Shown piece by piece: positions 1 through 64,000 of a stretch of DNA of 64,000 nt. The notes beneath the pieces are model-generated. The model had not been told where the DNA came from and did no database searches. It saw only the letters and a program-made list of their open reading frames with translations. Numbering within the stretch: position 1 is the first letter of the stretch; each line of letters opens with the position of its first letter. Source of the DNA: Lentimicrobium sp. GTDB lineage: Bacteria > Bacteroidota > Bacteroidia > Bacteroidales > Lentimicrobiaceae. Location: contig JAHYJC010000005.1 in NCBI GenBank assembly GCA_019429275.1, forward strand, positions 62,001 through 126,000, written 5' to 3'. Position numbers and translations under genes: made by a program.

Positions 1-46
1 AATTTCAGGTTTTAATTAATCTTTGAATATTGTTACTATAGAGCAT

Positions 47-2383
47 TTATTTTACTGTAATGATTTTGTCTTCATTTACAATGAAGGATAATGAAAGTTT
101 GTTTACCATCAATCTGAAATATCCCTTTTCAAGTAAAGTTTCATTGTTGTGATTTACAAATGCAAGATCAGTTACCGGAATTTCAAATTTTAAAGTTTGT
201 GTTTCGCCTGATTGAAGCATAACTTTACTAAAAGCCCTTAGGCGTTTTACCGGGGGGGTGTTGGATGCAATACTGTCGCTTATAAATACCTGTACCACTT
301 CCATGCCGGCTTTTCCTGATTTATTTTGAATTTGTACACTAACTTTCAGATTTTCACCTGATTTGTAGTCTGTTTTGTCCAATGCAAGTCCGGAGTATTC
401 AAAATTGGAGTAGCTTAATCCAAAACCAAATGGATACTGGGGCAAAAATCCTGATTCAACAGGTGCCTCTGTTATGGTTTGATCTTCGGTATGTTTGTGG
501 TAGTATGGCTCAAGGCTGTAAGCAAACCGTGGATACGTGTAGGGGAGTTTTCCTGAGGGATTGGCATCTCCGTAAAGGATGCGCGCCAGGGCTTCGCCTC
601 CGTAATTTCCCGGAAGATAAGCGTTAACTATGGTTTTGGTGAAGGGTTCAATGTTGTTTATCAATCTTGGCCTCCCCTGAACAAGTACCAAAATTACCGG
701 TTTTCCTGTTGCAGATGCAGCTTTCACAAGATCCTGCTGATTTGCAGATAGTTCAAGATTGGTATCATTTCCTTGAAATTCAGTGTATGTGTTTTCGCCA
801 AGGCACAAAATGATATAATCTGCTTGCCGGGCTTTTACCGAAAACTGTTTCAAATCCATAACATTTTCAGCTCTGAAATCTTCAGTATCCTCATAATTTA
901 CACCCTCAAACAGCGTAATCCGCTCCGGATTGTCTGATAGATCTTTGAGCGATTCATAAATTGTAGAATAGGCTTTTGTAAATTCGTTTACAAGATTACC
1001 CTGCCATGAATAGCTCCATCCACCGAGTAGAGGCCGCATATTGTTTGCAGCAGGTCCGCTGATGAGTATTTTTGCATCTTTAGGCAGAGGTAGGATATTG
1101 CCTTGGTTTTTCAGTAGAGTGATTGATTCCAGAGCGGTACGTCGTGCATCAGCAGCAAAGTTTTCAGATGCAAATTCAGGATAATCTTCCTGAAAAGTCA
1201 TGGGGGTTTCAAAGAGGCCAAGTAAAAATTTAACTTTCAAAATCCGGCTCACAGCATCATCAATCCGCGACATCAATATAGCACCTTCGTTTACCAACTC
1301 AACAACATAACCGGCAAAATCAAAATTGTAGGGCACCATTGACATGTCAATGCCTGCGTTAACTGCAATTCTGACCGCTTCTTTTTGATTGGCTGCAATT
1401 TTATGCCTGGTTTGCAGGTATTCAATATCGCCCCAATCAGATACTACCAGGCCTGAGAAACCCAATTCGCCCTTAAGCAAGTCGTTAAGCAAAAATCGGC
1501 TGGCATGCACAGGCATACCATTTATTTCGCCCGAATTTACCATCACAGACATCGCCCCTGTTTCTATCGCCTTTTTAAAAGCCGGAAGGTGGTATTCTCT
1601 GAGTACATTCATAGGTATCAGGGCAGGAGTGCGGTCTTTGCCGCTCACAGGTTGAGAATATCCCAGGTAATGTTTCAGGCAAACGGCTATTCTGTTTTTA
1701 TCTGACAAAAGATTGTCTCTACCCTGTAATCCCTGTATCAGTGCTTTTCCCATCTCTGAAACAAGTAGCGGATCTTCGCCAAAGGTTTCCCAATGCCTTG
1801 GCCATCGCGGGTCAATGCCCAGATCCAGCACCGGACTAAATGTCCAGGGGCAGCCAACAGCCCTTGATTCATAGGCTGTAATTTCACCGGCTCGTTCAAT
1901 GAGTACCGGATTCCAGGTGGCAGCCATGCCAATTTGTTGCGGAAATAAGGTGGCTCCAGCAACATAAGAAGCTCCGTGAATCATGTCAAGCCCGTAAAGT
2001 ACAGGAATTCTAAGACGTGAATTCTGAATTGCAAATTCCTGTATTTCTCCAATCAGCCGGTTCCACTCTTTTCGTTCTCTGGCGCGGTTGTTGGCCGTAT
2101 TCAGCACAGATCCGATATGGTATCTTTCAAAGGCAATCTTTAGTATGTTCGTGTCAAGCATTGGGGGTTCATCACTTTCTTTAGGGTTTTTCCCGATCGT
2201 AAGTGCATCAATTGTCACCTGAGTCATCTGCCCGGCTTTTTCCTCAAGAGTCATTTGATCAAGCAATTCTTTGATTTTCATATCAATTTCATAATTCAGG
2301 TTTACCGGTTTTTGTTTAGATTGGCATGAACATAGCAGTAAAGTACTGATAATGATTAATATGAGAATTATTCTTTGTTTCAT
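47..2383 (-). CDS. bglX: Glycoside hydrolase family 3 beta-glucosidase, lipoprotein
   Basis: Family 3 exo-acting beta-glucosidase, likely releasing glucose from beta-glucan oligosaccharides in the periplasm or at the outer membrane. The 778-residue protein starts with a lipoprotein signal (LLLCSC, Cys18 or Cys20). It has the GH3 barrel with KH at 237-238 and the SDW nucleophile motif (Asp316), then the alpha/beta sandwich and a C-terminal fibronectin-III-like domain. The ATG at 2383 was chosen because the 33-nt longer frame begins with TTG and would bury the signal peptide. It is the last gene of the glucan locus, after a GH16. The symbol is by family resemblance only; substrate is inferred from neighbours. 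Confidence 0.9.
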   Translation of the reverse strand: MKQRIILILIIISTLLLCSCQSKQKPVNLNYEIDMKIKELLDQMTLEEKAGQMTQVTIDALTIGKNPKESDEPPMLDTNILKIAFERYHIGSVLNTANNRARERKEWNRLIGEIQEFAIQNSRLRIPVLYGLDMIHGASYVAGATLFPQQIGMAATWNPVLIERAGEITAYESRAVGCPWTFSPVLDLGIDPRWPRHWETFGEDPLLVSEMGKALIQGLQGRDNLLSDKNRIAVCLKHYLGYSQPVSGKDRTPALIPMNVLREYHLPAFKKAIETGAMSVMVNSGEINGMPVHASRFLLNDLLKGELGFSGLVVSDWGDIEYLQTRHKIAANQKEAVRIAVNAGIDMSMVPYNFDFAGYVVELVNEGAILMSRIDDAVSRILKVKFLLGLFETPMTFQEDYPEFASENFAADARRTALESITLLKNQGNILPLPKDAKILISGPAANNMRPLLGGWSYSWQGNLVNEFTKAYSTIYESLKDLSDNPERITLFEGVNYEDTEDFRAENVMDLKQFSVKARQADYIILCLGENTYTEFQGNDTNLELSANQQDLVKAASATGKPVILVLVQGRPRLINNIEPFTKTIVNAYLPGNYGGEALARILYGDANPSGKLPYTYPRFAYSLEPYYHKHTEDQTITEAPVESGFLPQYPFGFGLSYSNFEYSGLALDKTDYKSGENLKVSVQIQNKSGKAGMEVVQVFISDSIASNTPPVKRLRAFSKVMLQSGETQTLKFEIPVTDLAFVNHNNETLLEKGYFRLMVNKLSLSFIVNEDKIITVK

Positions 2384-2543
2384 TTCGGAGCGGGAAATTA
2401 GTGCCTTACATATCAAAGGTTGATGTCATTATCGAAAAATGGAATTGGTTTAAACATTATTGAAAGAGACAGGGCTAACCCAGACAATACATGTTTTGTG
2501 AAAGATGAAAGACCAAAAATTTATTTTATCCGGGTAACCAGTG

Positions 2544-3323
2544 CTATTTTTTCTGATAAACCCTTACAAAATCTATTTCCATAATGGCTTCTGTCAAGCC
2601 AGGGTCAACACCTTTTCTTCCTCCCCAGTTGCCCCCAATGGCAACATTAAGAATGATGTGAAACTTTTGATCGAACGGCCAGGTCATTATATCTCCTTCA
2701 AAATCATTTAAAAAAGTAAAATATTTCTGTTTATCAATAAAGAAATCGATTTTTGTTTCGTTCCATTCAATGGCATAGAGGTGAAATGTTTCAGAAAAAT
2801 CTTTGATAAGCAGGCTATTACCCAACTGGCTATTCTTAAGATGGTTGTAATCACCTGTGTGAATAGTTCCATGAACCACTCCGGGGTCAAATCCAACGTG
2901 CTCCATGATGTCAATTTCTCCGCATTCGGGCCAGCCACCATAAGTTTTTTCGGTTGGAAGCATCCAGATGGCAGGCCAGGTGCCCAGCCCCTTGGGAAGT
3001 TTTGCTCTGACTTCAATCCGACCATATAAAAAATCTTGCTTATTTTTTGTTGTGAGACGTGCCGAGGTCCATTGATCATCTGATTTTTTTGCCCGAATAA
3101 AAAGAACTCCGTTTTCAATAAATGAATTTTCAGGTGAAATTGTGTAATTCTGCAATTCATTATTGCCCCAGCCATGGCTTCCGGTATTGTGATCCCAATC
3201 TTTGGATAACGAAAGATCATTATAATTAAAATCATCGAACCAAACCAACTGATATTCACTCTGACCGTATAATTCTGTTATAAAGAGGCAAAAAATTAAA
3301 AACAGAAAGGAGATTTTTTTCAT
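2544..3323 (-). CDS. Secreted GH16 endo-beta-1,3-glucanase (laminarinase type)
   Basis: Endo-hydrolase for beta-1,3- or mixed-linkage glucan. The protein has 259 residues: a signal peptide ending near ELYG-Q (residues 1-20) and a single GH16 jelly roll. The catalytic motif EIDIME (Glu136 nucleophile, Asp138, Glu141 acid/base) has the ExDxxE spacing of the laminarinase branch. The preceding WP and the WPAIW stretch are typical of the family. No lipobox is visible, so it is probably periplasmic or released. It lies between SusD and GH3 in the same orientation; a 205-nt gap to susD shows no clear terminator. The exact linkage specificity cannot be read from the sequence. Confidence 0.92.
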   Translation of the reverse strand: MKKISFLFLIFCLFITELYGQSEYQLVWFDDFNYNDLSLSKDWDHNTGSHGWGNNELQNYTISPENSFIENGVLFIRAKKSDDQWTSARLTTKNKQDFLYGRIEVRAKLPKGLGTWPAIWMLPTEKTYGGWPECGEIDIMEHVGFDPGVVHGTIHTGDYNHLKNSQLGNSLLIKDFSETFHLYAIEWNETKIDFFIDKQKYFTFLNDFEGDIMTWPFDQKFHIILNVAIGGNWGGRKGVDPGLTEAIMEIDFVRVYQKK

Positions 3324-3528
3324 GAGATCATTTTCACAACGGTGAGATTACCGCAGCTTTCAGGACTGATTACTATTCTTGCCGATAAATTTCTTAAGTA
3401 ATTTCTACCGGATTCCGCAAGTTTTTAAATTCAATCACCCTGCTGCGGTATCTCATCGTGCATTACTAAACCAACCAACCAAATCTATTTTATTTTTATT
3501 AGTTTAGATTTTTCAGGAATTCGTACTT

Positions 3529-5082
3529 TTAGTAGCCATCATTTTGTTTAAATGTTCCGGCCGAAAGATCCATTTCGGTTTGTGGGATTGGCAGAAAACC
3601 TTTGGTAGCCGGATTGAATGTTACATCAAACAACTGCTGTTCACCAACGTAGTTAGGCCCACGTATGCCCGAATAGGAAAGAGTGCTGTTAGCAAAGGAA
3701 ATTCCCTTACGCAAAACATCGAAATAGCGAATACCTTCCAGTGAGAGCTCAAGTCGCCTTTCGTTATAAATATTTTCGGGAGTTGCCGGTAGACTTGCAA
3801 GACCTACCCGCGCCCTCACACGGTCGAGATATTGTTGTGCATTACCGCTGCCAAGTTCAGCAGCCATAAGCAGTACATCCGAAAATCGGATCACCCTGTG
3901 GTTGCATGTTCGGTTCAACTCAAATTGTCCGCTGCTTCCCCAGTGTTCTGCATCTGAGCTGTATTTTTTTGAGAAATATCCGGTGTGCTGATATCCTTTG
4001 GTCAGAGTGCCATCAAGTTCTTCCTCTGTAAGAACTGTATATGCAAACCTGGGATCATCTTTCAGGTCATTTACAAGTTTCTGGCTAACTGTTCCAAAGC
4101 TCCAGCCGCGGTTCCAATTTGTAGAGTTGGCTACCCTGGGCCCCTGCATTTGTGCCGAAAGGTTGCCTTCTCCTCCGCGTACATATCCCCAATCCCACCA
4201 TGGAGGTGTGTCGCCGTAAGAAATTTCAAAAACCGATTCCTTGCCGTATTCACCAGCCAGTTTGAAATTCTGAGCATAATCTTCAAACAGGTCATGTCCG
4301 CTGGTAGCGATAAGTTCGTCAAGGTAGCTCACCATTATACCACGATTAACAACAGTACTTCCTGCTTGTAAATCCTGGTTATAAACTCCGTTGTAGAAAA
4401 GATAAACCCTGGCAAGCAAAGCTTGTGCTGCCCATTTAGTAATTCTTCCTGCTTCTGCTGGTGACACTGAGGTTGGGAGATCGGCTATGGCTTCAGTTAG
4501 GTCTAGTGCAATCTGGTTATATACCTGCTCGGGAGTAGCTTGAGGCTGGTTATACTCTGACGGACCGCTTAATGTATTAATAAGCAAAGGAATGTTCTCA
4601 AAATATGCAACCTGCTCAAAATAAAAATAAGCCCTGAGAAATTTGCTTTCGGCAGCCAGCCTTTTTTTGAAAGCCTCAGTGGCATCAATACCTTCGATTT
4701 TTTCGAGCAAAAGATTTGCACGGTAAATTCCGGTGTAATTCTTCAGCCATATTGCATGAGCTATCTTGCTGGTGGTTGGAATGTTAAAGTTGTTGAACTC
4801 ATTTTCATCCTGCCCATCGTTGGCATCAGAACCTCCAGCATACGAGTCGTCGGAGAGTATGTCGGATATAACAATAAACGGAGCCCAGGATACTCCGGGA
4901 GTTTCCTGGTAACCAAGTACATCATATACAGAAACCAGGGCCTGCATGGCTTGTTCCTCAGTTCTGTAAAAAGAAGTTGATACTTCCTGATCCAATGGTT
5001 TGAGGTCCAGAAAATCCTTGCTGCAGGCCGATAGCAGGACAAGTAGAAATAAAGTGATGAATATTTTATATGTTGTTTTCAT
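3529..5082 (-). CDS. susD: SusD/RagB-family glycan-binding outer-membrane lipoprotein
   Basis: Surface lipoprotein that captures oligosaccharide and acts as the lid of the SusC transporter. The 517-residue protein has a lipobox (LLSAC, Cys20), followed by the SKDFLDLKP stretch common at SusD N-termini. The TPR-rich SusD fold is recognisable, and the C-terminus has the family ending (PIPQTEMDL..QNDGY). It lies 18 nt downstream of susC in the same orientation. Glucan as ligand is inferred from the two GH16 enzymes and the GH3 in the locus. Confidence 0.95.
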   Translation of the reverse strand: MKTTYKIFITLFLLVLLSACSKDFLDLKPLDQEVSTSFYRTEEQAMQALVSVYDVLGYQETPGVSWAPFIVISDILSDDSYAGGSDANDGQDENEFNNFNIPTTSKIAHAIWLKNYTGIYRANLLLEKIEGIDATEAFKKRLAAESKFLRAYFYFEQVAYFENIPLLINTLSGPSEYNQPQATPEQVYNQIALDLTEAIADLPTSVSPAEAGRITKWAAQALLARVYLFYNGVYNQDLQAGSTVVNRGIMVSYLDELIATSGHDLFEDYAQNFKLAGEYGKESVFEISYGDTPPWWDWGYVRGGEGNLSAQMQGPRVANSTNWNRGWSFGTVSQKLVNDLKDDPRFAYTVLTEEELDGTLTKGYQHTGYFSKKYSSDAEHWGSSGQFELNRTCNHRVIRFSDVLLMAAELGSGNAQQYLDRVRARVGLASLPATPENIYNERRLELSLEGIRYFDVLRKGISFANSTLSYSGIRGPNYVGEQQLFDVTFNPATKGFLPIPQTEMDLSAGTFKQNDGY

Positions 5083-5100
5083 GTTCTCTTTTTTTTTGAG

Positions 5101-8100
5101 TTAGAAAGTAATGGTTGTTCCCAATCGCCATGTTCTTGCCTGAGGATAAATTCCCCGGTCAATACCTATGTCAAATGAACTCCTTGCGCCAATTTCCGGG
5201 TCAGCACCTGTATAATTGGTCAGAGTATAGAGATTTTCAGCTGAAACATAGAACCTCCAGACTGAAGCGCCAACCCTTCTCAGTATTTTTCCCGGCAGGG
5301 TATATCCCAGCTGTATGTTTTTTACTCTGAGATAGGATCCATCTTCAATGTATAGGTCAGAAACACGGTAATTCAGATTGATATTATCCTGCATGACAAA
5401 TCTTGGAACTGTGGTTGAGGTTCCCTCACCGGTCCAGCGATCCAGAATTGTTGCGGGTCGGTTGGTGAATTCAAGGTCTTGCCTCTGACTTCCATTAAAG
5501 ATTTCGTTGCCATAAGTTCCTGTAAGGAGCAAAGAAAAGTCAAATTGTTTGTAATCGGCTGATGCATTAAAACCAAAGGTCCAGTCAGGGGTTGGATTTC
5601 CAATCATTGTACGGTCATCAGGGTTGATAATACCATCATTATTAACATCCACAAACCTTACATCTCCTGGTTTTGCATCGGGTTGAAGCACCTTTCCGGT
5701 TACCCCGATATGCTGGAAAACTTCAGCCTGATTCTGGAAGAGTCCATCGGTCTGGTATCCATAAAAATAAGCAATGGGCAATCCAATTTCGGTTCTGGTT
5801 ATCATGCCGGCAATTGACCAGTTTGCGCCGGGAAGTACTCCTTCTTCGTTTCCGATTATTGTCATCTCATTCCTGTTGTAGGAAGCATTAAATCCTACGC
5901 TATATCGCAAATCCTTCAACATATTACGCCAGTTTATGCCTAGCTCAACACCTTTATTCTGTACGCTTCCAACATTGGCAACCGGTGGATTATTTCCAAC
6001 ATGGCCAGGAATTGGGATGGTTTCTAGCAAACCTTTCGTAGTCTTGATATAATAGTCAACAGTAGCAATCAATCGGTTATTGAATGCTGCCAGATCGAGA
6101 GCTATGTCAATTTGTTCTGACTCTTCCCATCGGATATCGGCATTTTCAATTGAAAATGGAGAGGCTCCGGTATATCTTCCGCTGCCAAATATATACCCCC
6201 TGCTTTTGTCAATTCGGGATACAAACTGATAATCTCCGATTTCCTGATTTCCATTTACTCCCCAGGATGCCCTGAATTTAAGCTGATCTATATTTTTGAT
6301 TTCGGGAAAAAAGGTTTCGTCGCTGGCAACCCATGATACGCCCAATGATGGGAAAATTCCGTACCGGTTATTTTCGCCAAACTTGGAAGACCCGTCGCGC
6401 CTGATAATCCCTGTAAAAGCATATTTGCTTTTGTAGTCATAGGTTATACGGCCAAAGGTAGAGGCCAGTGCAGAATGAGAGGCTCCGCCGGTGGCAACCC
6501 AAACCGTATCGGTAGCCATATTCAGATATACATTATTGGGGTCTGTGAGTGGTACCTTTGCATTGAATCCGTATAGGTTTTCAAAATTGAATTTACTGGC
6601 GGTTGTTCCTGCCAAAACAGAAAAATTATGATCATTAAACTGCTTTGTATAAGATATTGTGTTTTCCCACTGCCAGGTAAAATACCGGTCAATTTGCTTG
6701 TTAACTGAAGTTTCGTCGATATTGAGCTGGGCATCATTCAGGTAATAAAGGGGCCTGTAACCATCGTTTAACACATAAGCCAGATCAATACCCAGGCTGG
6801 TGTTGACTTTAAGTCCTTTGAGAATCTCGGCTTCTCCAAAAATACTCCCAACAAGCTTATCAACACGGGTTTCGGATGTTTGTATTTCAAGCAGAGCAAG
6901 AGGGTTAATGACTTCACCTCCAACCAGTTGAGAAATACCATAAACTCTTCCAAGTTTGTCTTTCAGAACAGGATTGTTGGAATAAGGGGGAAGAGCAAGC
7001 TTATCGGGGTCATCTTCGAATAGCGGGGTAAGGGGATCCATATTCAGTGCACTGCTGAAAGCTCCATTGAATGATTCGTTGCTTCCAATTCCCCTTCTTA
7101 TAATATGTGTGTATGCAAGGTTATTCCCGAAACTAAAAACCTTATTGACCTGGCTTTTGGTATTCAACCTGGCTGTAATTCTGTCGAATTGAGATTTATC
7201 TCCTCCAATGATTCCCTGTTGTGAGAAGTAGGACATAGATGAAGCATAAGTCGTTTTGTCATTTCCACCGGTTATTGACACCTCGTGATTTTGCATGGGG
7301 GCATTTTTCTGAAACAACAAATCCTGCCAATTGGTGTTGTATTTCGGAATCTCGTTCGGGTCAAATCTTTCAGGTCTTCCCTTGTTTCTGAGGCCTTCGT
7401 TCATGATCATCATATATTGCTCTGCATCCAGCATGTCGATTTTCTTGGCAACATTCTGAATACCGGTATAGCCCGAATAACTGATGTTCATTTTGCCGGC
7501 TTTACCACCCTTTGTGGTTATCAGTACCACACCATTGGCCGCCCTGGCACCATAAATTGCCGCCGAAGCTGCATCTTTCAGAACGTCAATCGACTCGATA
7601 TCACCTGGATTTAGATAATCTATTCCTCCCACAGCAATTCCATCAACGATATATAATGGGTTAGAATTCCCTGTTGTTCCTGTTCCTCGGATACGGATGG
7701 TGGGCGCTTCGCCGGGTTGCCCAGAAAGGTTGGTTACCTGCACTCCGGCAGTCCTGCCCTGCATGGCTTGATCAACCCGCAGAACAGGAGTTGAAGTAAT
7801 CTCATCAGAGGTAACACTGGCAATAGCACCTGTTACAACTTTCTTTTTCTGGGTGCCGTAGCCAACTACAACAAACTCGCTAAGTTGTGTCACTTCAGGA
7901 AGAAGAACCAAATTTATGACAGTTTGGTTGTTTACCGGTATCCTTTGTGAAGTAAAGCCAATAAATGAAATTTCCAAAGTGGCTGTCGGTCCAGAAACTG
8001 TTAGGGCATAGTTACCGTCAATATCAGTTGTGGTTCCATTAAAAGTACCGGCTTCCAATACAGTTGCCCCTGGAATTCCCAATCCGGGATCCTTATCGGT

Positions 8101-8196
8101 GATTGTACCGGTAACTGTATGTTTCTGTGCAAGTATAAATCCTGCATGCAGAAAAACCAGCATAAAGATTATGGTTTTGTAAAAATTTGTTCTCAT
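5101..8196 (-). CDS. susC: SusC/RagA-family TonB-dependent outer-membrane transporter
   Basis: TonB-dependent importer of oligosaccharides. The 1031 residues comprise a signal peptide (cut near ILAQ, residue 24), a carboxypeptidase-regulatory-like domain (about 25-110), the VVGYGTQKK motif at the start of the plug (about 112-120), a plug with GVVLITTKGGK, and a beta-barrel ending in a terminal Phe. Length is normal for SusC proteins. It precedes susD by 18 nt and follows a GH16 lipoprotein gene. Together with susD it defines the locus as a polysaccharide utilisation locus. Confidence 0.96.
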   Translation of the reverse strand: MRTNFYKTIIFMLVFLHAGFILAQKHTVTGTITDKDPGLGIPGATVLEAGTFNGTTTDIDGNYALTVSGPTATLEISFIGFTSQRIPVNNQTVINLVLLPEVTQLSEFVVVGYGTQKKKVVTGAIASVTSDEITSTPVLRVDQAMQGRTAGVQVTNLSGQPGEAPTIRIRGTGTTGNSNPLYIVDGIAVGGIDYLNPGDIESIDVLKDAASAAIYGARAANGVVLITTKGGKAGKMNISYSGYTGIQNVAKKIDMLDAEQYMMIMNEGLRNKGRPERFDPNEIPKYNTNWQDLLFQKNAPMQNHEVSITGGNDKTTYASSMSYFSQQGIIGGDKSQFDRITARLNTKSQVNKVFSFGNNLAYTHIIRRGIGSNESFNGAFSSALNMDPLTPLFEDDPDKLALPPYSNNPVLKDKLGRVYGISQLVGGEVINPLALLEIQTSETRVDKLVGSIFGEAEILKGLKVNTSLGIDLAYVLNDGYRPLYYLNDAQLNIDETSVNKQIDRYFTWQWENTISYTKQFNDHNFSVLAGTTASKFNFENLYGFNAKVPLTDPNNVYLNMATDTVWVATGGASHSALASTFGRITYDYKSKYAFTGIIRRDGSSKFGENNRYGIFPSLGVSWVASDETFFPEIKNIDQLKFRASWGVNGNQEIGDYQFVSRIDKSRGYIFGSGRYTGASPFSIENADIRWEESEQIDIALDLAAFNNRLIATVDYYIKTTKGLLETIPIPGHVGNNPPVANVGSVQNKGVELGINWRNMLKDLRYSVGFNASYNRNEMTIIGNEEGVLPGANWSIAGMITRTEIGLPIAYFYGYQTDGLFQNQAEVFQHIGVTGKVLQPDAKPGDVRFVDVNNDGIINPDDRTMIGNPTPDWTFGFNASADYKQFDFSLLLTGTYGNEIFNGSQRQDLEFTNRPATILDRWTGEGTSTTVPRFVMQDNINLNYRVSDLYIEDGSYLRVKNIQLGYTLPGKILRRVGASVWRFYVSAENLYTLTNYTGADPEIGARSSFDIGIDRGIYPQARTWRLGTTITF

Positions 8197-8279
8197 CAGG
8201 TTTCAGATTAAGAATTAAATTTTTTTTTGAATTTGGTTGAATGGTTTGATTTATTTATTTAGAAAATAATCCCGATTTT

Positions 8280-9386
8280 CTAGTTTCTCTGGAAAACACG
8301 GATGTAATCGACTTTAAGCTGCTGAGGAAATTGGGTTGAAGAATCAGGATTTCCCGGCCAAATTCCACCAACAGCAACATTAAAGATAAAAAATTGCGGC
8401 AGATGAAATTCTGACATGTGGGCAGGGGTGATATCTGCTTCGTTGAATTTGATATCATCAACATACCACTTAATGCTGGTTTCATCCCAAATAATGGTAA
8501 ATACATGATATTTATCTGCAAAAATTCCTGAAGGCAAAGTATAGGATTGCCCTGATTGTTTATGCTCATCGAAATCCCAATGAATGGTGCCATGTATGGT
8601 CCTTTCCCGGTTATTTCCGCCAATCATTTCCATTATGTCAATTTCGCCACAAGCTGGCCAGCCGATGGTGGAAATATTATTGCCAAGAGTCCAGAGTGCC
8701 GGCCATAAACCTTGCCCTTTGGGTAAAAGGGCTCTGATATCTACCCTTCCGTATGTAAAGGTTTTTTTATTGCGGGTAATTAATCTTGATGATGTATAAA
8801 TACTACCCTGATAATTTTCGTTGCGGGCTTCAATGGTTAGCACATCGCCAGCAACACTTGTATTTTCCTGTCGGTAGTATTGAAGTTCGTTATTGCCCCA
8901 GCCACCTGCTCCGGTTTCATAGGTCCAGAATTGAGTATTCAGCGAATTGCCATGAAACTCATCGTTCCAAATGAGTTGATAGCCATCGTATTGCAACGGA
9001 GTTGTATAGCCCTCGTCAATGGTAACGGGGTTGTTATCAATTATAATAACCTGCTTTAGAGCGGAAATAAACCTGCCCGAAGTTCCATAGGCCCTCACTG
9101 TAATCTCAAAAGTCCCGGGTTTGGTGAATTCATATTCGAAAGAACCTGTTTTATTCGAAGCAACTGGCTTAACTGTGTTTTCGATGTATAAGTGGTATTC
9201 AGAGGCATTGTCAGCAGTTGCCTTGATATGGACTATCCCCTTCTCTGGATCGGGTATGGTAATCTCAACCTCCAGATTAGATGGATTTCCTGTGTCTGTA
9301 TTGCTTTTCTCTTCTTTGGTGCAAGAAGCTAGCAAGGCAAATAACAGGGATCCCAAAATGTATCCATAAAGCCCAAGACTTTTCAC
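8280..9386 (-). CDS. GH16 beta-glucanase lipoprotein with N-terminal Ig/PKD-like domain
   Basis: Surface-tethered endo-beta-glucanase. From the chosen GTG start the order is a lipoprotein signal (LLASC), a roughly 95-residue beta-sandwich (Ig- or PKD-like, ending near IIIDNN), then a GH16 catalytic domain with ACGEIDIMEMIGG. The ExDxxE acids correspond to Glu248, Asp250 and Glu253 from the GTG. No ATG is available in frame before the signal peptide; GTG at 9386 is preferred and TTG at 9392 is the alternative. It is the second gene of the operon, just after a perfect hairpin (9401-9432). It probably makes the first surface cuts that feed SusC/SusD. Confidence 0.9.
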   Translation of the reverse strand: MKSLGLYGYILGSLLFALLASCTKEEKSNTDTGNPSNLEVEITIPDPEKGIVHIKATADNASEYHLYIENTVKPVASNKTGSFEYEFTKPGTFEITVRAYGTSGRFISALKQVIIIDNNPVTIDEGYTTPLQYDGYQLIWNDEFHGNSLNTQFWTYETGAGGWGNNELQYYRQENTSVAGDVLTIEARNENYQGSIYTSSRLITRNKKTFTYGRVDIRALLPKGQGLWPALWTLGNNISTIGWPACGEIDIMEMIGGNNRERTIHGTIHWDFDEHKQSGQSYTLPSGIFADKYHVFTIIWDETSIKWYVDDIKFNEADITPAHMSEFHLPQFFIFNVAVGGIWPGNPDSSTQFPQQLKVDYIRVFQRN

Positions 9387-9400
9387 AAGCAATTTATTAA

Positions 9401-9432
9401 AAGCTAAGATCGGCTTATGCCGATCTTAGCTT
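9401..9432 (-). terminator. Perfect 14-bp hairpin inside the glucan operon
   Basis: Arms AAGCTAAGATCGGC (9401-9414) and GCCGATCTTAGCTT (9419-9432) pair perfectly around a 4-nt loop. On the minus strand the hairpin is followed by a short U-rich run (TTTTAATAAATT). It lies between the stop of the PKD lipoprotein gene and the start of the GH16 gene. It could be a partial terminator, or an RNA-stability element protecting the 3' end of the first gene. The structure is seen; the role is inferred. Confidence 0.7.
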
Positions 9433-9442
9433 GATTAATTTT

Positions 9443-10948
9443 TTATTGGAATCTGAAATTACGGATAAAGAAAGTACCTTCGTCAGTATGACCACCACCA
9501 CCAAGTGATATGGCAAAGAAGTCAAGATCTGTTCTTGTACCTGGGGTATATACACCCGCTCCAGGGCCGCTGGATGGTTCATTCAGGTTAAAGGTATAAG
9601 TAACCCACTCATCCATTACCGTAGCCTCAGCATCATATTGCACATGACCATTCCACCATTGTTCAGTTTGACTTGCTTCACCTATAATAACGGCAATTCC
9701 TTTTGTCAATGTACCTGTATAATTATTTGAACTTGGCATATAGACATCAATAGACACAGTTGTAAAATTATCAAACTGAATGTCGTATTCCATCTGAAAT
9801 TGTAGTTCCTGGTATGTGCCCTTTCTGTCATATTTACCACAGGTAACTCCAACGCCTGCAGGATCATCAACACCAATAGTAAATTCCATGCCGCCATTGG
9901 TTGCTGAACCATTGCCTGGATATACACCAGCCGTATCAAGTAAGACGAAACTAGTTGGAGTTTTAAAAGAATTCCACATCTCGGTTGGTGTTAAATCAGG
10001 AAGATCCTCTCCAAAAGGTGGTTGTACAGTTACTACTTCGGGTTCAAGTGCCGGGTTTGAATAGTTTGCATAAGTAGCATCCCAGTATACTCCATCATAA
10101 GTGAAAGATATGGTCATTAAATCATATCCTTCTTTCTTTTCAATTACAGCCTTGAATGATTTAAAGGCTTCCGGAACAATGGATTCTGCATTGGTGCCAA
10201 GCTGTGGAAGTCCCATCCATGCGCCATTGCCAGTCAGTGTAATTGTATTTGTAGTGGGCTCATAATCAAAAGCATGTGTACCGCTTAACCAGGCGCTTAC
10301 GTTAACCCCGTCTTTGTTAACCATATTGGCAGGAATTGCGTCAAAACATACTTCGTTATTGGCGGTTCCACTAAAAACGGCTGTTTCACCCCAAAAAGAT
10401 CCTTTGTCATCAAATATGAATGACATTTCACGGGTAAAAGTGAACTCATGGTAATAAACACAAGGCCGGGCACCTGTATTTTCAAGTGCAAACCATGAAC
10501 GTGCATTTGCTGCATCAGGACCAACTCCAAGGCTGGAACCTTCACGGAATAGTTTCCAGGTTTTTGATGTTTCGCCCGCCAAAAGTGCCAGTGCTTCATT
10601 CGGATCTTTTATCTCAATTGTTGCAGAATAAGTTGCAGAAACGTTTGCCGAATTTTTTGCAGTCAGAACAACTGTAAAGGTACCCGGGGCAGCAAAAGTA
10701 TGGACAGGGCTTTCAACAGTTGATGTCTGTCCATCACCAAAATTCCACTCGTAACTAGTGGCATTCTGTGAGTAGTTTGTAAAGGTAACCTCAAGATAAT
10801 TTGTTGTGCTCAATGCGAACTGGAAACTTGCAATCGGGTTTTTTGGAGGATCCGGATCGTCTTTCTTGCATGACGACAATGACACGATTGAAATGACTCC
10901 TGCGAAAATCAGAAGCAGTTTGCTCCATTTTAGAAATCTGTTTTTCAT
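9443..10948 (-). CDS. PKD-domain lipoprotein, probable surface glycan-binding protein
   Basis: First gene of the glucan locus. The 501-residue protein has a lipobox (LSSC, Cys27) followed by KKDDPDPP, a PKD domain (about 38-115, with the WNFGDG signature), a middle region I do not recognise, and a C-terminal beta-rich domain (about 310-501) that resembles a carbohydrate-binding jelly roll. No catalytic motif was found. By position and architecture it may do the work of SusE/SusF-type binding proteins. A promoter of the Bacteroidota type lies about 140 nt upstream, and a strong hairpin follows its stop codon. Confidence 0.75.
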   Translation of the reverse strand: MKNRFLKWSKLLLIFAGVISIVSLSSCKKDDPDPPKNPIASFQFALSTTNYLEVTFTNYSQNATSYEWNFGDGQTSTVESPVHTFAAPGTFTVVLTAKNSANVSATYSATIEIKDPNEALALLAGETSKTWKLFREGSSLGVGPDAANARSWFALENTGARPCVYYHEFTFTREMSFIFDDKGSFWGETAVFSGTANNEVCFDAIPANMVNKDGVNVSAWLSGTHAFDYEPTTNTITLTGNGAWMGLPQLGTNAESIVPEAFKSFKAVIEKKEGYDLMTISFTYDGVYWDATYANYSNPALEPEVVTVQPPFGEDLPDLTPTEMWNSFKTPTSFVLLDTAGVYPGNGSATNGGMEFTIGVDDPAGVGVTCGKYDRKGTYQELQFQMEYDIQFDNFTTVSIDVYMPSSNNYTGTLTKGIAVIIGEASQTEQWWNGHVQYDAEATVMDEWVTYTFNLNEPSSGPGAGVYTPGTRTDLDFFAISLGGGGHTDEGTFFIRNFRFQ

Positions 10949-11087
10949 TGTTTGTTTTTTTAATGTGAGTAATTGGTTGGTTATTTGTTTTTAATGAAGT
11001 TTAAATATAATTGATGTATTTTAATATTAAACCAGGTTTGTAAAGTAATTGTGTAAAAGTTTAGCTGATCTTAGTTGGTTTGCATCG

Positions 11088-11118
11088 CAAATATAGTATT
11101 TATTGTGCCTTTTGCAAA
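11088..11118 (-). promoter_or_regulatory. Bacteroidota-type promoter of the glucan locus
   Basis: On the minus strand a TTTG (-33 box, 11118-11115) is followed after exactly 19 nt by TATATTTG (-7 box, 11095-11088), matching TTTG-N19-TAnnTTTG. Transcription would start near 11080, giving a leader of about 130 nt before the PKD lipoprotein gene. The rest of the 352-nt gap (10949-11300) shows no gene. Confidence 0.7.
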
Positions 11119-11300
11119 TTTTTTTTACGCATCACGTCTACAACACTGATGAAACCATACTACATCATTATTACATCAACATGATGCTAAAAATCTGTTA
11201 AACAATGTAATAGAGGTTGATTGCATGAAATAACCAGCTCAACAAATACAAAATCTCAGGTTTTTGTGTATAAAAGTATTCAATAATCAAATTGCAGGAT

Positions 11301-14216
11301 TTACACCGACAGAATATAGTCTGTCAGATTCACATTATGATCAATGTTAAGCTTTTTACGCAGCCTGTATCGGCTGATTTCCAGGCCTCTGACTGATATA
11401 TTCATCAACGGGGCAATTTCCTTACTCGACAGGTTCATTCTCAGGTAAGCACAAAGTCTTAGTTCTTTTGGAGTCAGCGAAGGATGCGTATCTTTAAGTC
11501 TCAAAATGAAATCCTGATGTACATCGTCAAAATATGTATTAAAAGCCTCCTGGTGCTGTTCATTTTTTAACTCCTTATTAATTTTTTTAATGAGCTGTGA
11601 AAGCAGGAATTTCTGATCCTGCTCCTTGTGGGATTTCTGTAGCGCCACCAGTTGCTCTTTCAGGAATGTAAGAATTTTGGTTTTGTGTATAAGATTCAGG
11701 GTTGTGTTCGCCAGTTCTTTTGTTTTATGACTCATTTCATTTTTCAGAGCCTCATTCCTTAAATGAATTATTTCTTTTTCATTTATCAGCGATTCCTCCC
11801 TGAATTTTGAGGCTTGAACGGATAGCTCTTTTTCATGTTTGATGACTTCGGCTTGTCGGGCTTTCTCTATTTTTCTTCGAAAGAAAAAAATGTTGCCCGC
11901 AAAAATCAGAATAAGAATAATAGAGTAAAAGATTTTAGCTGCCAGTGATCTGTGAATTGGTGGCCTTATTTTGAAATTAAACCCGACAACCTCACTCTCT
12001 GAATTAAAAGCATTCTTGCTTTTTACCATAAATGTATAGTCACCTTCTGCCAGATTAGTGTATTCTTTTGTCGCCTGACTCTCCCAACCCGACCATTCAT
12101 TTTCAAAACCTTTCAGCCTGAATGAAAAAACTGTTCCTTCGGGATACTCGAAAGTGGGGCTTGAGAATCGGAACATAGCAGAATTGAATCGGAAAGGCAG
12201 CAGGATTTCCTCAAAATCCGCCTTCTTTTGATTTTTATCTGACAACTTGTGCGTAAAATAAATTGTTGAATCGCCACTTGAGAACTTAATAACCCTTAAA
12301 AATACCGGGTCATTGTCTCTTTTCCTGAAATCGAGGGTTCCCGGAGAATAATGAATGAGCCCTTCCTGCGAACCTATAAAAACATTTTTATAATCTGAAA
12401 AATAAATGTTTTCAAAAGAAGGCAATAACATATTGTTAATCCTGTAGAAGGGAGAGAGTTCGGTTGAATATTTTCCTCTTTCAGTTTCCCTGACAACCCC
12501 CATAAAAGTGTTGGTAAAGAACCAGTAATTTCCGCTTATATCTTTGGTTATTTTGTCAATAAAGGGTAAACCTGCGAAAATGTCGACATATCTTGGATTT
12601 TTGTAAAAGTTATCACCTTTTCTGTCATATTTATAAATGCCGTCGATGGTCGTTATATTGAGTTCATTATCCAGTAGGTGAATGTTATAGGGCAGTTCAT
12701 CAGGCAATCCTTTGGAAGATTTATACAGGGTAACGGACTCAACTTTGGTTAAGTTATTGTTAATCTTCAGGCTGTAAATTCCCCGGTATCCGTGAGATAC
12801 CCATATGGTTTTTTCATCATCCTGAAGTATGGTTCGGCTAGACTCTTTAAATCCGGTTATTTCATGTGAAAATGTCCAAGATCCTTTTTGTTTTGTAAAA
12901 ACGGATAAACCATTGTAAGATCCTGCAATTAGTGTATCACTTGATTCACGATGTCTGATAAATGTCCAGTAACCTGGAATTGAAGAAATTTTTGTTGCTT
13001 TTTCTCCATCAATAAGAAAACACCCGGTATTGTGCCCACACAAAAGTTGTCCGTCAAAAACCTGAAGTGACCATACCTGACCTTCGGTGCCCGGTATAAG
13101 TTTGAATTTGTGATTTTTTTCGGCTGTTTTATTAAACAGGGAAATATCAAGAAAAAACAAGCCCTGATTTGTGCCGGCATATAGCTTGCCATTATGCACA
13201 TATGAAGCATATGTAGCCTCAAGGTTGAAATTGAAATCGAAAACAGAGAGGGGGGAGCTGATTTCAGCATAATCAATTCCGTTGTCCAGACCCATCCACA
13301 GGTTATAATGCCGATCTTCAAACAGGCTGAGGATGGTATTGTTTTGCAATCCCTTTGACCGGTTGAGGTGTTGCACTATATTCCCACTCATATCGGTGAG
13401 AAAGACGCCATTCTGAACAGTACCAAAAGCCATAAAATTATTTGACAATGCAATTCCTGAAAACAATTCGAAATTTTTAAGTTTCTCATTTACTGGCGAT
13501 TGCCATGGAATTAATTGTTGCTCATTGATAATAAAAATACCTTCAGTTGAAGTGCCCATTAACAGTTCTCCATTGCTGATTTTAAACAAGCTCCTTATTT
13601 CGGTTTCCTGAAAGAGAGGATGATTAACCACTGACTCCAGACCGCGCTCACTCAATCGCATTAAACCTTTTTTGCGATCAACTATGTATATAATTCCGTT
13701 AACCTGAAACGATTGTGTGAAAGACGAAAATGGTTCTATCACTTTAATCTGATTATCTCTGAAGATAAAAATGTATCTGAAAGACTGAAAGATGATGCCA
13801 AAGGAAGAATTATGGATTCTCCAGATTTCATCAAATGACCTGAAATACTCCGGTATAAGGTGTGAAAGTGAATTAAAATACATTCTTCCATCCCATCCTG
13901 GCAAATAAAATCCAAGTTCCTCAAATGCACCCGCATAAATGGTGTCACCTTTAACCAGGAGAGAACGAATGATTGTGCTTTTGGGCATGGGATAAAGTTC
14001 CCAGTACTTTCCGTCAAATTCCAGCAATCCATCATTATTGCCAAAATACATGAATCCATTACTGTTTTGCTCGATAGCCCAGTTCTGTGAACTTGACCTG
14101 TAAATCTTTTTAGGGTAATTGTTAATGAATGGCGAGCCTATATCTTTAATTTGAGACTGCCCCTGAAATGGCAGAAAACCAAATGCTGACAACAGGCAAA
14201 CCCATAAGAAATTCAT
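11301..14216 (-). CDS. Membrane-spanning sensor regulator: propeller, Y_Y_Y, coiled coil, LuxR-type HTH
   Basis: Probable one-component regulator of the adjacent glucan locus. The order is a signal peptide (MNFLWVCLLSAFGFLP), a large periplasmic beta-propeller of two-component-regulator repeats (such as ILSLFEDRHYNLWMGLDNG), a Y_Y_Y domain, a transmembrane helix (IFYSIILILIFAGNIFFF), a coiled coil of about 120 residues, and a C-terminal LuxR-like helix-turn-helix (LTPKELRLCAYL..SSKEIAPLMNIS). No histidine kinase or receiver domain is present. The ATG at 14216 (971 residues) was chosen because it starts the signal peptide; ATGs at 14276 and 14306 are also in frame, and a TATTTTTG box at 14293-14286 argues against the longest version. 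Confidence 0.85.
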   Translation of the reverse strand: MNFLWVCLLSAFGFLPFQGQSQIKDIGSPFINNYPKKIYRSSSQNWAIEQNSNGFMYFGNNDGLLEFDGKYWELYPMPKSTIIRSLLVKGDTIYAGAFEELGFYLPGWDGRMYFNSLSHLIPEYFRSFDEIWRIHNSSFGIIFQSFRYIFIFRDNQIKVIEPFSSFTQSFQVNGIIYIVDRKKGLMRLSERGLESVVNHPLFQETEIRSLFKISNGELLMGTSTEGIFIINEQQLIPWQSPVNEKLKNFELFSGIALSNNFMAFGTVQNGVFLTDMSGNIVQHLNRSKGLQNNTILSLFEDRHYNLWMGLDNGIDYAEISSPLSVFDFNFNLEATYASYVHNGKLYAGTNQGLFFLDISLFNKTAEKNHKFKLIPGTEGQVWSLQVFDGQLLCGHNTGCFLIDGEKATKISSIPGYWTFIRHRESSDTLIAGSYNGLSVFTKQKGSWTFSHEITGFKESSRTILQDDEKTIWVSHGYRGIYSLKINNNLTKVESVTLYKSSKGLPDELPYNIHLLDNELNITTIDGIYKYDRKGDNFYKNPRYVDIFAGLPFIDKITKDISGNYWFFTNTFMGVVRETERGKYSTELSPFYRINNMLLPSFENIYFSDYKNVFIGSQEGLIHYSPGTLDFRKRDNDPVFLRVIKFSSGDSTIYFTHKLSDKNQKKADFEEILLPFRFNSAMFRFSSPTFEYPEGTVFSFRLKGFENEWSGWESQATKEYTNLAEGDYTFMVKSKNAFNSESEVVGFNFKIRPPIHRSLAAKIFYSIILILIFAGNIFFFRRKIEKARQAEVIKHEKELSVQASKFREESLINEKEIIHLRNEALKNEMSHKTKELANTTLNLIHKTKILTFLKEQLVALQKSHKEQDQKFLLSQLIKKINKELKNEQHQEAFNTYFDDVHQDFILRLKDTHPSLTPKELRLCAYLRMNLSSKEIAPLMNISVRGLEISRYRLRKKLNIDHNVNLTDYILSV

Positions 14217-14285
14217 CAGATGTTTATATTCTGATGAACCTGTTTTTATAAGGTGAATGCTCTTGTTTGGATGCATGGTGCAGAG

Positions 14286-14293
14286 CAAAAATA
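14286..14293 (-). promoter_or_regulatory. Possible -7 box for the propeller regulator gene
   Basis: TATTTTTG on the minus strand fits TAnnTTTG and would start transcription near 14279, upstream of the chosen ATG at 14216. No TTTG is found at the usual distance upstream, so support is weak. Confidence 0.3.
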
Positions 14294-14443
14294 ATAAATT
14301 AAACATAGCCATGATGTATTGATTTCTGCATCATAATAAATTCGGTATTAACCCCACGCTCCTTAAATGGGGAATGGAGTAAAACTATACCAGGATATCA
14401 ATTAATGTTGAAAACTTGTTTCCTTCATTTCGACTGCTTTGGG

Positions 14444-14451
14444 TAAATTTG
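14444..14451 (+). promoter_or_regulatory. Possible -7 box for the glycosyltransferase gene
   Basis: TAAATTTG fits TAnnTTTG and would place transcription start about 10 nt before the ATG at 14469. This supports that ATG over the TTG at 14439, which would lie upstream of the box. The -33 element is poor (TTTC at about the right distance). Confidence 0.4.
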
Positions 14452-14468
14452 CGGCCAAATATATTTGT

Positions 14469-15605
14469 ATGGAGTGGTTGAATGGCATCTTGTCATCAGA
14501 ATGGTTACCTTTCATTTGGGCTTTGATGGGTATGTTGTTCATTCAACTTATCTATTACTGGATCATATTTAGCCGGCTGGCATTTTACAATCCTTCAAAA
14601 AGGCCAGTCAGCGAAAAAAGGGAGCCTGTTTCTGTTGTAATTTGTGCAAAAAACGAATACCGTAATTTGGTTCGTTTTTTACCTCTCATCCTTGAACAAA
14701 ACTATCCTGAATATGAGGTAATAGTCGTAAACGATGCCTCTGATGATGATACATTTTACCTTTTGCGAGAGCTGAGTGGCAAATACAGCCATTTGAAAGT
14801 TGTTCACATCCATCAGAATCTTAATTTTTATGTTGGTAAAAAATTTCCACTTTCTATTGGAATAAAATCGGCAAAATATAACACTTTGTTATTGACAGAT
14901 GCCGATTGCTATCCAGCAGGAACTGAATGGATCTCATCAATGCAGTCTGTTTTTACAGATAAAACCCGGGTTGTTTTGGGGTATGGAGCTTACCTTCCAA
15001 TGCCGGGAATCTTAAACAAAATGATCCGGTTTGATACGCTTAATGTGGCAATGCAGTATATGTCGCTCGCGCTGGCAAAACTTCCCTATATGGGAGTAGG
15101 ACGCAACCTTGCTTACCACAAAGAGTTGTTTTTCAATTCCGGAGGGTTTATGAAGCATTACAAAATCAGCTCGGGAGATGATGACCTCTTTATCAATGAA
15201 GTTGCCCATGGCTGGAATACACGAATACAACCTTTGAGCGAAGCCATTACATACTCAAAACCAAAGGTTACTCTGGGCTCCTGGTTCCGGCAGAAGCGTC
15301 GCCATCTGACAACAGGAAGTTTTTATCGCATAACTCATAAAATTACCCTCGGGCTTTTTTCCTTCTCTCAATTGGCTTTTTATACTCTTCTTATTCTTCT
15401 TCTTTCTTTTGGAGTTGATTGGAAGTTGTTACTTGGAATTTACTTGGTGCGATTGTTTACACAGATTTTTATAATAAAAAAGTGCATGATCAGGCTTGGT
15501 GAAAAGAATTTTCTGCTTCTGATTCCCTTTTTTGAATTATTTTTGATGATGGTAAACCTCTTGCTTGGTTTTGCAGGTTTATTTTCACGGAAAACACAAT
15601 GGTAA
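14469..15605 (+). CDS. Membrane-anchored family 2 glycosyltransferase
   Basis: GT2-type transferase using a nucleotide-sugar donor at the cytoplasmic face of the membrane. The 378-residue protein has an N-terminal transmembrane helix (about 11-33), a GT-A domain with NDASDDD, the DAD motif (LLLTDADCY) and a QKRRH motif corresponding to QxxRW, then two or three C-terminal membrane helices (from about 285). The layout suggests a processive or lipid-linked glycan enzyme; the product is unknown. Its last 7 nt overlap the start of the sigma factor gene, suggesting translational coupling. Confidence 0.88.
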   Translation: MEWLNGILSSEWLPFIWALMGMLFIQLIYYWIIFSRLAFYNPSKRPVSEKREPVSVVICAKNEYRNLVRFLPLILEQNYPEYEVIVVNDASDDDTFYLLRELSGKYSHLKVVHIHQNLNFYVGKKFPLSIGIKSAKYNTLLLTDADCYPAGTEWISSMQSVFTDKTRVVLGYGAYLPMPGILNKMIRFDTLNVAMQYMSLALAKLPYMGVGRNLAYHKELFFNSGGFMKHYKISSGDDDLFINEVAHGWNTRIQPLSEAITYSKPKVTLGSWFRQKRRHLTTGSFYRITHKITLGLFSFSQLAFYTLLILLLSFGVDWKLLLGIYLVRLFTQIFIIKKCMIRLGEKNFLLLIPFFELFLMMVNLLLGFAGLFSRKTQW

Positions 15606-16189
15606 ACAAATCGGGTTCAGGGGAGTCATCCCAAAGAGATTATTTGCTTGTAGAGCAAGCACTTAATGGCAATCAAAAGGCATATGCTGAATTAATGACT
15701 CTTTATGAAGATCCCGTTTACCATGTTATATTTCAAAAGGTGGGTGACTCAATCATTGCCGAAGACCTTACCATTGAAACTTTCGGGAAAGCATTCAGGA
15801 ATCTTGGGCGTTTTTCACCCGATTTTGCTTTCAGCACCTGGCTATTCCGAATTGCCATCAACCATTGTATAGATTTTCTGCGAAAGCAAAAGAAAAACCC
15901 AACCATGCGCGATGGAAACAATTATTATTCAGTTCAGGTTGAAGCTATTGATAATAAGCCCGATCCGGAAGAAATTTTTATCAGAGAACAACAGCTGGGC
16001 CTTATGCGCGATACTGTTGAAAAACTCAAACCCCGGTACCGAAAGCTGATTGAACTCAGATATTTTGATGAATTAACCTATGAGGAAATTGCCTCAGAAC
16101 TGAGTCTGCCACTGGGAACGGTTAAAGCGCAATTATTCAGAGCAAAGGATTTATTATATCATATTTTGTCAAAGTCAAAGGAATTATAA
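15599..16189 (+). CDS. ECF-type RNA polymerase sigma factor
   Basis: Sigma-70 family factor of the extracytoplasmic-function group, 196 residues. Region 2 runs over about 24-100 (AEDLTIETFGKAFRNL, then FSTWLFRIAINHCIDFLR). Region 4 lies near the end (RYRKLIELRYFDELTYEEIA, then LPLGTVKAQLFRAK). No anti-sigma gene is adjacent, which is common for Bacteroidota ECF factors. It overlaps the glycosyltransferase gene by 7 nt, and converges on the patatin gene with a 6-nt overlap of the two 3' ends inside a palindrome. Confidence 0.93.
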   Translation: MVNKSGSGESSQRDYLLVEQALNGNQKAYAELMTLYEDPVYHVIFQKVGDSIIAEDLTIETFGKAFRNLGRFSPDFAFSTWLFRIAINHCIDFLRKQKKNPTMRDGNNYYSVQVEAIDNKPDPEEIFIREQQLGLMRDTVEKLKPRYRKLIELRYFDELTYEEIASELSLPLGTVKAQLFRAKDLLYHILSKSKEL

Positions 16190-16197
16190 TTCCTTTG
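16176..16197. repeat. Perfect 22-bp palindrome at a convergent gene junction
   Basis: CAAAGGAATTA followed by its exact reverse complement TAATTCCTTTG. The sigma factor gene and the opposing patatin gene both end inside it, so each protein ends in Lys-Glu-Leu encoded by one arm. It may form a weak bidirectional transcription end; there is no loop and no long T tract. Confidence 0.85.
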
Positions 16198-17089
16198 CCA
16201 AAAGCTCAGTTTTTCTTTTAATTTCGTATTCGCTGAGGAGTTTAGCCATGGCTTTATATCCTGATTCAATGATGCATTCTGCTTTGTGAAAATCAAAAGT
16301 ATCGGCAGAGTTTACAGGGATATTAAGCAATATTTCAGGCGTTTGTTTTTCAAGGGCATACAAGGTAAGCTTGTGCTGCATTAGTTCAAAAGAATTGTGC
16401 ACAATATCAAAGATGCCATTTATACTGCTTCTTTTGGGATGGCCTCCTGTCATGCTGTTCCACTTGTCATTGATTAGCTTTCTTGTCTTATTAACAATGC
16501 TGTCTTCTTCATCCTTCTGTTTTACAAGATTTTCCTGTCGGGGCGCATTTACATTTACTGCAACCAGAATATTGCCTTTTGGAATTTCGACATGTTCAAG
16601 TGGAAGAGGGTTAACCAGCCCGCCATCCACCAATAGTTTTCCATCCTTGCTGACTGGCATTAGCACACTTGGAATAGAGGATGATGCTCTGATTGCTGAG
16701 AGCAGATTGCCTTTTGTTATAACTACTTCTCGATGGTGGTTCAGATCAGCAGCAATGGCAGCATAGGGTATCGGGAGATCTTCAATGCGGACATTACCCA
16801 AAAAATTCTTCATTTCATTAAAAACCTTTTCGCCTTTTATAATTCCCGTTTTACTTACTGCAAGATCCATCAACCTTATTACATCCATACGGGTCAATTC
16901 TGTCATGAAAGACCTGAACTCTTCCATCTTGCCGCAGGCATAAACTCCGCCAACCAATGAACCCATTGATGTTCCTGCAATGGCCGTGATCTCATACCCG
17001 TGCTCGATAAGCGCATCAATAGCCCCGATGTGAGCCAGGCCCCGGGCGCCTCCGCTTGATAAAACGAGTGAAATTTTGATATTATTCAT
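16184..17089 (-). CDS. Patatin-like phospholipase (NTE/RssA-like)
   Basis: Serine acyl hydrolase of the bacterial patatin family, about 301 residues. It has the oxyanion motif SSGGARG, the nucleophile elbow GTSMG (Ser41 from the chosen start) and the dyad motif VDGGLVNPLP (Asp155). No signal peptide is visible, so it is probably cytoplasmic or membrane-associated. ATG at 17089 overlaps the upstream stop by 8 nt; the TTG 9 nt further upstream is less likely. It is the last gene of a six-gene minus-strand run. The physiological lipid substrate is unknown. Confidence 0.92.
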   Translation of the reverse strand: MNNIKISLVLSSGGARGLAHIGAIDALIEHGYEITAIAGTSMGSLVGGVYACGKMEEFRSFMTELTRMDVIRLMDLAVSKTGIIKGEKVFNEMKNFLGNVRIEDLPIPYAAIAADLNHHREVVITKGNLLSAIRASSSIPSVLMPVSKDGKLLVDGGLVNPLPLEHVEIPKGNILVAVNVNAPRQENLVKQKDEEDSIVNKTRKLINDKWNSMTGGHPKRSSINGIFDIVHNSFELMQHKLTLYALEKQTPEILLNIPVNSADTFDFHKAECIIESGYKAMAKLLSEYEIKRKTELLAKEL

Positions 17090-17777
17090 ATTTTTCAATT
17101 AAGTCTTTAATTTTAACATTAACTACTTTTTCGCAAAAATTATTATCAGCAGTACAAACCGAAAGTTTGTAGCCTTCAACCAGAGGGTACGTTTTCAGTT
17201 TAAAGCCTGCCGATTCCGGATCATTTTCGAGTATATAGTTTCCTGAATCAGTGTGTTTTATAGTGAAGGAATTTAGGTTTTTGGTAAGTCCTTTCCCAAT
17301 GGCTTTCAGAAAACTTTCCTTCAGTGTCCATAGGGTAAAGAAAATGTGAGCTTTTTCGTTTTCGTCCTCAATACTGTTAAGCCATTTGTTTTCAGATATT
17401 GAGAAGAAGCGTTTGGCAACTCCCTCCGGCACTTTTTTCATTTTTTCAACATCAACGCCTACAGGCGTCGGTGACAGAGCAACCACAACCCAATCGCCTG
17501 AATGTGAGATGTTGATATGTATTCCGGCAAATCCGTCAGGAACAGGTTTGCCTTTTTCTCCGGTTGTGAATGGAATTTCAGGTAAAGATTTTCCAGTAGC
17601 CCGGTGAAGTAAATGACGGGCCATAACCTCGCCAAGCAAACTGCGCTGAGCATCGCGGCTTCGGGCATATCTTTCTATTCTTAGACCGGTTGTCAAGGGC
17701 ACGAGTTTTAAGAAAAGTGGTTTCAGCTCTTCGAACTCCTTGTCGGTTACCAATGAAATTGCATAAATTTCTGTCAT
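17082..17777 (-). CDS. 4'-phosphopantetheinyl transferase (Sfp type)
   Basis: Transfers the phosphopantetheine arm of CoA to carrier proteins. The 231-residue protein has both family motifs: PVGVDVEKMKK (Mg-binding Asp) and FFTLWTLKESFLKAIGKGL (WxxKES), plus an N-terminal RSLLGE stretch. ATG at 17777 was chosen because it starts the usual MTEIYAI beta strand, 31 nt after the upstream stop; an ATG at 17840 would overlap the dipeptidase gene. No polyketide or peptide synthetase is nearby, so it may serve the fatty-acid carrier protein or a distant pathway. Confidence 0.9.
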   Translation of the reverse strand: MTEIYAISLVTDKEFEELKPLFLKLVPLTTGLRIERYARSRDAQRSLLGEVMARHLLHRATGKSLPEIPFTTGEKGKPVPDGFAGIHINISHSGDWVVVALSPTPVGVDVEKMKKVPEGVAKRFFSISENKWLNSIEDENEKAHIFFTLWTLKESFLKAIGKGLTKNLNSFTIKHTDSGNYILENDPESAGFKLKTYPLVEGYKLSVCTADNNFCEKVVNVKIKDLIEKYE

Positions 17778-17808
17778 AACAACCTGCTTACCTACATTTA
17801 TGTTATCT

Positions 17809-19062
17809 TCAAACAATATTGCGGCTATGTTTTGCTGCATATTTTTCAACCGAACGCATTACCCTTAAAAGATTCTTTCCCCATATCATTCTGATTTCGC
17901 GGTTTGAATAGCCTCGTCTGACCAGTTCAAGGGAGATATTTCCCATTTCTGATACATCTTCACATCCTTTCACAGCACCTCCGCCATCAAAATCAGTACC
18001 AATGCCAACATGTCTTATGCCAGCTATTTTTACGATATGGTCAATGTGATCAACCACATCGCTTACTGTTGCAAGTTCCTGTGGGTAAACTTCATCCATT
18101 CTATACCATTCCTGCCGTGCTTTGTCCATTTCATCTTTCTGTAGGTTTTTATAACCCCGGTATTTAACCTTCAAAGCTGCATAAGCCGAATCGCGTTGCG
18201 GATTAGGTAGGGGCTTCTTTACATAATTGCTCAGAATGCACATTTGTATAACACCCCCGTTTGCTGCCAGGGCTTTCAACATTTCATCACTCAGGTTGCG
18301 TGGATTGTTGCACAGTGCCCGTGCACATGAATGCGAAGCAATCACAGGGGTTTTGCTGAAGCTGATGGCATCATAGAAAGATTTGTCAGAAGCATGTGAA
18401 ACATCTACCATCAGGCCTTGGCTATTCATTTCCGATATTACAAGTTTCCCAAATTCTGATACTCCGTTGTGTTCGATGCTGTCATTGGAAGAATCGCAGA
18501 TATCATTGTTGTGTGAATGGCAAAGCGTGATATACCTTGCTCCCAGATTGTAAAACAAACCAACATTTGATAAGTCAGTGCCAATGGGAAAGCCATTCTC
18601 GAGGCCTGTAAAAACAGCCTTTTTCTTTTTTCTGTCAATTTTGTAAATATCTTTTGATGTGGTGGCCTTTTCTAATTTATCGCTGTGTTTTGCAATGGTT
18701 TGATCGATTGATTCTAAAATTCCAACAGCTTCATGGAACGCTTTTTTGTTGTTTTTTTGGCTCCTGTCTTCCTGACCGACAAATACTGCAAAAAAGGCAG
18801 CATCCAACCCTCCGGCTTCCATTCCAGGAATATCTACCCGCCTGCGCGGACGAACTCCACTGTGGTCTTCAGCAAAATTAAAATTTGTATCAGAAAACCA
18901 CATGGGGGTGTCATTGTGCGAATCAATGGTTAAGGCCCTGGCATGTATCCTGGCTGCTTTACGGATTATCCTGTCTTCTTTTGGATTGGAATAGCTGACC
19001 TTCAAGTCAATAAACATAAACAAAATAATGATTAATGGAAGAAAGTAATCGGGTATTTTCAT
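17809..19062 (-). CDS. Membrane dipeptidase, peptidase family M19
   Basis: Zinc dipeptidase related to renal dipeptidase, probably exported. It has 417 residues with an N-terminal hydrophobic signal (about 5-24). Zinc ligands are visible: DSHNDTP (HxD), the Glu of GLENGFPIG, the His of VDVSHASD and the His of IASHSCARALC. The GIGTDFDGGG aspartate is also present. The ATG at 19062 starts the signal peptide; the longer frame begins with TTG. It lies 13 nt after the methyltransferase gene. Likely role is peptide turnover in the periplasm. Confidence 0.93.
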   Translation of the reverse strand: MKIPDYFLPLIIILFMFIDLKVSYSNPKEDRIIRKAARIHARALTIDSHNDTPMWFSDTNFNFAEDHSGVRPRRRVDIPGMEAGGLDAAFFAVFVGQEDRSQKNNKKAFHEAVGILESIDQTIAKHSDKLEKATTSKDIYKIDRKKKKAVFTGLENGFPIGTDLSNVGLFYNLGARYITLCHSHNNDICDSSNDSIEHNGVSEFGKLVISEMNSQGLMVDVSHASDKSFYDAISFSKTPVIASHSCARALCNNPRNLSDEMLKALAANGGVIQMCILSNYVKKPLPNPQRDSAYAALKVKYRGYKNLQKDEMDKARQEWYRMDEVYPQELATVSDVVDHIDHIVKIAGIRHVGIGTDFDGGGAVKGCEDVSEMGNISLELVRRGYSNREIRMIWGKNLLRVMRSVEKYAAKHSRNIV

Positions 19063-19075
19063 GTGATAAATAGTT

Positions 19076-19678
19076 TTAAATAATTGGTTTTCTGGCAAAA
19101 AATCTTACAACGTGGGCTTTTCCCTGATGCAGAAGCCCCTCATCCAATAATGTCGTTACCTCTTCTGATTCAAGTAATTCCAGATTAACAAAATCGGCTT
19201 CGATGATGTTTTTGTCATATAAAAGCATTTCATCTTTAGGGCCACCGCTTGAGTTAAGTATTTGCTCTTTAGTAAATGCTTCCAGTAGCAGATAACCGCC
19301 GGGTTTTAAGAATTTCAACAACCTCCTGTGAACCTTTTTTCTGATTTCTTCGGGCATATGAACAAATATGAGAGCGATTAAGTCAAATTCATCTGACCTG
19401 GCTTCAAAAGTTGTCAGGTCGCTGAGGTGATATGAAATCTTAACCCTGGTATTTCCGGCGAGTTCCAGCGCTTTTCGCTGGCCTTGTTCACTTTGATCGA
19501 ATGCAATAACATCCCATCCCAACGATGCAGCAAAAACGGCATTCCTTCCCTCTCCTTCAGCAGGTAGAAGAATTTTGCCAGGGTAAAGCATTTTTAGTTT
19601 TTCGGCAAGCCAGGCGTTGGGGTTGGTACCATAGATGTATTCTGAGGCTGAATATCTTTCATTCCAATGTTGTTTCAT
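19076..19678 (-). CDS. Class I SAM-dependent methyltransferase (TehB-like)
   Basis: Small 200-residue Rossmann-fold methyltransferase. Motif I is LLPAEGEGRNAVFAASLGW, followed by the acidic motif VIAFDQSE and an LIALIFVHMP strand. The E-G-E-G-R-N form resembles the TehB/thiopurine-type group, which methylates small or soft nucleophiles. The substrate is not identifiable. It sits between a decarboxylase gene (70-nt gap) and the dipeptidase gene (13-nt gap), so co-transcription is plausible. Confidence 0.85.
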   Translation of the reverse strand: MKQHWNERYSASEYIYGTNPNAWLAEKLKMLYPGKILLPAEGEGRNAVFAASLGWDVIAFDQSEQGQRKALELAGNTRVKISYHLSDLTTFEARSDEFDLIALIFVHMPEEIRKKVHRRLLKFLKPGGYLLLEAFTKEQILNSSGGPKDEMLLYDKNIIEADFVNLELLESEEVTTLLDEGLLHQGKAHVVRFFARKPII

Positions 19679-19748
19679 GTTTATTTTCAGGGTTGAGTGA
19701 TTTTTTTATTCAATCATTGGTCCATTGATTTAAAAATTATTTTCCTGC

Positions 19749-21176
19749 TTAGCCGTTAATCTGCATACTGGCTGCAATTTCTTTAATCAAAGTCCATGCA
19801 TCTTCAACATGATTTTGCTCGACATAAGTTTGCGCGATTACCATCCTCAATGTGAATTTTCCACGAATTTTGGTGTGGGTCATATAGAGTTTCCCTGTTG
19901 CATTCAGTTTATTTAACAACTGCTGATTGAATTGATTGATTTTTTCTTCATCATTGATTCCCTCGGGCAGGAAACGAAAGCACACCAGGCTAAAATTTAC
20001 AGGTGCCAGCAATTCAAATCCATGGGTTTGTTTAATTTCTCCGGCCAGCCATTGTGCAAGATCCAGATGCTTTCTGATTTTTTCACGGATGCCTTCCACA
20101 CCGAAACTTCTTATAACGAACCAGAGTTTGAGTGCCCTGAATCTTCGTCCCAGAGCTACTCCCCAGTCGCGGTAATCATTTACCAGTCCACGGGTTGGTG
20201 TTTTGAGATACTCAGGCAGAATTTCAAAAGTGCGGATCAGCATTTCAGGATCCCTGACAAAGTAGGCTGAGCAGTCGAAATTTGTGAACATCCATTTGTG
20301 AGGATTAAACACATAGCTATCGGCCAGTTCCAGCCCAAGGGCAAAATGTCTCATTTCGGGCAACACAAGGGCTGATCCGCCATAGGCAGCATCTACATGT
20401 AACCATAGTTTGTGTTCTCTGCAAATTCGGCCGATCTCATCAAGAGGGTCTACGCCGGTTGTACCGGTGGTTCCTATTGTAGCAACAACACAGATTGGCT
20501 GAAATCCGGCATCCAGATCGGCATTGATTGATTTTTCCAATCTTTCCGGTATCATTGCTGAACGATCATCAACAGGTATTTTCACCAGATTCTTCCGGCC
20601 AAAACCGGCAATCTTTGTTGCTTTTTCTATTGATGAGTGTGTTTCAGTAGAGCAGTAAATCCTGAGTTTTTCAATCTGATAGAAACCTTCTTCGTTTACC
20701 CTGAAACCAGTTGCCTTTTCCCGGGCTGTCAGCAGTGCAGCCAGGGTTGATGCCGAAGCAGTATCCTGTATCACACCGGTCCAGCTTTTCGGAAGTCCAA
20801 ACATTTGCTTCAGCCAGTTCATAACCCTTTCTTCAAGCTCAGCAGCTGCGGGCGAAGTTTCCCAGATCATGCCCTGCTGGGCCAGCGCTGCCGTTAGCAT
20901 TTCGGCAAGCACACTCGGATAGCTTGAATTGGCAGGAAAATAGGCGAAGAACGAGGGGTGTTGCCAATGCGTTATTCCAGGCATAATGATTTTCTCAAAA
21001 TCAGCCATAATCTGAGCCATACTCTGACTGTTTTGCGGAGGAGAGACCGGCAATTGCGATATGATCTCACCTGGTCTGACCAAAGATTTTACCGGGTATT
21101 TTGATACATCCTCAAAATAGTCTGCAATGCGGTCTGCCATACGGTGGGCTTCAGCCCTGAATTCACTCGTATTCAT
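19749..21176 (-). CDS. PLP-dependent aromatic-L-amino-acid decarboxylase family enzyme
   Basis: Group II PLP decarboxylase of 475 residues. The internal aldimine lysine is Lys294 in NPHKWMFTNFDCSA, the hallmark of the aromatic amino acid/histidine decarboxylase branch. Also visible are HVDAAYGGSA (Asp for the pyridine nitrogen) and TETHSSIEKA. The N-terminal HxxADRIADY segment matches animal and plant enzymes of this group. It lies 14 nt behind a second decarboxylase. The product is probably an aromatic or imidazole amine; the exact substrate cannot be decided. Confidence 0.9.
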   Translation of the reverse strand: MNTSEFRAEAHRMADRIADYFEDVSKYPVKSLVRPGEIISQLPVSPPQNSQSMAQIMADFEKIIMPGITHWQHPSFFAYFPANSSYPSVLAEMLTAALAQQGMIWETSPAAAELEERVMNWLKQMFGLPKSWTGVIQDTASASTLAALLTAREKATGFRVNEEGFYQIEKLRIYCSTETHSSIEKATKIAGFGRKNLVKIPVDDRSAMIPERLEKSINADLDAGFQPICVVATIGTTGTTGVDPLDEIGRICREHKLWLHVDAAYGGSALVLPEMRHFALGLELADSYVFNPHKWMFTNFDCSAYFVRDPEMLIRTFEILPEYLKTPTRGLVNDYRDWGVALGRRFRALKLWFVIRSFGVEGIREKIRKHLDLAQWLAGEIKQTHGFELLAPVNFSLVCFRFLPEGINDEEKINQFNQQLLNKLNATGKLYMTHTKIRGKFTLRMVIAQTYVEQNHVEDAWTLIKEIAASMQING

Positions 21177-21190
21177 CGGGTTAGTTTATT

Positions 21191-22624
21191 TTAAAGGATT
21201 TGAGCATAATCATCCCTGATGGCTTCAGTAAGTAAAGTAAGGTCTGCCAAAGTGGTGAAGGGATTCATCAGGGTTACCCTCAGAAAAGTTTTCCCATTTA
21301 CCTGTGTCTGAACAACATAAAATCTTGCATCCTTGAGAATATTTATACGGATGGAAGCATTAAGTGTATTCAAATCTCCTGAAAAGTCCTTTGGGCAGTA
21401 CCTGAAGCAGACTATGTTGCAGTCAGGTTTAACGGCAAGTTCAAAATCAGGCTGTTCTTCGATAAATTTAGCAAAACTTAGTCCAAGGTCGTATGCATAG
21501 GTTATGTATTCTCTGAAAAGGTCGTCACCGTATTGTCTGATCATGGCATATACCTTCACTCCCAACATTTTCTTGGTACATTCAAGAGTTCTGATAGCAC
21601 CGTCATACCAGGGTTTCTGTGTTTGGCTTAGCAGGTATTCGGCCTTTTGTGCAAAAGTTTCAAATGAATGATTTCCATTTCGAAAAATTACAGCCGTTGT
21701 TAACGCCGGAGTCAGCATCATTTTGTGAAAGTCAATAACCACAGAGTCAGCCCTATCAATTCCTTTTGTCAGATGTGTGTATTTTTCAGTCATAACGGCA
21801 GCTCCGCCATGCGCTCCGTCAATGTGGAACCAGAGATTGTGCCGGGCTGCGAAATCGGCCATTTGATCCAGTGGATCATAAGTTCCGGTCGATGTTGAAC
21901 AGGCATTACCTACAAGTGCAATTACCTTAATTCCGGAGTTTTGTGCATCAATCAGTGTTTCTTCAAGTTTTGAGGCATCAAGTTGCATCCGGTCGTTGAC
22001 AGGTACTTTAACAAAGCCCTTTTCGCCCCAGCCCATGATGCGGGCAGCTCGTGAAACACTGTAATGTGCCTCAGCCGAAACCATTAAGGCAAATGGTTGA
22101 TTGCTGTCGTTTCCCTCTTCCCAGATGTTAAAATTGCTCATAGCTTGCCGGGCAGCCAGCAAAGCTGTTAAGTTTCCGGCTGAGCCTCCTGAAGTCAGAA
22201 TGCCATCTGCCTCAGCTCCAAAACCAATGTGTTTTGAAAGCCAGCCAATCACTACTTTTTCTATTGCTGTGGCAGCAGGGCCCATTTCAAAAATAGCCAT
22301 ACCATTGTTGAGCATAGCCTCAAGCATTTCGGTGAGTGCAGAAATAGGTGCAGGTGGTACAACCTGATGCCCGATGTATCCGGGATGGTGAATATGGTTG
22401 GATTGCGAAAGAAGGGTGGTGTAAAATTCCTGAAGATTGAAATCGGGTTTCTTTAGGTCTGCGGTCCAGAAAGCAAACAGTTCGTCGGGAACCGAAGGAG
22501 GTAACACCGGCATAGTTTGGCTGGAGAAGCAGTCAGTAAGGTAAGTTGTCAGAAGGTCAACAAGTTTATGGCCTTCTTTCCGGAATTCTTCGGGATCGAA
22601 AGCTTGTTGAAGCATTTTATTCAT
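21191..22624 (-). CDS. PLP-dependent group II decarboxylase
   Basis: Second PLP decarboxylase, 477 residues from the ATG at 22624 (ATG at 22615 is also possible). The PLP lysine is Lys301 in VIDFHKMMLTPA. Other motifs are HIDGAHGGAAV, SAEAHYSVSRAA and LTSGGSAGNL. It lacks the NPHKW motif of its neighbour, so the two are distant paralogs with probably different substrates; glutamate-, diaminobutyrate- or aromatic-type activity cannot be told apart. It is the first gene of the minus-strand run ending with the patatin. Confidence 0.87.
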   Translation of the reverse strand: MNKMLQQAFDPEEFRKEGHKLVDLLTTYLTDCFSSQTMPVLPPSVPDELFAFWTADLKKPDFNLQEFYTTLLSQSNHIHHPGYIGHQVVPPAPISALTEMLEAMLNNGMAIFEMGPAATAIEKVVIGWLSKHIGFGAEADGILTSGGSAGNLTALLAARQAMSNFNIWEEGNDSNQPFALMVSAEAHYSVSRAARIMGWGEKGFVKVPVNDRMQLDASKLEETLIDAQNSGIKVIALVGNACSTSTGTYDPLDQMADFAARHNLWFHIDGAHGGAAVMTEKYTHLTKGIDRADSVVIDFHKMMLTPALTTAVIFRNGNHSFETFAQKAEYLLSQTQKPWYDGAIRTLECTKKMLGVKVYAMIRQYGDDLFREYITYAYDLGLSFAKFIEEQPDFELAVKPDCNIVCFRYCPKDFSGDLNTLNASIRINILKDARFYVVQTQVNGKTFLRVTLMNPFTTLADLTLLTEAIRDDYAQIL

Positions 22625-22769
22625 AGGCTTAGTATAAACTGTAAAAGTAAATATTTTCATAAAGCCCTTTGAATGTTATAGGGTATGATCAGAAAAACTT
22701 AATCTACATACCCGGCTTTCAACCTGACTATAAATTTTTTGCTTATTTAATCTTTTCAAAATCCTTTAC

Positions 22770-22777
22770 TAACTTTG
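22770..22777 (+). promoter_or_regulatory. Possible -7 box for hutU
   Basis: TAACTTTG fits TAnnTTTG and lies 38 nt before the hutU ATG. Only a weak TTTA is found 20 nt upstream in place of TTTG, so support is partial. Confidence 0.4.
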
Positions 22778-22815
22778 CCAATCATTGGAGTTAAACATTT
22801 GTAAATCAAAATACA

Positions 22816-24822
22816 ATGCAACTTACTGAATTTCAGCAGTCAATTTTATCCGGCATTCCCCTTGAGCTTCCTCAACCCCGAAAGTTGGATAATGATGTTA
22901 GCCATGCACCTGTGCGTAAAGATATTCTGTCGCCAGTTGAAAAGAAGCTGGCGCTGCGCAATGCGCTTCGCTACTTCAACCCGGTGCATCATGAAGAACT
23001 GGCGCCGGAGTTTGCAGAGGAACTCCGGAAATACGGCCGTATCTATATGTACAGATTTCGTCCGGCTTATGATATGTTTGCCCGGCCGATTGACGAGTAT
23101 CCTGCCAGGTCAAGGCAGGCTGCAGGTATCATGCTTATGATTCAGAATAACCTGGATCCGGTTGTAGCTCAGCATCCTCATGAATTAATCACGTATGGCG
23201 GAAATGGTGCCGTTTTTCAAAACTGGGCGCAGTATCTGCTAACCATGCAGTATCTTGCAGAAATGACCGATGAACAAACGCTTGTCATGTATTCGGGCCA
23301 TCCAATGGGACTTTACCCTTCACACAAGGACGCTCCCCGTGTTGTGGTTACCAATGGAATGGTAATTCCCAATTATTCAAAACCCGATGAATGGGAAAAA
23401 TTCAATGCCTTGGGTGTGTCGCAGTACGGACAGATGACAGCAGGGTCGTATATGTATATTGGTCCTCAGGGAATTGTGCACGGAACTACCATAACGGTTT
23501 TGAATGCAGGCCGTAAAATTGACAAAGATGGCAAAGGTATCGCTGGCCGGCTATTTGTGACTTCAGGCCTGGGCGGAATGAGTGGAGCCCAACCCAAGGC
23601 AGGAAATATAGCTGGTATTGTAACCATTTGTGCTGAAATTAATCCACACGCAGCCAATAAACGGCACAGCCAGGGATGGGTCGATGAAATTTCGGATAAC
23701 GTTGATATTGCCATTGACCTTGCGTTAAAATATCAATCTGAACGCAAAGCGCGCTCCATTGCTTTTCTGGGAAATATTGTGGATTTGTGGGAGAGGTTGG
23801 CTGAACGAAATATCCGGGTTGATATGGGTTCAGACCAGACATCACTTCACAATCCCTGGGCTGGTGGATATTATCCCGTTGGACTGAGCTATGAAGAATC
23901 AAATGAAATGATGGCGCACCAGCCTGAAGAATTCCGCAGAAGAGTTCAAAAAACACTGCGTCGTCATGTGGTAGCAGTCAATAAGCTAAGTGCAGCCGGT
24001 ATGTACTTTTTCGACTATGGGAATGCCTTTCTTCTTGAAGCCGGAAGGGCAGGTGCTGACATTTTAAAAGAAGACGGAAAATTCCGCTATCCTTCTTATG
24101 TGCAAGATATTATGGGCCCAATGTGCTTTGATTATGGTTTCGGCCCTTTTCGCTGGGTATGCGCCTCAGGCAATTCCAAAGACCTGGACACTACCGACCT
24201 TATTGCAATTGAGGTGCTTGAAAAAATTGCCACTAAGGCCCCCGTCGAAATCAGTCAGCAAATGCGCGACAATATTCATTGGATTAAGGGTGCTAAAGAA
24301 AACCGCCTCGTTGTGGGATCTCAGGCCCGCATCTTATATGCCGATTGCGAAGGCCGCACAAAAATTGCGGCCGCTTTCAACAAAGCCATTGCCGATGGCA
24401 CCATCAGCGGGCCTGTAGTGCTTGGAAGAGATCATCATGATGTTTCAGGTACCGACTCGCCTTTCAGAGAAACCTCTAATATTTATGATGGCAGCAGCTT
24501 TACAGCTGATATGGCCATTCAGAATGTAATCGGAGATGCATTCAGGGGTGCAACCTGGGTTTCAATACACAACGGAGGTGGCGTTGGCTGGGGCGAAGTC
24601 ATCAACGGTGGTTTCGGAATGTTGCTCGATGGCAGCGCCGACAGTGATCGTCGTTTACATTCAATGCTTCATTGGGATGTGAATAATGGTATCTCACGTC
24701 GTTCGTGGGCCCGCAATAAAGAAGCAATATTTGCCATCAAACGTGCCATGGAAGCTGAACCCCGCCTCAAAGTTACGCTACCTCATTTTGCTGATGACTC
24801 ATTGATAGACAGGATGTTCTGA
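22816..24822 (+). CDS. hutU: Urocanate hydratase (long form)
   Basis: Second step of histidine degradation: urocanate to imidazolone propionate, using tightly bound NAD. The 668-residue length matches the longer urocanase type found in animals and many Bacteroidota rather than the ~555-residue pseudomonad type. Visible family blocks are YGGNGAVFQNWAQY, MYSGHPMGLYPS, FVTSGLGGMSGAQPKAGN, FDYGFGPFRWVCASG and HNGGGVGWGEV. It stands alone; hutH, hutI and the formimino-step genes are not in the window. A bidirectional terminator follows. Confidence 0.96.
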   Translation: MQLTEFQQSILSGIPLELPQPRKLDNDVSHAPVRKDILSPVEKKLALRNALRYFNPVHHEELAPEFAEELRKYGRIYMYRFRPAYDMFARPIDEYPARSRQAAGIMLMIQNNLDPVVAQHPHELITYGGNGAVFQNWAQYLLTMQYLAEMTDEQTLVMYSGHPMGLYPSHKDAPRVVVTNGMVIPNYSKPDEWEKFNALGVSQYGQMTAGSYMYIGPQGIVHGTTITVLNAGRKIDKDGKGIAGRLFVTSGLGGMSGAQPKAGNIAGIVTICAEINPHAANKRHSQGWVDEISDNVDIAIDLALKYQSERKARSIAFLGNIVDLWERLAERNIRVDMGSDQTSLHNPWAGGYYPVGLSYEESNEMMAHQPEEFRRRVQKTLRRHVVAVNKLSAAGMYFFDYGNAFLLEAGRAGADILKEDGKFRYPSYVQDIMGPMCFDYGFGPFRWVCASGNSKDLDTTDLIAIEVLEKIATKAPVEISQQMRDNIHWIKGAKENRLVVGSQARILYADCEGRTKIAAAFNKAIADGTISGPVVLGRDHHDVSGTDSPFRETSNIYDGSSFTADMAIQNVIGDAFRGATWVSIHNGGGVGWGEVINGGFGMLLDGSADSDRRLHSMLHWDVNNGISRRSWARNKEAIFAIKRAMEAEPRLKVTLPHFADDSLIDRMF

Positions 24823-24881
24823 TTGTTCTCCGGCAAAGTTCTGATGACCCGGACATCTACTTACAGAAAACGCAATGCAAT

Positions 24882-24920
24882 AAAAAATCTGGCCAGCAAC
24901 AAACTGCAGGCCAGATTTTC
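24882..24920. terminator. Bidirectional terminator between hutU and the Omp28-like gene
   Basis: Perfect 11-bp stem AAAATCTGGCC (24884-24894) with GGCCAGATTTT (24909-24919), flanked by A and T runs, between the 3' ends of two convergent genes. Confidence 0.85.
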
Positions 24921-24939
24921 TGGTATTATATTCAAAGTA

Positions 24940-26613
24940 TTATCTTATGACACTGATTTTCTTACTGCTGACTGCTGATCCATCATCAAGCATTATCAGA
25001 TAAATACCAACCGGCCAGTTTGAAGTATTAATTTCAAGTTTTTGGTTGATATCAACAATGGCTATTAATTCAGTGGAATAAATAATTTTTCCCAATTGAT
25101 TGATTACCTGTGCTTTGATATTTCGGTTTTGTTCAGTGGTGAACTCAATAAATAACTGGCTGTTTGCAGGATTAGGATATGCTTCAAATCCGGTTGTAAC
25201 CGGAATTTTATCAATGCCGACACTCACTACATCAAACTGGGCGGTTTGTACATATTCAAAGGTTGTGCCCGAGGCAAGCGTTGTTCCTCCTGATGTAAGT
25301 CTGTAAAAACCAGCTCCGTTTCCACAGCAAATGCCATTTCCACCGGCATCATAAATAAAGAACTCATAACATCCGTCGGCCGGTAATTCAACATCTGTAT
25401 TTTCAACATTGTTCGGCAGAGTATAAGGCCCTCCGCTGGCAATCACTGAGCCGTTGCCGTCTTTAATTTCCCAGGTAATTTCTTCAGGACTATTGTCAGT
25501 TCTGATTTTCACCAGAACTTCACGGGTTGAGTTAAGTGCCGGCTCAAAAGTGTGCAAGATTGTGTCATTTTTTAAATATTGGTCCGTTGTGCCATTAACA
25601 GACTGAGCATACAGTTTAAAAGAATTAGTTGCAAGTATTTCATAGTTTACTTCGGGAATTTCAATCAAAGCAGATTCAAGCACCCCAAGATTCCCATTCC
25701 AGGTATAAGTTTGAATGTCTTCGTTGTTTACCTGATATTTAAGTTCAAGTGAAGTGAGGGGATTATTACCATTATTTCTGATGCGGACAATCGGATTAAG
25801 ATATGTCTGGCAATAATTGGAAACAAGATTGGTAAATTCCATGATTTCAACATCGTTGGAATATGGTGCAATGAAATTTCCTTCCGACAAATTGCATGAC
25901 TGGTGAATCTCTTTACTAAGTGGGTTCTGAACAAAAGCTATCACACTTAACTGATCAAGATTATAGACATTAGCCAACTCCCAATACGACTGAATAATCA
26001 TATAATCACCTGCACTTATGGGCGTAGGTAGTGATATTCCGGTTTTGGTGGGAAGTAGCTTTTTCATTACGTTGTAAAAATCGCGTTCACCATTTGATCC
26101 CGGAGGATTTGTGAAATGAATGTGCTCCTCAATTATTGCCATAAAGGCTGCAGCCTGCCCGGTTATATTGCTCGTGGCTTCAATCAACATAGTCACAAAC
26201 AGGGTGTCATTTGTCGGGGATAAACTTTGAAAAACACTTAATTCAAATGGAGAGGGCACTGCATAACGGGTATTCACTGTATTAATGTTCCATGAATTCG
26301 GATGTCCGTTAAAATAGTTACCGTCAAGAACTGAATTTGGAACCGAAACGACGCCATAGTAGGAAGTTCTGGCGGCTGCATCGGCAGGGTTGTGGTTGTA
26401 CATGGGGTCATATCCCGGCCAGCTTGTATGGTACATTATAGATGTAATTTTATCGGAATTATTTACAAGAAAGGTGTGCAGACCGGGATTGACAGAGGCG
26501 CATGGACCACAACTTGCCTGTGTGAAGTGCTCAAGCAGAACCAGCCGCTGCGACTGAGCCATCAGAACCTGAGCGAAGAGGAATAAAACAAAAAAAGTAG
26601 CTGATTTTTTCAT
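24940..26613 (-). CDS. Omp28-like secreted protein with T9SS sorting domain
   Basis: Secreted 557-residue protein. A signal peptide (about 1-19, VLMAQ) precedes an Omp28/thioredoxin-like region beginning LEHFTQASCGPCASVNPG, which carries a CGPC redox-type motif. A beta-rich middle follows, then a C-terminal type A sorting domain (from EAYPNPANSQLFIEF to the terminal KKISVIR), which directs export by the type IX system and surface attachment. A possible structural or binding role on the cell surface; the function of the thioredoxin-like part is unknown. Confidence 0.88.
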   Translation of the reverse strand: MKKSATFFVLFLFAQVLMAQSQRLVLLEHFTQASCGPCASVNPGLHTFLVNNSDKITSIMYHTSWPGYDPMYNHNPADAAARTSYYGVVSVPNSVLDGNYFNGHPNSWNINTVNTRYAVPSPFELSVFQSLSPTNDTLFVTMLIEATSNITGQAAAFMAIIEEHIHFTNPPGSNGERDFYNVMKKLLPTKTGISLPTPISAGDYMIIQSYWELANVYNLDQLSVIAFVQNPLSKEIHQSCNLSEGNFIAPYSNDVEIMEFTNLVSNYCQTYLNPIVRIRNNGNNPLTSLELKYQVNNEDIQTYTWNGNLGVLESALIEIPEVNYEILATNSFKLYAQSVNGTTDQYLKNDTILHTFEPALNSTREVLVKIRTDNSPEEITWEIKDGNGSVIASGGPYTLPNNVENTDVELPADGCYEFFIYDAGGNGICCGNGAGFYRLTSGGTTLASGTTFEYVQTAQFDVVSVGIDKIPVTTGFEAYPNPANSQLFIEFTTEQNRNIKAQVINQLGKIIYSTELIAIVDINQKLEINTSNWPVGIYLIMLDDGSAVSSKKISVIR

Positions 26614-26787
26614 GAAGATGAATTTTTAAATTTCATATGCAAATGTCAGCATTTTTGATACGCAAAAATGAATCTGAATAGTTTTTAAAAAATATTTTTA
26701 AGATTGAATGTGAAATCAGATTAAAAATATTAGTTTTGTAGCTTAATAAAAAATGAGTAATGAACACAAAGGCTCATTATTAATAAA

Positions 26788-26813
26788 TTCATATATCAAG
26801 TTTAATATATGAA
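26788..26813. repeat. 8-bp inverted repeat upstream of a T9SS cargo gene
   Basis: TTCATATA (26788-26795) and TATATGAA (26806-26813) around a 10-nt loop, about 70 nt before the ATG at 26885. It could be an operator or a chance feature of AT-rich DNA. The surrounding 271-nt gap holds no gene. Confidence 0.35.
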
Positions 26814-26884
26814 AATTTTAGCATGATTTTTGCTGTAATAAAATTTATCATCTTGATTTTAATTGCTTCTAAATTGACCTGATT

Positions 26885-27616
26885 ATGAAAAATATTTTAC
26901 TAACTCTTCTTTTTACTTTTGCAATTTTATTTGCAACACAGGCGCAGTCACTTGTACTCAAAGACAAGGATGGCGTTGATGTAACCGGGCAAACCATAGA
27001 TTATTACTGTACTCCGGGCTATAGTTTTGCATCATTGGGACTTGATGTTTACAATGTTTCTGATGCCGCAAAAAGTGTTAAAGTAAGGAAAACTGATATT
27101 CAAATGGTTGAGGGCTCTGCCTCCATGATTTGCTGGGAAGCTTGTTATCCGGCTCATGTTATTGAAACACCTGATCCGCTCAGAATAGATGCAGGATCTT
27201 ATGTAACCAATTTTACCGGAGATCTTTCGTATGGAACTACTCAGGGTTCTTCAGTGGTTAAATTTACATTTTTTGATGAAACAAACCAATCAGATACCAG
27301 TTTTGTCATTATCAATTATATTATTGGAACGCTGGGCGTAAATAATAATTCAATTTTGCGTGCTGAAATTTCAAATGCCTATCCTAATCCGACAATTGAT
27401 CTTACCTCCGTTGACTATAAAATTCCACAGAATGTTAATGGTGCTTACATCAGAGTCAACAATTTACTTGGTACCACCGTTTCAGAAATTAAATTAAAAT
27501 CCGTACAGGGTAAAGTTGCTATTGATGTAAGTAATTTAAAGGATGGCGTTTATTTTTATTCGCTCATTATAAATAATTCTGCTACGCAAACACGAAAATT
27601 TGTGGTAAAGCGTTAG
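26885..27616 (+). CDS. Secreted protein with T9SS sorting domain, function unknown
   Basis: A 243-residue secreted protein. It has a signal peptide (about 1-20, FATQAQ), a middle beta-rich domain with a few cysteines (YYCTPGYSF, CWEACYPAHV) that I do not recognise, and a C-terminal type A sorting domain (SNAYPNPTIDLTSVDY to RKFVVKR). The short N-terminal module suggests a small surface protein. It is monocistronic by appearance, with a strong terminator about 50 nt downstream. Confidence 0.85.
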   Translation: MKNILLTLLFTFAILFATQAQSLVLKDKDGVDVTGQTIDYYCTPGYSFASLGLDVYNVSDAAKSVKVRKTDIQMVEGSASMICWEACYPAHVIETPDPLRIDAGSYVTNFTGDLSYGTTQGSSVVKFTFFDETNQSDTSFVIINYIIGTLGVNNNSILRAEISNAYPNPTIDLTSVDYKIPQNVNGAYIRVNNLLGTTVSEIKLKSVQGKVAIDVSNLKDGVYFYSLIINNSATQTRKFVVKR

Positions 27617-27665
27617 TATAAAAGATACTCGGAATACTAGGAATACTCGTTTAGCTTAATGTAAG

Positions 27666-27694
27666 AAAAACTCCGCTTTTGCGGAGTTTTTCTG
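27666..27694 (+). terminator. Rho-independent terminator
   Basis: Hairpin AAAAACTCCGC / GCGGAGTTTTT with a 4-nt loop and a T-rich tail, downstream of the T9SS cargo gene. The remainder of the 385-nt gap (27617-28001) shows no gene. Confidence 0.88.
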
Positions 27695-28001
27695 TTTTAT
27701 ATACCTTCCGATTGTTTCCTCCAGATCAGTCGATCCAGCTCTTTATTTGTGATTTAACTATCCAAATTTTCAACGTCTGGGGTTATTTTAAGACCCTATG
27801 TCAAGATTCTCTATGGTAAAGTCCGGGAATTAAAATGATTTCTGAATTTCTGCCAATTGGGTAAGAAAATATTTTTAAATTTGAGCAGACAATTTGTTTT
27901 TGCACAGAGATAAATACTTCCGTTTGCAGGGTTTATTCTGTCAGATTCATTTTTTTTGCTTTCGCTTCAATTATTAAATTCTAAATCATTTTTGGCCAAT
28001 A

Positions 28002-28481
28002 ATGGAATTTTCCAAAACAAAACTCTTTGCACTGGTTTCACTTCGTCTGGTTATCGGATGGCATTTCTTTTATGAAGGGATGGTTAAAATTTTAAATCCA
28101 GCCTGGACCTCAAAAGCATACTTACTTGATTCGGGGGGTTTTTTAAAAGAAATATTCGGGTGGATAGCCCTGAACGATGCTGTTTTATGGGTTGTTGATG
28201 CTATGAATGCCTGGGGTCTGATGCTTATTGGATTTTCCTTATTGATTGGTCTTTTTACAAATATAAGTGCCATTTCAGGAATGATTCTGCTTTTTTTCTA
28301 TTACCTTTCTCATCCTGCTTTACCCGGAATTGAATATCTCTTTCCTGTTGATGGAAGTTATTTCATTGTTAACAAAACAATTGTGGAACTTTTCGCCCTT
28401 TTTGTAATATTTGCTTTTCCAACCAGCCAAAATATTGGATTGGAAAGGTTTTATGACAAAGCAAAAAATACCAGAGCATGA
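28002..28481 (+). CDS. DoxX-family integral membrane protein
   Basis: Four-helix membrane protein of 159 residues in the DoxX/DoxD group. The family start is clear (LRLVIGWHFFYEGMVKI), followed by helices near 60-80, 85-105 and 120-140. Some DoxX relatives take part in quinone-linked electron transfer, but many have no known role. Its stop overlaps the start of a Tat-exported oxidoreductase (ATGA), indicating translational coupling. This suggests a membrane partner for the exported redox enzymes downstream; that role is inference. Confidence 0.85.
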   Translation: MEFSKTKLFALVSLRLVIGWHFFYEGMVKILNPAWTSKAYLLDSGGFLKEIFGWIALNDAVLWVVDAMNAWGLMLIGFSLLIGLFTNISAISGMILLFFYYLSHPALPGIEYLFPVDGSYFIVNKTIVELFALFVIFAFPTSQNIGLERFYDKAKNTRA

Positions 28482-30040
28482 ATCAGGATAATAACAACAA
28501 GAAGGGTATTAGCCGTCGCGATTTGCTGGCTGGACTGGCTTCTTTGCCGGTACTTGGAGTTTTGGGATATGGACTTCATCTTCAATCGCAGGATAGAAAA
28601 AAATTTAATTCCAGCAGGCTTCACAACCTCAATATTCAGATTCCCAAAGGTATTCCCCTGCTTGTTGATGGTCCTCAGCTAAGACTGGGGATTGTTGGGA
28701 GCGGAAGCAGAGGCCGTTATATTATGAAGGCGCTTGGCTTTGTCAATCCGGCGCGGATTGACGAATGGACTTCTAATGCCTCAAAAGACAAATACTGGAA
28801 AGAATATCTTAATGAATTTCTGAGTCAGAAAAATCTTAATGTCAAGGTCACAGCAATTTGCGATGTTTTCGATAAAAATGCTGGTAGCGGTTTAGCCGCT
28901 GCTGCAAATATTCACCGCAATGGCAGTTCCGGTCAAATGGCCGATATTCCAAAGCGGTTTCTTACCTATCCTGAGTTATGTGCATCGCCAGAGGTTGATG
29001 CAGTTATCATTGCCACTCCCGACCACCTGCATGTGCCGATTGCCATTGAAGCTGCAAAGCATGGAAAACATGTTTACTGCGAAAAACCACTTTCGTGGAC
29101 AGTAGAAGAAACATTTGAAATACGAAAAGTGGTCAAGGATACCGGCATCATTTTCCAGCTGGGCCACCAGGGAAGGCAGACTGAAAGTTATCAGGTAGCT
29201 CGTTCTCTTATCAATCAGGATGTTATCGGAAAGATTTCGCTCATTGAAGTTTGCACTAACCGCAATGATCCAAACGGAGCCTGGGTTTACGATATTGATC
29301 CCGAAGCAAACGAAAATTCTATCGACTGGAAGCAGTTTATTGGACCTGCTCCATGGCACGATTTCAGTCCTGAACGTTTCTTTCGCTGGCGTTGTTGGTG
29401 GGATTACAGCACAGGTTTAAGCGGTGACCTTTTTACCCATGAATATGATGCTTTAAATCAGATTCTGGATCTTGGAATTCCCCATTCGGCTGCGGCATCG
29501 GGAGGTATATATTTTTACAAAGATGGGCGTACCGTGCCCGATGTTCTGAATATGGCTTTCGAATATCCCAAACGTGATCTTACCTTATTGTATAGTGCAA
29601 CATTGAGCAGCGAAAAAAACCGTGGCAAAACCATAATGGGTCATGATGCCTGGATGGAACTCGATGAAACACTGACTGTTTATCCTGACCGAAGTTCAAC
29701 ACGGTACAGAAAAGAAATTGAACAGGGGTTTCTGGAGCCTGGAAAGCCTTTTTATTCTTATGTTCCTGGCCAGGACAAAGTAGATGCCATTACCACCCCA
29801 ACCGAAAAATATTTTGCAGGCCGTGGTTTGCTTTATACTTATCGCGATGGTAAAACTGTGGATACCACTCATTTGCATCTTAGAGAATGGCTGAACTGCA
29901 TCAGGCTGAACAATGGTGCCCAGCCCAGTTGCAATATTGATCAGGCTTTCGAAGAGGCTATCACCGCACACATGGGAACCATCTCATATCACGAAAACAG
30001 ACGAACCTTTTGGGATGAAGTAAACGAAAAAATAATCTGA
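28478..30040 (+). CDS. Tat-exported Gfo/Idh/MocA oxidoreductase
   Basis: NAD(P)-dependent sugar oxidoreductase of 520 residues, exported folded by the Tat pathway (twin-arginine ISRRDLLAGL, hydrophobic LPVLGVLGYGL). The Rossmann fold starts LRLGIVGSGSRGRYIM, and the catalytic-region motif is HVYCEKPLSW. A large insertion before the first Rossmann helix makes it longer than cytosolic relatives. It probably oxidises a glycoside or sugar at C3 in the periplasm. It overlaps doxX by 4 nt and is followed by an isomerase gene. Confidence 0.9.
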   Translation: MNQDNNNKKGISRRDLLAGLASLPVLGVLGYGLHLQSQDRKKFNSSRLHNLNIQIPKGIPLLVDGPQLRLGIVGSGSRGRYIMKALGFVNPARIDEWTSNASKDKYWKEYLNEFLSQKNLNVKVTAICDVFDKNAGSGLAAAANIHRNGSSGQMADIPKRFLTYPELCASPEVDAVIIATPDHLHVPIAIEAAKHGKHVYCEKPLSWTVEETFEIRKVVKDTGIIFQLGHQGRQTESYQVARSLINQDVIGKISLIEVCTNRNDPNGAWVYDIDPEANENSIDWKQFIGPAPWHDFSPERFFRWRCWWDYSTGLSGDLFTHEYDALNQILDLGIPHSAAASGGIYFYKDGRTVPDVLNMAFEYPKRDLTLLYSATLSSEKNRGKTIMGHDAWMELDETLTVYPDRSSTRYRKEIEQGFLEPGKPFYSYVPGQDKVDAITTPTEKYFAGRGLLYTYRDGKTVDTTHLHLREWLNCIRLNNGAQPSCNIDQAFEEAITAHMGTISYHENRRTFWDEVNEKII

Positions 30041-30106
30041 AAATCATTAGCTATTTCCGGGAAACCGCCATTTGACGCATTGTCCCAGCAAACCAGTAAC
30101 CACTCT

Positions 30107-30958
30107 ATGACAACAAGAAGAGATTTTTTACGATCAATTTCATTGTTTTCTGGAGCAATGGCACTTGAATTCAATTCATCATGCCTGACAAAAACTTCCA
30201 AAATCCAAAATGATTTCGGTATCCAGCTTTGGACAGTTCGCGATCACATTCATGTCAATCTGGATTCCACACTTACCGCATTGGCCGAAATGGGTTATAA
30301 AAGTATTGAGGCCTATGATTTTGATAGAAAATTTTTTGGCCAAAGTGCTGGTGAATTCAGTAGTGTGATAAAAGACCTTGGCATGCGTTTGACAAGTACA
30401 CATGCCGGAATAACAAGTGAAAATGCAGCAAATTATGCAGAAATTGCAGCGCAATCAGGCTTAGAGTACCTTATTCTGCCTTCGATGATGGGCCGGCCTG
30501 CAGCAAAACCCGATGATTTTCGTTATTTGGCAAAAGAGATGAATCTGATTGGAGAAAGTTGCAAAATGTCTGGAATTAAATTTGGGTACCATAATCATGA
30601 TTTCGAATTCAAACCGATGGGAAATGAATTGCCCTTTGATCTTCTTCTTCAGGAAACAGATCCTGAGCTTGTATCATTTCAACTTGATATCTATTGGATG
30701 GTCAAAGCCGGTAAAAATCCATTGACCTATTTTGAAATGTACCCTCAACGTTTTAAAACCTGGCACATCAAAGATATGGGCAACGACGGAGAAAGTTGCA
30801 TTATTGGAAATGGTAACATTGACTTTAAGACCCTTCTTAACCATAAGAAAACAGCAGGACTTGAACGAATATTTGTTGAGCAGGAGCATTATGCTGAGGG
30901 TACATCGTTGTATTGTGCCGGGCAAAGCCTTAAATACATCCTTGATCATTTGATTTAA
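30107..30958 (+). CDS. Tat-exported sugar phosphate isomerase/epimerase-like TIM barrel
   Basis: Xylose isomerase-like (AP endonuclease family 2) TIM-barrel protein of 283 residues with a Tat signal (MTTRRDFLRSI). Metal-site motifs typical of the family are visible: TSTHAGI, GYHNHDFEF, SFQLDIYW, WHIKDMG and FVEQEH. Start: the longer frame begins with TTG at 30080, while ATG at 30107 places the twin arginines at the N-terminus. It lies between two Gfo/Idh/MocA genes. A role in isomerising or opening keto-sugar intermediates is likely. Confidence 0.9.
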   Translation: MTTRRDFLRSISLFSGAMALEFNSSCLTKTSKIQNDFGIQLWTVRDHIHVNLDSTLTALAEMGYKSIEAYDFDRKFFGQSAGEFSSVIKDLGMRLTSTHAGITSENAANYAEIAAQSGLEYLILPSMMGRPAAKPDDFRYLAKEMNLIGESCKMSGIKFGYHNHDFEFKPMGNELPFDLLLQETDPELVSFQLDIYWMVKAGKNPLTYFEMYPQRFKTWHIKDMGNDGESCIIGNGNIDFKTLLNHKKTAGLERIFVEQEHYAEGTSLYCAGQSLKYILDHLI

Positions 30959-30974
30959 ACCATAAAACCAGTTT

Positions 30975-32462
30975 ATGATGGAAGAAAAACCTAACACAGA
31001 CAATGGAATGGATCGTCGAAAGTTTATACGCAATACTGCGTTGACAGCCGCCGGTTTTATGATTTTGCCCAGCCATGTTATCTCGGGGCTCGGCCATCTT
31101 GCTCCCAGCGACAAGCTTAATATAGTTGGCGTTGGCGTTGGAGGCCGCGGCGGTGGTGTTATCCGGGCTGTCAGCAGTCAGAATATCATTGCACTCTGCG
31201 ATGTTGACTGGAAATACTCAGCCAAAATTTTTGGTGAATTTCCTGATGCAAAGAAGTATTACGACTGGCGAAAGATGTTTGATGAACTCGGCAAGTCAAT
31301 TGATGCAGTAGTCGTTGGCACACCTGACCATACTCATGCCATCATCAGCATAAATGCCATGAAAATGGGGAAACATGTGTATTGCGAAAAACCCCTGACA
31401 CATTCAGTTTGGGAGTCAAGACAAATGACCGAAATTGCCCGTGAATATAAGGTTGCTACACAAATGGGCAATCAGGGAAATTCAGGTGAAGGTATACGTC
31501 AGGTTTGTGAATGGGTTTGGGATGACGCAATCGGAGAAGTCCATGAAGCCCATGCCTGGACAAATCGTCCCATCTGGCCACAAGGATTAGAAAGACCTAA
31601 AGACGTAATGCAAATACCTGATACCCTTGCCTGGGATCTTTTCCTCGGCCCTGCGAAAGAACGTCCATATAACTCCATTTATACACCCTGGAACTGGCGC
31701 GGTTGGTGGGATTTTGGAACCGGAGCACTTGGCGATATGGCTTGTCATATTATGGATCCGATCTTTATGTCGTTGAACCTCAGGTACCCGATCCGTGTTC
31801 AGGGGACTTCATCACAATTTAACACTGAATCACCGCCTTTGGCCGAAGTTGTAAAATATGTTTTCCCGGCAAGGGAAAAATTCAAAGGCGTTAAAATGCC
31901 TGAACTAAATGTAATCTGGTGGGATGGAGGTTTACTTCCCCCACGTCCGGCTGAGCTGCCCGATGGTGAAATTATGGGACGAGATCCAAACGGTGGTTGC
32001 CTTTTGATTGGTTCTAAAGGGAAAATTATGACCGGCTGCTATGGTAAAGATCCTTTCCTGCTTCCACTTGATTATGATAAAAGTTACAAGCGTCCGGCCC
32101 CTGAAATGCGCAGAATCACCACCAGTCATGAAATGGATTGGGTACGTGCCTGTAAAGAGTCACCGGAGAACAGGGTAGAAGCCAGTTCTTATTTTGGCTA
32201 CTCGGGCCCTATGAATGAAATGGTGGTTATGGGAGTAGTTGCTGTCAGACTACAAGACCTGAAACGCGAACTTTTGTGGAACGGCGAAAAAATGCAGTTC
32301 ACCAACATCAGCGACAGTGACGAAATACGAGTGGTTAAAAGCGACAGATTTGAAGTTATCGAAGGTCATCCGCACTTCGATACACAGCATGAAACCATGA
32401 ACGCAAAAGTTGCTGCTGATGAATACATCAGACACACATATCGTGAAGGCTGGACAATATAA
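30975..32462 (+). CDS. Second Tat-exported Gfo/Idh/MocA oxidoreductase
   Basis: Paralogous oxidoreductase of 495 residues (ATG at 30975 or 30978). The Tat signal is MDRRKFIRNTALTAAGFMI, the Rossmann motif is LNIVGVGVGGRGGGVI, and the catalytic region is HVYCEKPLTHSVWE followed by QMGNQGNSG. C-terminal features such as NWRGWWDFGTG match exported members of this family. It starts 16 nt after the isomerase gene. It may catalyse the opposite redox step, or act on a different sugar, compared with the first paralog. Confidence 0.9.
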   Translation: MMEEKPNTDNGMDRRKFIRNTALTAAGFMILPSHVISGLGHLAPSDKLNIVGVGVGGRGGGVIRAVSSQNIIALCDVDWKYSAKIFGEFPDAKKYYDWRKMFDELGKSIDAVVVGTPDHTHAIISINAMKMGKHVYCEKPLTHSVWESRQMTEIAREYKVATQMGNQGNSGEGIRQVCEWVWDDAIGEVHEAHAWTNRPIWPQGLERPKDVMQIPDTLAWDLFLGPAKERPYNSIYTPWNWRGWWDFGTGALGDMACHIMDPIFMSLNLRYPIRVQGTSSQFNTESPPLAEVVKYVFPAREKFKGVKMPELNVIWWDGGLLPPRPAELPDGEIMGRDPNGGCLLIGSKGKIMTGCYGKDPFLLPLDYDKSYKRPAPEMRRITTSHEMDWVRACKESPENRVEASSYFGYSGPMNEMVVMGVVAVRLQDLKRELLWNGEKMQFTNISDSDEIRVVKSDRFEVIEGHPHFDTQHETMNAKVAADEYIRHTYREGWTI

Positions 32463-32574
32463 AGAGAGGTATTGCTTATGGTCCTCGTTAGGGAGACGGA
32501 GGAATTATTCTTTAGCTCCACGCCTTAATTAATAATCAGAAACATGAATTTATTAATCATTAAAACCTTGAAAA

Positions 32575-33339
32575 ATGAAGAAAGTACTTTTTGTTCTTGC
32601 AGTTTCACTTGCGATGGTTTCCTGTAATCAGATAGGAAACAAAACTTCCAAAGGCGAAAAAGCCGAAGAAGCTGTTTTGGTAAATGCATTGACCGAGACC
32701 GAAATTGCCGATGGCTGGATGCTGATGTTCGATGGTGAAAACCCCGGAAAATGGCGTGGCTATGGCAAGGATTATTTTCCCACAGGTTGGGTGATTGCAG
32801 ATGGAACTTTGCAGTGCCTGGGTTCTGGTCGCGGTGAAGCTGGCTCTCAGGACGGCGGTGACATCATTTATGATGAAAAATTTCAAAATTTTGAACTATC
32901 GCTTGAATGGAAAATATCTCCGGGAGGAAACAGCGGTATCTTATATCTAGCTCAGGAAATTCCCGGAAAAACAATCTGGCAAACTGCTCCGGAAATGCAG
33001 GTACTTGACAATACAACTCATCCCGATGGCCGCGATGGACTTCATAGTGCCGGTGCACTTTACGATATGATTGGTGTTCCTCAGGATAAAGTAAAACCTG
33101 TAAGTGAATGGAATCAGGTTAAGTTGCTGGTTTATAAGGGTTTGGTTGAGCATTGGCTAAACGGAGAAAAAGTTGTAGAGTATCATTTATGGACACCTGA
33201 ATGGAACGAAATGGTTGCAAAAAGCAAATTTCCTGAGTACAACCCCGATTGGGCAAATGTGGCTCAGGAAGGTTTCATCGGACTTCAGGATCATGGTGAT
33301 GATGTCTGGTACAGAAACATCAAAATCAGAAAATTGTAA
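32575..33339 (+). CDS. DUF1080 lipoprotein (3-keto-disaccharide hydrolase-like)
   Basis: Lipoprotein of 254 residues (lipobox LAMVSC, Cys17) with one concanavalin-like DUF1080 fold: IADGWMLMFDGENPGKWRGY, LEWKISPGGNSGILYL, MQVLDNTTHPDG and a final WYRNIKIRKL. Family members act on 3-keto-glycosides, cleaving the glycosidic bond after C3 oxidation. It is the last gene of the Tat cluster, 112 nt after the second oxidoreductase, and is followed by a terminator. Function rests on family knowledge plus context. Confidence 0.88.
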   Translation: MKKVLFVLAVSLAMVSCNQIGNKTSKGEKAEEAVLVNALTETEIADGWMLMFDGENPGKWRGYGKDYFPTGWVIADGTLQCLGSGRGEAGSQDGGDIIYDEKFQNFELSLEWKISPGGNSGILYLAQEIPGKTIWQTAPEMQVLDNTTHPDGRDGLHSAGALYDMIGVPQDKVKPVSEWNQVKLLVYKGLVEHWLNGEKVVEYHLWTPEWNEMVAKSKFPEYNPDWANVAQEGFIGLQDHGDDVWYRNIKIRKL

Positions 33340-33367
33340 TCGACTGCTAATAAAACAGATAAAAATT

Positions 33368-33391
33368 AAGGCCGGATCAAAGTCCGGCCTT
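33368..33391. terminator. Bidirectional terminator between the DUF1080 gene and metK
   Basis: Perfect 9-bp stem AAGGCCGGA (33368-33376) with TCCGGCCTT (33383-33391), 6-nt loop, A/T-rich on both sides, between convergent genes. Confidence 0.85.
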
Positions 33392-33411
33392 TACGCTTTG
33401 TGGCTGACAAT

Positions 33412-34740
33412 TTATTTAAGTCCAAAGGCAGATTTAACCTGGTCAACATAGTCAGTACATTCCCAGGCAAACAGTTTTACTTTTTTAAAGATCCGGGTTT
33501 CTCCGTTAATTACTTTATTAAAAGTATCACCATTTGAATAGTAAACTTCAACTTCTTCTTCTCTCGGATCACGGCCAAAATGGCCATAACTGGCAGTCTG
33601 GGTATATATAGGATTACGAAGTCCGAATCTGTTGATGATAGAAAACGGACGCATGTCAAACAATTTATTTACCACTCCGGCAATTTCTCCATCGGTAAGT
33701 GCTATGCCTTCTGAGTTAGTGACTCTTGCTGAACCATTAGTATTTACATAAAGTCCAACAGGCTGTGCAATACCTATTGCATAGGCAACCTGAACCAAAA
33801 CCTCATCGGCAACTCCGGCAGCAACAAGGTTTTTGGCGATATGCCGCGCTGCATAGGCTGCCGAGCGGTCAACTTTTGAGGGATCTTTGCCCGAGAAAGC
33901 TCCACCGCCATGCGCTCCTTTGCCGCCATAAGTATCAACGATGATTTTTCTGCCGGTAAGCCCGGTGTCGCCGTGCGGCCCACCGATTACAAATTTTCCG
34001 GTGGGGTTTACATGTAAGGTAAAATTATCGTCAAATAACAATTTGATATGATCGGGCAATTGCCTGACTACTCTCGGAATCAGAATTTCACGAACGTCCT
34101 TTTCGATTGCCTGCCGCATTTTTTCATCACCTTCCTTTTCGGGAAGTGATTGATCAGCAAAATCGTCATGCTGGGTTGAAATAACTATAGTATCAATTCT
34201 AACCGGATGATTATTATCATCGTATTCAATGGTAACCTGCGATTTTGAATCGGGCCTGAGGTAAGTCATCTCTTTTCCCTCTTTGCGGATTTTGGCAAGT
34301 TCCTGCAAAAGTGAATGTGCCAACTCAATGGGCATAGGCATGAGGTTCTCCATGTCGCGGGTGGCATAACCAAACATCATTCCCTGATCCCCGGCACCTT
34401 GTTCCTCAGGGCTTTCACGCATAACTCCTCGATTGATATCAGCCGATTGTTCGTGAATGGTTGATATAATCCCACAGGATTCGCCTTCAAAACGATACTC
34501 GTTCTTGGTATATCCTATGTCTTTTATTGTTTTTCTTACAACTTTATGCAGATCAACATAACCTTCAGTTCTTACTTCGCCACTGCAAACCGTAAGTCCC
34601 GTAGTAACAAGCGTTTCACAAGCTACTTTTGAGTTTGGGTCGAAGCGCAGAAACTCGTCGAGCAGCGCATCAGAAATCTGATCGGCAACTTTATCAGGAT
34701 GCCCCTCCGAAACGGATTCGGATGTAAAAAGGTAAGCCAT
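33412..34740 (-). CDS. metK: S-adenosylmethionine synthase
   Basis: Makes S-adenosylmethionine from methionine and ATP in the cytoplasm. The 442-residue protein shows [52 protein letters not shown] and [20 protein letters not shown], covering the methionine, ATP and metal sites. It is longer than the ~385-residue enterobacterial enzyme because of insertions, as in other Bacteroidota. It is monocistronic; a SAM-II-like pseudoknot lies in its leader, which would allow feedback control by its product. Confidence 0.97.
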
Positions 34741-34796
34741 TATAACAAGCTGTTAATTAAGAAATTATGTAAGATGGAAACAGAGGATCAAAGGCA

Positions 34797-34849
34797 AGAG
34801 ATGCTTTAGCATTTTTTTTAATGGTTGCAATCAATCAAATCTCTCCATT
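34797..34849 (-). ncRNA. SAM-II-like riboswitch candidate in the metK leader
   Basis: A 53-nt H-type pseudoknot on the minus strand. Stem P1 is AATGG (34849-34845) with CCATT (34824-34820). The loop segment AGAGAT (34844-34839) pairs perfectly with ATCTCT (34802-34797) downstream. The P1 loop ends in ATTGCAA, and the 3' part holds GCTAAAGC. These segments, their order and the size resemble my recollection of SAM-II aptamers (ATTGCAA before P1', GCTAAA before the pseudoknot strand). The gene downstream makes SAM. No covariance search was possible. Confidence 0.62.
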
Positions 34850-34867
34850 CCGGCTTAACCGGCGGAG

Positions 34868-34875
34868 CAAAGGTA
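34868..34875 (-). promoter_or_regulatory. Possible -7 box of metK
   Basis: TACCTTTG on the minus strand fits TAnnTTTG. Transcription would start near 34862, just ahead of the riboswitch candidate, giving a leader of about 120 nt. A TTTG at the standard -33 distance is missing. Confidence 0.5.
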
Positions 34876-34942
34876 TGAATAATTTATTTTGGATTTTGGA
34901 TTTCGGATTTTCTTCGCTGACAAATTATTTTGGGGAAATGAT

Positions 34943-35854
34943 TTAGCTTGTGGTGAGTTGCTGAAAAACATCTTCAAGTCTGTTGCTCTTTTTCTGCATG
35001 GATAGAACTGTCAGTCCTTTCTCAACAGCAAACCTGAATATTTCCTGACGCACATCAGTTTCCTTGCCTGATTCTATCAGCCAGGTTTTGGACGATTCCT
35101 TGAATACCCTGATTACTCCTTTGATACATAGAAGCACTTCGGTTTTAATATCCTGATCAAATTCAACAACCACCTGTTCCGTTTTCTCATTTCTTTGAAG
35201 AAGATGATCTGTAGTGTCATCGGCAACAATTTTTCCGAAATTGATAATGATTGCCCGGCTGCACATGGCTTCAACTTCCTGAAGGATATGCGTGGAAAGC
35301 ATTACTGTTTTTTGTTTTCCGATTTCAGAGATCAGATTCCTTATTTCGAGGAGCTGATTTGGATCGAGTCCTGAAGTGGGTTCATCCAGAATCAGCACAT
35401 TGGGATCGTGTATCAGCGCCTGAGCCAAACCAACCCTTTGCCTGTATCCTTTCGACAAGGCTCCGATTTTTTTTCGCTGCTCATGACCAAGACCGGTCAT
35501 TTCTATCATTTCTTCGACCCTTTTTTTTGTATTTTTTCCCAATTTGTGAATACCTGCCACAAATTCGAGATACTCCTTAATATACATATCAGCATAAAGG
35601 GGATTATTTTCAGGCAGATAGCCAATTTTTTTTCTTACCTCAAGCGACTGCTCGTGAATGTCGAAACCGTAAACACTTGCTTTGCCCGAGGTTGGAGGAA
35701 TAAAGCAGGTGAGAATTTTCATCATGGTAGATTTTCCGGCACCATTAGGCCCCAGCAAACCCACAATTTCTCCGGGTTTGATGGAAAATGAAACATCATC
35801 GAGCACGAGTTGTTCACTGTATCTTTTGGTAATATTTGAAACTATTATTGACAT
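34943..35854 (-). CDS. gldA: ABC transporter ATP-binding protein, GldA-like
   Basis: ATPase subunit of an ABC-2-type exporter, 303 residues. Walker A is GLLGPNGAGKSTMM, the signature is LSKGYRQRVGLAQALI, and Walker B is VLILDEPTSGLD with the His switch in MLSTHI. The start (MSIIVSNITKRYSEQ) and overall length match GldA, which works with GldF and GldG in gliding and surface processes of Bacteroidota. gldF and gldG are not adjacent, so the symbol is tentative. ATG at 35854 was chosen because the longer frame overlaps the likely -7 box. Confidence 0.78.
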   Translation of the reverse strand: MSIIVSNITKRYSEQLVLDDVSFSIKPGEIVGLLGPNGAGKSTMMKILTCFIPPTSGKASVYGFDIHEQSLEVRKKIGYLPENNPLYADMYIKEYLEFVAGIHKLGKNTKKRVEEMIEMTGLGHEQRKKIGALSKGYRQRVGLAQALIHDPNVLILDEPTSGLDPNQLLEIRNLISEIGKQKTVMLSTHILQEVEAMCSRAIIINFGKIVADDTTDHLLQRNEKTEQVVVEFDQDIKTEVLLCIKGVIRVFKESSKTWLIESGKETDVRQEIFRFAVEKGLTVLSMQKKSNRLEDVFQQLTTS

Positions 35855-35875
35855 GAGGCTGCTTAATTGAATGAA

Positions 35876-35883
35876 CAAAGGTA
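35876..35883 (-). promoter_or_regulatory. Possible -7 box of the gldA-like gene
   Basis: TACCTTTG on the minus strand, about 22 nt before the chosen ATG. No convincing -33 box. The 36-108 region further upstream in this 445-nt gap up to rplM holds no gene. Confidence 0.4.
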
Positions 35884-36108
35884 AGAAAGAATAATCAGAT
35901 GAGATTTTAGCTTGCAGAGTTATAGTGCTTTTGCTCCCCGGCCGGATTCAAATCATATATTGTATCGGTCAATACTTCTGAATGATTTGAATTTCAGATT
36001 TCAGGCAATACTATTTAATAATTTTGCTTTTTAAGAACTCTTGTAACCCCATTGCTTAATATTCAGGAATTAATAACCCGGATTTATCAACAATTTATTG
36101 TTTACAAA

Positions 36109-36139
36109 TTTGTAATATCAAAAATTACCTCTACCTTTG
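36109..36139 (+). promoter_or_regulatory. Promoter of the rplM-rpsI-rpsB-tsf group
   Basis: TTTG (36109-36112), 19 nt, then TACCTTTG (36132-36139), an exact match to the Bacteroidota promoter form. Transcription would start near 36146, leaving a leader of about 150 nt before rplM. Confidence 0.75.
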
Positions 36140-36145
36140 CACCCC

Positions 36146-36299
36146 TTTTAAAAGGTAAAGTGTCCCCGTGAACGGCCGTAACCTGCAGCGATTTAAGCTT
36201 TTCCAATAACAGGGCAAGTCGTATATTGCTGAATCTCATGCCCGTGATCACCAATATGACGGCTGGTTTTATTGTTTTAATCAATAATTCTTTAAAAAA
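36146..36299 (+). promoter_or_regulatory. Long, structured leader of rplM
   Basis: The leader can fold: GTC(GT)ATATTG (36218-36228) pairs with CAATATGAC (36252-36260) apart from a 2-nt bulge, and GCCGT (36175-36179) can pair with ACGGC (36259-36263). A ribosomal-protein feedback element is possible, since L13 is known to control its own operon in other bacteria. No conserved motif was recognised. Confidence 0.35.
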
Positions 36300-36755
36300 A
36301 TGAACACATTAAGTTATAAAACTTTATCGGCCACACCTGATAACATTCAAAAGAACTGGGTGTTGGTTGATGCAGAAGGACAGACTCTGGGTCGCCTTTC
36401 AAGCAGAGTTGCCAATCTGATCAGGGGTAAATATAAAACCAATTTCACTCCTAACCTGGACTGTGGTGACTATGTAATTGTTATCAATGCTGAAAAAATA
36501 AAGCTCACGGGCAAAAAAATGGCCGAAAAGGTTTATGTTCGTCATACCGGTTATCCTGGCGGACAGCGTTTTGCAACTCCCTGGGAGCTTATGCAAAAAT
36601 TTCCTGAAAGGATTATTGAGCATGCAGTAAGAGGAATGTTGCCAAGCAACAAACTCGGAGACGCACTGTATCGTAACCTTAAAGTTTATGTAGGCCCCGA
36701 CCATCCGCATCAGGCTCAGCAACCACAATTGATCAACTTAAATTCTATTAAATAA
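36300..36755 (+). CDS. rplM: 50S ribosomal protein L13
   Basis: uL13 of the large subunit, 151 residues. Signature blocks are WVLVDAEGQTLGRLSSRVAN, LRGK-like LIRGKYKTNFTP, GDYVIVINAEKIKLTGKK and AVRGMLPSNKLG. The N-terminal MNTLSYKTLSA extension is typical of Bacteroidota. It is followed 2 nt later by rpsI, the usual partner. Confidence 0.98.
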   Translation: MNTLSYKTLSATPDNIQKNWVLVDAEGQTLGRLSSRVANLIRGKYKTNFTPNLDCGDYVIVINAEKIKLTGKKMAEKVYVRHTGYPGGQRFATPWELMQKFPERIIEHAVRGMLPSNKLGDALYRNLKVYVGPDHPHQAQQPQLINLNSIK

Positions 36756-36757
36756 TT

Positions 36758-37144
36758 ATGGAAGTAATCAACACCCTTGGCAGGCGAAAAACTGCAGTAG
36801 CCCGCATATATCTCAAGGATGGTAATGGCGCCATTACCATTAACGGAAGGGATTACAAAGAATATTTTCCAACTGGCACGCTTCAGTATATTGTAACCCA
36901 GTCACTTGAAATGGCTGATTCACTGGGAAAATATGATATCAAGGCCAATCTTGACGGAGGTGGTATTAACGGACAAGCAGAAGCGCTCCGGCTGGCCATT
37001 TCCAAAGCACTTGTTGAAATCAACCCCGAAATGCGTCCTCCGCTAAAAGCCAAAGGCCTGATGCGCAGGGATCCACGTATGGTTGAAAGGAAAAAACCCG
37101 GTCAGAAAAAAGCCCGTAAAAAATTCCAGTTTAGCAAGCGCTAA
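36758..37144 (+). CDS. rpsI: 30S ribosomal protein S9
   Basis: uS9 of the small subunit, 128 residues. GRRKTAVARIYLKDG near the N-terminus, GGGINGQAEALRLAISKAL in the middle, and the basic C-terminal tail RKKFQFSKR that reaches the decoding centre P site. Translationally close to rplM (2-nt gap). Confidence 0.98.
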   Translation: MEVINTLGRRKTAVARIYLKDGNGAITINGRDYKEYFPTGTLQYIVTQSLEMADSLGKYDIKANLDGGGINGQAEALRLAISKALVEINPEMRPPLKAKGLMRRDPRMVERKKPGQKKARKKFQFSKR

Positions 37145-37184
37145 AACAAAATGGTGTTTAGTATCTAAATCATGGGGACCTCAG

Positions 37185-37236
37185 AGCCGTTTATTGGCTG
37201 CCTGATTATGAGCTACCCTGTGATTGAATTTCACAG
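37185..37236 (+). promoter_or_regulatory. Two small hairpins in the rpsI-rpsB gap
   Basis: AGCC/GGCT (37185-37199) and CTGTGA/TCACAG (37218-37236, 7-nt loop) lie in the 118-nt gap before rpsB. They may be part of an rpsB leader or RNA processing site. Evidence is structural only. Confidence 0.3.
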
Positions 37237-37262
37237 AATGTAAACAATTAACAAAAATTTAA

Positions 37263-38171
37263 ATGGCAAGAACAACTTTTGAAGAATTACTGGATGCCGG
37301 TTCACATTTCGGGCACCTCAAACGCAAATGGAATCCGAACATGGGCCCCTATATTTTTATGGAGCGCAATGGAATCCACATTATTGACCTTTATAAAACC
37401 ATTGCCAAGATTGATGAAGCAGCAGCAGCAATGAAACAAATTACCAAATCTGGTAAAAAGGTTCTTTTTGTTGCAACCAAAAAACAGGCTAAAGAAATCG
37501 TTGCTGATCATTTAAAAGGTGTTGGAATGCCTTACGTTACTGAGCGCTGGCCTGGTGGTATGCTAACCAACTTTGCTACTATACGCAAAGCTGTCCGAAA
37601 AATGTCATCGCTTGATAAACTGATGGTTGGAACCGCTTTTGAAAGTATTTCAAAGCGTGAACGTCTTCAGGTTACACGCGAGCGCGCAAAACTCGAGAAA
37701 AACCTGGGTTCAATTTCAGATTTGAGCCGTCTCCCGGCTGCTTTATTTGTGGTCGATATCGTTAAGGAACATATTGCTATCGCAGAAGCCAGAAAACTCA
37801 ATATCCCCACTTTTGCAATTGTTGATACCAATTCAGACCCAAACCTTGTTGATTTTCCAATTCCAGCAAATGATGATGCATCTAAATCAATTTCACTTAT
37901 TGTAGGTAAGATGGTTCAGGCCATTGAAGAAGGATTGATGGAACGCAAAATTGACCGTGATAAACGCGATGAAGAAAGAGAAGAAGGCGTTTCAGGTCGT
38001 ACAGAAGGTGATTTTGAACTTGATGATGAAGACGATGGTAATGTTGGAAAGACTGAACGTCTGCGTTCAAAACCAACCCCTGAAGGTGAAGGTGGAGAAG
38101 GCCGCAGCCGTAAGCCCGGAACCCGAAAACCTTTAGGTAAAAAACCTGGTGGAACAGGTCCCAGAAAATAA
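37263..38171 (+). CDS. rpsB: 30S ribosomal protein S2 with long charged C-terminal tail
   Basis: uS2 of the small subunit, 302 residues. Core blocks are LLDAGSHFGHLKRKWNPNM, RWPGGMLTNFATIRK and FAIVDTNSDPNLVDFPIPAND. The core ends near residue 230. A tail of about 70 residues follows, first acidic (GDFELDDEDDG) and then basic and glycine/proline-rich (RKPGTRKPLGKKPGG). The tail is low complexity and probably disordered. It precedes tsf by 29 nt, as in most bacteria. Confidence 0.97.
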   Translation: MARTTFEELLDAGSHFGHLKRKWNPNMGPYIFMERNGIHIIDLYKTIAKIDEAAAAMKQITKSGKKVLFVATKKQAKEIVADHLKGVGMPYVTERWPGGMLTNFATIRKAVRKMSSLDKLMVGTAFESISKRERLQVTRERAKLEKNLGSISDLSRLPAALFVVDIVKEHIAIAEARKLNIPTFAIVDTNSDPNLVDFPIPANDDASKSISLIVGKMVQAIEEGLMERKIDRDKRDEEREEGVSGRTEGDFELDDEDDGNVGKTERLRSKPTPEGEGGEGRSRKPGTRKPLGKKPGGTGPRK

Positions 38172-38200
38172 ATTTTAAAAATAAAATACAGGATTTAACT

Positions 38201-39037
38201 ATGGTAAATATAACCGCTGCTGATGTAAATAAATTGCGTCAGATGACTGGAGCAGGAATGATGGACTGCAAAAAAGCTCTTCAGGAAAATGATGGAGATT
38301 TTGAATTGGCTATTGATTACCTGCGCAAAAAAGGTCAGAAATTAGCAACCAAAAGGGCAGATAAAGATGCCAATGAGGGTATAGTAATTGCACAGGTCAA
38401 TGTATCAAAGGATTATGCAGTTATTTTCATGCTCAACTGTGAAACTGATTTTGTTGCGAAGAATCAAGAATTTGTCGATTTCACCAAATTACTGCTTGAC
38501 AAAGCTATTGAAGCTCAACCCTCATCAATTGAAGAATTCAAGGCTCTGAATTTAAATGGTCGTAGTGTTGAAGAAAACATTACTGAAATGGTTGGCAAAA
38601 CCGGCGAAAAAATGGAATTGGCGCACTTTGAGGTAATCCGTGCTCCCCGTGTTTTTGCATATAATCACCCTGGAAATCGGCTTGCAACAATTCTTGGCTT
38701 AAATAAAGCCGATGTTGAAGGCATCGATCAGGCAGGCCATGAAGTTGCTATGCAGATCGCCGCTATGGCACCTGTTGCTGTCGATAAGGATGATGTTTCT
38801 GCCGAAACCATAGCCCGTGAAATTGAAATTGGAAAAGAACAAGCCCGCCTTGATGGTAAACCTGAAGAAATGGTTGAAAAGATTGCCCTTGGGAAATTAA
38901 ATAAATTCTACAAGGAAAACACACTTTTAAATCAGGAATTTGTTCGCGACAATAAATTGTCGGTGGGTGAATTTCTTCATAAGCTCGATAAAGACCTTAC
39001 TGTTAGCGGATTCAAACGCTTTATGCTTGGCGCATAA
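38201..39037 (+). CDS. tsf: Translation elongation factor Ts
   Basis: Nucleotide exchange factor for EF-Tu, 278 residues. N-terminal UBA-like block LRQMTGAGMMDCKKALQEN, then MLNCETDFVAKNQEF and the HPGNRLATILGLNKAD region; the C-terminal module ends LTVSGFKRFMLG. Last gene of the ribosomal group, followed by two terminator hairpins. Confidence 0.97.
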   Translation: MVNITAADVNKLRQMTGAGMMDCKKALQENDGDFELAIDYLRKKGQKLATKRADKDANEGIVIAQVNVSKDYAVIFMLNCETDFVAKNQEFVDFTKLLLDKAIEAQPSSIEEFKALNLNGRSVEENITEMVGKTGEKMELAHFEVIRAPRVFAYNHPGNRLATILGLNKADVEGIDQAGHEVAMQIAAMAPVAVDKDDVSAETIAREIEIGKEQARLDGKPEEMVEKIALGKLNKFYKENTLLNQEFVRDNKLSVGEFLHKLDKDLTVSGFKRFMLGA

Positions 39038-39063
39038 TTCCTGATATCTAAACTATTTCTGAT

Positions 39064-39088
39064 AAAAGCCGGCTTTTAGCTGGCTTTT
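39064..39088 (+). terminator. Terminator after tsf
   Basis: 10-bp stem AAAAGCCGGC / GCTGGCTTTT (one G-U pair), 5-nt loop, T tail, 27 nt after the tsf stop. Confidence 0.85.
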
Positions 39089-39134
39089 TGTATGAGGGTC
39101 CGAAATAGAAGGTGCATTCTCTATTTGTTGAACC

Positions 39135-39162
39135 AAAAAAGCCTGTTAAAACAGGCTTTTTT
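39135..39162. terminator. Bidirectional terminator between tsf and yqeY
   Basis: Perfect 12-bp stem AAAAAAGCCTGT / ACAGGCTTTTTT with a TAAA loop. It ends with T runs on both strands, so it can serve tsf and the opposing division cluster. Confidence 0.9.
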
Positions 39163-39181
39163 GTCGGAAAATGTAGCGGTT

Positions 39182-39634
39182 TTAGCTCCCCAGCAGTTCT
39201 TTAATGAGCTGGGATATAGTTTTATTGTCAGCCTTGCCTGAAAGCTTTGCAGAAGCTGCCGACATGACTTTGCCCATGTCTTTTATGCTATTGGCTCCGG
39301 TTTCTGCCATAATGTCCTTTAAAATTGGAAGTAATTCTTCACGGCTCAATTGAACAGGTAAATATGCCGATATGATATCGGCCTGGAAATTTTCAATAAA
39401 AGCGAGGTCGGCACGGTTCTGCTCAGTATATATTCCGGCAGCTTCACGTCTTTGTTTTACAAGTTTTTGTAGTAGTTTTATTTCTGTTTCAGCAGTAATT
39501 TCTCCCTTTCCTCCCTCGCTTGTAATTTCCAGCAACAAGGCCGATTTAATGGCCCTTAAGGCTTCAAGTTTTTCCTTCTCACGGGAAAGCATGGCCTTCT
39601 TAATATCCTGATTTATTTGTTCTGTTAAACTCAT
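39182..39634 (-). CDS. yqeY: GatB/YqeY-domain protein
   Basis: 150-residue all-alpha protein of the YqeY family, related to the tRNA-binding tail of the amidotransferase GatB. Visible blocks are IKKAMLSREKEKLEALRAIK, KLLQKLVKQRREAAGIY and MGKVMSAASAKLSGKADNK. It is 11 nt downstream of ftsZ in the same orientation and so is probably the last gene of the division cluster. Its cellular role is not settled. Confidence 0.9.
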   Translation of the reverse strand: MSLTEQINQDIKKAMLSREKEKLEALRAIKSALLLEITSEGGKGEITAETEIKLLQKLVKQRREAAGIYTEQNRADLAFIENFQADIISAYLPVQLSREELLPILKDIMAETGANSIKDMGKVMSAASAKLSGKADNKTISQLIKELLGS

Positions 39635-39645
39635 TTACTCAAAAC

Positions 39646-41259
39646 TTAATCTACATTGTCGTGAAGGAACGAATTGTTTTGTCTCATTTCAACCGGATTG
39701 TTTTCGGTTTTAAAGAGCGTATATCTTGAAACCTCGGACTTATCAGATGATGGAGCTTGGTTGAGCTCAACTTTCTTCCTCAGAAATGCCGGTTGATTTT
39801 CAAGTTCGGTCAGGCCATCAGGTGTTGCAATTTTGTAACTGAGGTCCCGCATCCGGGCATATCTTTCATTTGCTCTTTCTTCTTGTCTGTTTTTTTCTTC
39901 CACCAATTCGGAATTTTCTGCTTCATCGGGTTTGAAATTTTTGAGAAAATCAAATCCGGGTTCCTTTTCTTTTTCTGCTTTTATCGGAGCTGCACTAAAA
40001 CTTCCGGCCTGTTTGTTTTCATTTGTCAGATTCTGAATTTGTTTTTCTGTCGGAGAGTTTACAATTTCAAATGTAAAAGTACGCTGCGGTGTTTCGGGTT
40101 CAGGTTCGGACTTTTCATTGATCTTTACCTCCTGGATAGGTTCTGATGCGATAACCTCTTTATTGATGAGTGTAATTTCTTCCAATGGAGCAGGTTCAGG
40201 TTTTACAATTTCCTTAGGCTTTTCAATTGGGCAAGGGCCTTCCTGATTGAGTGGATAAACTACGATTTCGGGTTTGCTTGCTTGTTTTGCATTGTCATTT
40301 AAAGATTCAAACCCGGTGGCAATCAGGGTAATACTGATTTTCTCATCCAGGGTTTCATCTGTGCCATTTCCCCATATAATATCGGCTCCTGATCCGGCTT
40401 CATGTTGAATGTAATCAGTAATTTCCATCACCTCGTCGAGAGTTATTTCAGATGTACCTGATGAAATGTACAGAAGAATGTTGCTGGCTCCTCTGATGTT
40501 GGCATCGTCGAGGAGAGGAGAACTCATGGCAATCTGCACGGCTTCCAGTGCTCTGTTTTCTCCCGAAGCAGTGCCTGAACCCATAATTGCTTTACCACTA
40601 TCCTTCATTACTGTTTTTACATCTTCAAAGTCCACATTGATATAGCCTGTAACTGTAATAATTTCAGCAATACCTTTTGCGGCAACAGCAAGAATATTAT
40701 CGGCTTTGCTAAATGCTTCAGAGAGTTTAAGGTCGCCTTCCAGCTCCCTTAATTTATCGTTACAAATGATGAGTAAAGTATCCACCGATTTCCTGAGTTC
40801 ATCTATGCCGGCCTTCGCTTGTTGTGTTCTCTTTCTGCCTTCAAAAGAAAATGGAAGGGTAACAATACCAACTGTTAGTATTCCAAGTTCTCTTGCCAGT
40901 GAAGCAATTACCGGTGCAGCCCCTGTTCCGGTTCCTCCGCCCATTCCTGCTGTTATAAACACCATTTTGGTGTTGCTTTCCAGGATTTTTCTTATGTCAT
41001 CAATGTTTTCAGCGGCTGCTTCGCGTCCAACCTGTGGTATTGATCCGGCGCCCAATCCTTTGTTTCCCAATTGAATCTTTAAAGGTACCGGACTAGTATC
41101 CAATGCCTGGCAGTCAGTGTTGCAGATCATAAAATCCACTCCACGGATACCTTGCTTGAACATATGTGTAACCGCGTTGCTTCCGCCCCCGCCAACACCT
41201 ATTACTTTTATGATGGATGATTGATTTTTTGGCAAATCAAATTTGAGCATATCTGGCAT
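39646..41259 (-). CDS. ftsZ: Cell division protein FtsZ with long C-terminal extension
   Basis: Tubulin-like GTPase that forms the division ring. The 537-residue protein has IGVGGGGSNAVTHM, the tubulin signature GGGTGTGAAPVIASLAR and a T7-loop region within about residues 15-320. The remaining ~215 residues form a charged, Glu/Pro/Lys-rich linker and tail, much longer than in the ~385-residue enterobacterial protein. The tail should bind FtsA or other partners at its extreme end. It follows ftsA by 84 nt. Confidence 0.97.
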   Translation of the reverse strand: MPDMLKFDLPKNQSSIIKVIGVGGGGSNAVTHMFKQGIRGVDFMICNTDCQALDTSPVPLKIQLGNKGLGAGSIPQVGREAAAENIDDIRKILESNTKMVFITAGMGGGTGTGAAPVIASLARELGILTVGIVTLPFSFEGRKRTQQAKAGIDELRKSVDTLLIICNDKLRELEGDLKLSEAFSKADNILAVAAKGIAEIITVTGYINVDFEDVKTVMKDSGKAIMGSGTASGENRALEAVQIAMSSPLLDDANIRGASNILLYISSGTSEITLDEVMEITDYIQHEAGSGADIIWGNGTDETLDEKISITLIATGFESLNDNAKQASKPEIVVYPLNQEGPCPIEKPKEIVKPEPAPLEEITLINKEVIASEPIQEVKINEKSEPEPETPQRTFTFEIVNSPTEKQIQNLTNENKQAGSFSAAPIKAEKEKEPGFDFLKNFKPDEAENSELVEEKNRQEERANERYARMRDLSYKIATPDGLTELENQPAFLRKKVELNQAPSSDKSEVSRYTLFKTENNPVEMRQNNSFLHDNVD

Positions 41260-41343
41260 TTTTGAATCTCCTAAATTAAATGATTAAAATGTTTTCTTTT
41301 CACTGTTGTTGCAGTTTTTATCAACAGGTTTTCTGTTAATATC

Positions 41344-42603
41344 TTAGTTTACTCCTTCTTCATCAAAGAAATTTCTGATAGCATCGAAGAAGGAGGTTCG
41401 GGGCGGCTTCTTAATGATCGTACTTTTACCCTTTTTCTGCGCTTCTTTCTCAACTCTTTTTAAACCTATGATTACCAGTCCGATACCAGTAGCATACATC
41501 GGGCTTGACATTGCTTCAGGTAATCCTGGCGCCAGATGTTCGTTCGGATAACCGATCCTTGTGTCCATTCCTGTCATGAATTCTGTAAGTTGCACTATAT
41601 GCCTGAGTTGTGCGCCCCCTCCGGTGAGTACAATTCCTGCAATCAATTTTTTCTCAAATCCTGAGTTTTTGATTTCAAAATAAATGTGCTCAATAATCTC
41701 TTCCATACGAGCCTGAATAATAGAAGCCAGATTACGCAGTGTTATCTCTTTTGGAGGACGTCCTCTCAATCCGGGAATGGCAACAACTTCTTCGTCTCTG
41801 TTTTCGCTGGAGAGCGCTGATCCGAATTTGACTTTCAGATCTTCCGCATGTTTTTTAATGATTGTACATCCCTCTTTGATGTCTTCAGTTATTATTTCGC
41901 CACCAAAAGGTATAACAGCAGTATGCCTTATAATACCATCCTGAAAAATGGCGATATCGGTAGTTCCTCCCCCAATATCTACCAAAACTACTCCTGCTTC
42001 TTTTTCTTCTTCACTTAGTACTGCTTCGGCTGAGGCCAGTGGTTCAAGGTAAAGCGAATCAACTTCCAGATTTGCTTTTTTTACACATTTGAAAATGTTT
42101 CTGGCGGCCATGGTCTGGCCGGTTATAATGTGAAAATTTGCTTCAAGCTGATGGCCCAACATTCCCTTTGGGTGCTTGATGCCACTTTCTCCGTCAACTG
42201 TATATTCCTGCGGAATGACATCAATTATCTCTTCACCGGGATTCATTGCCAGCTTAAACATATTTTCTTTCAAACCTTCAATGTCATCCTGGCTTATCTC
42301 CAGTTCACTGTTTGGCCTTATTACTGAACCCCGGTATTGAATGCTTTTGATGTGCTGGCCTGCAATTCCAACATTGACAGTCACAATGTCGGTATTAGAA
42401 GTGTTTTCAGCTTCTTTAACAGCGGCAATTATACTTTTTACAGTATCATCAATGTTGGCAACAACACCTCGTTTCACTCCGATGGATTCGGTATTCCCGA
42501 AGCCCAGAATTTCAATTTTACCGATTTCGTTTTTACGGCCAACGATTGCAGCAATTTTGGTAGTACCAATGTCTAATCCGACAACGATTTCTGTAGGTTC
42601 CAT
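41344..42603 (-). CDS. ftsA: Cell division protein FtsA
   Basis: Actin-like membrane anchor of FtsZ, 419 residues. ATP-binding blocks GLDIGTTKIAAIVG, VVLVDIGGGTTDIAIF and GIVLTGGGAQLRHI are clear. The C-terminal segment after about 385 (FFDAIRNFFDEEG) is a plausible amphipathic membrane-targeting helix. It lies 4 nt downstream of ftsQ. Confidence 0.97.
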   Translation of the reverse strand: MEPTEIVVGLDIGTTKIAAIVGRKNEIGKIEILGFGNTESIGVKRGVVANIDDTVKSIIAAVKEAENTSNTDIVTVNVGIAGQHIKSIQYRGSVIRPNSELEISQDDIEGLKENMFKLAMNPGEEIIDVIPQEYTVDGESGIKHPKGMLGHQLEANFHIITGQTMAARNIFKCVKKANLEVDSLYLEPLASAEAVLSEEEKEAGVVLVDIGGGTTDIAIFQDGIIRHTAVIPFGGEIITEDIKEGCTIIKKHAEDLKVKFGSALSSENRDEEVVAIPGLRGRPPKEITLRNLASIIQARMEEIIEHIYFEIKNSGFEKKLIAGIVLTGGGAQLRHIVQLTEFMTGMDTRIGYPNEHLAPGLPEAMSSPMYATGIGLVIIGLKRVEKEAQKKGKSTIIKKPPRTSFFDAIRNFFDEEGVN

Positions 42604-42607
42604 ATAT

Positions 42608-43405
42608 TCATTTGTTGTTTTTTTTACAAATTACCTGATCCTTGTATTTCAGATTAATCTGGTGGTATTTAGTCCAGATTTCCGGGCTGTTTCCAGCGGT
42701 ATAATAGATTTTTAACTTTTCAAGTTTTTCTTCAATTGAAGTTGTATCACCCAACAGGATGGTATGGTCTCCTATTTTCGGGATTATTTCTGTTTCTCCC
42801 GATGAATTTATATAGATTTGCTCAGCCAATGCCTTTGTGAATTTATTCTTATTCAAACTTTTAGCGACCAAAAAAATTTTTTGCAAATCAGGCGGCAGAT
42901 TTTTATACCGCTCTTTTGAATTCCTGGTGGCATTTTCAGGGTCTGTTTTATTTTCTGACTCTATTTTTCCGTTGGCAATTAAAACACGGGCTGTAAATTC
43001 ATGACTTATTGGAAGCCTTTTTCCCTCAGAATCAATATAAAATTGTAAGCCATTCCTGTCTATTACTCTCACAATCGGGTTTCGCTGAGTTACAACAGCT
43101 TTTAATTTTCCATTGATGTCCATGGTTAGATTAACATTTTTTACAAACGGACTCTGACTTATGGCTTTATGTATCTCTTCCAGTTCGATGTTACCAATGG
43201 GTTGCCCTTTTACTTTAATTCCTTTTTCAGTCACCAATTGCCGGATATAAAACCGGCTTATCAACGGATCTGCACCATTATAGTCGAGTTCAATGTTAAA
43301 TTGCGGACAAATTACAGCATCCTGCTTTTTGTTAGCAAAAATGAAAAGCATGATTATTCCTGCTGCCAGAACCGATTTCAGGACGATATTCAATACCCTT
43401 TTCAT
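42608..43405 (-). CDS. ftsQ: FtsQ-like cell division protein
   Basis: Bitopic divisome protein of 265 residues with a short cytoplasmic N-terminus, one membrane helix (about 8-24) and a periplasmic POTRA/FtsQ region (FYIRQLVTEKGIKVKG, SPFVKNVNLTMD, IVRVIDRNGLQFYIDSEG). Sequence is divergent from the enterobacterial protein; the call rests on topology and its place between murC (4-nt overlap) and ftsA. Confidence 0.85.
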   Translation of the reverse strand: MKRVLNIVLKSVLAAGIIMLFIFANKKQDAVICPQFNIELDYNGADPLISRFYIRQLVTEKGIKVKGQPIGNIELEEIHKAISQSPFVKNVNLTMDINGKLKAVVTQRNPIVRVIDRNGLQFYIDSEGKRLPISHEFTARVLIANGKIESENKTDPENATRNSKERYKNLPPDLQKIFLVAKSLNKNKFTKALAEQIYINSSGETEIIPKIGDHTILLGDTTSIEEKLEKLKIYYTAGNSPEIWTKYHQINLKYKDQVICKKNNK

Positions 43406-44769
43406 AGGCTCTTTGTTTTTAGTAATAATTTTTCAATGGGTTCAACTATCTGATCAATATCGCCAGCACCAAGTGTGATTAAAATATCAGTTTTTTCAGA
43501 TTGAAGCAAATTGAGGACATCTTCTCGATTGCACAGGCGTTTTTCAGGCGAAGTAATTTTTTGAAGCAGCATCTCTGAACTGACTCCCTCAATCGGTAAT
43601 TCTCTTGCCGGATAAATATCGAGCAGTATGACGCGGTCGAGTAGTGACAGGCTTTTCGAAAATTCCTCTGCAAAATCTCTTGTTCGTGTGTAAAGATGCG
43701 GCTGGAAAATTCCGGTTATATGTCTTCCCGGATATAGACTCCTGACAGAATTGATACAGGCCTTCAGTTCTTCAGGGTGATGGGCATAATCATCGATAAA
43801 CAGCATGTCGGGCTGATTGATTCTGATGTCGAAACGACGTTTTACCCCCGAAAAAGTTTTTATTCCTTGCCTGATTTCATTATCGCTTGCGCCAGATAAC
43901 CAGGATGCTGCCGCCGCAGCAATGCTGTTTTCCACATTAAATAGTCCCGGAAGGTCCGGCCTGAGATCCTTGATTATTCCTTCGGGAACAACAAGGTCAA
44001 ACTGATACTTATGATCGGCAATTTTTATGTTTCTGGCATAAAAATCACTGATCTGATCAAGATGATAGGTATAAACCTCAACTTCAGTACCTGTATTGAT
44101 TTGTATTCCAATACCTTTCTTAACCAGTAAAATACCTCCATTTGATATTTTTTCTGTAAAACCAGTGAATGTATTCTTAAGATCCTGGTGATCAGTATAT
44201 ATGTCCAGATGATCGGCATCGGCCGACGTAATCACTGCAAGCCAGGGATTAAGCTTTAAAAATGACCGGTCAAATTCATCAGCTTCTGTTACTATTATTC
44301 TGCTAACTGCATTTACCAGTAAATTTGAGTCGTAATTTTTAGAAATACCTCCTAAAAAGGCTGTACAACCAATCGAAGAATTGAACATGATATGTGAAAT
44401 CATTGTCGAAACAGTGGTTTTGCCATGTGTTCCGGCTACAGCTATTGTATTTTTATCATCAGTTAAGTTGGCAAGAACTTCGGCCCTCTTTTTAATGTTG
44501 TATTTTCCTGAAGTTGCAACCACAAATTCTTTCAGATCTTTTGGTATTGCCGGAGTATAAACAATTAGATCGGCATTGATGGGGATCAGGTCTGGTCTAT
44601 CTTCATAATGGATAGATATGCCTTCAGATTCTAGTTGTGTTGTTAAAGCGGTTGATGTTTTATCATAGCCTGAAACCTTAATGCCGGCTATGTGGAAAAA
44701 TCTGGCAAGTGCACTCATGCCGATACCTCCAATGCCAAGAAAATAAACATTTTTTAAAGTTTCAGTCAT
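43402..44769 (-). CDS. murC: UDP-N-acetylmuramate-L-alanine ligase
   Basis: Adds L-alanine to UDP-MurNAc in the cytoplasm. The 455 residues include the N-terminal UDP-binding GIGGIGMSALARFFHIAG, the ATP-binding loop GTHGKTTVSTMI, the central EADEFDRSF, and the YAHHPEELKACI motif of the C-terminal domain. It overlaps ftsQ by 4 nt and follows murG by 6 nt. Confidence 0.97.
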   Translation of the reverse strand: MTETLKNVYFLGIGGIGMSALARFFHIAGIKVSGYDKTSTALTTQLESEGISIHYEDRPDLIPINADLIVYTPAIPKDLKEFVVATSGKYNIKKRAEVLANLTDDKNTIAVAGTHGKTTVSTMISHIMFNSSIGCTAFLGGISKNYDSNLLVNAVSRIIVTEADEFDRSFLKLNPWLAVITSADADHLDIYTDHQDLKNTFTGFTEKISNGGILLVKKGIGIQINTGTEVEVYTYHLDQISDFYARNIKIADHKYQFDLVVPEGIIKDLRPDLPGLFNVENSIAAAAASWLSGASDNEIRQGIKTFSGVKRRFDIRINQPDMLFIDDYAHHPEELKACINSVRSLYPGRHITGIFQPHLYTRTRDFAEEFSKSLSLLDRVILLDIYPARELPIEGVSSEMLLQKITSPEKRLCNREDVLNLLQSEKTDILITLGAGDIDQIVEPIEKLLLKTKSL

Positions 44770-44775
44770 CGCGGT

Positions 44776-45891
44776 TTAATTGTTTAATTCAATTAATTCC
44801 ATTATTATGGTTGCAATTTCTTCTGCAGCCGCTGGTTTGGCAAGTAATTTTATATTTTTGCTGAGCTCAGATTGTTTTTCAGGATTTATCGCCAGCGAAA
44901 TAATTTCAGTTCCGAGTTTTTCCTCTGCCTCTGAATCCTTAATAATTTCAGCCGCATTCTTTTTCTTCAACGCCATTGCGTTTTTGGTTTGATGATTTTC
45001 TGCCACATTAGGCGAAGGCACTAATATTGCCGGTTTTCCGGTTATACACAATTCTGAAACAGCAAGTGCCCCAGCCCGGGAGATCACAATATCAGCAGCA
45101 GCATAGGCAAAATCCATTCTGGTGATAAAGTCATACTGCCTGATGCCAATATTTTCGAAAGGGAGAGATGCTGCCCTGGCTGTTTCTCCGTATGATTTTC
45201 CGGTTTGCCAAATCATTTGAAGGCCTGCATCGCTCATCTCCTTCAAAGAATGATGAATGCTCTTGTTGATTGTGAGTGAACCAAGGCTTCCTCCCAAAAT
45301 TAAAACAACAGGTTTTGAAGAATCAAGACCGAAAAAGTTTATGGCTTCCTCCTTTTTTGATTCTGCATTTATAATATCTAACCTGACAGGGTTTCCGGTT
45401 AAGATAATTTTTGAGGCAGGAAAATATTTTTCCATATCAGGATAAGCTACGCAGATTTTCATGACTTTTCCGGCCAGCATGCGATTGGTTATTCCGGGAT
45501 AAGAATTCTGTTCCTGGATCAGAGTTGGGATCTTCATGTCACAAGCAGCCCTGACAGTAGGTCCACTGGCATATCCACCAACTCCAACCACTGCATGTGG
45601 GTTGAATTCTTTAATGATACTCCTTGCTTTTAATGTACTGTAAATAACCTTTACCGGAAATAAAAGGTTTTTGAGCGTCAATTTACGCTGTAGACCGCTG
45701 ATCCAAAGCGTTTTAATCGCGTATCCTGCAGCTGGAACTTTTTCAGTTTCCATTCGGCCTTCTGCTCCAACAAAAAGAATTTTAACGCCTGGTCTTAACG
45801 AAGTCAGGGCATCTGCAATGGCGATAGCCGGAAATACATGGCCTCCGGTTCCCCCTCCACTAATGATTATTCTTACTTCAGGCAATGGCAT
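44776..45891 (-). CDS. murG: UDP-GlcNAc: undecaprenyl-pyrophosphoryl-MurNAc-pentapeptide GlcNAc transferase
   Basis: Makes lipid II from lipid I on the inner face of the membrane. The 371-residue protein has GGGTGGHVFPAIAIADAL near the N-terminus, GVGGYASGPTVRAA, EQNSYPGITNRML and LILGGSLGSLTIN. ATG at 45891 was chosen because it starts the first strand (MPLPEVRIIISG) and overlaps ftsW by 14 nt; the 60-nt longer version would give an unusual Lys/Asn-rich leader. Confidence 0.96.
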   Translation of the reverse strand: MPLPEVRIIISGGGTGGHVFPAIAIADALTSLRPGVKILFVGAEGRMETEKVPAAGYAIKTLWISGLQRKLTLKNLLFPVKVIYSTLKARSIIKEFNPHAVVGVGGYASGPTVRAACDMKIPTLIQEQNSYPGITNRMLAGKVMKICVAYPDMEKYFPASKIILTGNPVRLDIINAESKKEEAINFFGLDSSKPVVLILGGSLGSLTINKSIHHSLKEMSDAGLQMIWQTGKSYGETARAASLPFENIGIRQYDFITRMDFAYAAADIVISRAGALAVSELCITGKPAILVPSPNVAENHQTKNAMALKKKNAAEIIKDSEAEEKLGTEIISLAINPEKQSELSKNIKLLAKPAAAEEIATIIMELIELNN

Positions 45892-47059
45892 GTTCTGGTT
45901 GTTTGTTTTTAGCTTCTGTGGGTTCAGTTTTTTCAGATTCTTCAATTTCACGACTTACGCTAAGAATGATTCCTATTGCAATGCTGGTAAACCAGATGGA
46001 TGTGCCTCCCATGCTAACAAGAGGTAATGTTTGTCCGGTAACCGGAAGCAGATTTACAGCTACCATCATATTTACCATCGCCTGGAATACGAGGCTGAAG
46101 GCTACACCGAAGGTTAGAAAAGCTGCAAAATTTCTTGGACTTCGGATTACAATTTTAACAGCCCTGAACATCAGGATCAGATACAGAAAGACTACAAGGG
46201 TACCTCCTATGAGACCGTATTCTTCAATGATAATAGCAAAAATAAAATCGGAATATGGGTGGGGCAAAAAGTTTTTCTGAGTGGAATTTCCTGGCATCTT
46301 GCCTGTAATACCACCCGTTGCAATGGCTATTTTTGCTTGTTCTACCTGATAATTCGAATCACTATCGCCACTTTTGAAGCTTTCAATCCTGTTTTGCCAG
46401 GTTCCAAGGCGATTATCTCGCTTTGGTGAGTAAATTAAAATTGTAATTAGTAAGGCCGCTGCCGTTAATCCGATTCCAATAAGTGTTAAAAGATATTTTA
46501 TCCTAACCCTGCCCACAAACATGAGCACCAGCGATGTGGCGAAAATAAGGGCTGCAGTTGAGAAATTTGCCGGCAAAATGAGTAAAGTAATTACCACAAC
46601 AGGTAAGAGTATGGCGATAAACCCTTTTTTAAAGTCGTTGATTTCATTTTGTTTTTTAGCGAGTAACCGGGCGACATAAATTATGAGAGCCAGCTTGGCA
46701 AGGTCTGAAGGTTGAAAAGTGATATTTACCAGTGGAAGTGTGTACCAACGGCTGGCTTCATTCATCGAAGTTCCGAAAAAGAGGGTATAGGCAAGTAAAG
46801 GAATCGATAAATAAAGGGCTAGTTGTGAAATTCGGGCATAGTATTTATACTTTACCTGATGGGCCAGAAACATAAGGACTAAACCAAATAAGAGAATTCC
46901 CAAATGCTTAACGAGATAATATTCCGTGTTTCCTGCTTTATATCGGTACGCCAGAGTACCAGTTGAACTGTAAACGGCAAGCAAAGAGAATATTGACAGC
47001 AGAAAAACTACTGCCCATATTACTTTGTCTCCTTTTACCCGGCTCAGAATAGATTTCAT
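45878..47059 (-). CDS. ftsW: Lipid II polymerase FtsW (SEDS family)
   Basis: Septal peptidoglycan glycosyltransferase, 393 residues with about ten membrane helices. The SEDS signatures include WYTLPLVNITFQPSDLAKL and the C-terminal PVTGQTLPLVSMGGTSIWF. It works with the PBP encoded four genes upstream (ftsI). It lies 13 nt after murD. Confidence 0.95.
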   Translation of the reverse strand: MKSILSRVKGDKVIWAVVFLLSIFSLLAVYSSTGTLAYRYKAGNTEYYLVKHLGILLFGLVLMFLAHQVKYKYYARISQLALYLSIPLLAYTLFFGTSMNEASRWYTLPLVNITFQPSDLAKLALIIYVARLLAKKQNEINDFKKGFIAILLPVVVITLLILPANFSTAALIFATSLVLMFVGRVRIKYLLTLIGIGLTAAALLITILIYSPKRDNRLGTWQNRIESFKSGDSDSNYQVEQAKIAIATGGITGKMPGNSTQKNFLPHPYSDFIFAIIIEEYGLIGGTLVVFLYLILMFRAVKIVIRSPRNFAAFLTFGVAFSLVFQAMVNMMVAVNLLPVTGQTLPLVSMGGTSIWFTSIAIGIILSVSREIEESEKTEPTEAKNKQPEHAIA

Positions 47060-47072
47060 GATATTTTTATTT

Positions 47073-48416
47073 TCAAAGGGTATTTACAGCATTTTTAAAC
47101 TGGTTGCCACGGTCTTCGTAATTTTCAAAAAGATCGAAACTTGCACAGGCGGGAGACAGAAGTACTACATCACCATTGCTTGCAAGGTAATAGGCCTTAT
47201 TCACTGCTTCTGAAGCGGAACGTGCTTCGGTAATCGAAGGTATAATGCCGTAAAAAGCCTCTATCAGCCTTGTGTTGTCCAGACCAAGGCAAACCAGTGC
47301 CTTAACTCTTGATTTTACAACATCAAGCAATTTTGTATAATCGTTGCCTTTGTCTGTGCCTCCGGCAATCCAGATTATCGGTTTATGCTGGTTTTCCAGA
47401 GCCCACCAGGCAGCGTTTATATTTGTGGCTTTTGAGTCATTTATAAACTCAATGCCATGAATATTGGCAACATATTCGAGCCGGTGTCCGATATTTTCGA
47501 AACTGGCAAGGCTTTCCTTTATGCTTTCCTTGCGCAAACCTAATAAGCTTCCGGCAACTCCGGCTGCCATTGAGTTGTAAATATTGTGCTTTCCCTGTAA
47601 AGCCAGTTCTTCGATTGTCATAGTGAACTTATCCCCATTTATATTGAATACTAATGTGTTTCCTTCTAGCCAGGCACCTTTATGCCCTTTTTCGCGCAAG
47701 CTTATTATGTAATTTTCCTGATTTAGTTTTGTTTTTCCGACGATTTCTCTGGAGGCCTCATCGTCACCACACCAGATAAAAGCATCCTCTTTTTTCTGAT
47801 TGAGGATAATCCTCATTTTTGAGGCTGCATATTTTGTAAAATCATTGGAGTACCTGTCAAGATGATCAGGTGTAATGTTTAACAGAATCGCAATTTCGGC
47901 CTTGAATTTTTCTATGCCATCTAACTGAAAGCTGCTGATTTCCAAAGTATAGTAGTCGTAATCGTTGTTTAAAACTTCAAATGCAAAACTGTTTCCGATA
48001 TTTCCGCCTACACCTGCATTTAGCCCGGCTTGTGAAAGCATATGATGAATTAATCCGGTTGTTGTGGTTTTACCATTGCTTCCCGTAACACAGATTTTTT
48101 TTGCTTCAGTGTATCTGGAAGCAAATTCGATATCAGAAATAACAGGTATTCTCCTTCTTCTGGCTTCAGATATAAGTGACACCGAATCAGGAATTCCCGG
48201 ACTTTTAATTATTTCTTCGATATCCTGCAGGAGATTATCCCCATGTTCTCCCTCTTCAAACTCAATGTGGTTTTTGATCAGTTGATCCTTGTAATTTTGT
48301 TTTATCAGGCCATTGTCAGAAACAAAAACACTAAACCCCCTGCCTGCTGCCAGTAATGCAGCTCCGGTTCCGCTTTCGCCGGCCCCCAGGACAAGTATTT
48401 TGGGTAAAGTGATCAT
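47073..48416 (-). CDS. murD: UDP-N-acetylmuramoyl-L-alanine-D-glutamate ligase
   Basis: Adds D-glutamate to UDP-MurNAc-Ala. The 447-residue protein shows ILVLGAGESGTGAALLAAG, the P-loop CVTGSNGKTTTTGLIHHML, NITPDHLDRY, and FINDSKATNINAAWWALE. The preceding triplet is TTG, so the ATG at 48416 is taken as start, 3 nt after mraY. Confidence 0.97.
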   Translation of the reverse strand: MITLPKILVLGAGESGTGAALLAAGRGFSVFVSDNGLIKQNYKDQLIKNHIEFEEGEHGDNLLQDIEEIIKSPGIPDSVSLISEARRRRIPVISDIEFASRYTEAKKICVTGSNGKTTTTGLIHHMLSQAGLNAGVGGNIGNSFAFEVLNNDYDYYTLEISSFQLDGIEKFKAEIAILLNITPDHLDRYSNDFTKYAASKMRIILNQKKEDAFIWCGDDEASREIVGKTKLNQENYIISLREKGHKGAWLEGNTLVFNINGDKFTMTIEELALQGKHNIYNSMAAGVAGSLLGLRKESIKESLASFENIGHRLEYVANIHGIEFINDSKATNINAAWWALENQHKPIIWIAGGTDKGNDYTKLLDVVKSRVKALVCLGLDNTRLIEAFYGIIPSITEARSASEAVNKAYYLASNGDVVLLSPACASFDLFENYEDRGNQFKNAVNTL

Positions 48417-48419
48417 CAA

Positions 48420-49673
48420 CTATCTGATTTTTAGAGTTATAATGGTAAAAACTGCAAGCATAATACCCACAATAAAAAATCTCTGAACAATTTTGGGTTC
48501 TGCATATCCCAGCATTTGGTAATGGTGATGGAGTGGTGCCATTTTAAATATTCTTCTCCCTTCTCCATATTTTCTCTTTGTGCGCTTAAAATGACTTACC
48601 TGAAGTACAACAGAAAGATTTTCAGCAAGAAAAATTCCGCACAAAATAGGTATCAGTAGTTCCTTTCGTATCATTATTGCCAGAACGGCAATAACACCTC
48701 CAAGAGCCAGAGAACCCGTATCTCCCATAAAAACCTGAGCAGGAAAGGTGTTATACCACAGAAATCCGGTGCATGCTCCCACAAATGCACTTACGAAAAT
48801 TGTGAGTTCACCGGTGTCGGGGAGATACATAATGTTAAGGTAATCGGCGAAAACATAGTTGCCCGAAACCCAGGCCAGTATGCCCAGTGTAACGCCGATA
48901 ATTGCTGAAGTGCCCGTGGCGAGGCCATCTATTCCATCGGTGAGGTTGGCCCCGTTTGAAACTGAAGTTATGATAAGAATTACAACAGGTACGAAAATTA
49001 TCCAGGCATGTTTCATTGCTTTTTCGCCGAAGGGCTTGAGAAGCAGAGCATAATCAAGTTCATTGTTTTTGAAAAACGGAATGGTAGTTTTGGTAGATTT
49101 TGAAGATTGCCTCGAAAATCGCTTGTCATGATTGTCTATCTGTTCGAATTCACTGGGTGAGTTGATAGACGAGGTGCTTGTTTGTAGGATTTTTTCTCTG
49201 ATGACCACATCTTCATGAAAATACAAGGTCAATCCCACCACCAAACCAATAATGATCTGACCCAGTATTTTAAACTTTCCGGCAAGGCCCTTTTTATTTT
49301 TATTGAAAACTTTGATATAATCATCTACAAACCCGATAAATCCAAGCCATATGGTAGTAATGAGAATAAGGATGATATAGATGTTGTTCAGTTTGGCAAA
49401 GAGTAGTGTGGGTACCACAATTGCGCTAAGAATAATAAGTCCACCCATGGTTGGTGTGCCTTGTTTTTCTTTTTGCCCTTCCAACCCAAGATCTCTGACA
49501 ATTTCCCCAACCAGCTTCCTGCGGAGATAATTAATAAGGGTTTTACCAAACAACAATGAAATAACAAGTGACGTGATGACCGCAAGTGCAGCCCGGAATG
49601 ATATATACTGAAACATACCTGCTCCGGGGAAATCCAGACTTTTGTTCAGATAATCAAACAGATAGTACAACAT
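48420..49673 (-). CDS. mraY: Phospho-N-acetylmuramoyl-pentapeptide transferase
   Basis: Makes lipid I, 417 residues with about ten membrane helices. Active-site blocks are [38 protein letters not shown] and [11 protein letters not shown]. An insertion of about 60 residues (around residues 170-225, after [11 protein letters not shown]) makes it longer than the ~360-residue enterobacterial enzyme; such insertions occur in Bacteroidota. Confidence 0.97.
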
Positions 49674-49688
49674 ACATTCTCTTTTATA

Positions 49689-51155
49689 TTATTGATTGTC
49701 AGTAATTCCCAGTGCTTCTTTCAGTTCTTCCCTATCGTCGAAATGATGCTTTACGCCCTTTATCTCCTGATAAGTTTCATGCCCTTTGCCTGCAACAAGA
49801 ATGATATCTCCGCTTTCAGCCATGGTACACGCTGTTCTTATTGCCTGCTTCCTGTTGCTGATAATCAGGGTTGACTTTTTTCTGTCAGGCGTTATTCCGG
49901 ATATCATTTCATCCAAAATGTCATCGGGATTTTCATCACGTGGATTGTCAGCTGTTAGTATGGTAATGCTGCTGTTTTCTGCTGCTATGGATGCCATCAG
50001 GGGCCGTTTTGTCTTATCCCTGTTGCCACCTGCACCAACTACAGTAAAAAGCCTGCCATTCCCTTCGCGTATGGCATTAATCGTTGTAATTACATTCAGC
50101 AATGCATCGGGAGTATGGGCATAATCGACAATACCGGTTATTCCCAAAGGAGATTTCATATATTCGAAGCGTCCATCAACAGGAATGAGTTTGCTAAGGC
50201 CTGTCAGACTATCTTCTTCACTCATGCCCAACATCAAAGAGGTTGCATAAATGCTAAGCAGGTTATAGGCATTGAAATTACCGACCAGTCGGCACCAGAC
50301 ATCTCTGCCATTGATGTTAAGTTGCAGTCCGTCGAAATGATTTTCAAGTATCCTGCATTTAAAATCTGCCTGTTTTTTTACAGCCATGGTCTTTATGATA
50401 GCCCTGGTATTCTGGACCATTACAAACCCGTTTTTATCATCAATGTTGGTGATTGCAAATGCATGGTCCGATAGTGAATCGAAAAAACTTTTCTTTGCTT
50501 TCAGGTAAGCGTCGAAAGTCAGATGATAATCCAGGTGGTCATGTGTGAGATTTGTAAAAACACCACCTTTAAATGTTAGCCCGGCAATGCGTTTCTGGAC
50601 CACTGCATGTGAACTTACTTCCATAAAGCAATATTCACATCCTTCCAAAACCATTTGTCTGATTAAATCATTTAACTCCAAAGGGCCTGGAGTGGTATGG
50701 GTGGATGGTAATTCCCTTGAGTTGACCATATTTCTCACAGTTGAAATCAGCCCGGTTTTGAATCCCGCCTGACTGAACAACTGAAATAACAGGGTTGCTG
50801 TTGTTGTTTTTCCGTTTGTTCCGGTGATTCCGATAAGATTGAGCTCAGCCGAAGGATTATCATAAAAGTTGCCGGCCATAATTGCAAGAGTTTCGGTACT
50901 GTCTTTCACCTGGATATAGGTAACTCCACTCTCTTTTTGATCAGGTAATTGTTCGCAGACAATGGCTTTTACACCTTTCGAAATGACTTCATTTATGTAG
51001 TTGTGTCCGTCCGTCTTGGTCCCTTTAATAGCTACAAATACTTGATCAGGGCTGGTTTTTCTCGAATCTGATGTAATGCCACCAACAGGTAAATCAGTGC
51101 TACCCGAAACTCCGGTAATTCTGCAGCGATACAATATGTCCTGTAGTGTTTTCAT
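49689..51155 (-). CDS. murE: UDP-MurNAc-tripeptide synthetase, meso-DAP type
   Basis: Adds the third stem-peptide residue to UDP-MurNAc-Ala-Glu. The 488 residues carry GITGTNGKTTTATLLFQLF, the carbamylated-lysine region SSHAVVQKRIAG and, in the C-terminal domain, DNPRDENPDDI. DNPR is the motif of enzymes that add meso-diaminopimelate rather than lysine. It lies between ftsI (6-nt gap) and mraY. Confidence 0.97.
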   Translation of the reverse strand: MKTLQDILYRCRITGVSGSTDLPVGGITSDSRKTSPDQVFVAIKGTKTDGHNYINEVISKGVKAIVCEQLPDQKESGVTYIQVKDSTETLAIMAGNFYDNPSAELNLIGITGTNGKTTTATLLFQLFSQAGFKTGLISTVRNMVNSRELPSTHTTPGPLELNDLIRQMVLEGCEYCFMEVSSHAVVQKRIAGLTFKGGVFTNLTHDHLDYHLTFDAYLKAKKSFFDSLSDHAFAITNIDDKNGFVMVQNTRAIIKTMAVKKQADFKCRILENHFDGLQLNINGRDVWCRLVGNFNAYNLLSIYATSLMLGMSEEDSLTGLSKLIPVDGRFEYMKSPLGITGIVDYAHTPDALLNVITTINAIREGNGRLFTVVGAGGNRDKTKRPLMASIAAENSSITILTADNPRDENPDDILDEMISGITPDRKKSTLIISNRKQAIRTACTMAESGDIILVAGKGHETYQEIKGVKHHFDDREELKEALGITDNQ

Positions 51156-51161
51156 CTGACC

Positions 51162-53261
51162 TTATCCCAATTCAATGACACATGTACTTCCTTTAACCAC
51201 CTTGGTTCCGGCAGGTATGGATTGTTTTCTGACTTTACCTTTTCCGGTAACCTGAACTTTTATGCCTGTCGATTCAAGCAGATAGAAAGCATCTCTGGCG
51301 CCCATGCCTTTAACATCCGGAATTATACCTTCACTTATTTCAATGGCTTTTGTTTCAGTAACTTCATTTAATTTCCTGCAGGCTATCCAGTCACCTTCAT
51401 CCAAATTGCCTGGAACCGAGGCATTCACCGATTTAAAAAGTGTAATCAGTTCTTTTGAATTTCCCGAGGCAAACAATTGAGGCCGGTTAATCAGGGTGTC
51501 GTTTATTCTTGGTGTGATGTCCAATCTTGTTGAATATACTTTATCAGCAACTTCTTTAAATACTGGGCCAGCAATTGATCCGCCATAATAAACACCCTTA
51601 CTGGGTTTGTTAATGACAACGATCATTGAGTATTTTGGATCCTCGGCAGGAAAATAACCAACAAACGAGGCCTTATAATTTGATTTATTGTAACCTGCAT
51701 TGTCTTGAGCAATCTGGGCTGTGCCGGTTTTGCCGGCTATTTTGTAAACAGGATTCTTCAGGTGAGTAGCTGTGCCTTTTTCAACAACGCCTTCCAGAAG
51801 TGAACGCGCCATTGCAATAGATTCTGTCTTTTTGGTTATGGATTGTGAAAGCACAACCGGTTCAAAAGTATCTATTACTTCTCCGGCAGACCTTATTTCC
51901 CTGACCAACAGTGGCTTAACCAAAACTCCGTTGTTGGCAACAGCATTGTAAAAAGCAAGGGTTTGCAGTGGTGTAATGGCAACTTCATATCCTATCGACA
52001 TCCAGGGTAACGACACTTTTGACCAGTATTTATTTTTGGTATCTTTTATTCCCGGATGACCTTCGCCTGTAATATCCAATCCCAGCGGCTGATTTAGGCG
52101 CATGGCATATAGCTTATCGATAAACTGTTGTGGCTTATCTTTATATGCATTATGAATTGATTTGGAAATCCCCACATTTGATGAAAGCTCAAAAGCTCTT
52201 CTTACACTTATTCTTCCATAACCTCCATGATGCGAATCTTTCATGGTTCGGTTTGCAAATTTCACTGCTCCGCCCTGGGTGTCAACAGTATCATTCAGGC
52301 TTATCAAACCATCATCAAGTGCGGCCAGCAATGAGGCCAGTTTGAAAGTGGAACCGGGTTCAGAACTTTCGCCTATGGCATAATTGTATTTTTCTTCATA
52401 AACCCCTTCCTTGTTTTTGCCAAGATTTGCAATGGCAACTATATAACCGGTTTTAACTTCCATTAAGACAACACATCCATGATCAGCTTCATTGGCAATC
52501 AATTGTCTCATAAGTGCATCTTCTGCAACATCCTGAATGTTAATGTCTATTGTAGTTACAATATCATAGCCATTGCGTGGTTCTATTTCATTTTCCTCGT
52601 TAAGTGGCCTCCATACACCATTGGCAATGCGTTGCATGAGCCTTTGGCCACTTTCACCTTCAAGTAATTGACTATAAGCGCCCTCCAGGCCAATATCATT
52701 TTCAGTCCCCTCTTTGTCCCAGCCTATAGTTCTGAAAGCTAAGTACTTAAAAGGTAATTCCCTCCTGTACTTCGATTGAAAAATCAATCCACCTTTGTAT
52801 TTTCCCAGCCTGAAAATTGGAAACTTTCTTACCTTTTTGAGGTCTTCATAAGTTAAATTACGTTTGAGTAGCAGGTAACGATTATTCTGTTTACGACCTT
52901 TTACAAGTAATTCGAGATATTCTTTCTTACTTCTGTCTCTGAAGTGATTGGACAGGTGCCAGGCCAGTGAATCAACATTTTCAAAATAGAAATCATCCTC
53001 AAAATGAGTATTTCCTGCATCAATGCGCAATTCAAAAACAGGTACCGAGGCGGCCAACAGACTGCCATCAGCTGCAAGTATATTGCCTCTGGTGGCCTCT
53101 ATATTTTCATATCTTATACTTAATTTTTTAGCTTTTTCTCTCCATTCATCGCCTTCAACAAACTGAATATAAGCAGCTTTGCCAAGTATTGCCAGACCAA
53201 GCAAAACCAACACAAAATAAACAAGGTAAACCTTCTTTAATATTTCACCCTTATTTTCCAT
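51162..53261 (-). CDS. ftsI: Division transpeptidase (PBP) with one PASTA domain
   Basis: Class B penicillin-binding protein of 699 residues that cross-links septal peptidoglycan. One N-terminal membrane helix (about 8-28), a dimerisation domain, then the transpeptidase domain with GSTFK (catalytic Ser), SSNVG (SxN) and GKTGTA (KTG). A single C-terminal PASTA domain (from IIPDVKGMGARDAFYLL to TCVIELG) makes it similar in layout to SpoVD-type proteins. It overlaps ftsL by 11 nt. Confidence 0.95.
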   Translation of the reverse strand: MENKGEILKKVYLVYFVLVLLGLAILGKAAYIQFVEGDEWREKAKKLSIRYENIEATRGNILAADGSLLAASVPVFELRIDAGNTHFEDDFYFENVDSLAWHLSNHFRDRSKKEYLELLVKGRKQNNRYLLLKRNLTYEDLKKVRKFPIFRLGKYKGGLIFQSKYRRELPFKYLAFRTIGWDKEGTENDIGLEGAYSQLLEGESGQRLMQRIANGVWRPLNEENEIEPRNGYDIVTTIDINIQDVAEDALMRQLIANEADHGCVVLMEVKTGYIVAIANLGKNKEGVYEEKYNYAIGESSEPGSTFKLASLLAALDDGLISLNDTVDTQGGAVKFANRTMKDSHHGGYGRISVRRAFELSSNVGISKSIHNAYKDKPQQFIDKLYAMRLNQPLGLDITGEGHPGIKDTKNKYWSKVSLPWMSIGYEVAITPLQTLAFYNAVANNGVLVKPLLVREIRSAGEVIDTFEPVVLSQSITKKTESIAMARSLLEGVVEKGTATHLKNPVYKIAGKTGTAQIAQDNAGYNKSNYKASFVGYFPAEDPKYSMIVVINKPSKGVYYGGSIAGPVFKEVADKVYSTRLDITPRINDTLINRPQLFASGNSKELITLFKSVNASVPGNLDEGDWIACRKLNEVTETKAIEISEGIIPDVKGMGARDAFYLLESTGIKVQVTGKGKVRKQSIPAGTKVVKGSTCVIELG

Positions 53262-53685
53262 TTGCCTCTTGTGTTAAATAAATTTTAACAGGGGGCACCA
53301 CTGATTCCCTGACTCCTGTATTCTTGAGTTTATTGGCAACCTCTGATTGCTTGCTGTGGAACATTAGATTTGATTTGGTCGTGATGTATTCAAACCTTAG
53401 TTCTTCAAGCTCTTTTTTTATTCTTGATATCTCTATGAGTGTTTTTTCGGCGTTGTATGAATTGGCGATGTAGAACACTCCCAAAAAAGTGATGAACAAA
53501 ATGAACGGTACCTGTTTGATCAGGTTGTCGCGGGTGAGAAAACTTCCGTCAACGATGCTGTGAAGTGAACTTCCTACATGCACTTTTTGGTTGAGCAAAG
53601 CAAATGACCTGAACCTCCTTCTTTTTTTTGGAGGTTTATTCACGGCTTTTGGCCTAAGACTGTTTTTATGCTCATTCTTCACCAT
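53251..53685 (-). CDS. ftsL: FtsL-like divisome protein
   Basis: Small bitopic protein of 144 residues: a basic cytoplasmic tail (KPPKKRRRFRS), one membrane helix (VPFILFITFLGVFYIANSY) and a short periplasmic coiled coil (KTLIEISRIKKELEELRFEY). It fits the FtsL-like proteins found between rsmH and ftsI in Bacteroidota. ATG at 53685 gives a 14-nt overlap with rsmH; an upstream ATG at 53736 would overlap further and is less likely. Confidence 0.85.
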   Translation of the reverse strand: MVKNEHKNSLRPKAVNKPPKKRRRFRSFALLNQKVHVGSSLHSIVDGSFLTRDNLIKQVPFILFITFLGVFYIANSYNAEKTLIEISRIKKELEELRFEYITTKSNLMFHSKQSEVANKLKNTGVRESVVPPVKIYLTQEANGK

Positions 53686-54577
53686 GGTTTCTTTCTGCAA
53701 TCCTGAGTTTGGCACTTCGTGCCCTGTTGTTTTCAATTATCTCAATTTCTGAAGCTATAAGTGGTTTGCGGGAAACAGGACTGAAAGGTGCCTGCAGATT
53801 TCCAAAGAAGTCTTTGTTTGGTGTTCCCTCAAAATTTCCGGTCTTCATGAAATTTTTAACCAGCCGGTCTTCAAGTGAATGATAGGCCATTACTACAAGC
53901 CTCCCTCCCGGTTTTATTGCTTTGGTAGTCTGAATCAGCATTTCTTTGAGGGCATCGAGCTCTCCGTTCACTTCGATCCGCAAAGCCTGAAAAATCTTTG
54001 CAAAAAATTTGTTTTCTTTCCCCCTTTCAGCGAAAGGTTGAAGTATTTCCTTCAATTGCAGGGTAGTATTAATTTCTCCTGCACCTCGCGCTTCCGTGAG
54101 TTTAAGTGCTATGCGATATGAATTTGTGAGTTCGCCAAATTCCCGGAATATTTTAATCAGATCCTCGGTAGTGTAGCGGTTGATAATCTCTTTTGCAGTC
54201 AGGCTGGATTTTTTATCCATCCTCAAATCAAGCTCTGCATCAAAGCGTGTTGAAAATCCACGATCAGCCTGATCAAGCTGATGCGAGGAGACGCCCAGAT
54301 CGGCCAGTATTCCATCAACCGGAAAAGCCTTATAAAATCTCAGAAAATTTGTAAGAAACCTGAAATTCTGATTTATAAATGTGAAACGATCATCTTCAAT
54401 TTGGTTTGAGATGGCATCAGAATCCTGATCAAAGGCCAGCAGCCTGCCGGTTGTGAGCTGGCTTAATATGCCACGCGAATGACCTCCGCCACCGAAAGTC
54501 ACATCAACGTATGTGCCTTCGGGTTTAATGGCCAGTCCATCCAAACATTCGCTAAGCATTACAGGCTTATGATACAT
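53672..54577 (-). CDS. rsmH: 16S rRNA (cytosine-1402-N4)-methyltransferase
   Basis: Methylates C1402 in the 16S rRNA P site. The 301 residues include MLSECLDGLAIKPEGTYVDV, the SAM loop TFGGGGHSRGIL, DLGVSSHQLDQADRGFS and VMAYHSLEDRLVK. Also called MraW; second gene of the dcw cluster, 10 nt after mraZ. Confidence 0.97.
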   Translation of the reverse strand: MYHKPVMLSECLDGLAIKPEGTYVDVTFGGGGHSRGILSQLTTGRLLAFDQDSDAISNQIEDDRFTFINQNFRFLTNFLRFYKAFPVDGILADLGVSSHQLDQADRGFSTRFDAELDLRMDKKSSLTAKEIINRYTTEDLIKIFREFGELTNSYRIALKLTEARGAGEINTTLQLKEILQPFAERGKENKFFAKIFQALRIEVNGELDALKEMLIQTTKAIKPGGRLVVMAYHSLEDRLVKNFMKTGNFEGTPNKDFFGNLQAPFSPVSRKPLIASEIEIIENNRARSAKLRIAERNHGEE

Positions 54578-54587
54578 GATTCAATTG

Positions 54588-55049
54588 TTATTCTTCGTTA
54601 TTCAATTGTCCCATAACCTCTTCTGCCAGGTCAGAGAAGCTATTTATATTATCGCGGATTGAGGCCTCATATTTGTCTTTATCCCAAATCTCAATTATGC
54701 TTAGGGCTGAGGCCAATACTATGTCTTTTGATATTCCGGCAAAAACTGCCAGATCTTTTGGGATCAGCAGCCGGCCGGTCGAGTCTGTGTCAATTTCCCT
54801 GACTCCTGCCATGAAAATTCTTATAAAATCATTGTTTTTCTTTACAAAACGGTTCAGTTTGTTTACCCGGCTAACCGCTTTGTTCCATTCCTGTCGCGGA
54901 TATAGCTCGAGGCAAGGTTGAAAAATGCTCCGCTTTAGAATGAATCCTTCAGAAATAACTTCATCAAGTTGCAGCTTGAGCGCCGAAGGAAGCATTAATC
55001 TTCCTTTGACATCCACCTTGCAGTCATGAACACCAATTATTTCAGTCAT
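54588..55049 (-). CDS. mraZ: Transcriptional regulator MraZ
   Basis: Ring-forming DNA-binding protein that controls the dcw cluster, 153 residues with two SpoVT/AbrB-like halves (DCKVDVKGRLMLPSALK and DTDSTGRLLIPKDLAVFAGI). ATG at 55049 was chosen; a GTG at 55097 is inside the operator repeats and would add an atypical N-terminus. It is the first gene of the cluster, with three operator-like repeats 40-68 nt upstream of its start. Confidence 0.95.
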   Translation of the reverse strand: MTEIIGVHDCKVDVKGRLMLPSALKLQLDEVISEGFILKRSIFQPCLELYPRQEWNKAVSRVNKLNRFVKKNNDFIRIFMAGVREIDTDSTGRLLIPKDLAVFAGISKDIVLASALSIIEIWDKDKYEASIRDNINSFSDLAEEVMGQLNNEE

Positions 55050-55088
55050 GTATGTTTTTCTTATTTTTGTGGGGTAAATATAGAATGA

Positions 55089-55117
55089 TTTTACCACTTT
55101 TTACCACTTTTTACCAC
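55089..55117 (-). promoter_or_regulatory. MraZ operator: three direct repeats with 10-bp period
   Basis: On the minus strand AGTGGTAAAA occurs three times in register (TTACCAC on the plus strand at 55091, 55101 and 55111). The TGG cores are one helical turn apart with 5-nt spacers, the pattern known for MraZ boxes in other bacteria. It lies directly in front of mraZ, as expected for autoregulation. Confidence 0.8.
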
Positions 55118-55334
55118 TAATGTTAATAACTTTTTAACACAAAGAATTATTTGGCTTGCTAATTAATTTCATAATATATTGATTATTAGATATTTAATAT
55201 AAATTTTTAATACATTATATTTCAATATTTTTTGCTTTCAGAGCGATTTAGCAGACTCGTTTTTTTAAACTATAAAAACGATTGTTGAATTTTGTAAATT
55301 TGTTAAAAATTCAGGACTAATTTTTTGACTTTGC

Positions 55335-56204
55335 ATGGAAGAAAAGGGAACAGTATCCCGGGAGGAGTACGTTAAATTCATTGATCTTGAAAAAGTTATT
55401 GAGCAGAAAAGTCCAAGGCTGCTTTGGATGTTACCGGGATTTTTGCTCAGCTATTTGCGAAGAATCATTCACCAGGATGAATTGAATGACGGTCTGAATA
55501 AGCACAGAGATAAAGAAGGCCTTGAATTTTTGGACGAAATACTTAAAGAATTCGGAGTCAATATTTTAACGTCTGGAAATGAAAATTTGCTGCTGTCAGA
55601 CAGATTAGTTGTAGTTTCGAATCATCCTCTTGGTGGGCTCGACGGAATGGCTCTGATGCAGGCAGTTGGTAAAAAAACTCCAGACATTGCCGCTCCGGTA
55701 AATGATTTTCTGATGCATCTGCCCAACCTGCGTCCATTGTTTTTTCCGGTGAATAAACATGGGTCTAATGCATCAAACATTGCTGTTTTTAATGAAACAT
55801 TTTCATCCGGTAAAACAATTATTTATTTCCCCGCCGGCTTGTGTTCCCGAAAAACAGGCAATGAAATCATTGACCTTGAATGGCAAAAAACATTTCTGAG
55901 TAAAGCCCGTAAGTTTAAGCGCGATATTCTTCCGGTACATATAAGTGGCAGAAACTCGTCGTTTTTTTATAATTTGGCAAACTTCCGCAAGAGGCTGGGA
56001 TTAAAAGCCAATATTGAAATGCTTTTTCTGGTCGATGAAATGTTTAAACAAAAAAACAAGCAAATCATTATAACTTTCGGCAAACCTATACCAATTGAAG
56101 TATTTGATAAAAGCCACAGTGACAGGGATTGGGCAGGCCTTCTCAGATTGCATGTATATAAACTTGAGAAAGAGCCTGATTTAATTTTTAATTCAGATCA
56201 ATAA
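55335..56204 (+). CDS. Lysophospholipid-type O-acyltransferase (GlsA/OlsA-like)
   Basis: Glycerolipid-type acyltransferase of 289 residues. The acceptor motif is SNHPLGGLDG, with His97 and Asp103 separated by five residues rather than the usual four of PlsC proteins. A later block is IIYFPAGLCSRK (PEG-like motif). A hydrophobic stretch near 28-41 may associate with the membrane. It is 3 nt before a GNAT-like acyltransferase; this pairing matches the two enzymes for glycine lipids in Bacteroides, where this one would add the second, ester-linked acyl chain. Confidence 0.82.
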   Translation: MEEKGTVSREEYVKFIDLEKVIEQKSPRLLWMLPGFLLSYLRRIIHQDELNDGLNKHRDKEGLEFLDEILKEFGVNILTSGNENLLLSDRLVVVSNHPLGGLDGMALMQAVGKKTPDIAAPVNDFLMHLPNLRPLFFPVNKHGSNASNIAVFNETFSSGKTIIYFPAGLCSRKTGNEIIDLEWQKTFLSKARKFKRDILPVHISGRNSSFFYNLANFRKRLGLKANIEMLFLVDEMFKQKNKQIIITFGKPIPIEVFDKSHSDRDWAGLLRLHVYKLEKEPDLIFNSDQ

Positions 56205-56207
56205 ACC

Positions 56208-57152
56208 ATGAGCCAAAAAATGGAACAGATCATTTGCCCGGTTGACCGTGAAATTCTCGAAGCCGAATTGTCATCTGAAAGATTTGTCAGAAAGACAAAT
56301 GCGGGAAGCAATCACATTTATATCGTAAATCATCAGAATGCCCCGAATGTTGTCAGAGAAATAGGCAGACTGAGAGAAATAACTTTCCGCGATGCCGGAG
56401 GTGGAACAGGTTTATCTATCGATCTGGATTATTATGATACCTGTGAGACTCCCTTTGAACAATTGATTGTCTGGAATCCTACTGACAGGGAAATTATTGG
56501 TGGATACAGGTATTTGCACTGTAAATTTCTGAAGAGAGGCGATGACGGGGAGTTTCATACACCGACATTTAAACTTTTCCACTATACTGATAAATTTGTG
56601 GATGAATATTTGCCCGCCACCATAGAGCTGGGACGGTCATTTGTTCAGCCTCCTTATCAGCCAACCAATAACATCCGAAAGGGGATGTATTCCCTCGATA
56701 ACATTTGGGATGGCCTTGGAGCTCTGGTGCATATTTATCCTGATGCAATGTATTTCTTCGGTAAAATTACCATGTACCCCAACTACAACACCCGGGCGCG
56801 TGATCTGATTCTGTGGTTCATGAAAAAATATTTCGGAGATCCTGATCGGCTGGTCTATCCAATTGAACCCCTTGAATTACATACAGATATGGCGGAGCTC
56901 AAGCAGGCGTTTCCAAACGGAATCTATGAAAAAGATTACAAGCTTCTGATTCAGCAGGTTCGCTCATTAGGTGAAAACATTCCGCCTCTGGTCAATGCAT
57001 ATATGAATTTGTCATCTACCATGAAGTATTTCGGTACAGCTATCAATGATGAATTCGGTGAAGTTGAAGAATCAGGAATAATTGTAACCATTGCTGATAT
57101 ATACGAGATCAAGATGGAGAGGCACCTGACCATTACAGAAAGGCACTTATGA
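56208..57152 (+). CDS. GNAT-family N-acyltransferase (GlsB/OlsB-like)
   Basis: Acyltransferase of 314 residues in the group that N-acylates amino acids to make ornithine or glycine lipids. Blocks such as REITFRDAGGGTGLSIDLDYYD, EIIGGYRYLHC, ELGRSFVQPPYQ and the IYPDAMYFFGKITMYPNY region match the hemolysin-like/OlsB family. It would form the amide-linked lyso-lipid, with the upstream enzyme completing it. Its stop overlaps engB (ATGA). The amino-acid headgroup cannot be read; glycine is inferred from the phylum. Confidence 0.82.
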   Translation: MSQKMEQIICPVDREILEAELSSERFVRKTNAGSNHIYIVNHQNAPNVVREIGRLREITFRDAGGGTGLSIDLDYYDTCETPFEQLIVWNPTDREIIGGYRYLHCKFLKRGDDGEFHTPTFKLFHYTDKFVDEYLPATIELGRSFVQPPYQPTNNIRKGMYSLDNIWDGLGALVHIYPDAMYFFGKITMYPNYNTRARDLILWFMKKYFGDPDRLVYPIEPLELHTDMAELKQAFPNGIYEKDYKLLIQQVRSLGENIPPLVNAYMNLSSTMKYFGTAINDEFGEVEESGIIVTIADIYEIKMERHLTITERHL

Positions 57153-57769
57153 TCATCCGCTCTGCCGATTTTCTGATGAGCAACACCAATCCAGGCAGTT
57201 GCCCTGCACCTGACAGGCCTGAGTATGCTTTTATTGGTAGATCAAATGTTGGGAAGTCATCGCTGATTAATATGTTGCTTGGTCGGAAGAATCTTGCCAA
57301 AACTTCTTCAACACCGGGGAAAACACGTTTGATCAATCATTTTGTTGTTAATGAGGAGTGGTATCTTGTTGATCTTCCGGGCTATGGTTATGCACGCATT
57401 TCAAAAAAAGAGCGCGAAAAGTGGGAAGGTATGATCAGAACTTACCTTAAGAGAAGGGAAAACCTGGTGAACACTTTTGTTTTGATCGATTCACGCATTG
57501 AACCTAAAATGGCAGATATTGATTTTGTCAACTGGTTTGGTGAAGAACAGTTGCCTTTTGCCATAGTTTTTACCAAAGCCGACAAATTGAAACCCAATAC
57601 ACTGGCCTCAAACATTGCCGCATTCAAGGCAAAATTAGCAGAAACCTGGGAGGAACTGCCCACTTGTATTATTTCTTCATCAGAAAATGCACTCGGCCGC
57701 GATCTTATACTTGATTTTATTTCTGAAAACAATAAATCATATTTGGAATTTCAGAAAAACGGGATTTAG
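57149..57769 (+). CDS. engB: Ribosome biogenesis GTPase YsxC/EngB
   Basis: TrmE-Era-like GTPase, 206 residues, needed for large-subunit assembly. G1 is GRSNVGKSSLINML, the G2 region is STPGKTRLINHF, G3 is DLPGYGYA, and G4 is TKADKL. It starts inside the end of the acyltransferase gene by a 4-nt overlap. Confidence 0.96.
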   Translation: MIIRSADFLMSNTNPGSCPAPDRPEYAFIGRSNVGKSSLINMLLGRKNLAKTSSTPGKTRLINHFVVNEEWYLVDLPGYGYARISKKEREKWEGMIRTYLKRRENLVNTFVLIDSRIEPKMADIDFVNWFGEEQLPFAIVFTKADKLKPNTLASNIAAFKAKLAETWEELPTCIISSSENALGRDLILDFISENNKSYLEFQKNGI

Positions 57770-57799
57770 CACCAATCAGATTCTGACCAAAGAGATGTA

Positions 57800-60352
57800 T
57801 CAACTCCCGGCATTGGTTTCGAACAAACCCTTATAAATCAAATAGTTTAATACCAGCCTGAGCTCGCTGTATGTGACTTGATCGCCGAGTGAAGATTTGG
57901 CCTCTCCAAGATTTGAAGTTTCCGATTTCTTGAAATAATCAGTTATCAGTTCCAATTTTCCCTGTTCAACAAGTCCGAACGGCTCTATTTCTCCTTTCCT
58001 TACAAAAAAGGCAAGGTGTCCTTCAATGGTGCTGATGGCCATTCCCCGCTCACGGGCAATTTCCTCAACGCTTTTACCTTCGCGGAACATATCAAGACTT
58101 ATTTTGTTGCTTTGACCTTTTTCAGGTTTTGATGATTTTTTGTCCGGCTTTTCATTTTCTTCCTGAATGGCCGTCAAATCGTTCAGATCATATTTCCGGC
58201 CGGTATATCCGGCTATAATTTCAAGAATCTGTTTTCCAAAGGCAATGGTTTTTACTTTGCCGATTCCCTTGATTTTTTTTAATTCAAGAAGCGTTGACGG
58301 AAGTTCAGAAGCCAATTCCCTGATGGTTTTTACCGGCAATACCTGGTAAGCCGGTACACCCATTTCGTCAGCCAACTGATCGCGCCAGTTTCTGATCAGG
58401 TCATAGAGCTTTTTGCCTGAAGTGTATTTTTGATCTACCCTCTCAGGATTTATTTTATAATGCGGAGTTTCAATAGACGATATAGCCTTGGTTCTAAGAT
58501 GTTTATCGGTTTTGAATCCTTTCAGGCAAACTCTTAAGCAAGCCGACTTTACCCAGGCACCCTGATCCATACGATCAATGATATCGCTGATTTGTTTCCG
58601 CAAAATCCGGTTATCAGTTTCGAACTTCAGTTTTTGTTTGAAGAACAGATCAGAAAGCCGGTGGTCAAAGTATTCAGAGGCCTTCATGATTCTTTCCTGT
58701 AATGCCTGATTTTTTTCCACATCATCGCCAACATTCATGAGCTGTATTAGTTGCGGATAAAATTTTCGTGAGACTTCCATTACCTCCCTGTTAAACAGAT
58801 CAAATTGGTTATGAAGTTGTTCCGTAAATGATTTGTCCAATGATCCTGAGTTTTCATTGATAATCTTTTGCAATCGGTAAAAGCCTTTTTGTAATTCATC
58901 ATAATTGAATAATTCGATGATCAGCGATTTCTGAAATTCAGTTTTGTCCCGGTGCAAAGCATCAGCATCCGGCAGATTTTGTTCAATCTGACCGACAAAT
59001 CCACCAATGGCATTGTCAGTTTTAATGGATGAGGGACTGATGGGTGAGCTTAGGACTATCCCTTCAAGGGTTTTGCACCGGCTCAGTGCCACATAAACCT
59101 GACCTGGAGCAAAAGCCAGGCTGGAATCAATCACGGCCTTTTCAAAAGTAAGGCCCTGGCTCTTGTGGATTGTTATGGCCCATGCCAGTTTCAGGGGGAA
59201 TTGTATAAAGGTTCCGATAATGGTTTCTTTAATCTCTTTGGTGTCCTCATCCATTGAATAGCGGCAATTCTGCCATTCAAGGGGTTCAACCTCAATCGTA
59301 TCCTCTTCATCAGGGCATTTTACACACAGTTTATCTTCATCATGCCCAACGAGCGTCCCTATTTTACCGTTATAAAATCGTTTTTCAGCGGAAGGGTCAT
59401 TTTTAATGAACATGACCTGGGCGCCGGTTTTCAATTCAAGGTCAAAATCGGTAGGGTAGGCTAATTCAGGAAAATCTCCGCTTGTTTCAGCTTTGAACTT
59501 CAGCAATTTACTCTTCAGTTCCTGAATCTTCTGCCGGTTTATGTTTTGTGCCTGATAATTGTGTGTGGTCAGGGTGATGTATCCTTCGTTTTCAGGAACT
59601 TCGAAGTTTTCAATATACCTTTGGTTAAGGATATCCACCGAAACTTTATCCAGAACGTTATTCCTGACTTTGTTCAGAAGGTCGATGAATTGCCTGTCGG
59701 ATTGCCGGTAAACATGTTTAAGCTCAATGCTCACATATTTGCATTGTTTCAGGGCAAGGCTGCTGAAAAAATAAACCGTTTCATAATAGTTCCTCAACAA
59801 TTGCCATTCCTCTTCCTTTGCAATAGGGGCGAGTTGCTGAAGGTCGCCGATCATCAGTAATTGTACTCCGCCAAAAGGAAGGTTTCTGTTCCGGTATCGC
59901 CTGAGCACCGAATCGATGGCATCCAGAAGGTCTGCCCTTACCATGCTGATTTCATCAATCACCAACAGGTCCAGGCTTTTGATGATGTTGATTTTAGTCC
60001 TATTCATCTTTTGCAGACGGGCTGCACTGCTTCTTGCCGCTTCATCGCTGTTTGCATTTCTGCTATTGGCTGATTCAGGCAACTGCGGTCCGAAAGGCAA
60101 CTGAAAAAATGAATGAATGGTAACCCCTCCGGCATTGATAGCGGCCACGCCTGTTGGCGCTACAACAATCATCCGCTTAAAGGTCATCGATCTGATGGTG
60201 CGCAGGAAAGTTGTCTTGCCGGTTCCGGCTTTTCCGGTCAGGAAAATATGGGTGTTGGTAAATCTTACATAATCGGCCGCAAGTTTAAGTAATTCATTTT
60301 CGCTGAAATCATTGTTATTTTCATGGCCCGGGAAGTCTTTTGCAACTAACAT
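57800..60352 (-). CDS. Pif1/RecD-like helicase with HRDC and HTH domains
   Basis: Superfamily 1 DNA helicase of 850 residues. Walker A GKAGTGKTTF (about 40-49), Walker B LLVIDEISMV, further motifs IGDLQQLAP and KLAWAITIHKSQGLTFEKA, then an HRDC-like domain (about 650-725, LPSTLLELKKIKGIGKVK) and a C-terminal winged-HTH-like segment (GKSVEEIARERGMAISTIEGHL). The core is Pif1-type; the HRDC plus HTH tail is reminiscent of RecQ proteins. Likely role is DNA repair or fork processing. It stands alone and faces engB. Confidence 0.88.
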   Translation of the reverse strand: MLVAKDFPGHENNNDFSENELLKLAADYVRFTNTHIFLTGKAGTGKTTFLRTIRSMTFKRMIVVAPTGVAAINAGGVTIHSFFQLPFGPQLPESANSRNANSDEAARSSAARLQKMNRTKINIIKSLDLLVIDEISMVRADLLDAIDSVLRRYRNRNLPFGGVQLLMIGDLQQLAPIAKEEEWQLLRNYYETVYFFSSLALKQCKYVSIELKHVYRQSDRQFIDLLNKVRNNVLDKVSVDILNQRYIENFEVPENEGYITLTTHNYQAQNINRQKIQELKSKLLKFKAETSGDFPELAYPTDFDLELKTGAQVMFIKNDPSAEKRFYNGKIGTLVGHDEDKLCVKCPDEEDTIEVEPLEWQNCRYSMDEDTKEIKETIIGTFIQFPLKLAWAITIHKSQGLTFEKAVIDSSLAFAPGQVYVALSRCKTLEGIVLSSPISPSSIKTDNAIGGFVGQIEQNLPDADALHRDKTEFQKSLIIELFNYDELQKGFYRLQKIINENSGSLDKSFTEQLHNQFDLFNREVMEVSRKFYPQLIQLMNVGDDVEKNQALQERIMKASEYFDHRLSDLFFKQKLKFETDNRILRKQISDIIDRMDQGAWVKSACLRVCLKGFKTDKHLRTKAISSIETPHYKINPERVDQKYTSGKKLYDLIRNWRDQLADEMGVPAYQVLPVKTIRELASELPSTLLELKKIKGIGKVKTIAFGKQILEIIAGYTGRKYDLNDLTAIQEENEKPDKKSSKPEKGQSNKISLDMFREGKSVEEIARERGMAISTIEGHLAFFVRKGEIEPFGLVEQGKLELITDYFKKSETSNLGEAKSSLGDQVTYSELRLVLNYLIYKGLFETNAGS

Positions 60353-60371
60353 AGTCTGGTGGTTATTTTTT

Positions 60372-60403
60372 CAAATTTATGATTTTTCTTTTCTGTGAGC
60401 AAG
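60372..60403 (-). promoter_or_regulatory. Possible promoter of the helicase gene
   Basis: TAAATTTG (60379-60372, minus strand) with CTTG 20 nt upstream (60403-60400) in place of TTTG. A fair but imperfect match. Confidence 0.4.
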
Positions 60404-60513
60404 TTTAACTTTCCTGATCATAATATTTGAAATCAAAAAGAAAGAAGTTTGAAGTCTATTAATTTACAATGAGGTTAATGCCCGATAGCTGTTGTGGTAT
60501 GACGACTCATCAT

Positions 60514-60550
60514 AAAAAAACGAATTCTGCATAGAGTCAGAATCCGTTTT
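60514..60550 (-). terminator. Terminator of the carboxylase genes
   Basis: Hairpin AAAACG-A-ATTCTG (60517-60529) with CAGAAT-C-CGTTTT (60538-60550), one mismatch, followed on the minus strand by a run of T. It lies 26 nt after the biotin-carrier stop. Confidence 0.8.
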
Positions 60551-60575
60551 CAGATTTTTGTAAAAATCAGTATGA

Positions 60576-60902
60576 TCAGTTCATTTCAACAAGTAAGAAA
60601 TTTTTGGAAACCAGGTCACCTGATTTTACATTGATTTTTGTAACAACACCATCAACAGGAGCGGTAATATTGTTCACCATTTTCATGGCCTCAAGTTCAA
60701 GAAGCTGTGCCCCCTGTTTAACTTTGGATCCTTCTTTTACGAACACTTTGCGTATGGTGCCCGGGATAAAAGAGTAAACCTTGTTAAAATCTACTGGTTC
60801 ATAAGACTTGCGTGCCATAAACTTCTTGGTAAGCGTAGTCTTATATTTAATGTTGTCGATGATGATGGTTTTAAAAACCGGTGAATTGTTGTTTTCTTCC
60901 AT
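60576..60902 (-). CDS. Biotin carboxyl carrier protein of an acyl-CoA carboxylase/decarboxylase
   Basis: A 108-residue carrier with the biotin site EAMKM (biotin on the Lys), preceded by the VKQGAQLLELEAMKM strand and followed by the INVKSGDLVSKNFLLVEM half. The N-terminal ~30 residues are not a Pro/Ala linker of the classical type. It lies 9 nt behind the carboxyltransferase gene and would shuttle carboxyl groups to it. Confidence 0.92.
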   Translation of the reverse strand: MEENNNSPVFKTIIIDNIKYKTTLTKKFMARKSYEPVDFNKVYSFIPGTIRKVFVKEGSKVKQGAQLLELEAMKMVNNITAPVDGVVTKINVKSGDLVSKNFLLVEMN

Positions 60903-60911
60903 AAGTCTGAA

Positions 60912-62459
60912 TTAAAACGGTGGAATTCCATGTTTTTTATTCGGTCGGACCTCGACTTTTTCTGAAGAGATTTCGAGAGCATGAATCAGCATACTTCGTG
61001 TTTCTGCCGGTTCTATAACAGCATCAACATATCCATAAGCTGCAGCAACATAAGGATTTGCGAATTTTTCCTTATATTCTTTAATTTTAAGTTTGCGCAT
61101 TTCATCCGGATTCTCGGCATTCTTAATTTCATTTCTGAAAATGATATTGGCGGCACCTTCAGGACCCATAACTGCAATTTCAGCGGTTGGCCATGCAAAT
61201 ACAAAATCTGCCCTGAGGTGGCTTGAGCACATGGCTATGTAACCTCCACCGTATGCTTTACGCAGGATAATCGTCATTTTGGGAACAGTGGCTTCAGAAT
61301 AGGCATACAATACTTTGGCGCCATGCCTGATTACTCCGGCATGCTCCTGATCGACACCCGGAAGATAACCCGGAAGGTCAACCAAAGTCACCAATGGAAC
61401 ATTGAATGCATCGCAGTAGCGGATAAAGCGGGCTGCTTTGTCAGATGAGTCAACATCAAGAACGCCGGCCAGCACCAATGGCTGATTGGCCACAAAGCCA
61501 ACTGTATTGCCGTTCAGGCGGCCAAAACCAATAACAATGTTGGCGGCGAACATGGCCTGAACTTCAAAGAATTCAGAATCATCAGCTATAGACCTGATGA
61601 TATCCTTTACATCGTAAGGCTGCCGGGGATTGGTCGGAAAAATGCTGTCAATGTTGTAAGTGCGGGTTCGGGGTGGTTTTTTGGGAAATGCTTCTGCCTT
61701 TTTAATGTTGTTCCAGGGAATAAAACTACAAAGTGTTTTGATCTGATCGAAGCACTCCTGCTCGCTTTCGGCGAAGAAATGAGCATTGCCGGTAATCTCA
61801 CTTTGTACCCGGGCGCCGCCCAGTTCTTCCATTGAGATTTCTTCTCCCAGCACGGTTTTAATTACCTCAGGCCCGGTGATGAACATTTTTGAGATTTTAT
61901 CGACCACAAAAACAAAATCGGTAAGAGCAGGAGAGTAAACGGCACCTCCGGCACAAGGCCCAAGAATAACGCTTATCTGAGGTATAACGCCCGAAGCCTG
62001 GGTGTTGCGGTAAAATATTTCGCCATAACCGGCCAGTGAGTTAACCCCTTCCTGAATGCGGGCGCCTCCTGAGTCGTTGATTCCTATAATAGGAACCTTC
62101 AGTTTCATGGCGTGGTCCATAATTTTGGTAATCTTTTTGGCATGCATCCAGCCAAGCGAGCCTCCGGCAACGGTGAAGTCCTGAGCGTAGATGCAAACCG
62201 GGTACCCATTGATGGTTCCGGTTCCTGTAATTACTCCATCTCCGGGCAGGTATTTGTCGCCCATGTTGAAGTCTTTACCCGCATGTTCCACAAACAGGTC
62301 GTACTCGTGAAACGATTTGGGATCAACCAGTGCAATGATACGCTCGCGGGCAGTCATTTTTCCCGTTGCTTTCTGCTTATCAATAGCTACCTGGCCACCA
62401 CCCATCAACGCATCACGCATCCTCTTTTTGAGGTCAGATGTTTTTTTGGTTAATGACAT
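60912..62459 (-). CDS. mmdA: Acyl-CoA carboxyltransferase (propionyl-/methylmalonyl-CoA type)
   Basis: Carboxyltransferase of 515 residues: TARERIIALVDPKSF, SLGWMHAKKITKIMDHA, IGINDSGGARIQEGVNSLAGY, LGPCAGGAVYSPALTD and VMGPEGAANIIF. It matches methylmalonyl-CoA decarboxylase alpha and propionyl-CoA carboxylase beta subunits, which cannot be distinguished from sequence alone. ATG at 62459 gives the family start; the longer TTG frame overlaps the -7 box. Biotin carboxylase and membrane (OadB/OadG) subunits are not adjacent. Likely role is the propionate/succinate pathway. Confidence 0.93.
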   Translation of the reverse strand: MSLTKKTSDLKKRMRDALMGGGQVAIDKQKATGKMTARERIIALVDPKSFHEYDLFVEHAGKDFNMGDKYLPGDGVITGTGTINGYPVCIYAQDFTVAGGSLGWMHAKKITKIMDHAMKLKVPIIGINDSGGARIQEGVNSLAGYGEIFYRNTQASGVIPQISVILGPCAGGAVYSPALTDFVFVVDKISKMFITGPEVIKTVLGEEISMEELGGARVQSEITGNAHFFAESEQECFDQIKTLCSFIPWNNIKKAEAFPKKPPRTRTYNIDSIFPTNPRQPYDVKDIIRSIADDSEFFEVQAMFAANIVIGFGRLNGNTVGFVANQPLVLAGVLDVDSSDKAARFIRYCDAFNVPLVTLVDLPGYLPGVDQEHAGVIRHGAKVLYAYSEATVPKMTIILRKAYGGGYIAMCSSHLRADFVFAWPTAEIAVMGPEGAANIIFRNEIKNAENPDEMRKLKIKEYKEKFANPYVAAAYGYVDAVIEPAETRSMLIHALEISSEKVEVRPNKKHGIPPF

Positions 62460-62525
62460 ATCCGAAGATTTAGATAATGTTGCTTTTATATCCCTGATGC
62501 CGGCTTTTTTTACCGGCAAAGCATA

Positions 62526-62554
62526 CAAAGGTAATACATAATTTAAAATTCAAA
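62526..62554 (-). promoter_or_regulatory. Promoter of the carboxyltransferase genes
   Basis: TTTG (62554-62551) and TACCTTTG (62533-62526) on the minus strand with a 17-nt spacer, slightly short of the usual 19. It lies about 70 nt before the chosen ATG. Confidence 0.5.
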
Positions 62555-63025
62555 CCTGCATTGTGGATAAATAACTGCTCAAAAATCTACCTCATTTATT
62601 ATAGGATACACAATTTCAATTAGATATTAACACCTATTCTGCCCCGTTTCACACTTTATGCAATCGATTGTAGGATATAAATTGTGAATAACTTTCCTTT
62701 TTCAACCTTGCAGTGTGCGGGTATATTCGCCTTTTACATGTAAAGATCTGGATTTCGAAATAATTTTATGGGCCTGGGTTACTATTGAAAGAGAATATTT
62801 CATCCCTCTTTGGGATTTATTTGAATAAAAGGTTTACTTTAACTCTCTTTAAAGTTTAAATGCATTAAAATGTATAAAAGGTTAGTATTTACACCCCGGC
62901 ATAGGTACAATTAACAATTAGCTAAGGCTTGCAACTGATGCTATTAAATATTAATCTTAGTCATTTTATTTTTGAAACGACAAATTGGGTGGGTGTTTTT
63001 TTTGCAATTTAAACCCTCAACCACA
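62555..63025. other. Intergenic region without recognisable gene
   Basis: AT-rich divergent intergenic stretch. A TATTTTTG (62967-62974) fits the -7 box for the plus-strand gene starting at 63026, but no TTTG is at the correct distance. A distant inverted pair CACAATTT / AAATTGTG (62609 and 62679) may be chance. Confidence 0.5.
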
Positions 63026-64000
63026 ATGAAAACAAAGCCTTGCCACGGCATCGCCCGGAAACAAAAAACAAGATTAGGCGTTGAACATCCTTACAAAGGG
63101 AATTTCAAACGTGAAAGCATTGTAAAACGACATGCAAGGTTGATTTACACTGTATTTCTATTTTTTGTAATTTTCTTTATTGCCCCTGCCTTCTCAATGG
63201 GGCAGCATTGGATGGCAAAATTTGGCCATTTGAATAATTACTATAGTATTAGTGAAGCTGCAGAAACTTATTTTAGGTCTGATACAAGCAGGATATCTGA
63301 TAAATCATGTGGGTATAAAGATTTTCGGAGATGGCAATATTTTATGAATGCCCGTGTAGATGGGAATGACGCTTGGTATCCTAAGATTGTTACAGAAAAC
63401 TCAGTTACCCGGCAACCAACCGATCATAATTATTCGATTACTTGCTGCCCTTCCAACTCATCAGGTGGTGGAGGAACCTCAATTATTGATGATGAAACTG
63501 CTACTTATAAAGCAGAAGCTGAAATGACATCAGATACCCTTGCAACTCTTATTGATGAAGGAGAAACCACAGATAAGGTTCTTGAGGTTAACCTGGCTTC
63601 ACCCAGCGAAGCCCTGGAGGTAAGAAATTCCATATTGCAGTATTCGCCTTATGTCTCTGACACAGTCCTTAAGTCTTCCATCAACCGTGAAGAATTGCTC
63701 AACAATGCGATGCTGCGCGATATTATGGTAGCCAATCCCCACAGTGCAAAATCGGGAACCATAATGCAGGAAATTGATATGCGCCTTGATCCTATGCCCG
63801 AATACATGAAAGACGAAATTCTCGAAGGAGTATTTCTGCTTTCGGCCAAAGAACTGATGGAAGCCACAAGGGACATGGACATGCAGTTTTATAACTACGG
63901 GTTTAACCGTTTGTTGTCTTCCTCACTTACTGATACCATGCCAGTGCTGATTGATACACTGATGGCATTGCTTGCTGCCGATGGCAGTGCCCAATCGTTA
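63026..64000 (+). CDS. Secreted or surface protein, 5' part only (cut by window end)
   Basis: The reading frame is open from ATG 63026 to the window end (325 codons, no stop). It begins with an unusually long basic segment (about 38 residues) and a hydrophobic helix (LIYTVFLFFVIFFIAPAFS, about 39-57), so it is probably an extended signal peptide or a membrane anchor. After that come a short Cys/Gly/Ser-rich stretch (ITCCPSNSSGGGG) and helical, Glu/Asp/Met-rich sequence. No domain was recognised. Large T9SS or gliding-type surface proteins often start this way, but the C-terminus is outside the window. Confidence 0.75.
   Translation, partial: MKTKPCHGIARKQKTRLGVEHPYKGNFKRESIVKRHARLIYTVFLFFVIFFIAPAFSMGQHWMAKFGHLNNYYSISEAAETYFRSDTSRISDKSCGYKDFRRWQYFMNARVDGNDAWYPKIVTENSVTRQPTDHNYSITCCPSNSSGGGGTSIIDDETATYKAEAEMTSDTLATLIDEGETTDKVLEVNLASPSEALEVRNSILQYSPYVSDTVLKSSINREELLNNAMLRDIMVANPHSAKSGTIMQEIDMRLDPMPEYMKDEILEGVFLLSAKELMEATRDMDMQFYNYGFNRLLSSSLTDTMPVLIDTLMALLAADGSAQSL

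Follow-up and report, generated by a model that had tools for sequence, protein, structure and literature searches.

A SAM-II riboswitch in the metK leader of Lentimicrobium sp. and a candidate anti-aptamer expression platform in leaders of related Bacteroidota

The leader of metK, encoding S-adenosylmethionine synthetase, in a Lentimicrobium genome contains an element that a covariance-model match and comparison with relatives identify as a SAM-II riboswitch in its long-loop version (RF01726); it is followed by a strand predicted to pair with the 5' half of the aptamer. Genome comparison supports the aptamer with its helices P1 and P2, the promoter box, and a downstream strand best matched to the aptamer of its own leader; the resulting anti-aptamer helix would represent the SAM-free state and serve as the expression platform. 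We assign a probability of about 0.8 to the riboswitch and the anti-aptamer alternative fold jointly, the readout not being included in this estimate. Novelty, if any, lies in this anti-aptamer expression platform. The analyzed window is a 64,000-nt stretch of Lentimicrobium sp. (GCA_019429275.1, contig JAHYJC010000005.1, positions 62,001 to 126,000, forward strand); coordinates below are those of the window, and all features described lie on its minus strand.

RF01726 matches at 34854–34796 with 61.7 bits, compared to the gathering cut-off of 44 (E 1.9e-9 for the whole 64-kb window), and we take the limits of the aptamer from this match. It is the sole gathering-level Rfam match in the window, and the source genome has one copy. 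With E up to 10, the interval 34600–35000 has matches to two families only, RF01726 itself and the alphaproteobacterial RF00521 (SAM_alpha), the latter scoring 15.8 bits where 36 would be required; SAM-V yields no covariance-model match at E up to 10 in the same interval. The initial annotation had called the element SAM-II-like and had named the SAM-II and SAM-V models as those to search with; the first fits and the second does not, and the class call is borne out by the RF01726 match together with the relatives. The gene downstream of the element is, as also stated there, one whose product makes SAM: metK is an ORF encoding 442 aa at 34740–33412, with the ATG at 34740, 55 nt past the aptamer end, and has relatives at 62–71% identity. 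An ORF named by eye as an ABC-transporter ATP-binding protein (34943–35878) adjoins metK upstream on the same strand.

P1 is formed by five base pairs between AATGG (34849–34845) and CCATT (34824–34820), and is delineated by conservation and covariation in relatives. The loop after the P1 5' strand carries GATTTGATTGATTGCAA and ends with ATTGCAA. According to the aptamer alignment, the 5' strand of P2 (34834–34827) consists of P2a (34834–34832) and P2b, UUGC (34830–34827), and the 3' strand (34810–34801, reading GCTAAAGCAT) consists of GC(U)AA at 34810–34806 and P2a at 34803–34801, with GCTAAA occupying 34810–34805; two of the three P2a pairs are formed in the window. The 5-bp P1, ATTGCAA at the loop end and GCTAAA had all been noted before and are present in the letters. 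When aligned to the RF01726 model, the window has all three core segments, GAUUUGA, UUGC, and GCUAAA, which we take to be the ligand-pocket core of SAM-II as seen in the crystal structure, and the RNA of the window presumably binds SAM. A further hairpin, P0 (CCGG-UUAAG-CCGG, 34862–34850), lies between the promoter box and P1 and is a genus-level feature. Within the genus (loci L001–L014) its sequence varies, and the stem has at least 4 bp in 11 out of 12 nonredundant leaders; outside the genus, such hairpins are barely above shuffles (184 other leaders).

The promoter is represented by TACCTTTG (34875–34868), a –7 box of the Bacteroidota type recognized by the pattern TAnnTTTG in relatives. 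This pattern is found within 60 nt before P1 in 209 out of 229 leaders, compared to a mean of 9.75 and a maximum of 17 in shuffles, and in 186 of these 209 its end lies 8 to 19 nt before P1. In Flavobacterium, positions –12 to –5 of the sigma-A consensus read TAnnTTTG (PMC9723704). The placement of the –7 box with transcription starting just before the aptamer is thus well supported by the recurrence of the box, and the start itself would lie a few bases 3' of TACCTTTG, just before P1. A sigma70-type promoter scan uses a model built for other phyla, not for Bacteroidota.

For the covariation check on metK leaders of relatives, 60 of 133 short-linker aptamers, hand-picked for variety, were aligned. 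P1 has 90.9% of cells paired, with changes on both sides at three pairs; P2b (UUGC:GCUAA) is 99.2% paired and nearly invariant, and P2a is 71.7% paired, with exchange between CG, UA, and AU. Taken together, P1, P2a, and P2b have 36 two-sided changes, compared to 16.0 (sd 3.1) after shuffling, and none of 500 shuffles is as high; pairing amounts to 88.8% in register, and does not exceed 51.7% once the partners are slid. As P2b hardly varies, it is backed by conservation, not by covariation. Among all 196 nonredundant leaders the inner four pairs of P1 are kept in 195–196, and the outer pair in 111. Judging by the alignment, P1 and the canonical P2 are conserved, and in part covarying, among relatives. 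The perfect 6-bp pseudoknot that the initial annotation had drawn, AGAGAT (34844–34839) with ATCTCT (34802–34797), can be read from the sequence, but the conserved helix is a different one: the drawn pairing is complete in one of the 196 leaders, the window's own, and on average 2.79 of its six pairs are formed both with own and with swapped partners, which marks it as a chance match.

RF01726 is found in 15 out of 19 available genomes of the window's family (all of one genus), in 165 out of 247 sampled genomes of the order, and in 63 out of 395 sampled genomes of the phylum. metK follows 229 out of 230 loci matching the aptamer pattern, many of these loci having been collected via metK itself; the set includes 120 loci added from further RNA matches (28 out of the 33 remaining in the phylum sample, and 92 among the order matches listed), and the pattern is absent from 17 out of 194 loci drawn from RNA matches. 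The one locus not followed by metK belongs to genome G493, as its second copy, and precedes an ORF resembling methionine synthase MetH (named by eye). As early as 2005, Corbino et al. (PMC1273637) noted "a few occurrences" of SAM-II (the metA motif) within the Bacteroides group; it was then described in Bacteroidetes (Barrick and Breaker, 2007; PMC2258182), and Table 1 of Weinberg et al. (2010; PMC2864571) contains the entry "SAM-II long loops, Bacteroidetes, marine, RF01726". The element had been considered notable here because of its lineage; this argument fails, since SAM-II in Bacteroidetes was published in 2005, 2007, and 2010 and is widespread in the order. One more genome (G620, locus L280) has a second SAM-II match with 45.2 bits, in which TTACAAG replaces TTGCAAC of the relatives, and GCTGAAA replaces GCTAAA; this copy has perhaps decayed or changed its specificity. 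In Flavobacteria (L096, L106, L113, L121, L133, L138, L139) a hairpin is often inserted in the linker before GCTAAA, and in L096, among others, a local TTTGACG immediately 5' of the anti-aptamer strand is a further possible partner for that strand; both observations were made by eye on the first pattern pass, which includes some wrong-strand matches.

The anti-aptamer strand of the window is predicted at 34797–34774, where it may pair with 34848–34825 by 18 bp with gaps (–16.3 kcal/mol). It was analyzed in the leaders of relatives, 229 in total, of which 227 remained after removal of those under 25 nt, and 196 were nonredundant; in the duplex, segment, own-partner, composition, and control tests leaders were cut to 140 nt after the aptamer. 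The mean energy of the duplex between the aptamer 5' half and its own leader is –16.75 kcal/mol (n = 196), compared to –12.39 kcal/mol for dinucleotide-shuffled leaders and –14.13 kcal/mol for leaders of other species. The mean complementarity z is –2.06 for the aptamer 5' half; in the other segments compared it is –0.23 (3' half), –0.11 (28 nt upstream), and +0.06 (gene start), which indicates that only the aptamer 5' half is targeted. After centering on aptamer and leader affinities, own pairs are better by 2.64 kcal/mol, a value reached in none of 5000 permutations. The effect holds with one leader per family (48 of the 196 leaders, no two of them from genomes of one family): the own excess is 2.37, 42 out of 48 leaders favor their own aptamer, and none of 20000 permutations does as well. 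At the level of individual sites, Watson–Crick counts exceed independence at five of nine positions around the ATTTG core (–3, –1, 5, 6, and 8; at position 6, 37 vs. 25), the excess being absent or slight at –4, –2, 7, and 9. At least 12 anti-aptamer pairs are present in minimum-energy folds of 92% of whole leaders, compared to 52% of shuffled ones (187 out of 196 leaders used).

The same complementarity is not seen in 27 metK leaders that lack an aptamer match, three of which, L090, L122, and L127, hold RF01726 by cmscan; their mean z is –0.16, compared to –1.40 in aptamer leaders with the same consensus query (n = 196). The signal is unevenly distributed: z is below –2 in only 47% of the 196 leaders, and it is weaker in leaders over 90 nt (27% in both bins, of 30 and 22 leaders). 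The duplex of the window is about average among leaders, and the fold of its own leader does not surpass those of shuffled sequences (z –0.14); the case for the anti-aptamer strand is made by the relatives. One more observation comes from G493, where the copies before metK and before the metH-like ORF (L199 and L206, which recur as L276 and L279) share 78 identical nt; the identity begins where P1 begins and ends with the anti-aptamer strand, and the sequences on either side are unrelated. This identity, in one draft genome, fits the aptamer and the strand being one unit, and looks like a recent duplication of the aptamer together with its platform.

These data suggest the following model. Transcription would start immediately upstream of P1. 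With ample SAM, P1 and the P2 pseudoknot would form around the ligand, and metK expression would fall by product feedback; when SAM is scarce, the downstream strand would pair with the aptamer 5' half, undoing P1, loop L1, and the 5' strand of P2, and leaving the gene ON. As the anti-aptamer pairing covers all three of these parts, it is predicted to exclude the SAM-bound fold. The OFF polarity is what we infer from product feedback and, by analogy, from the class.

The position of the strand bears on the readout. In the 86 leaders with z below –2 it lies at a median of 15 nt past the aptamer (IQR 10 to 23), and its distance to the AUG tracks leader length (r 0.83), while its distance to the aptamer does so much less (r 0.43); as far as leader sequences tell, it is tied to the aptamer rather than to the AUG. 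Between the aptamer and the gene there are no intrinsic terminator sites in the window (0 in 34500–35000), relatives have no excess of terminators (8 out of 196 leaders, with 1–8 in shuffles), and a conserved hairpin in the leader past the aptamer is not general (mean z –0.32, 8.7% of 196 below –2). Pairing of the AUG by the freed strand was considered and rejected, as the expected number of pairs is 3.11 both at the start and in control windows (n = 178). As the strand is tied to the aptamer, and there is neither terminator excess nor specific AUG pairing, we prefer a readout away from the ribosome-binding site.

Of the possible readouts we rank first, as the leading candidate at somewhat below even odds, control of transcription or of RNA life: SAM would free an unstructured leader, rich in C and poor in G, on which Rho or a nuclease could then act, and at low SAM the helix would protect it. 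The absence of terminator excess and the attachment of the strand to the aptamer agree with it, as does composition, C being about 25% and G about 12% at –80 to –33 (in the longest leaders, 22 out of 196 with at least 130 nt, positions before the AUG are off, because leaders were cut to 140 nt after the aptamer). It is the C-rich and G-poor character of the freed leader that suggests Rho; however, the C-over-G excess is only slightly higher in aptamer leaders (0.093, n = 196) than in metK leaders without an aptamer match (0.071, n = 27, the same set with its three RF01726 holders; p 0.03), and a strand complementary to a purine-rich aptamer would be rich in C and U anyway.

Ordinary translational control, in which the SAM-bound fold restricts access to the metK start, either by itself or because the leader refolds, comes second, at perhaps one chance in three. 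When the strand is free, 0.44 of the start region is unpaired, compared to 0.52 when the strand is sequestered (n = 180 of the 196 leaders, 178 for the pairing comparison above), so that freeing the strand makes the start somewhat less open; the difference is preserved in the 76 strongest leaders (0.44 vs. 0.54, p 2e-9). In the folding model this leans to translation, but the constraint alone may cause it, since the loss of openness may reflect removed partners. Moreover, the equal pairing with control windows, the 55 nt between the aptamer and the AUG, and the growth of the strand–AUG distance with leader length speak against it. The crystallized SAM-II and SAM-V are described as translational, which agrees with such control.

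It is unlikely that the downstream complementarity is a by-product of composition or shared ancestry, with the aptamer acting alone. The unremarkable fold of the window's own leader, the fact that under half of the leaders are individually strong, and the origin of the shared 78 nt from one draft genome would all allow for it; these are countered by the comparisons with dinucleotide shuffles, other leaders, and other aptamer segments, and by the centered own-partner tests with one leader per family. A chance pseudoknot-like match with no riboswitch at all has a negligible probability: the AGAGAT:ATCTCT pairing as first drawn is indeed due to chance, but 61.7 bits against 44, metK after 229 out of 230 pattern loci, and the covariation of P1 and P2 speak against such a reading.

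Returning to the preferred readout, it may be extended to a general, still tentative and rather less than even, proposal: that Bacteroidota SAM-II share a platform with neither a terminator nor start-site masking, in which a co-evolving strand about 15 nt past the aptamer refolds the sensor at low SAM, the freed leader, C-rich and unstructured, is the OFF signal at high SAM, probably via Rho, and the aptamer with the strand is mobile as a module of about 78 nt.

As a riboswitch, the element is ordinary, being of a catalogued class, in a catalogued phylum, and before an expected gene. Across 48 families within one order, the anti-aptamer strand matches the aptamer that it follows, which makes it a concrete, mutable candidate platform. 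Bacteroidota genes mostly lack Shine–Dalgarno sequences, and, to our knowledge, the action of riboswitches in this phylum is poorly known. Rho-dependent riboswitches are exemplified by the FMN riboswitch of ribB in E. coli and by mgtA, and the name of Hollands et al., 2012, is reportedly linked with them; the likeness would lie in the readout, through an unstructured leader whose exposure depends on the ligand; the aptamers are other ones, and in the metK leaders the likeness is one of composition.

The closest known system is RF01726 SAM-II, with which the window shares the sequence core, P1, P2, size, phylum, and a SAM or methionine gene downstream. It differs in having a short linker without the inserted hairpin of Flavobacteria, in the additional genus-level P0, and in the anti-aptamer strand, which is absent from the published descriptions of Bacteroidota SAM-II and their platforms that the search covered, so that an earlier account may exist elsewhere. 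RF00521 (the metA motif) has the same fold and core; many of its members are reported to have intrinsic terminators, of which none was found in the window leader, and the metA RNA of A. tumefaciens binds SAM and discriminates against SAH (PMC1273637). SAM-V, reported from marine Alphaproteobacteria and Bacteroidetes, is an H-type SAM pseudoknot, as is the window element; its own P2a helix includes the Shine–Dalgarno sequence (PMC6061858), whereas in the window the AUG lies 55 nt beyond the aptamer.
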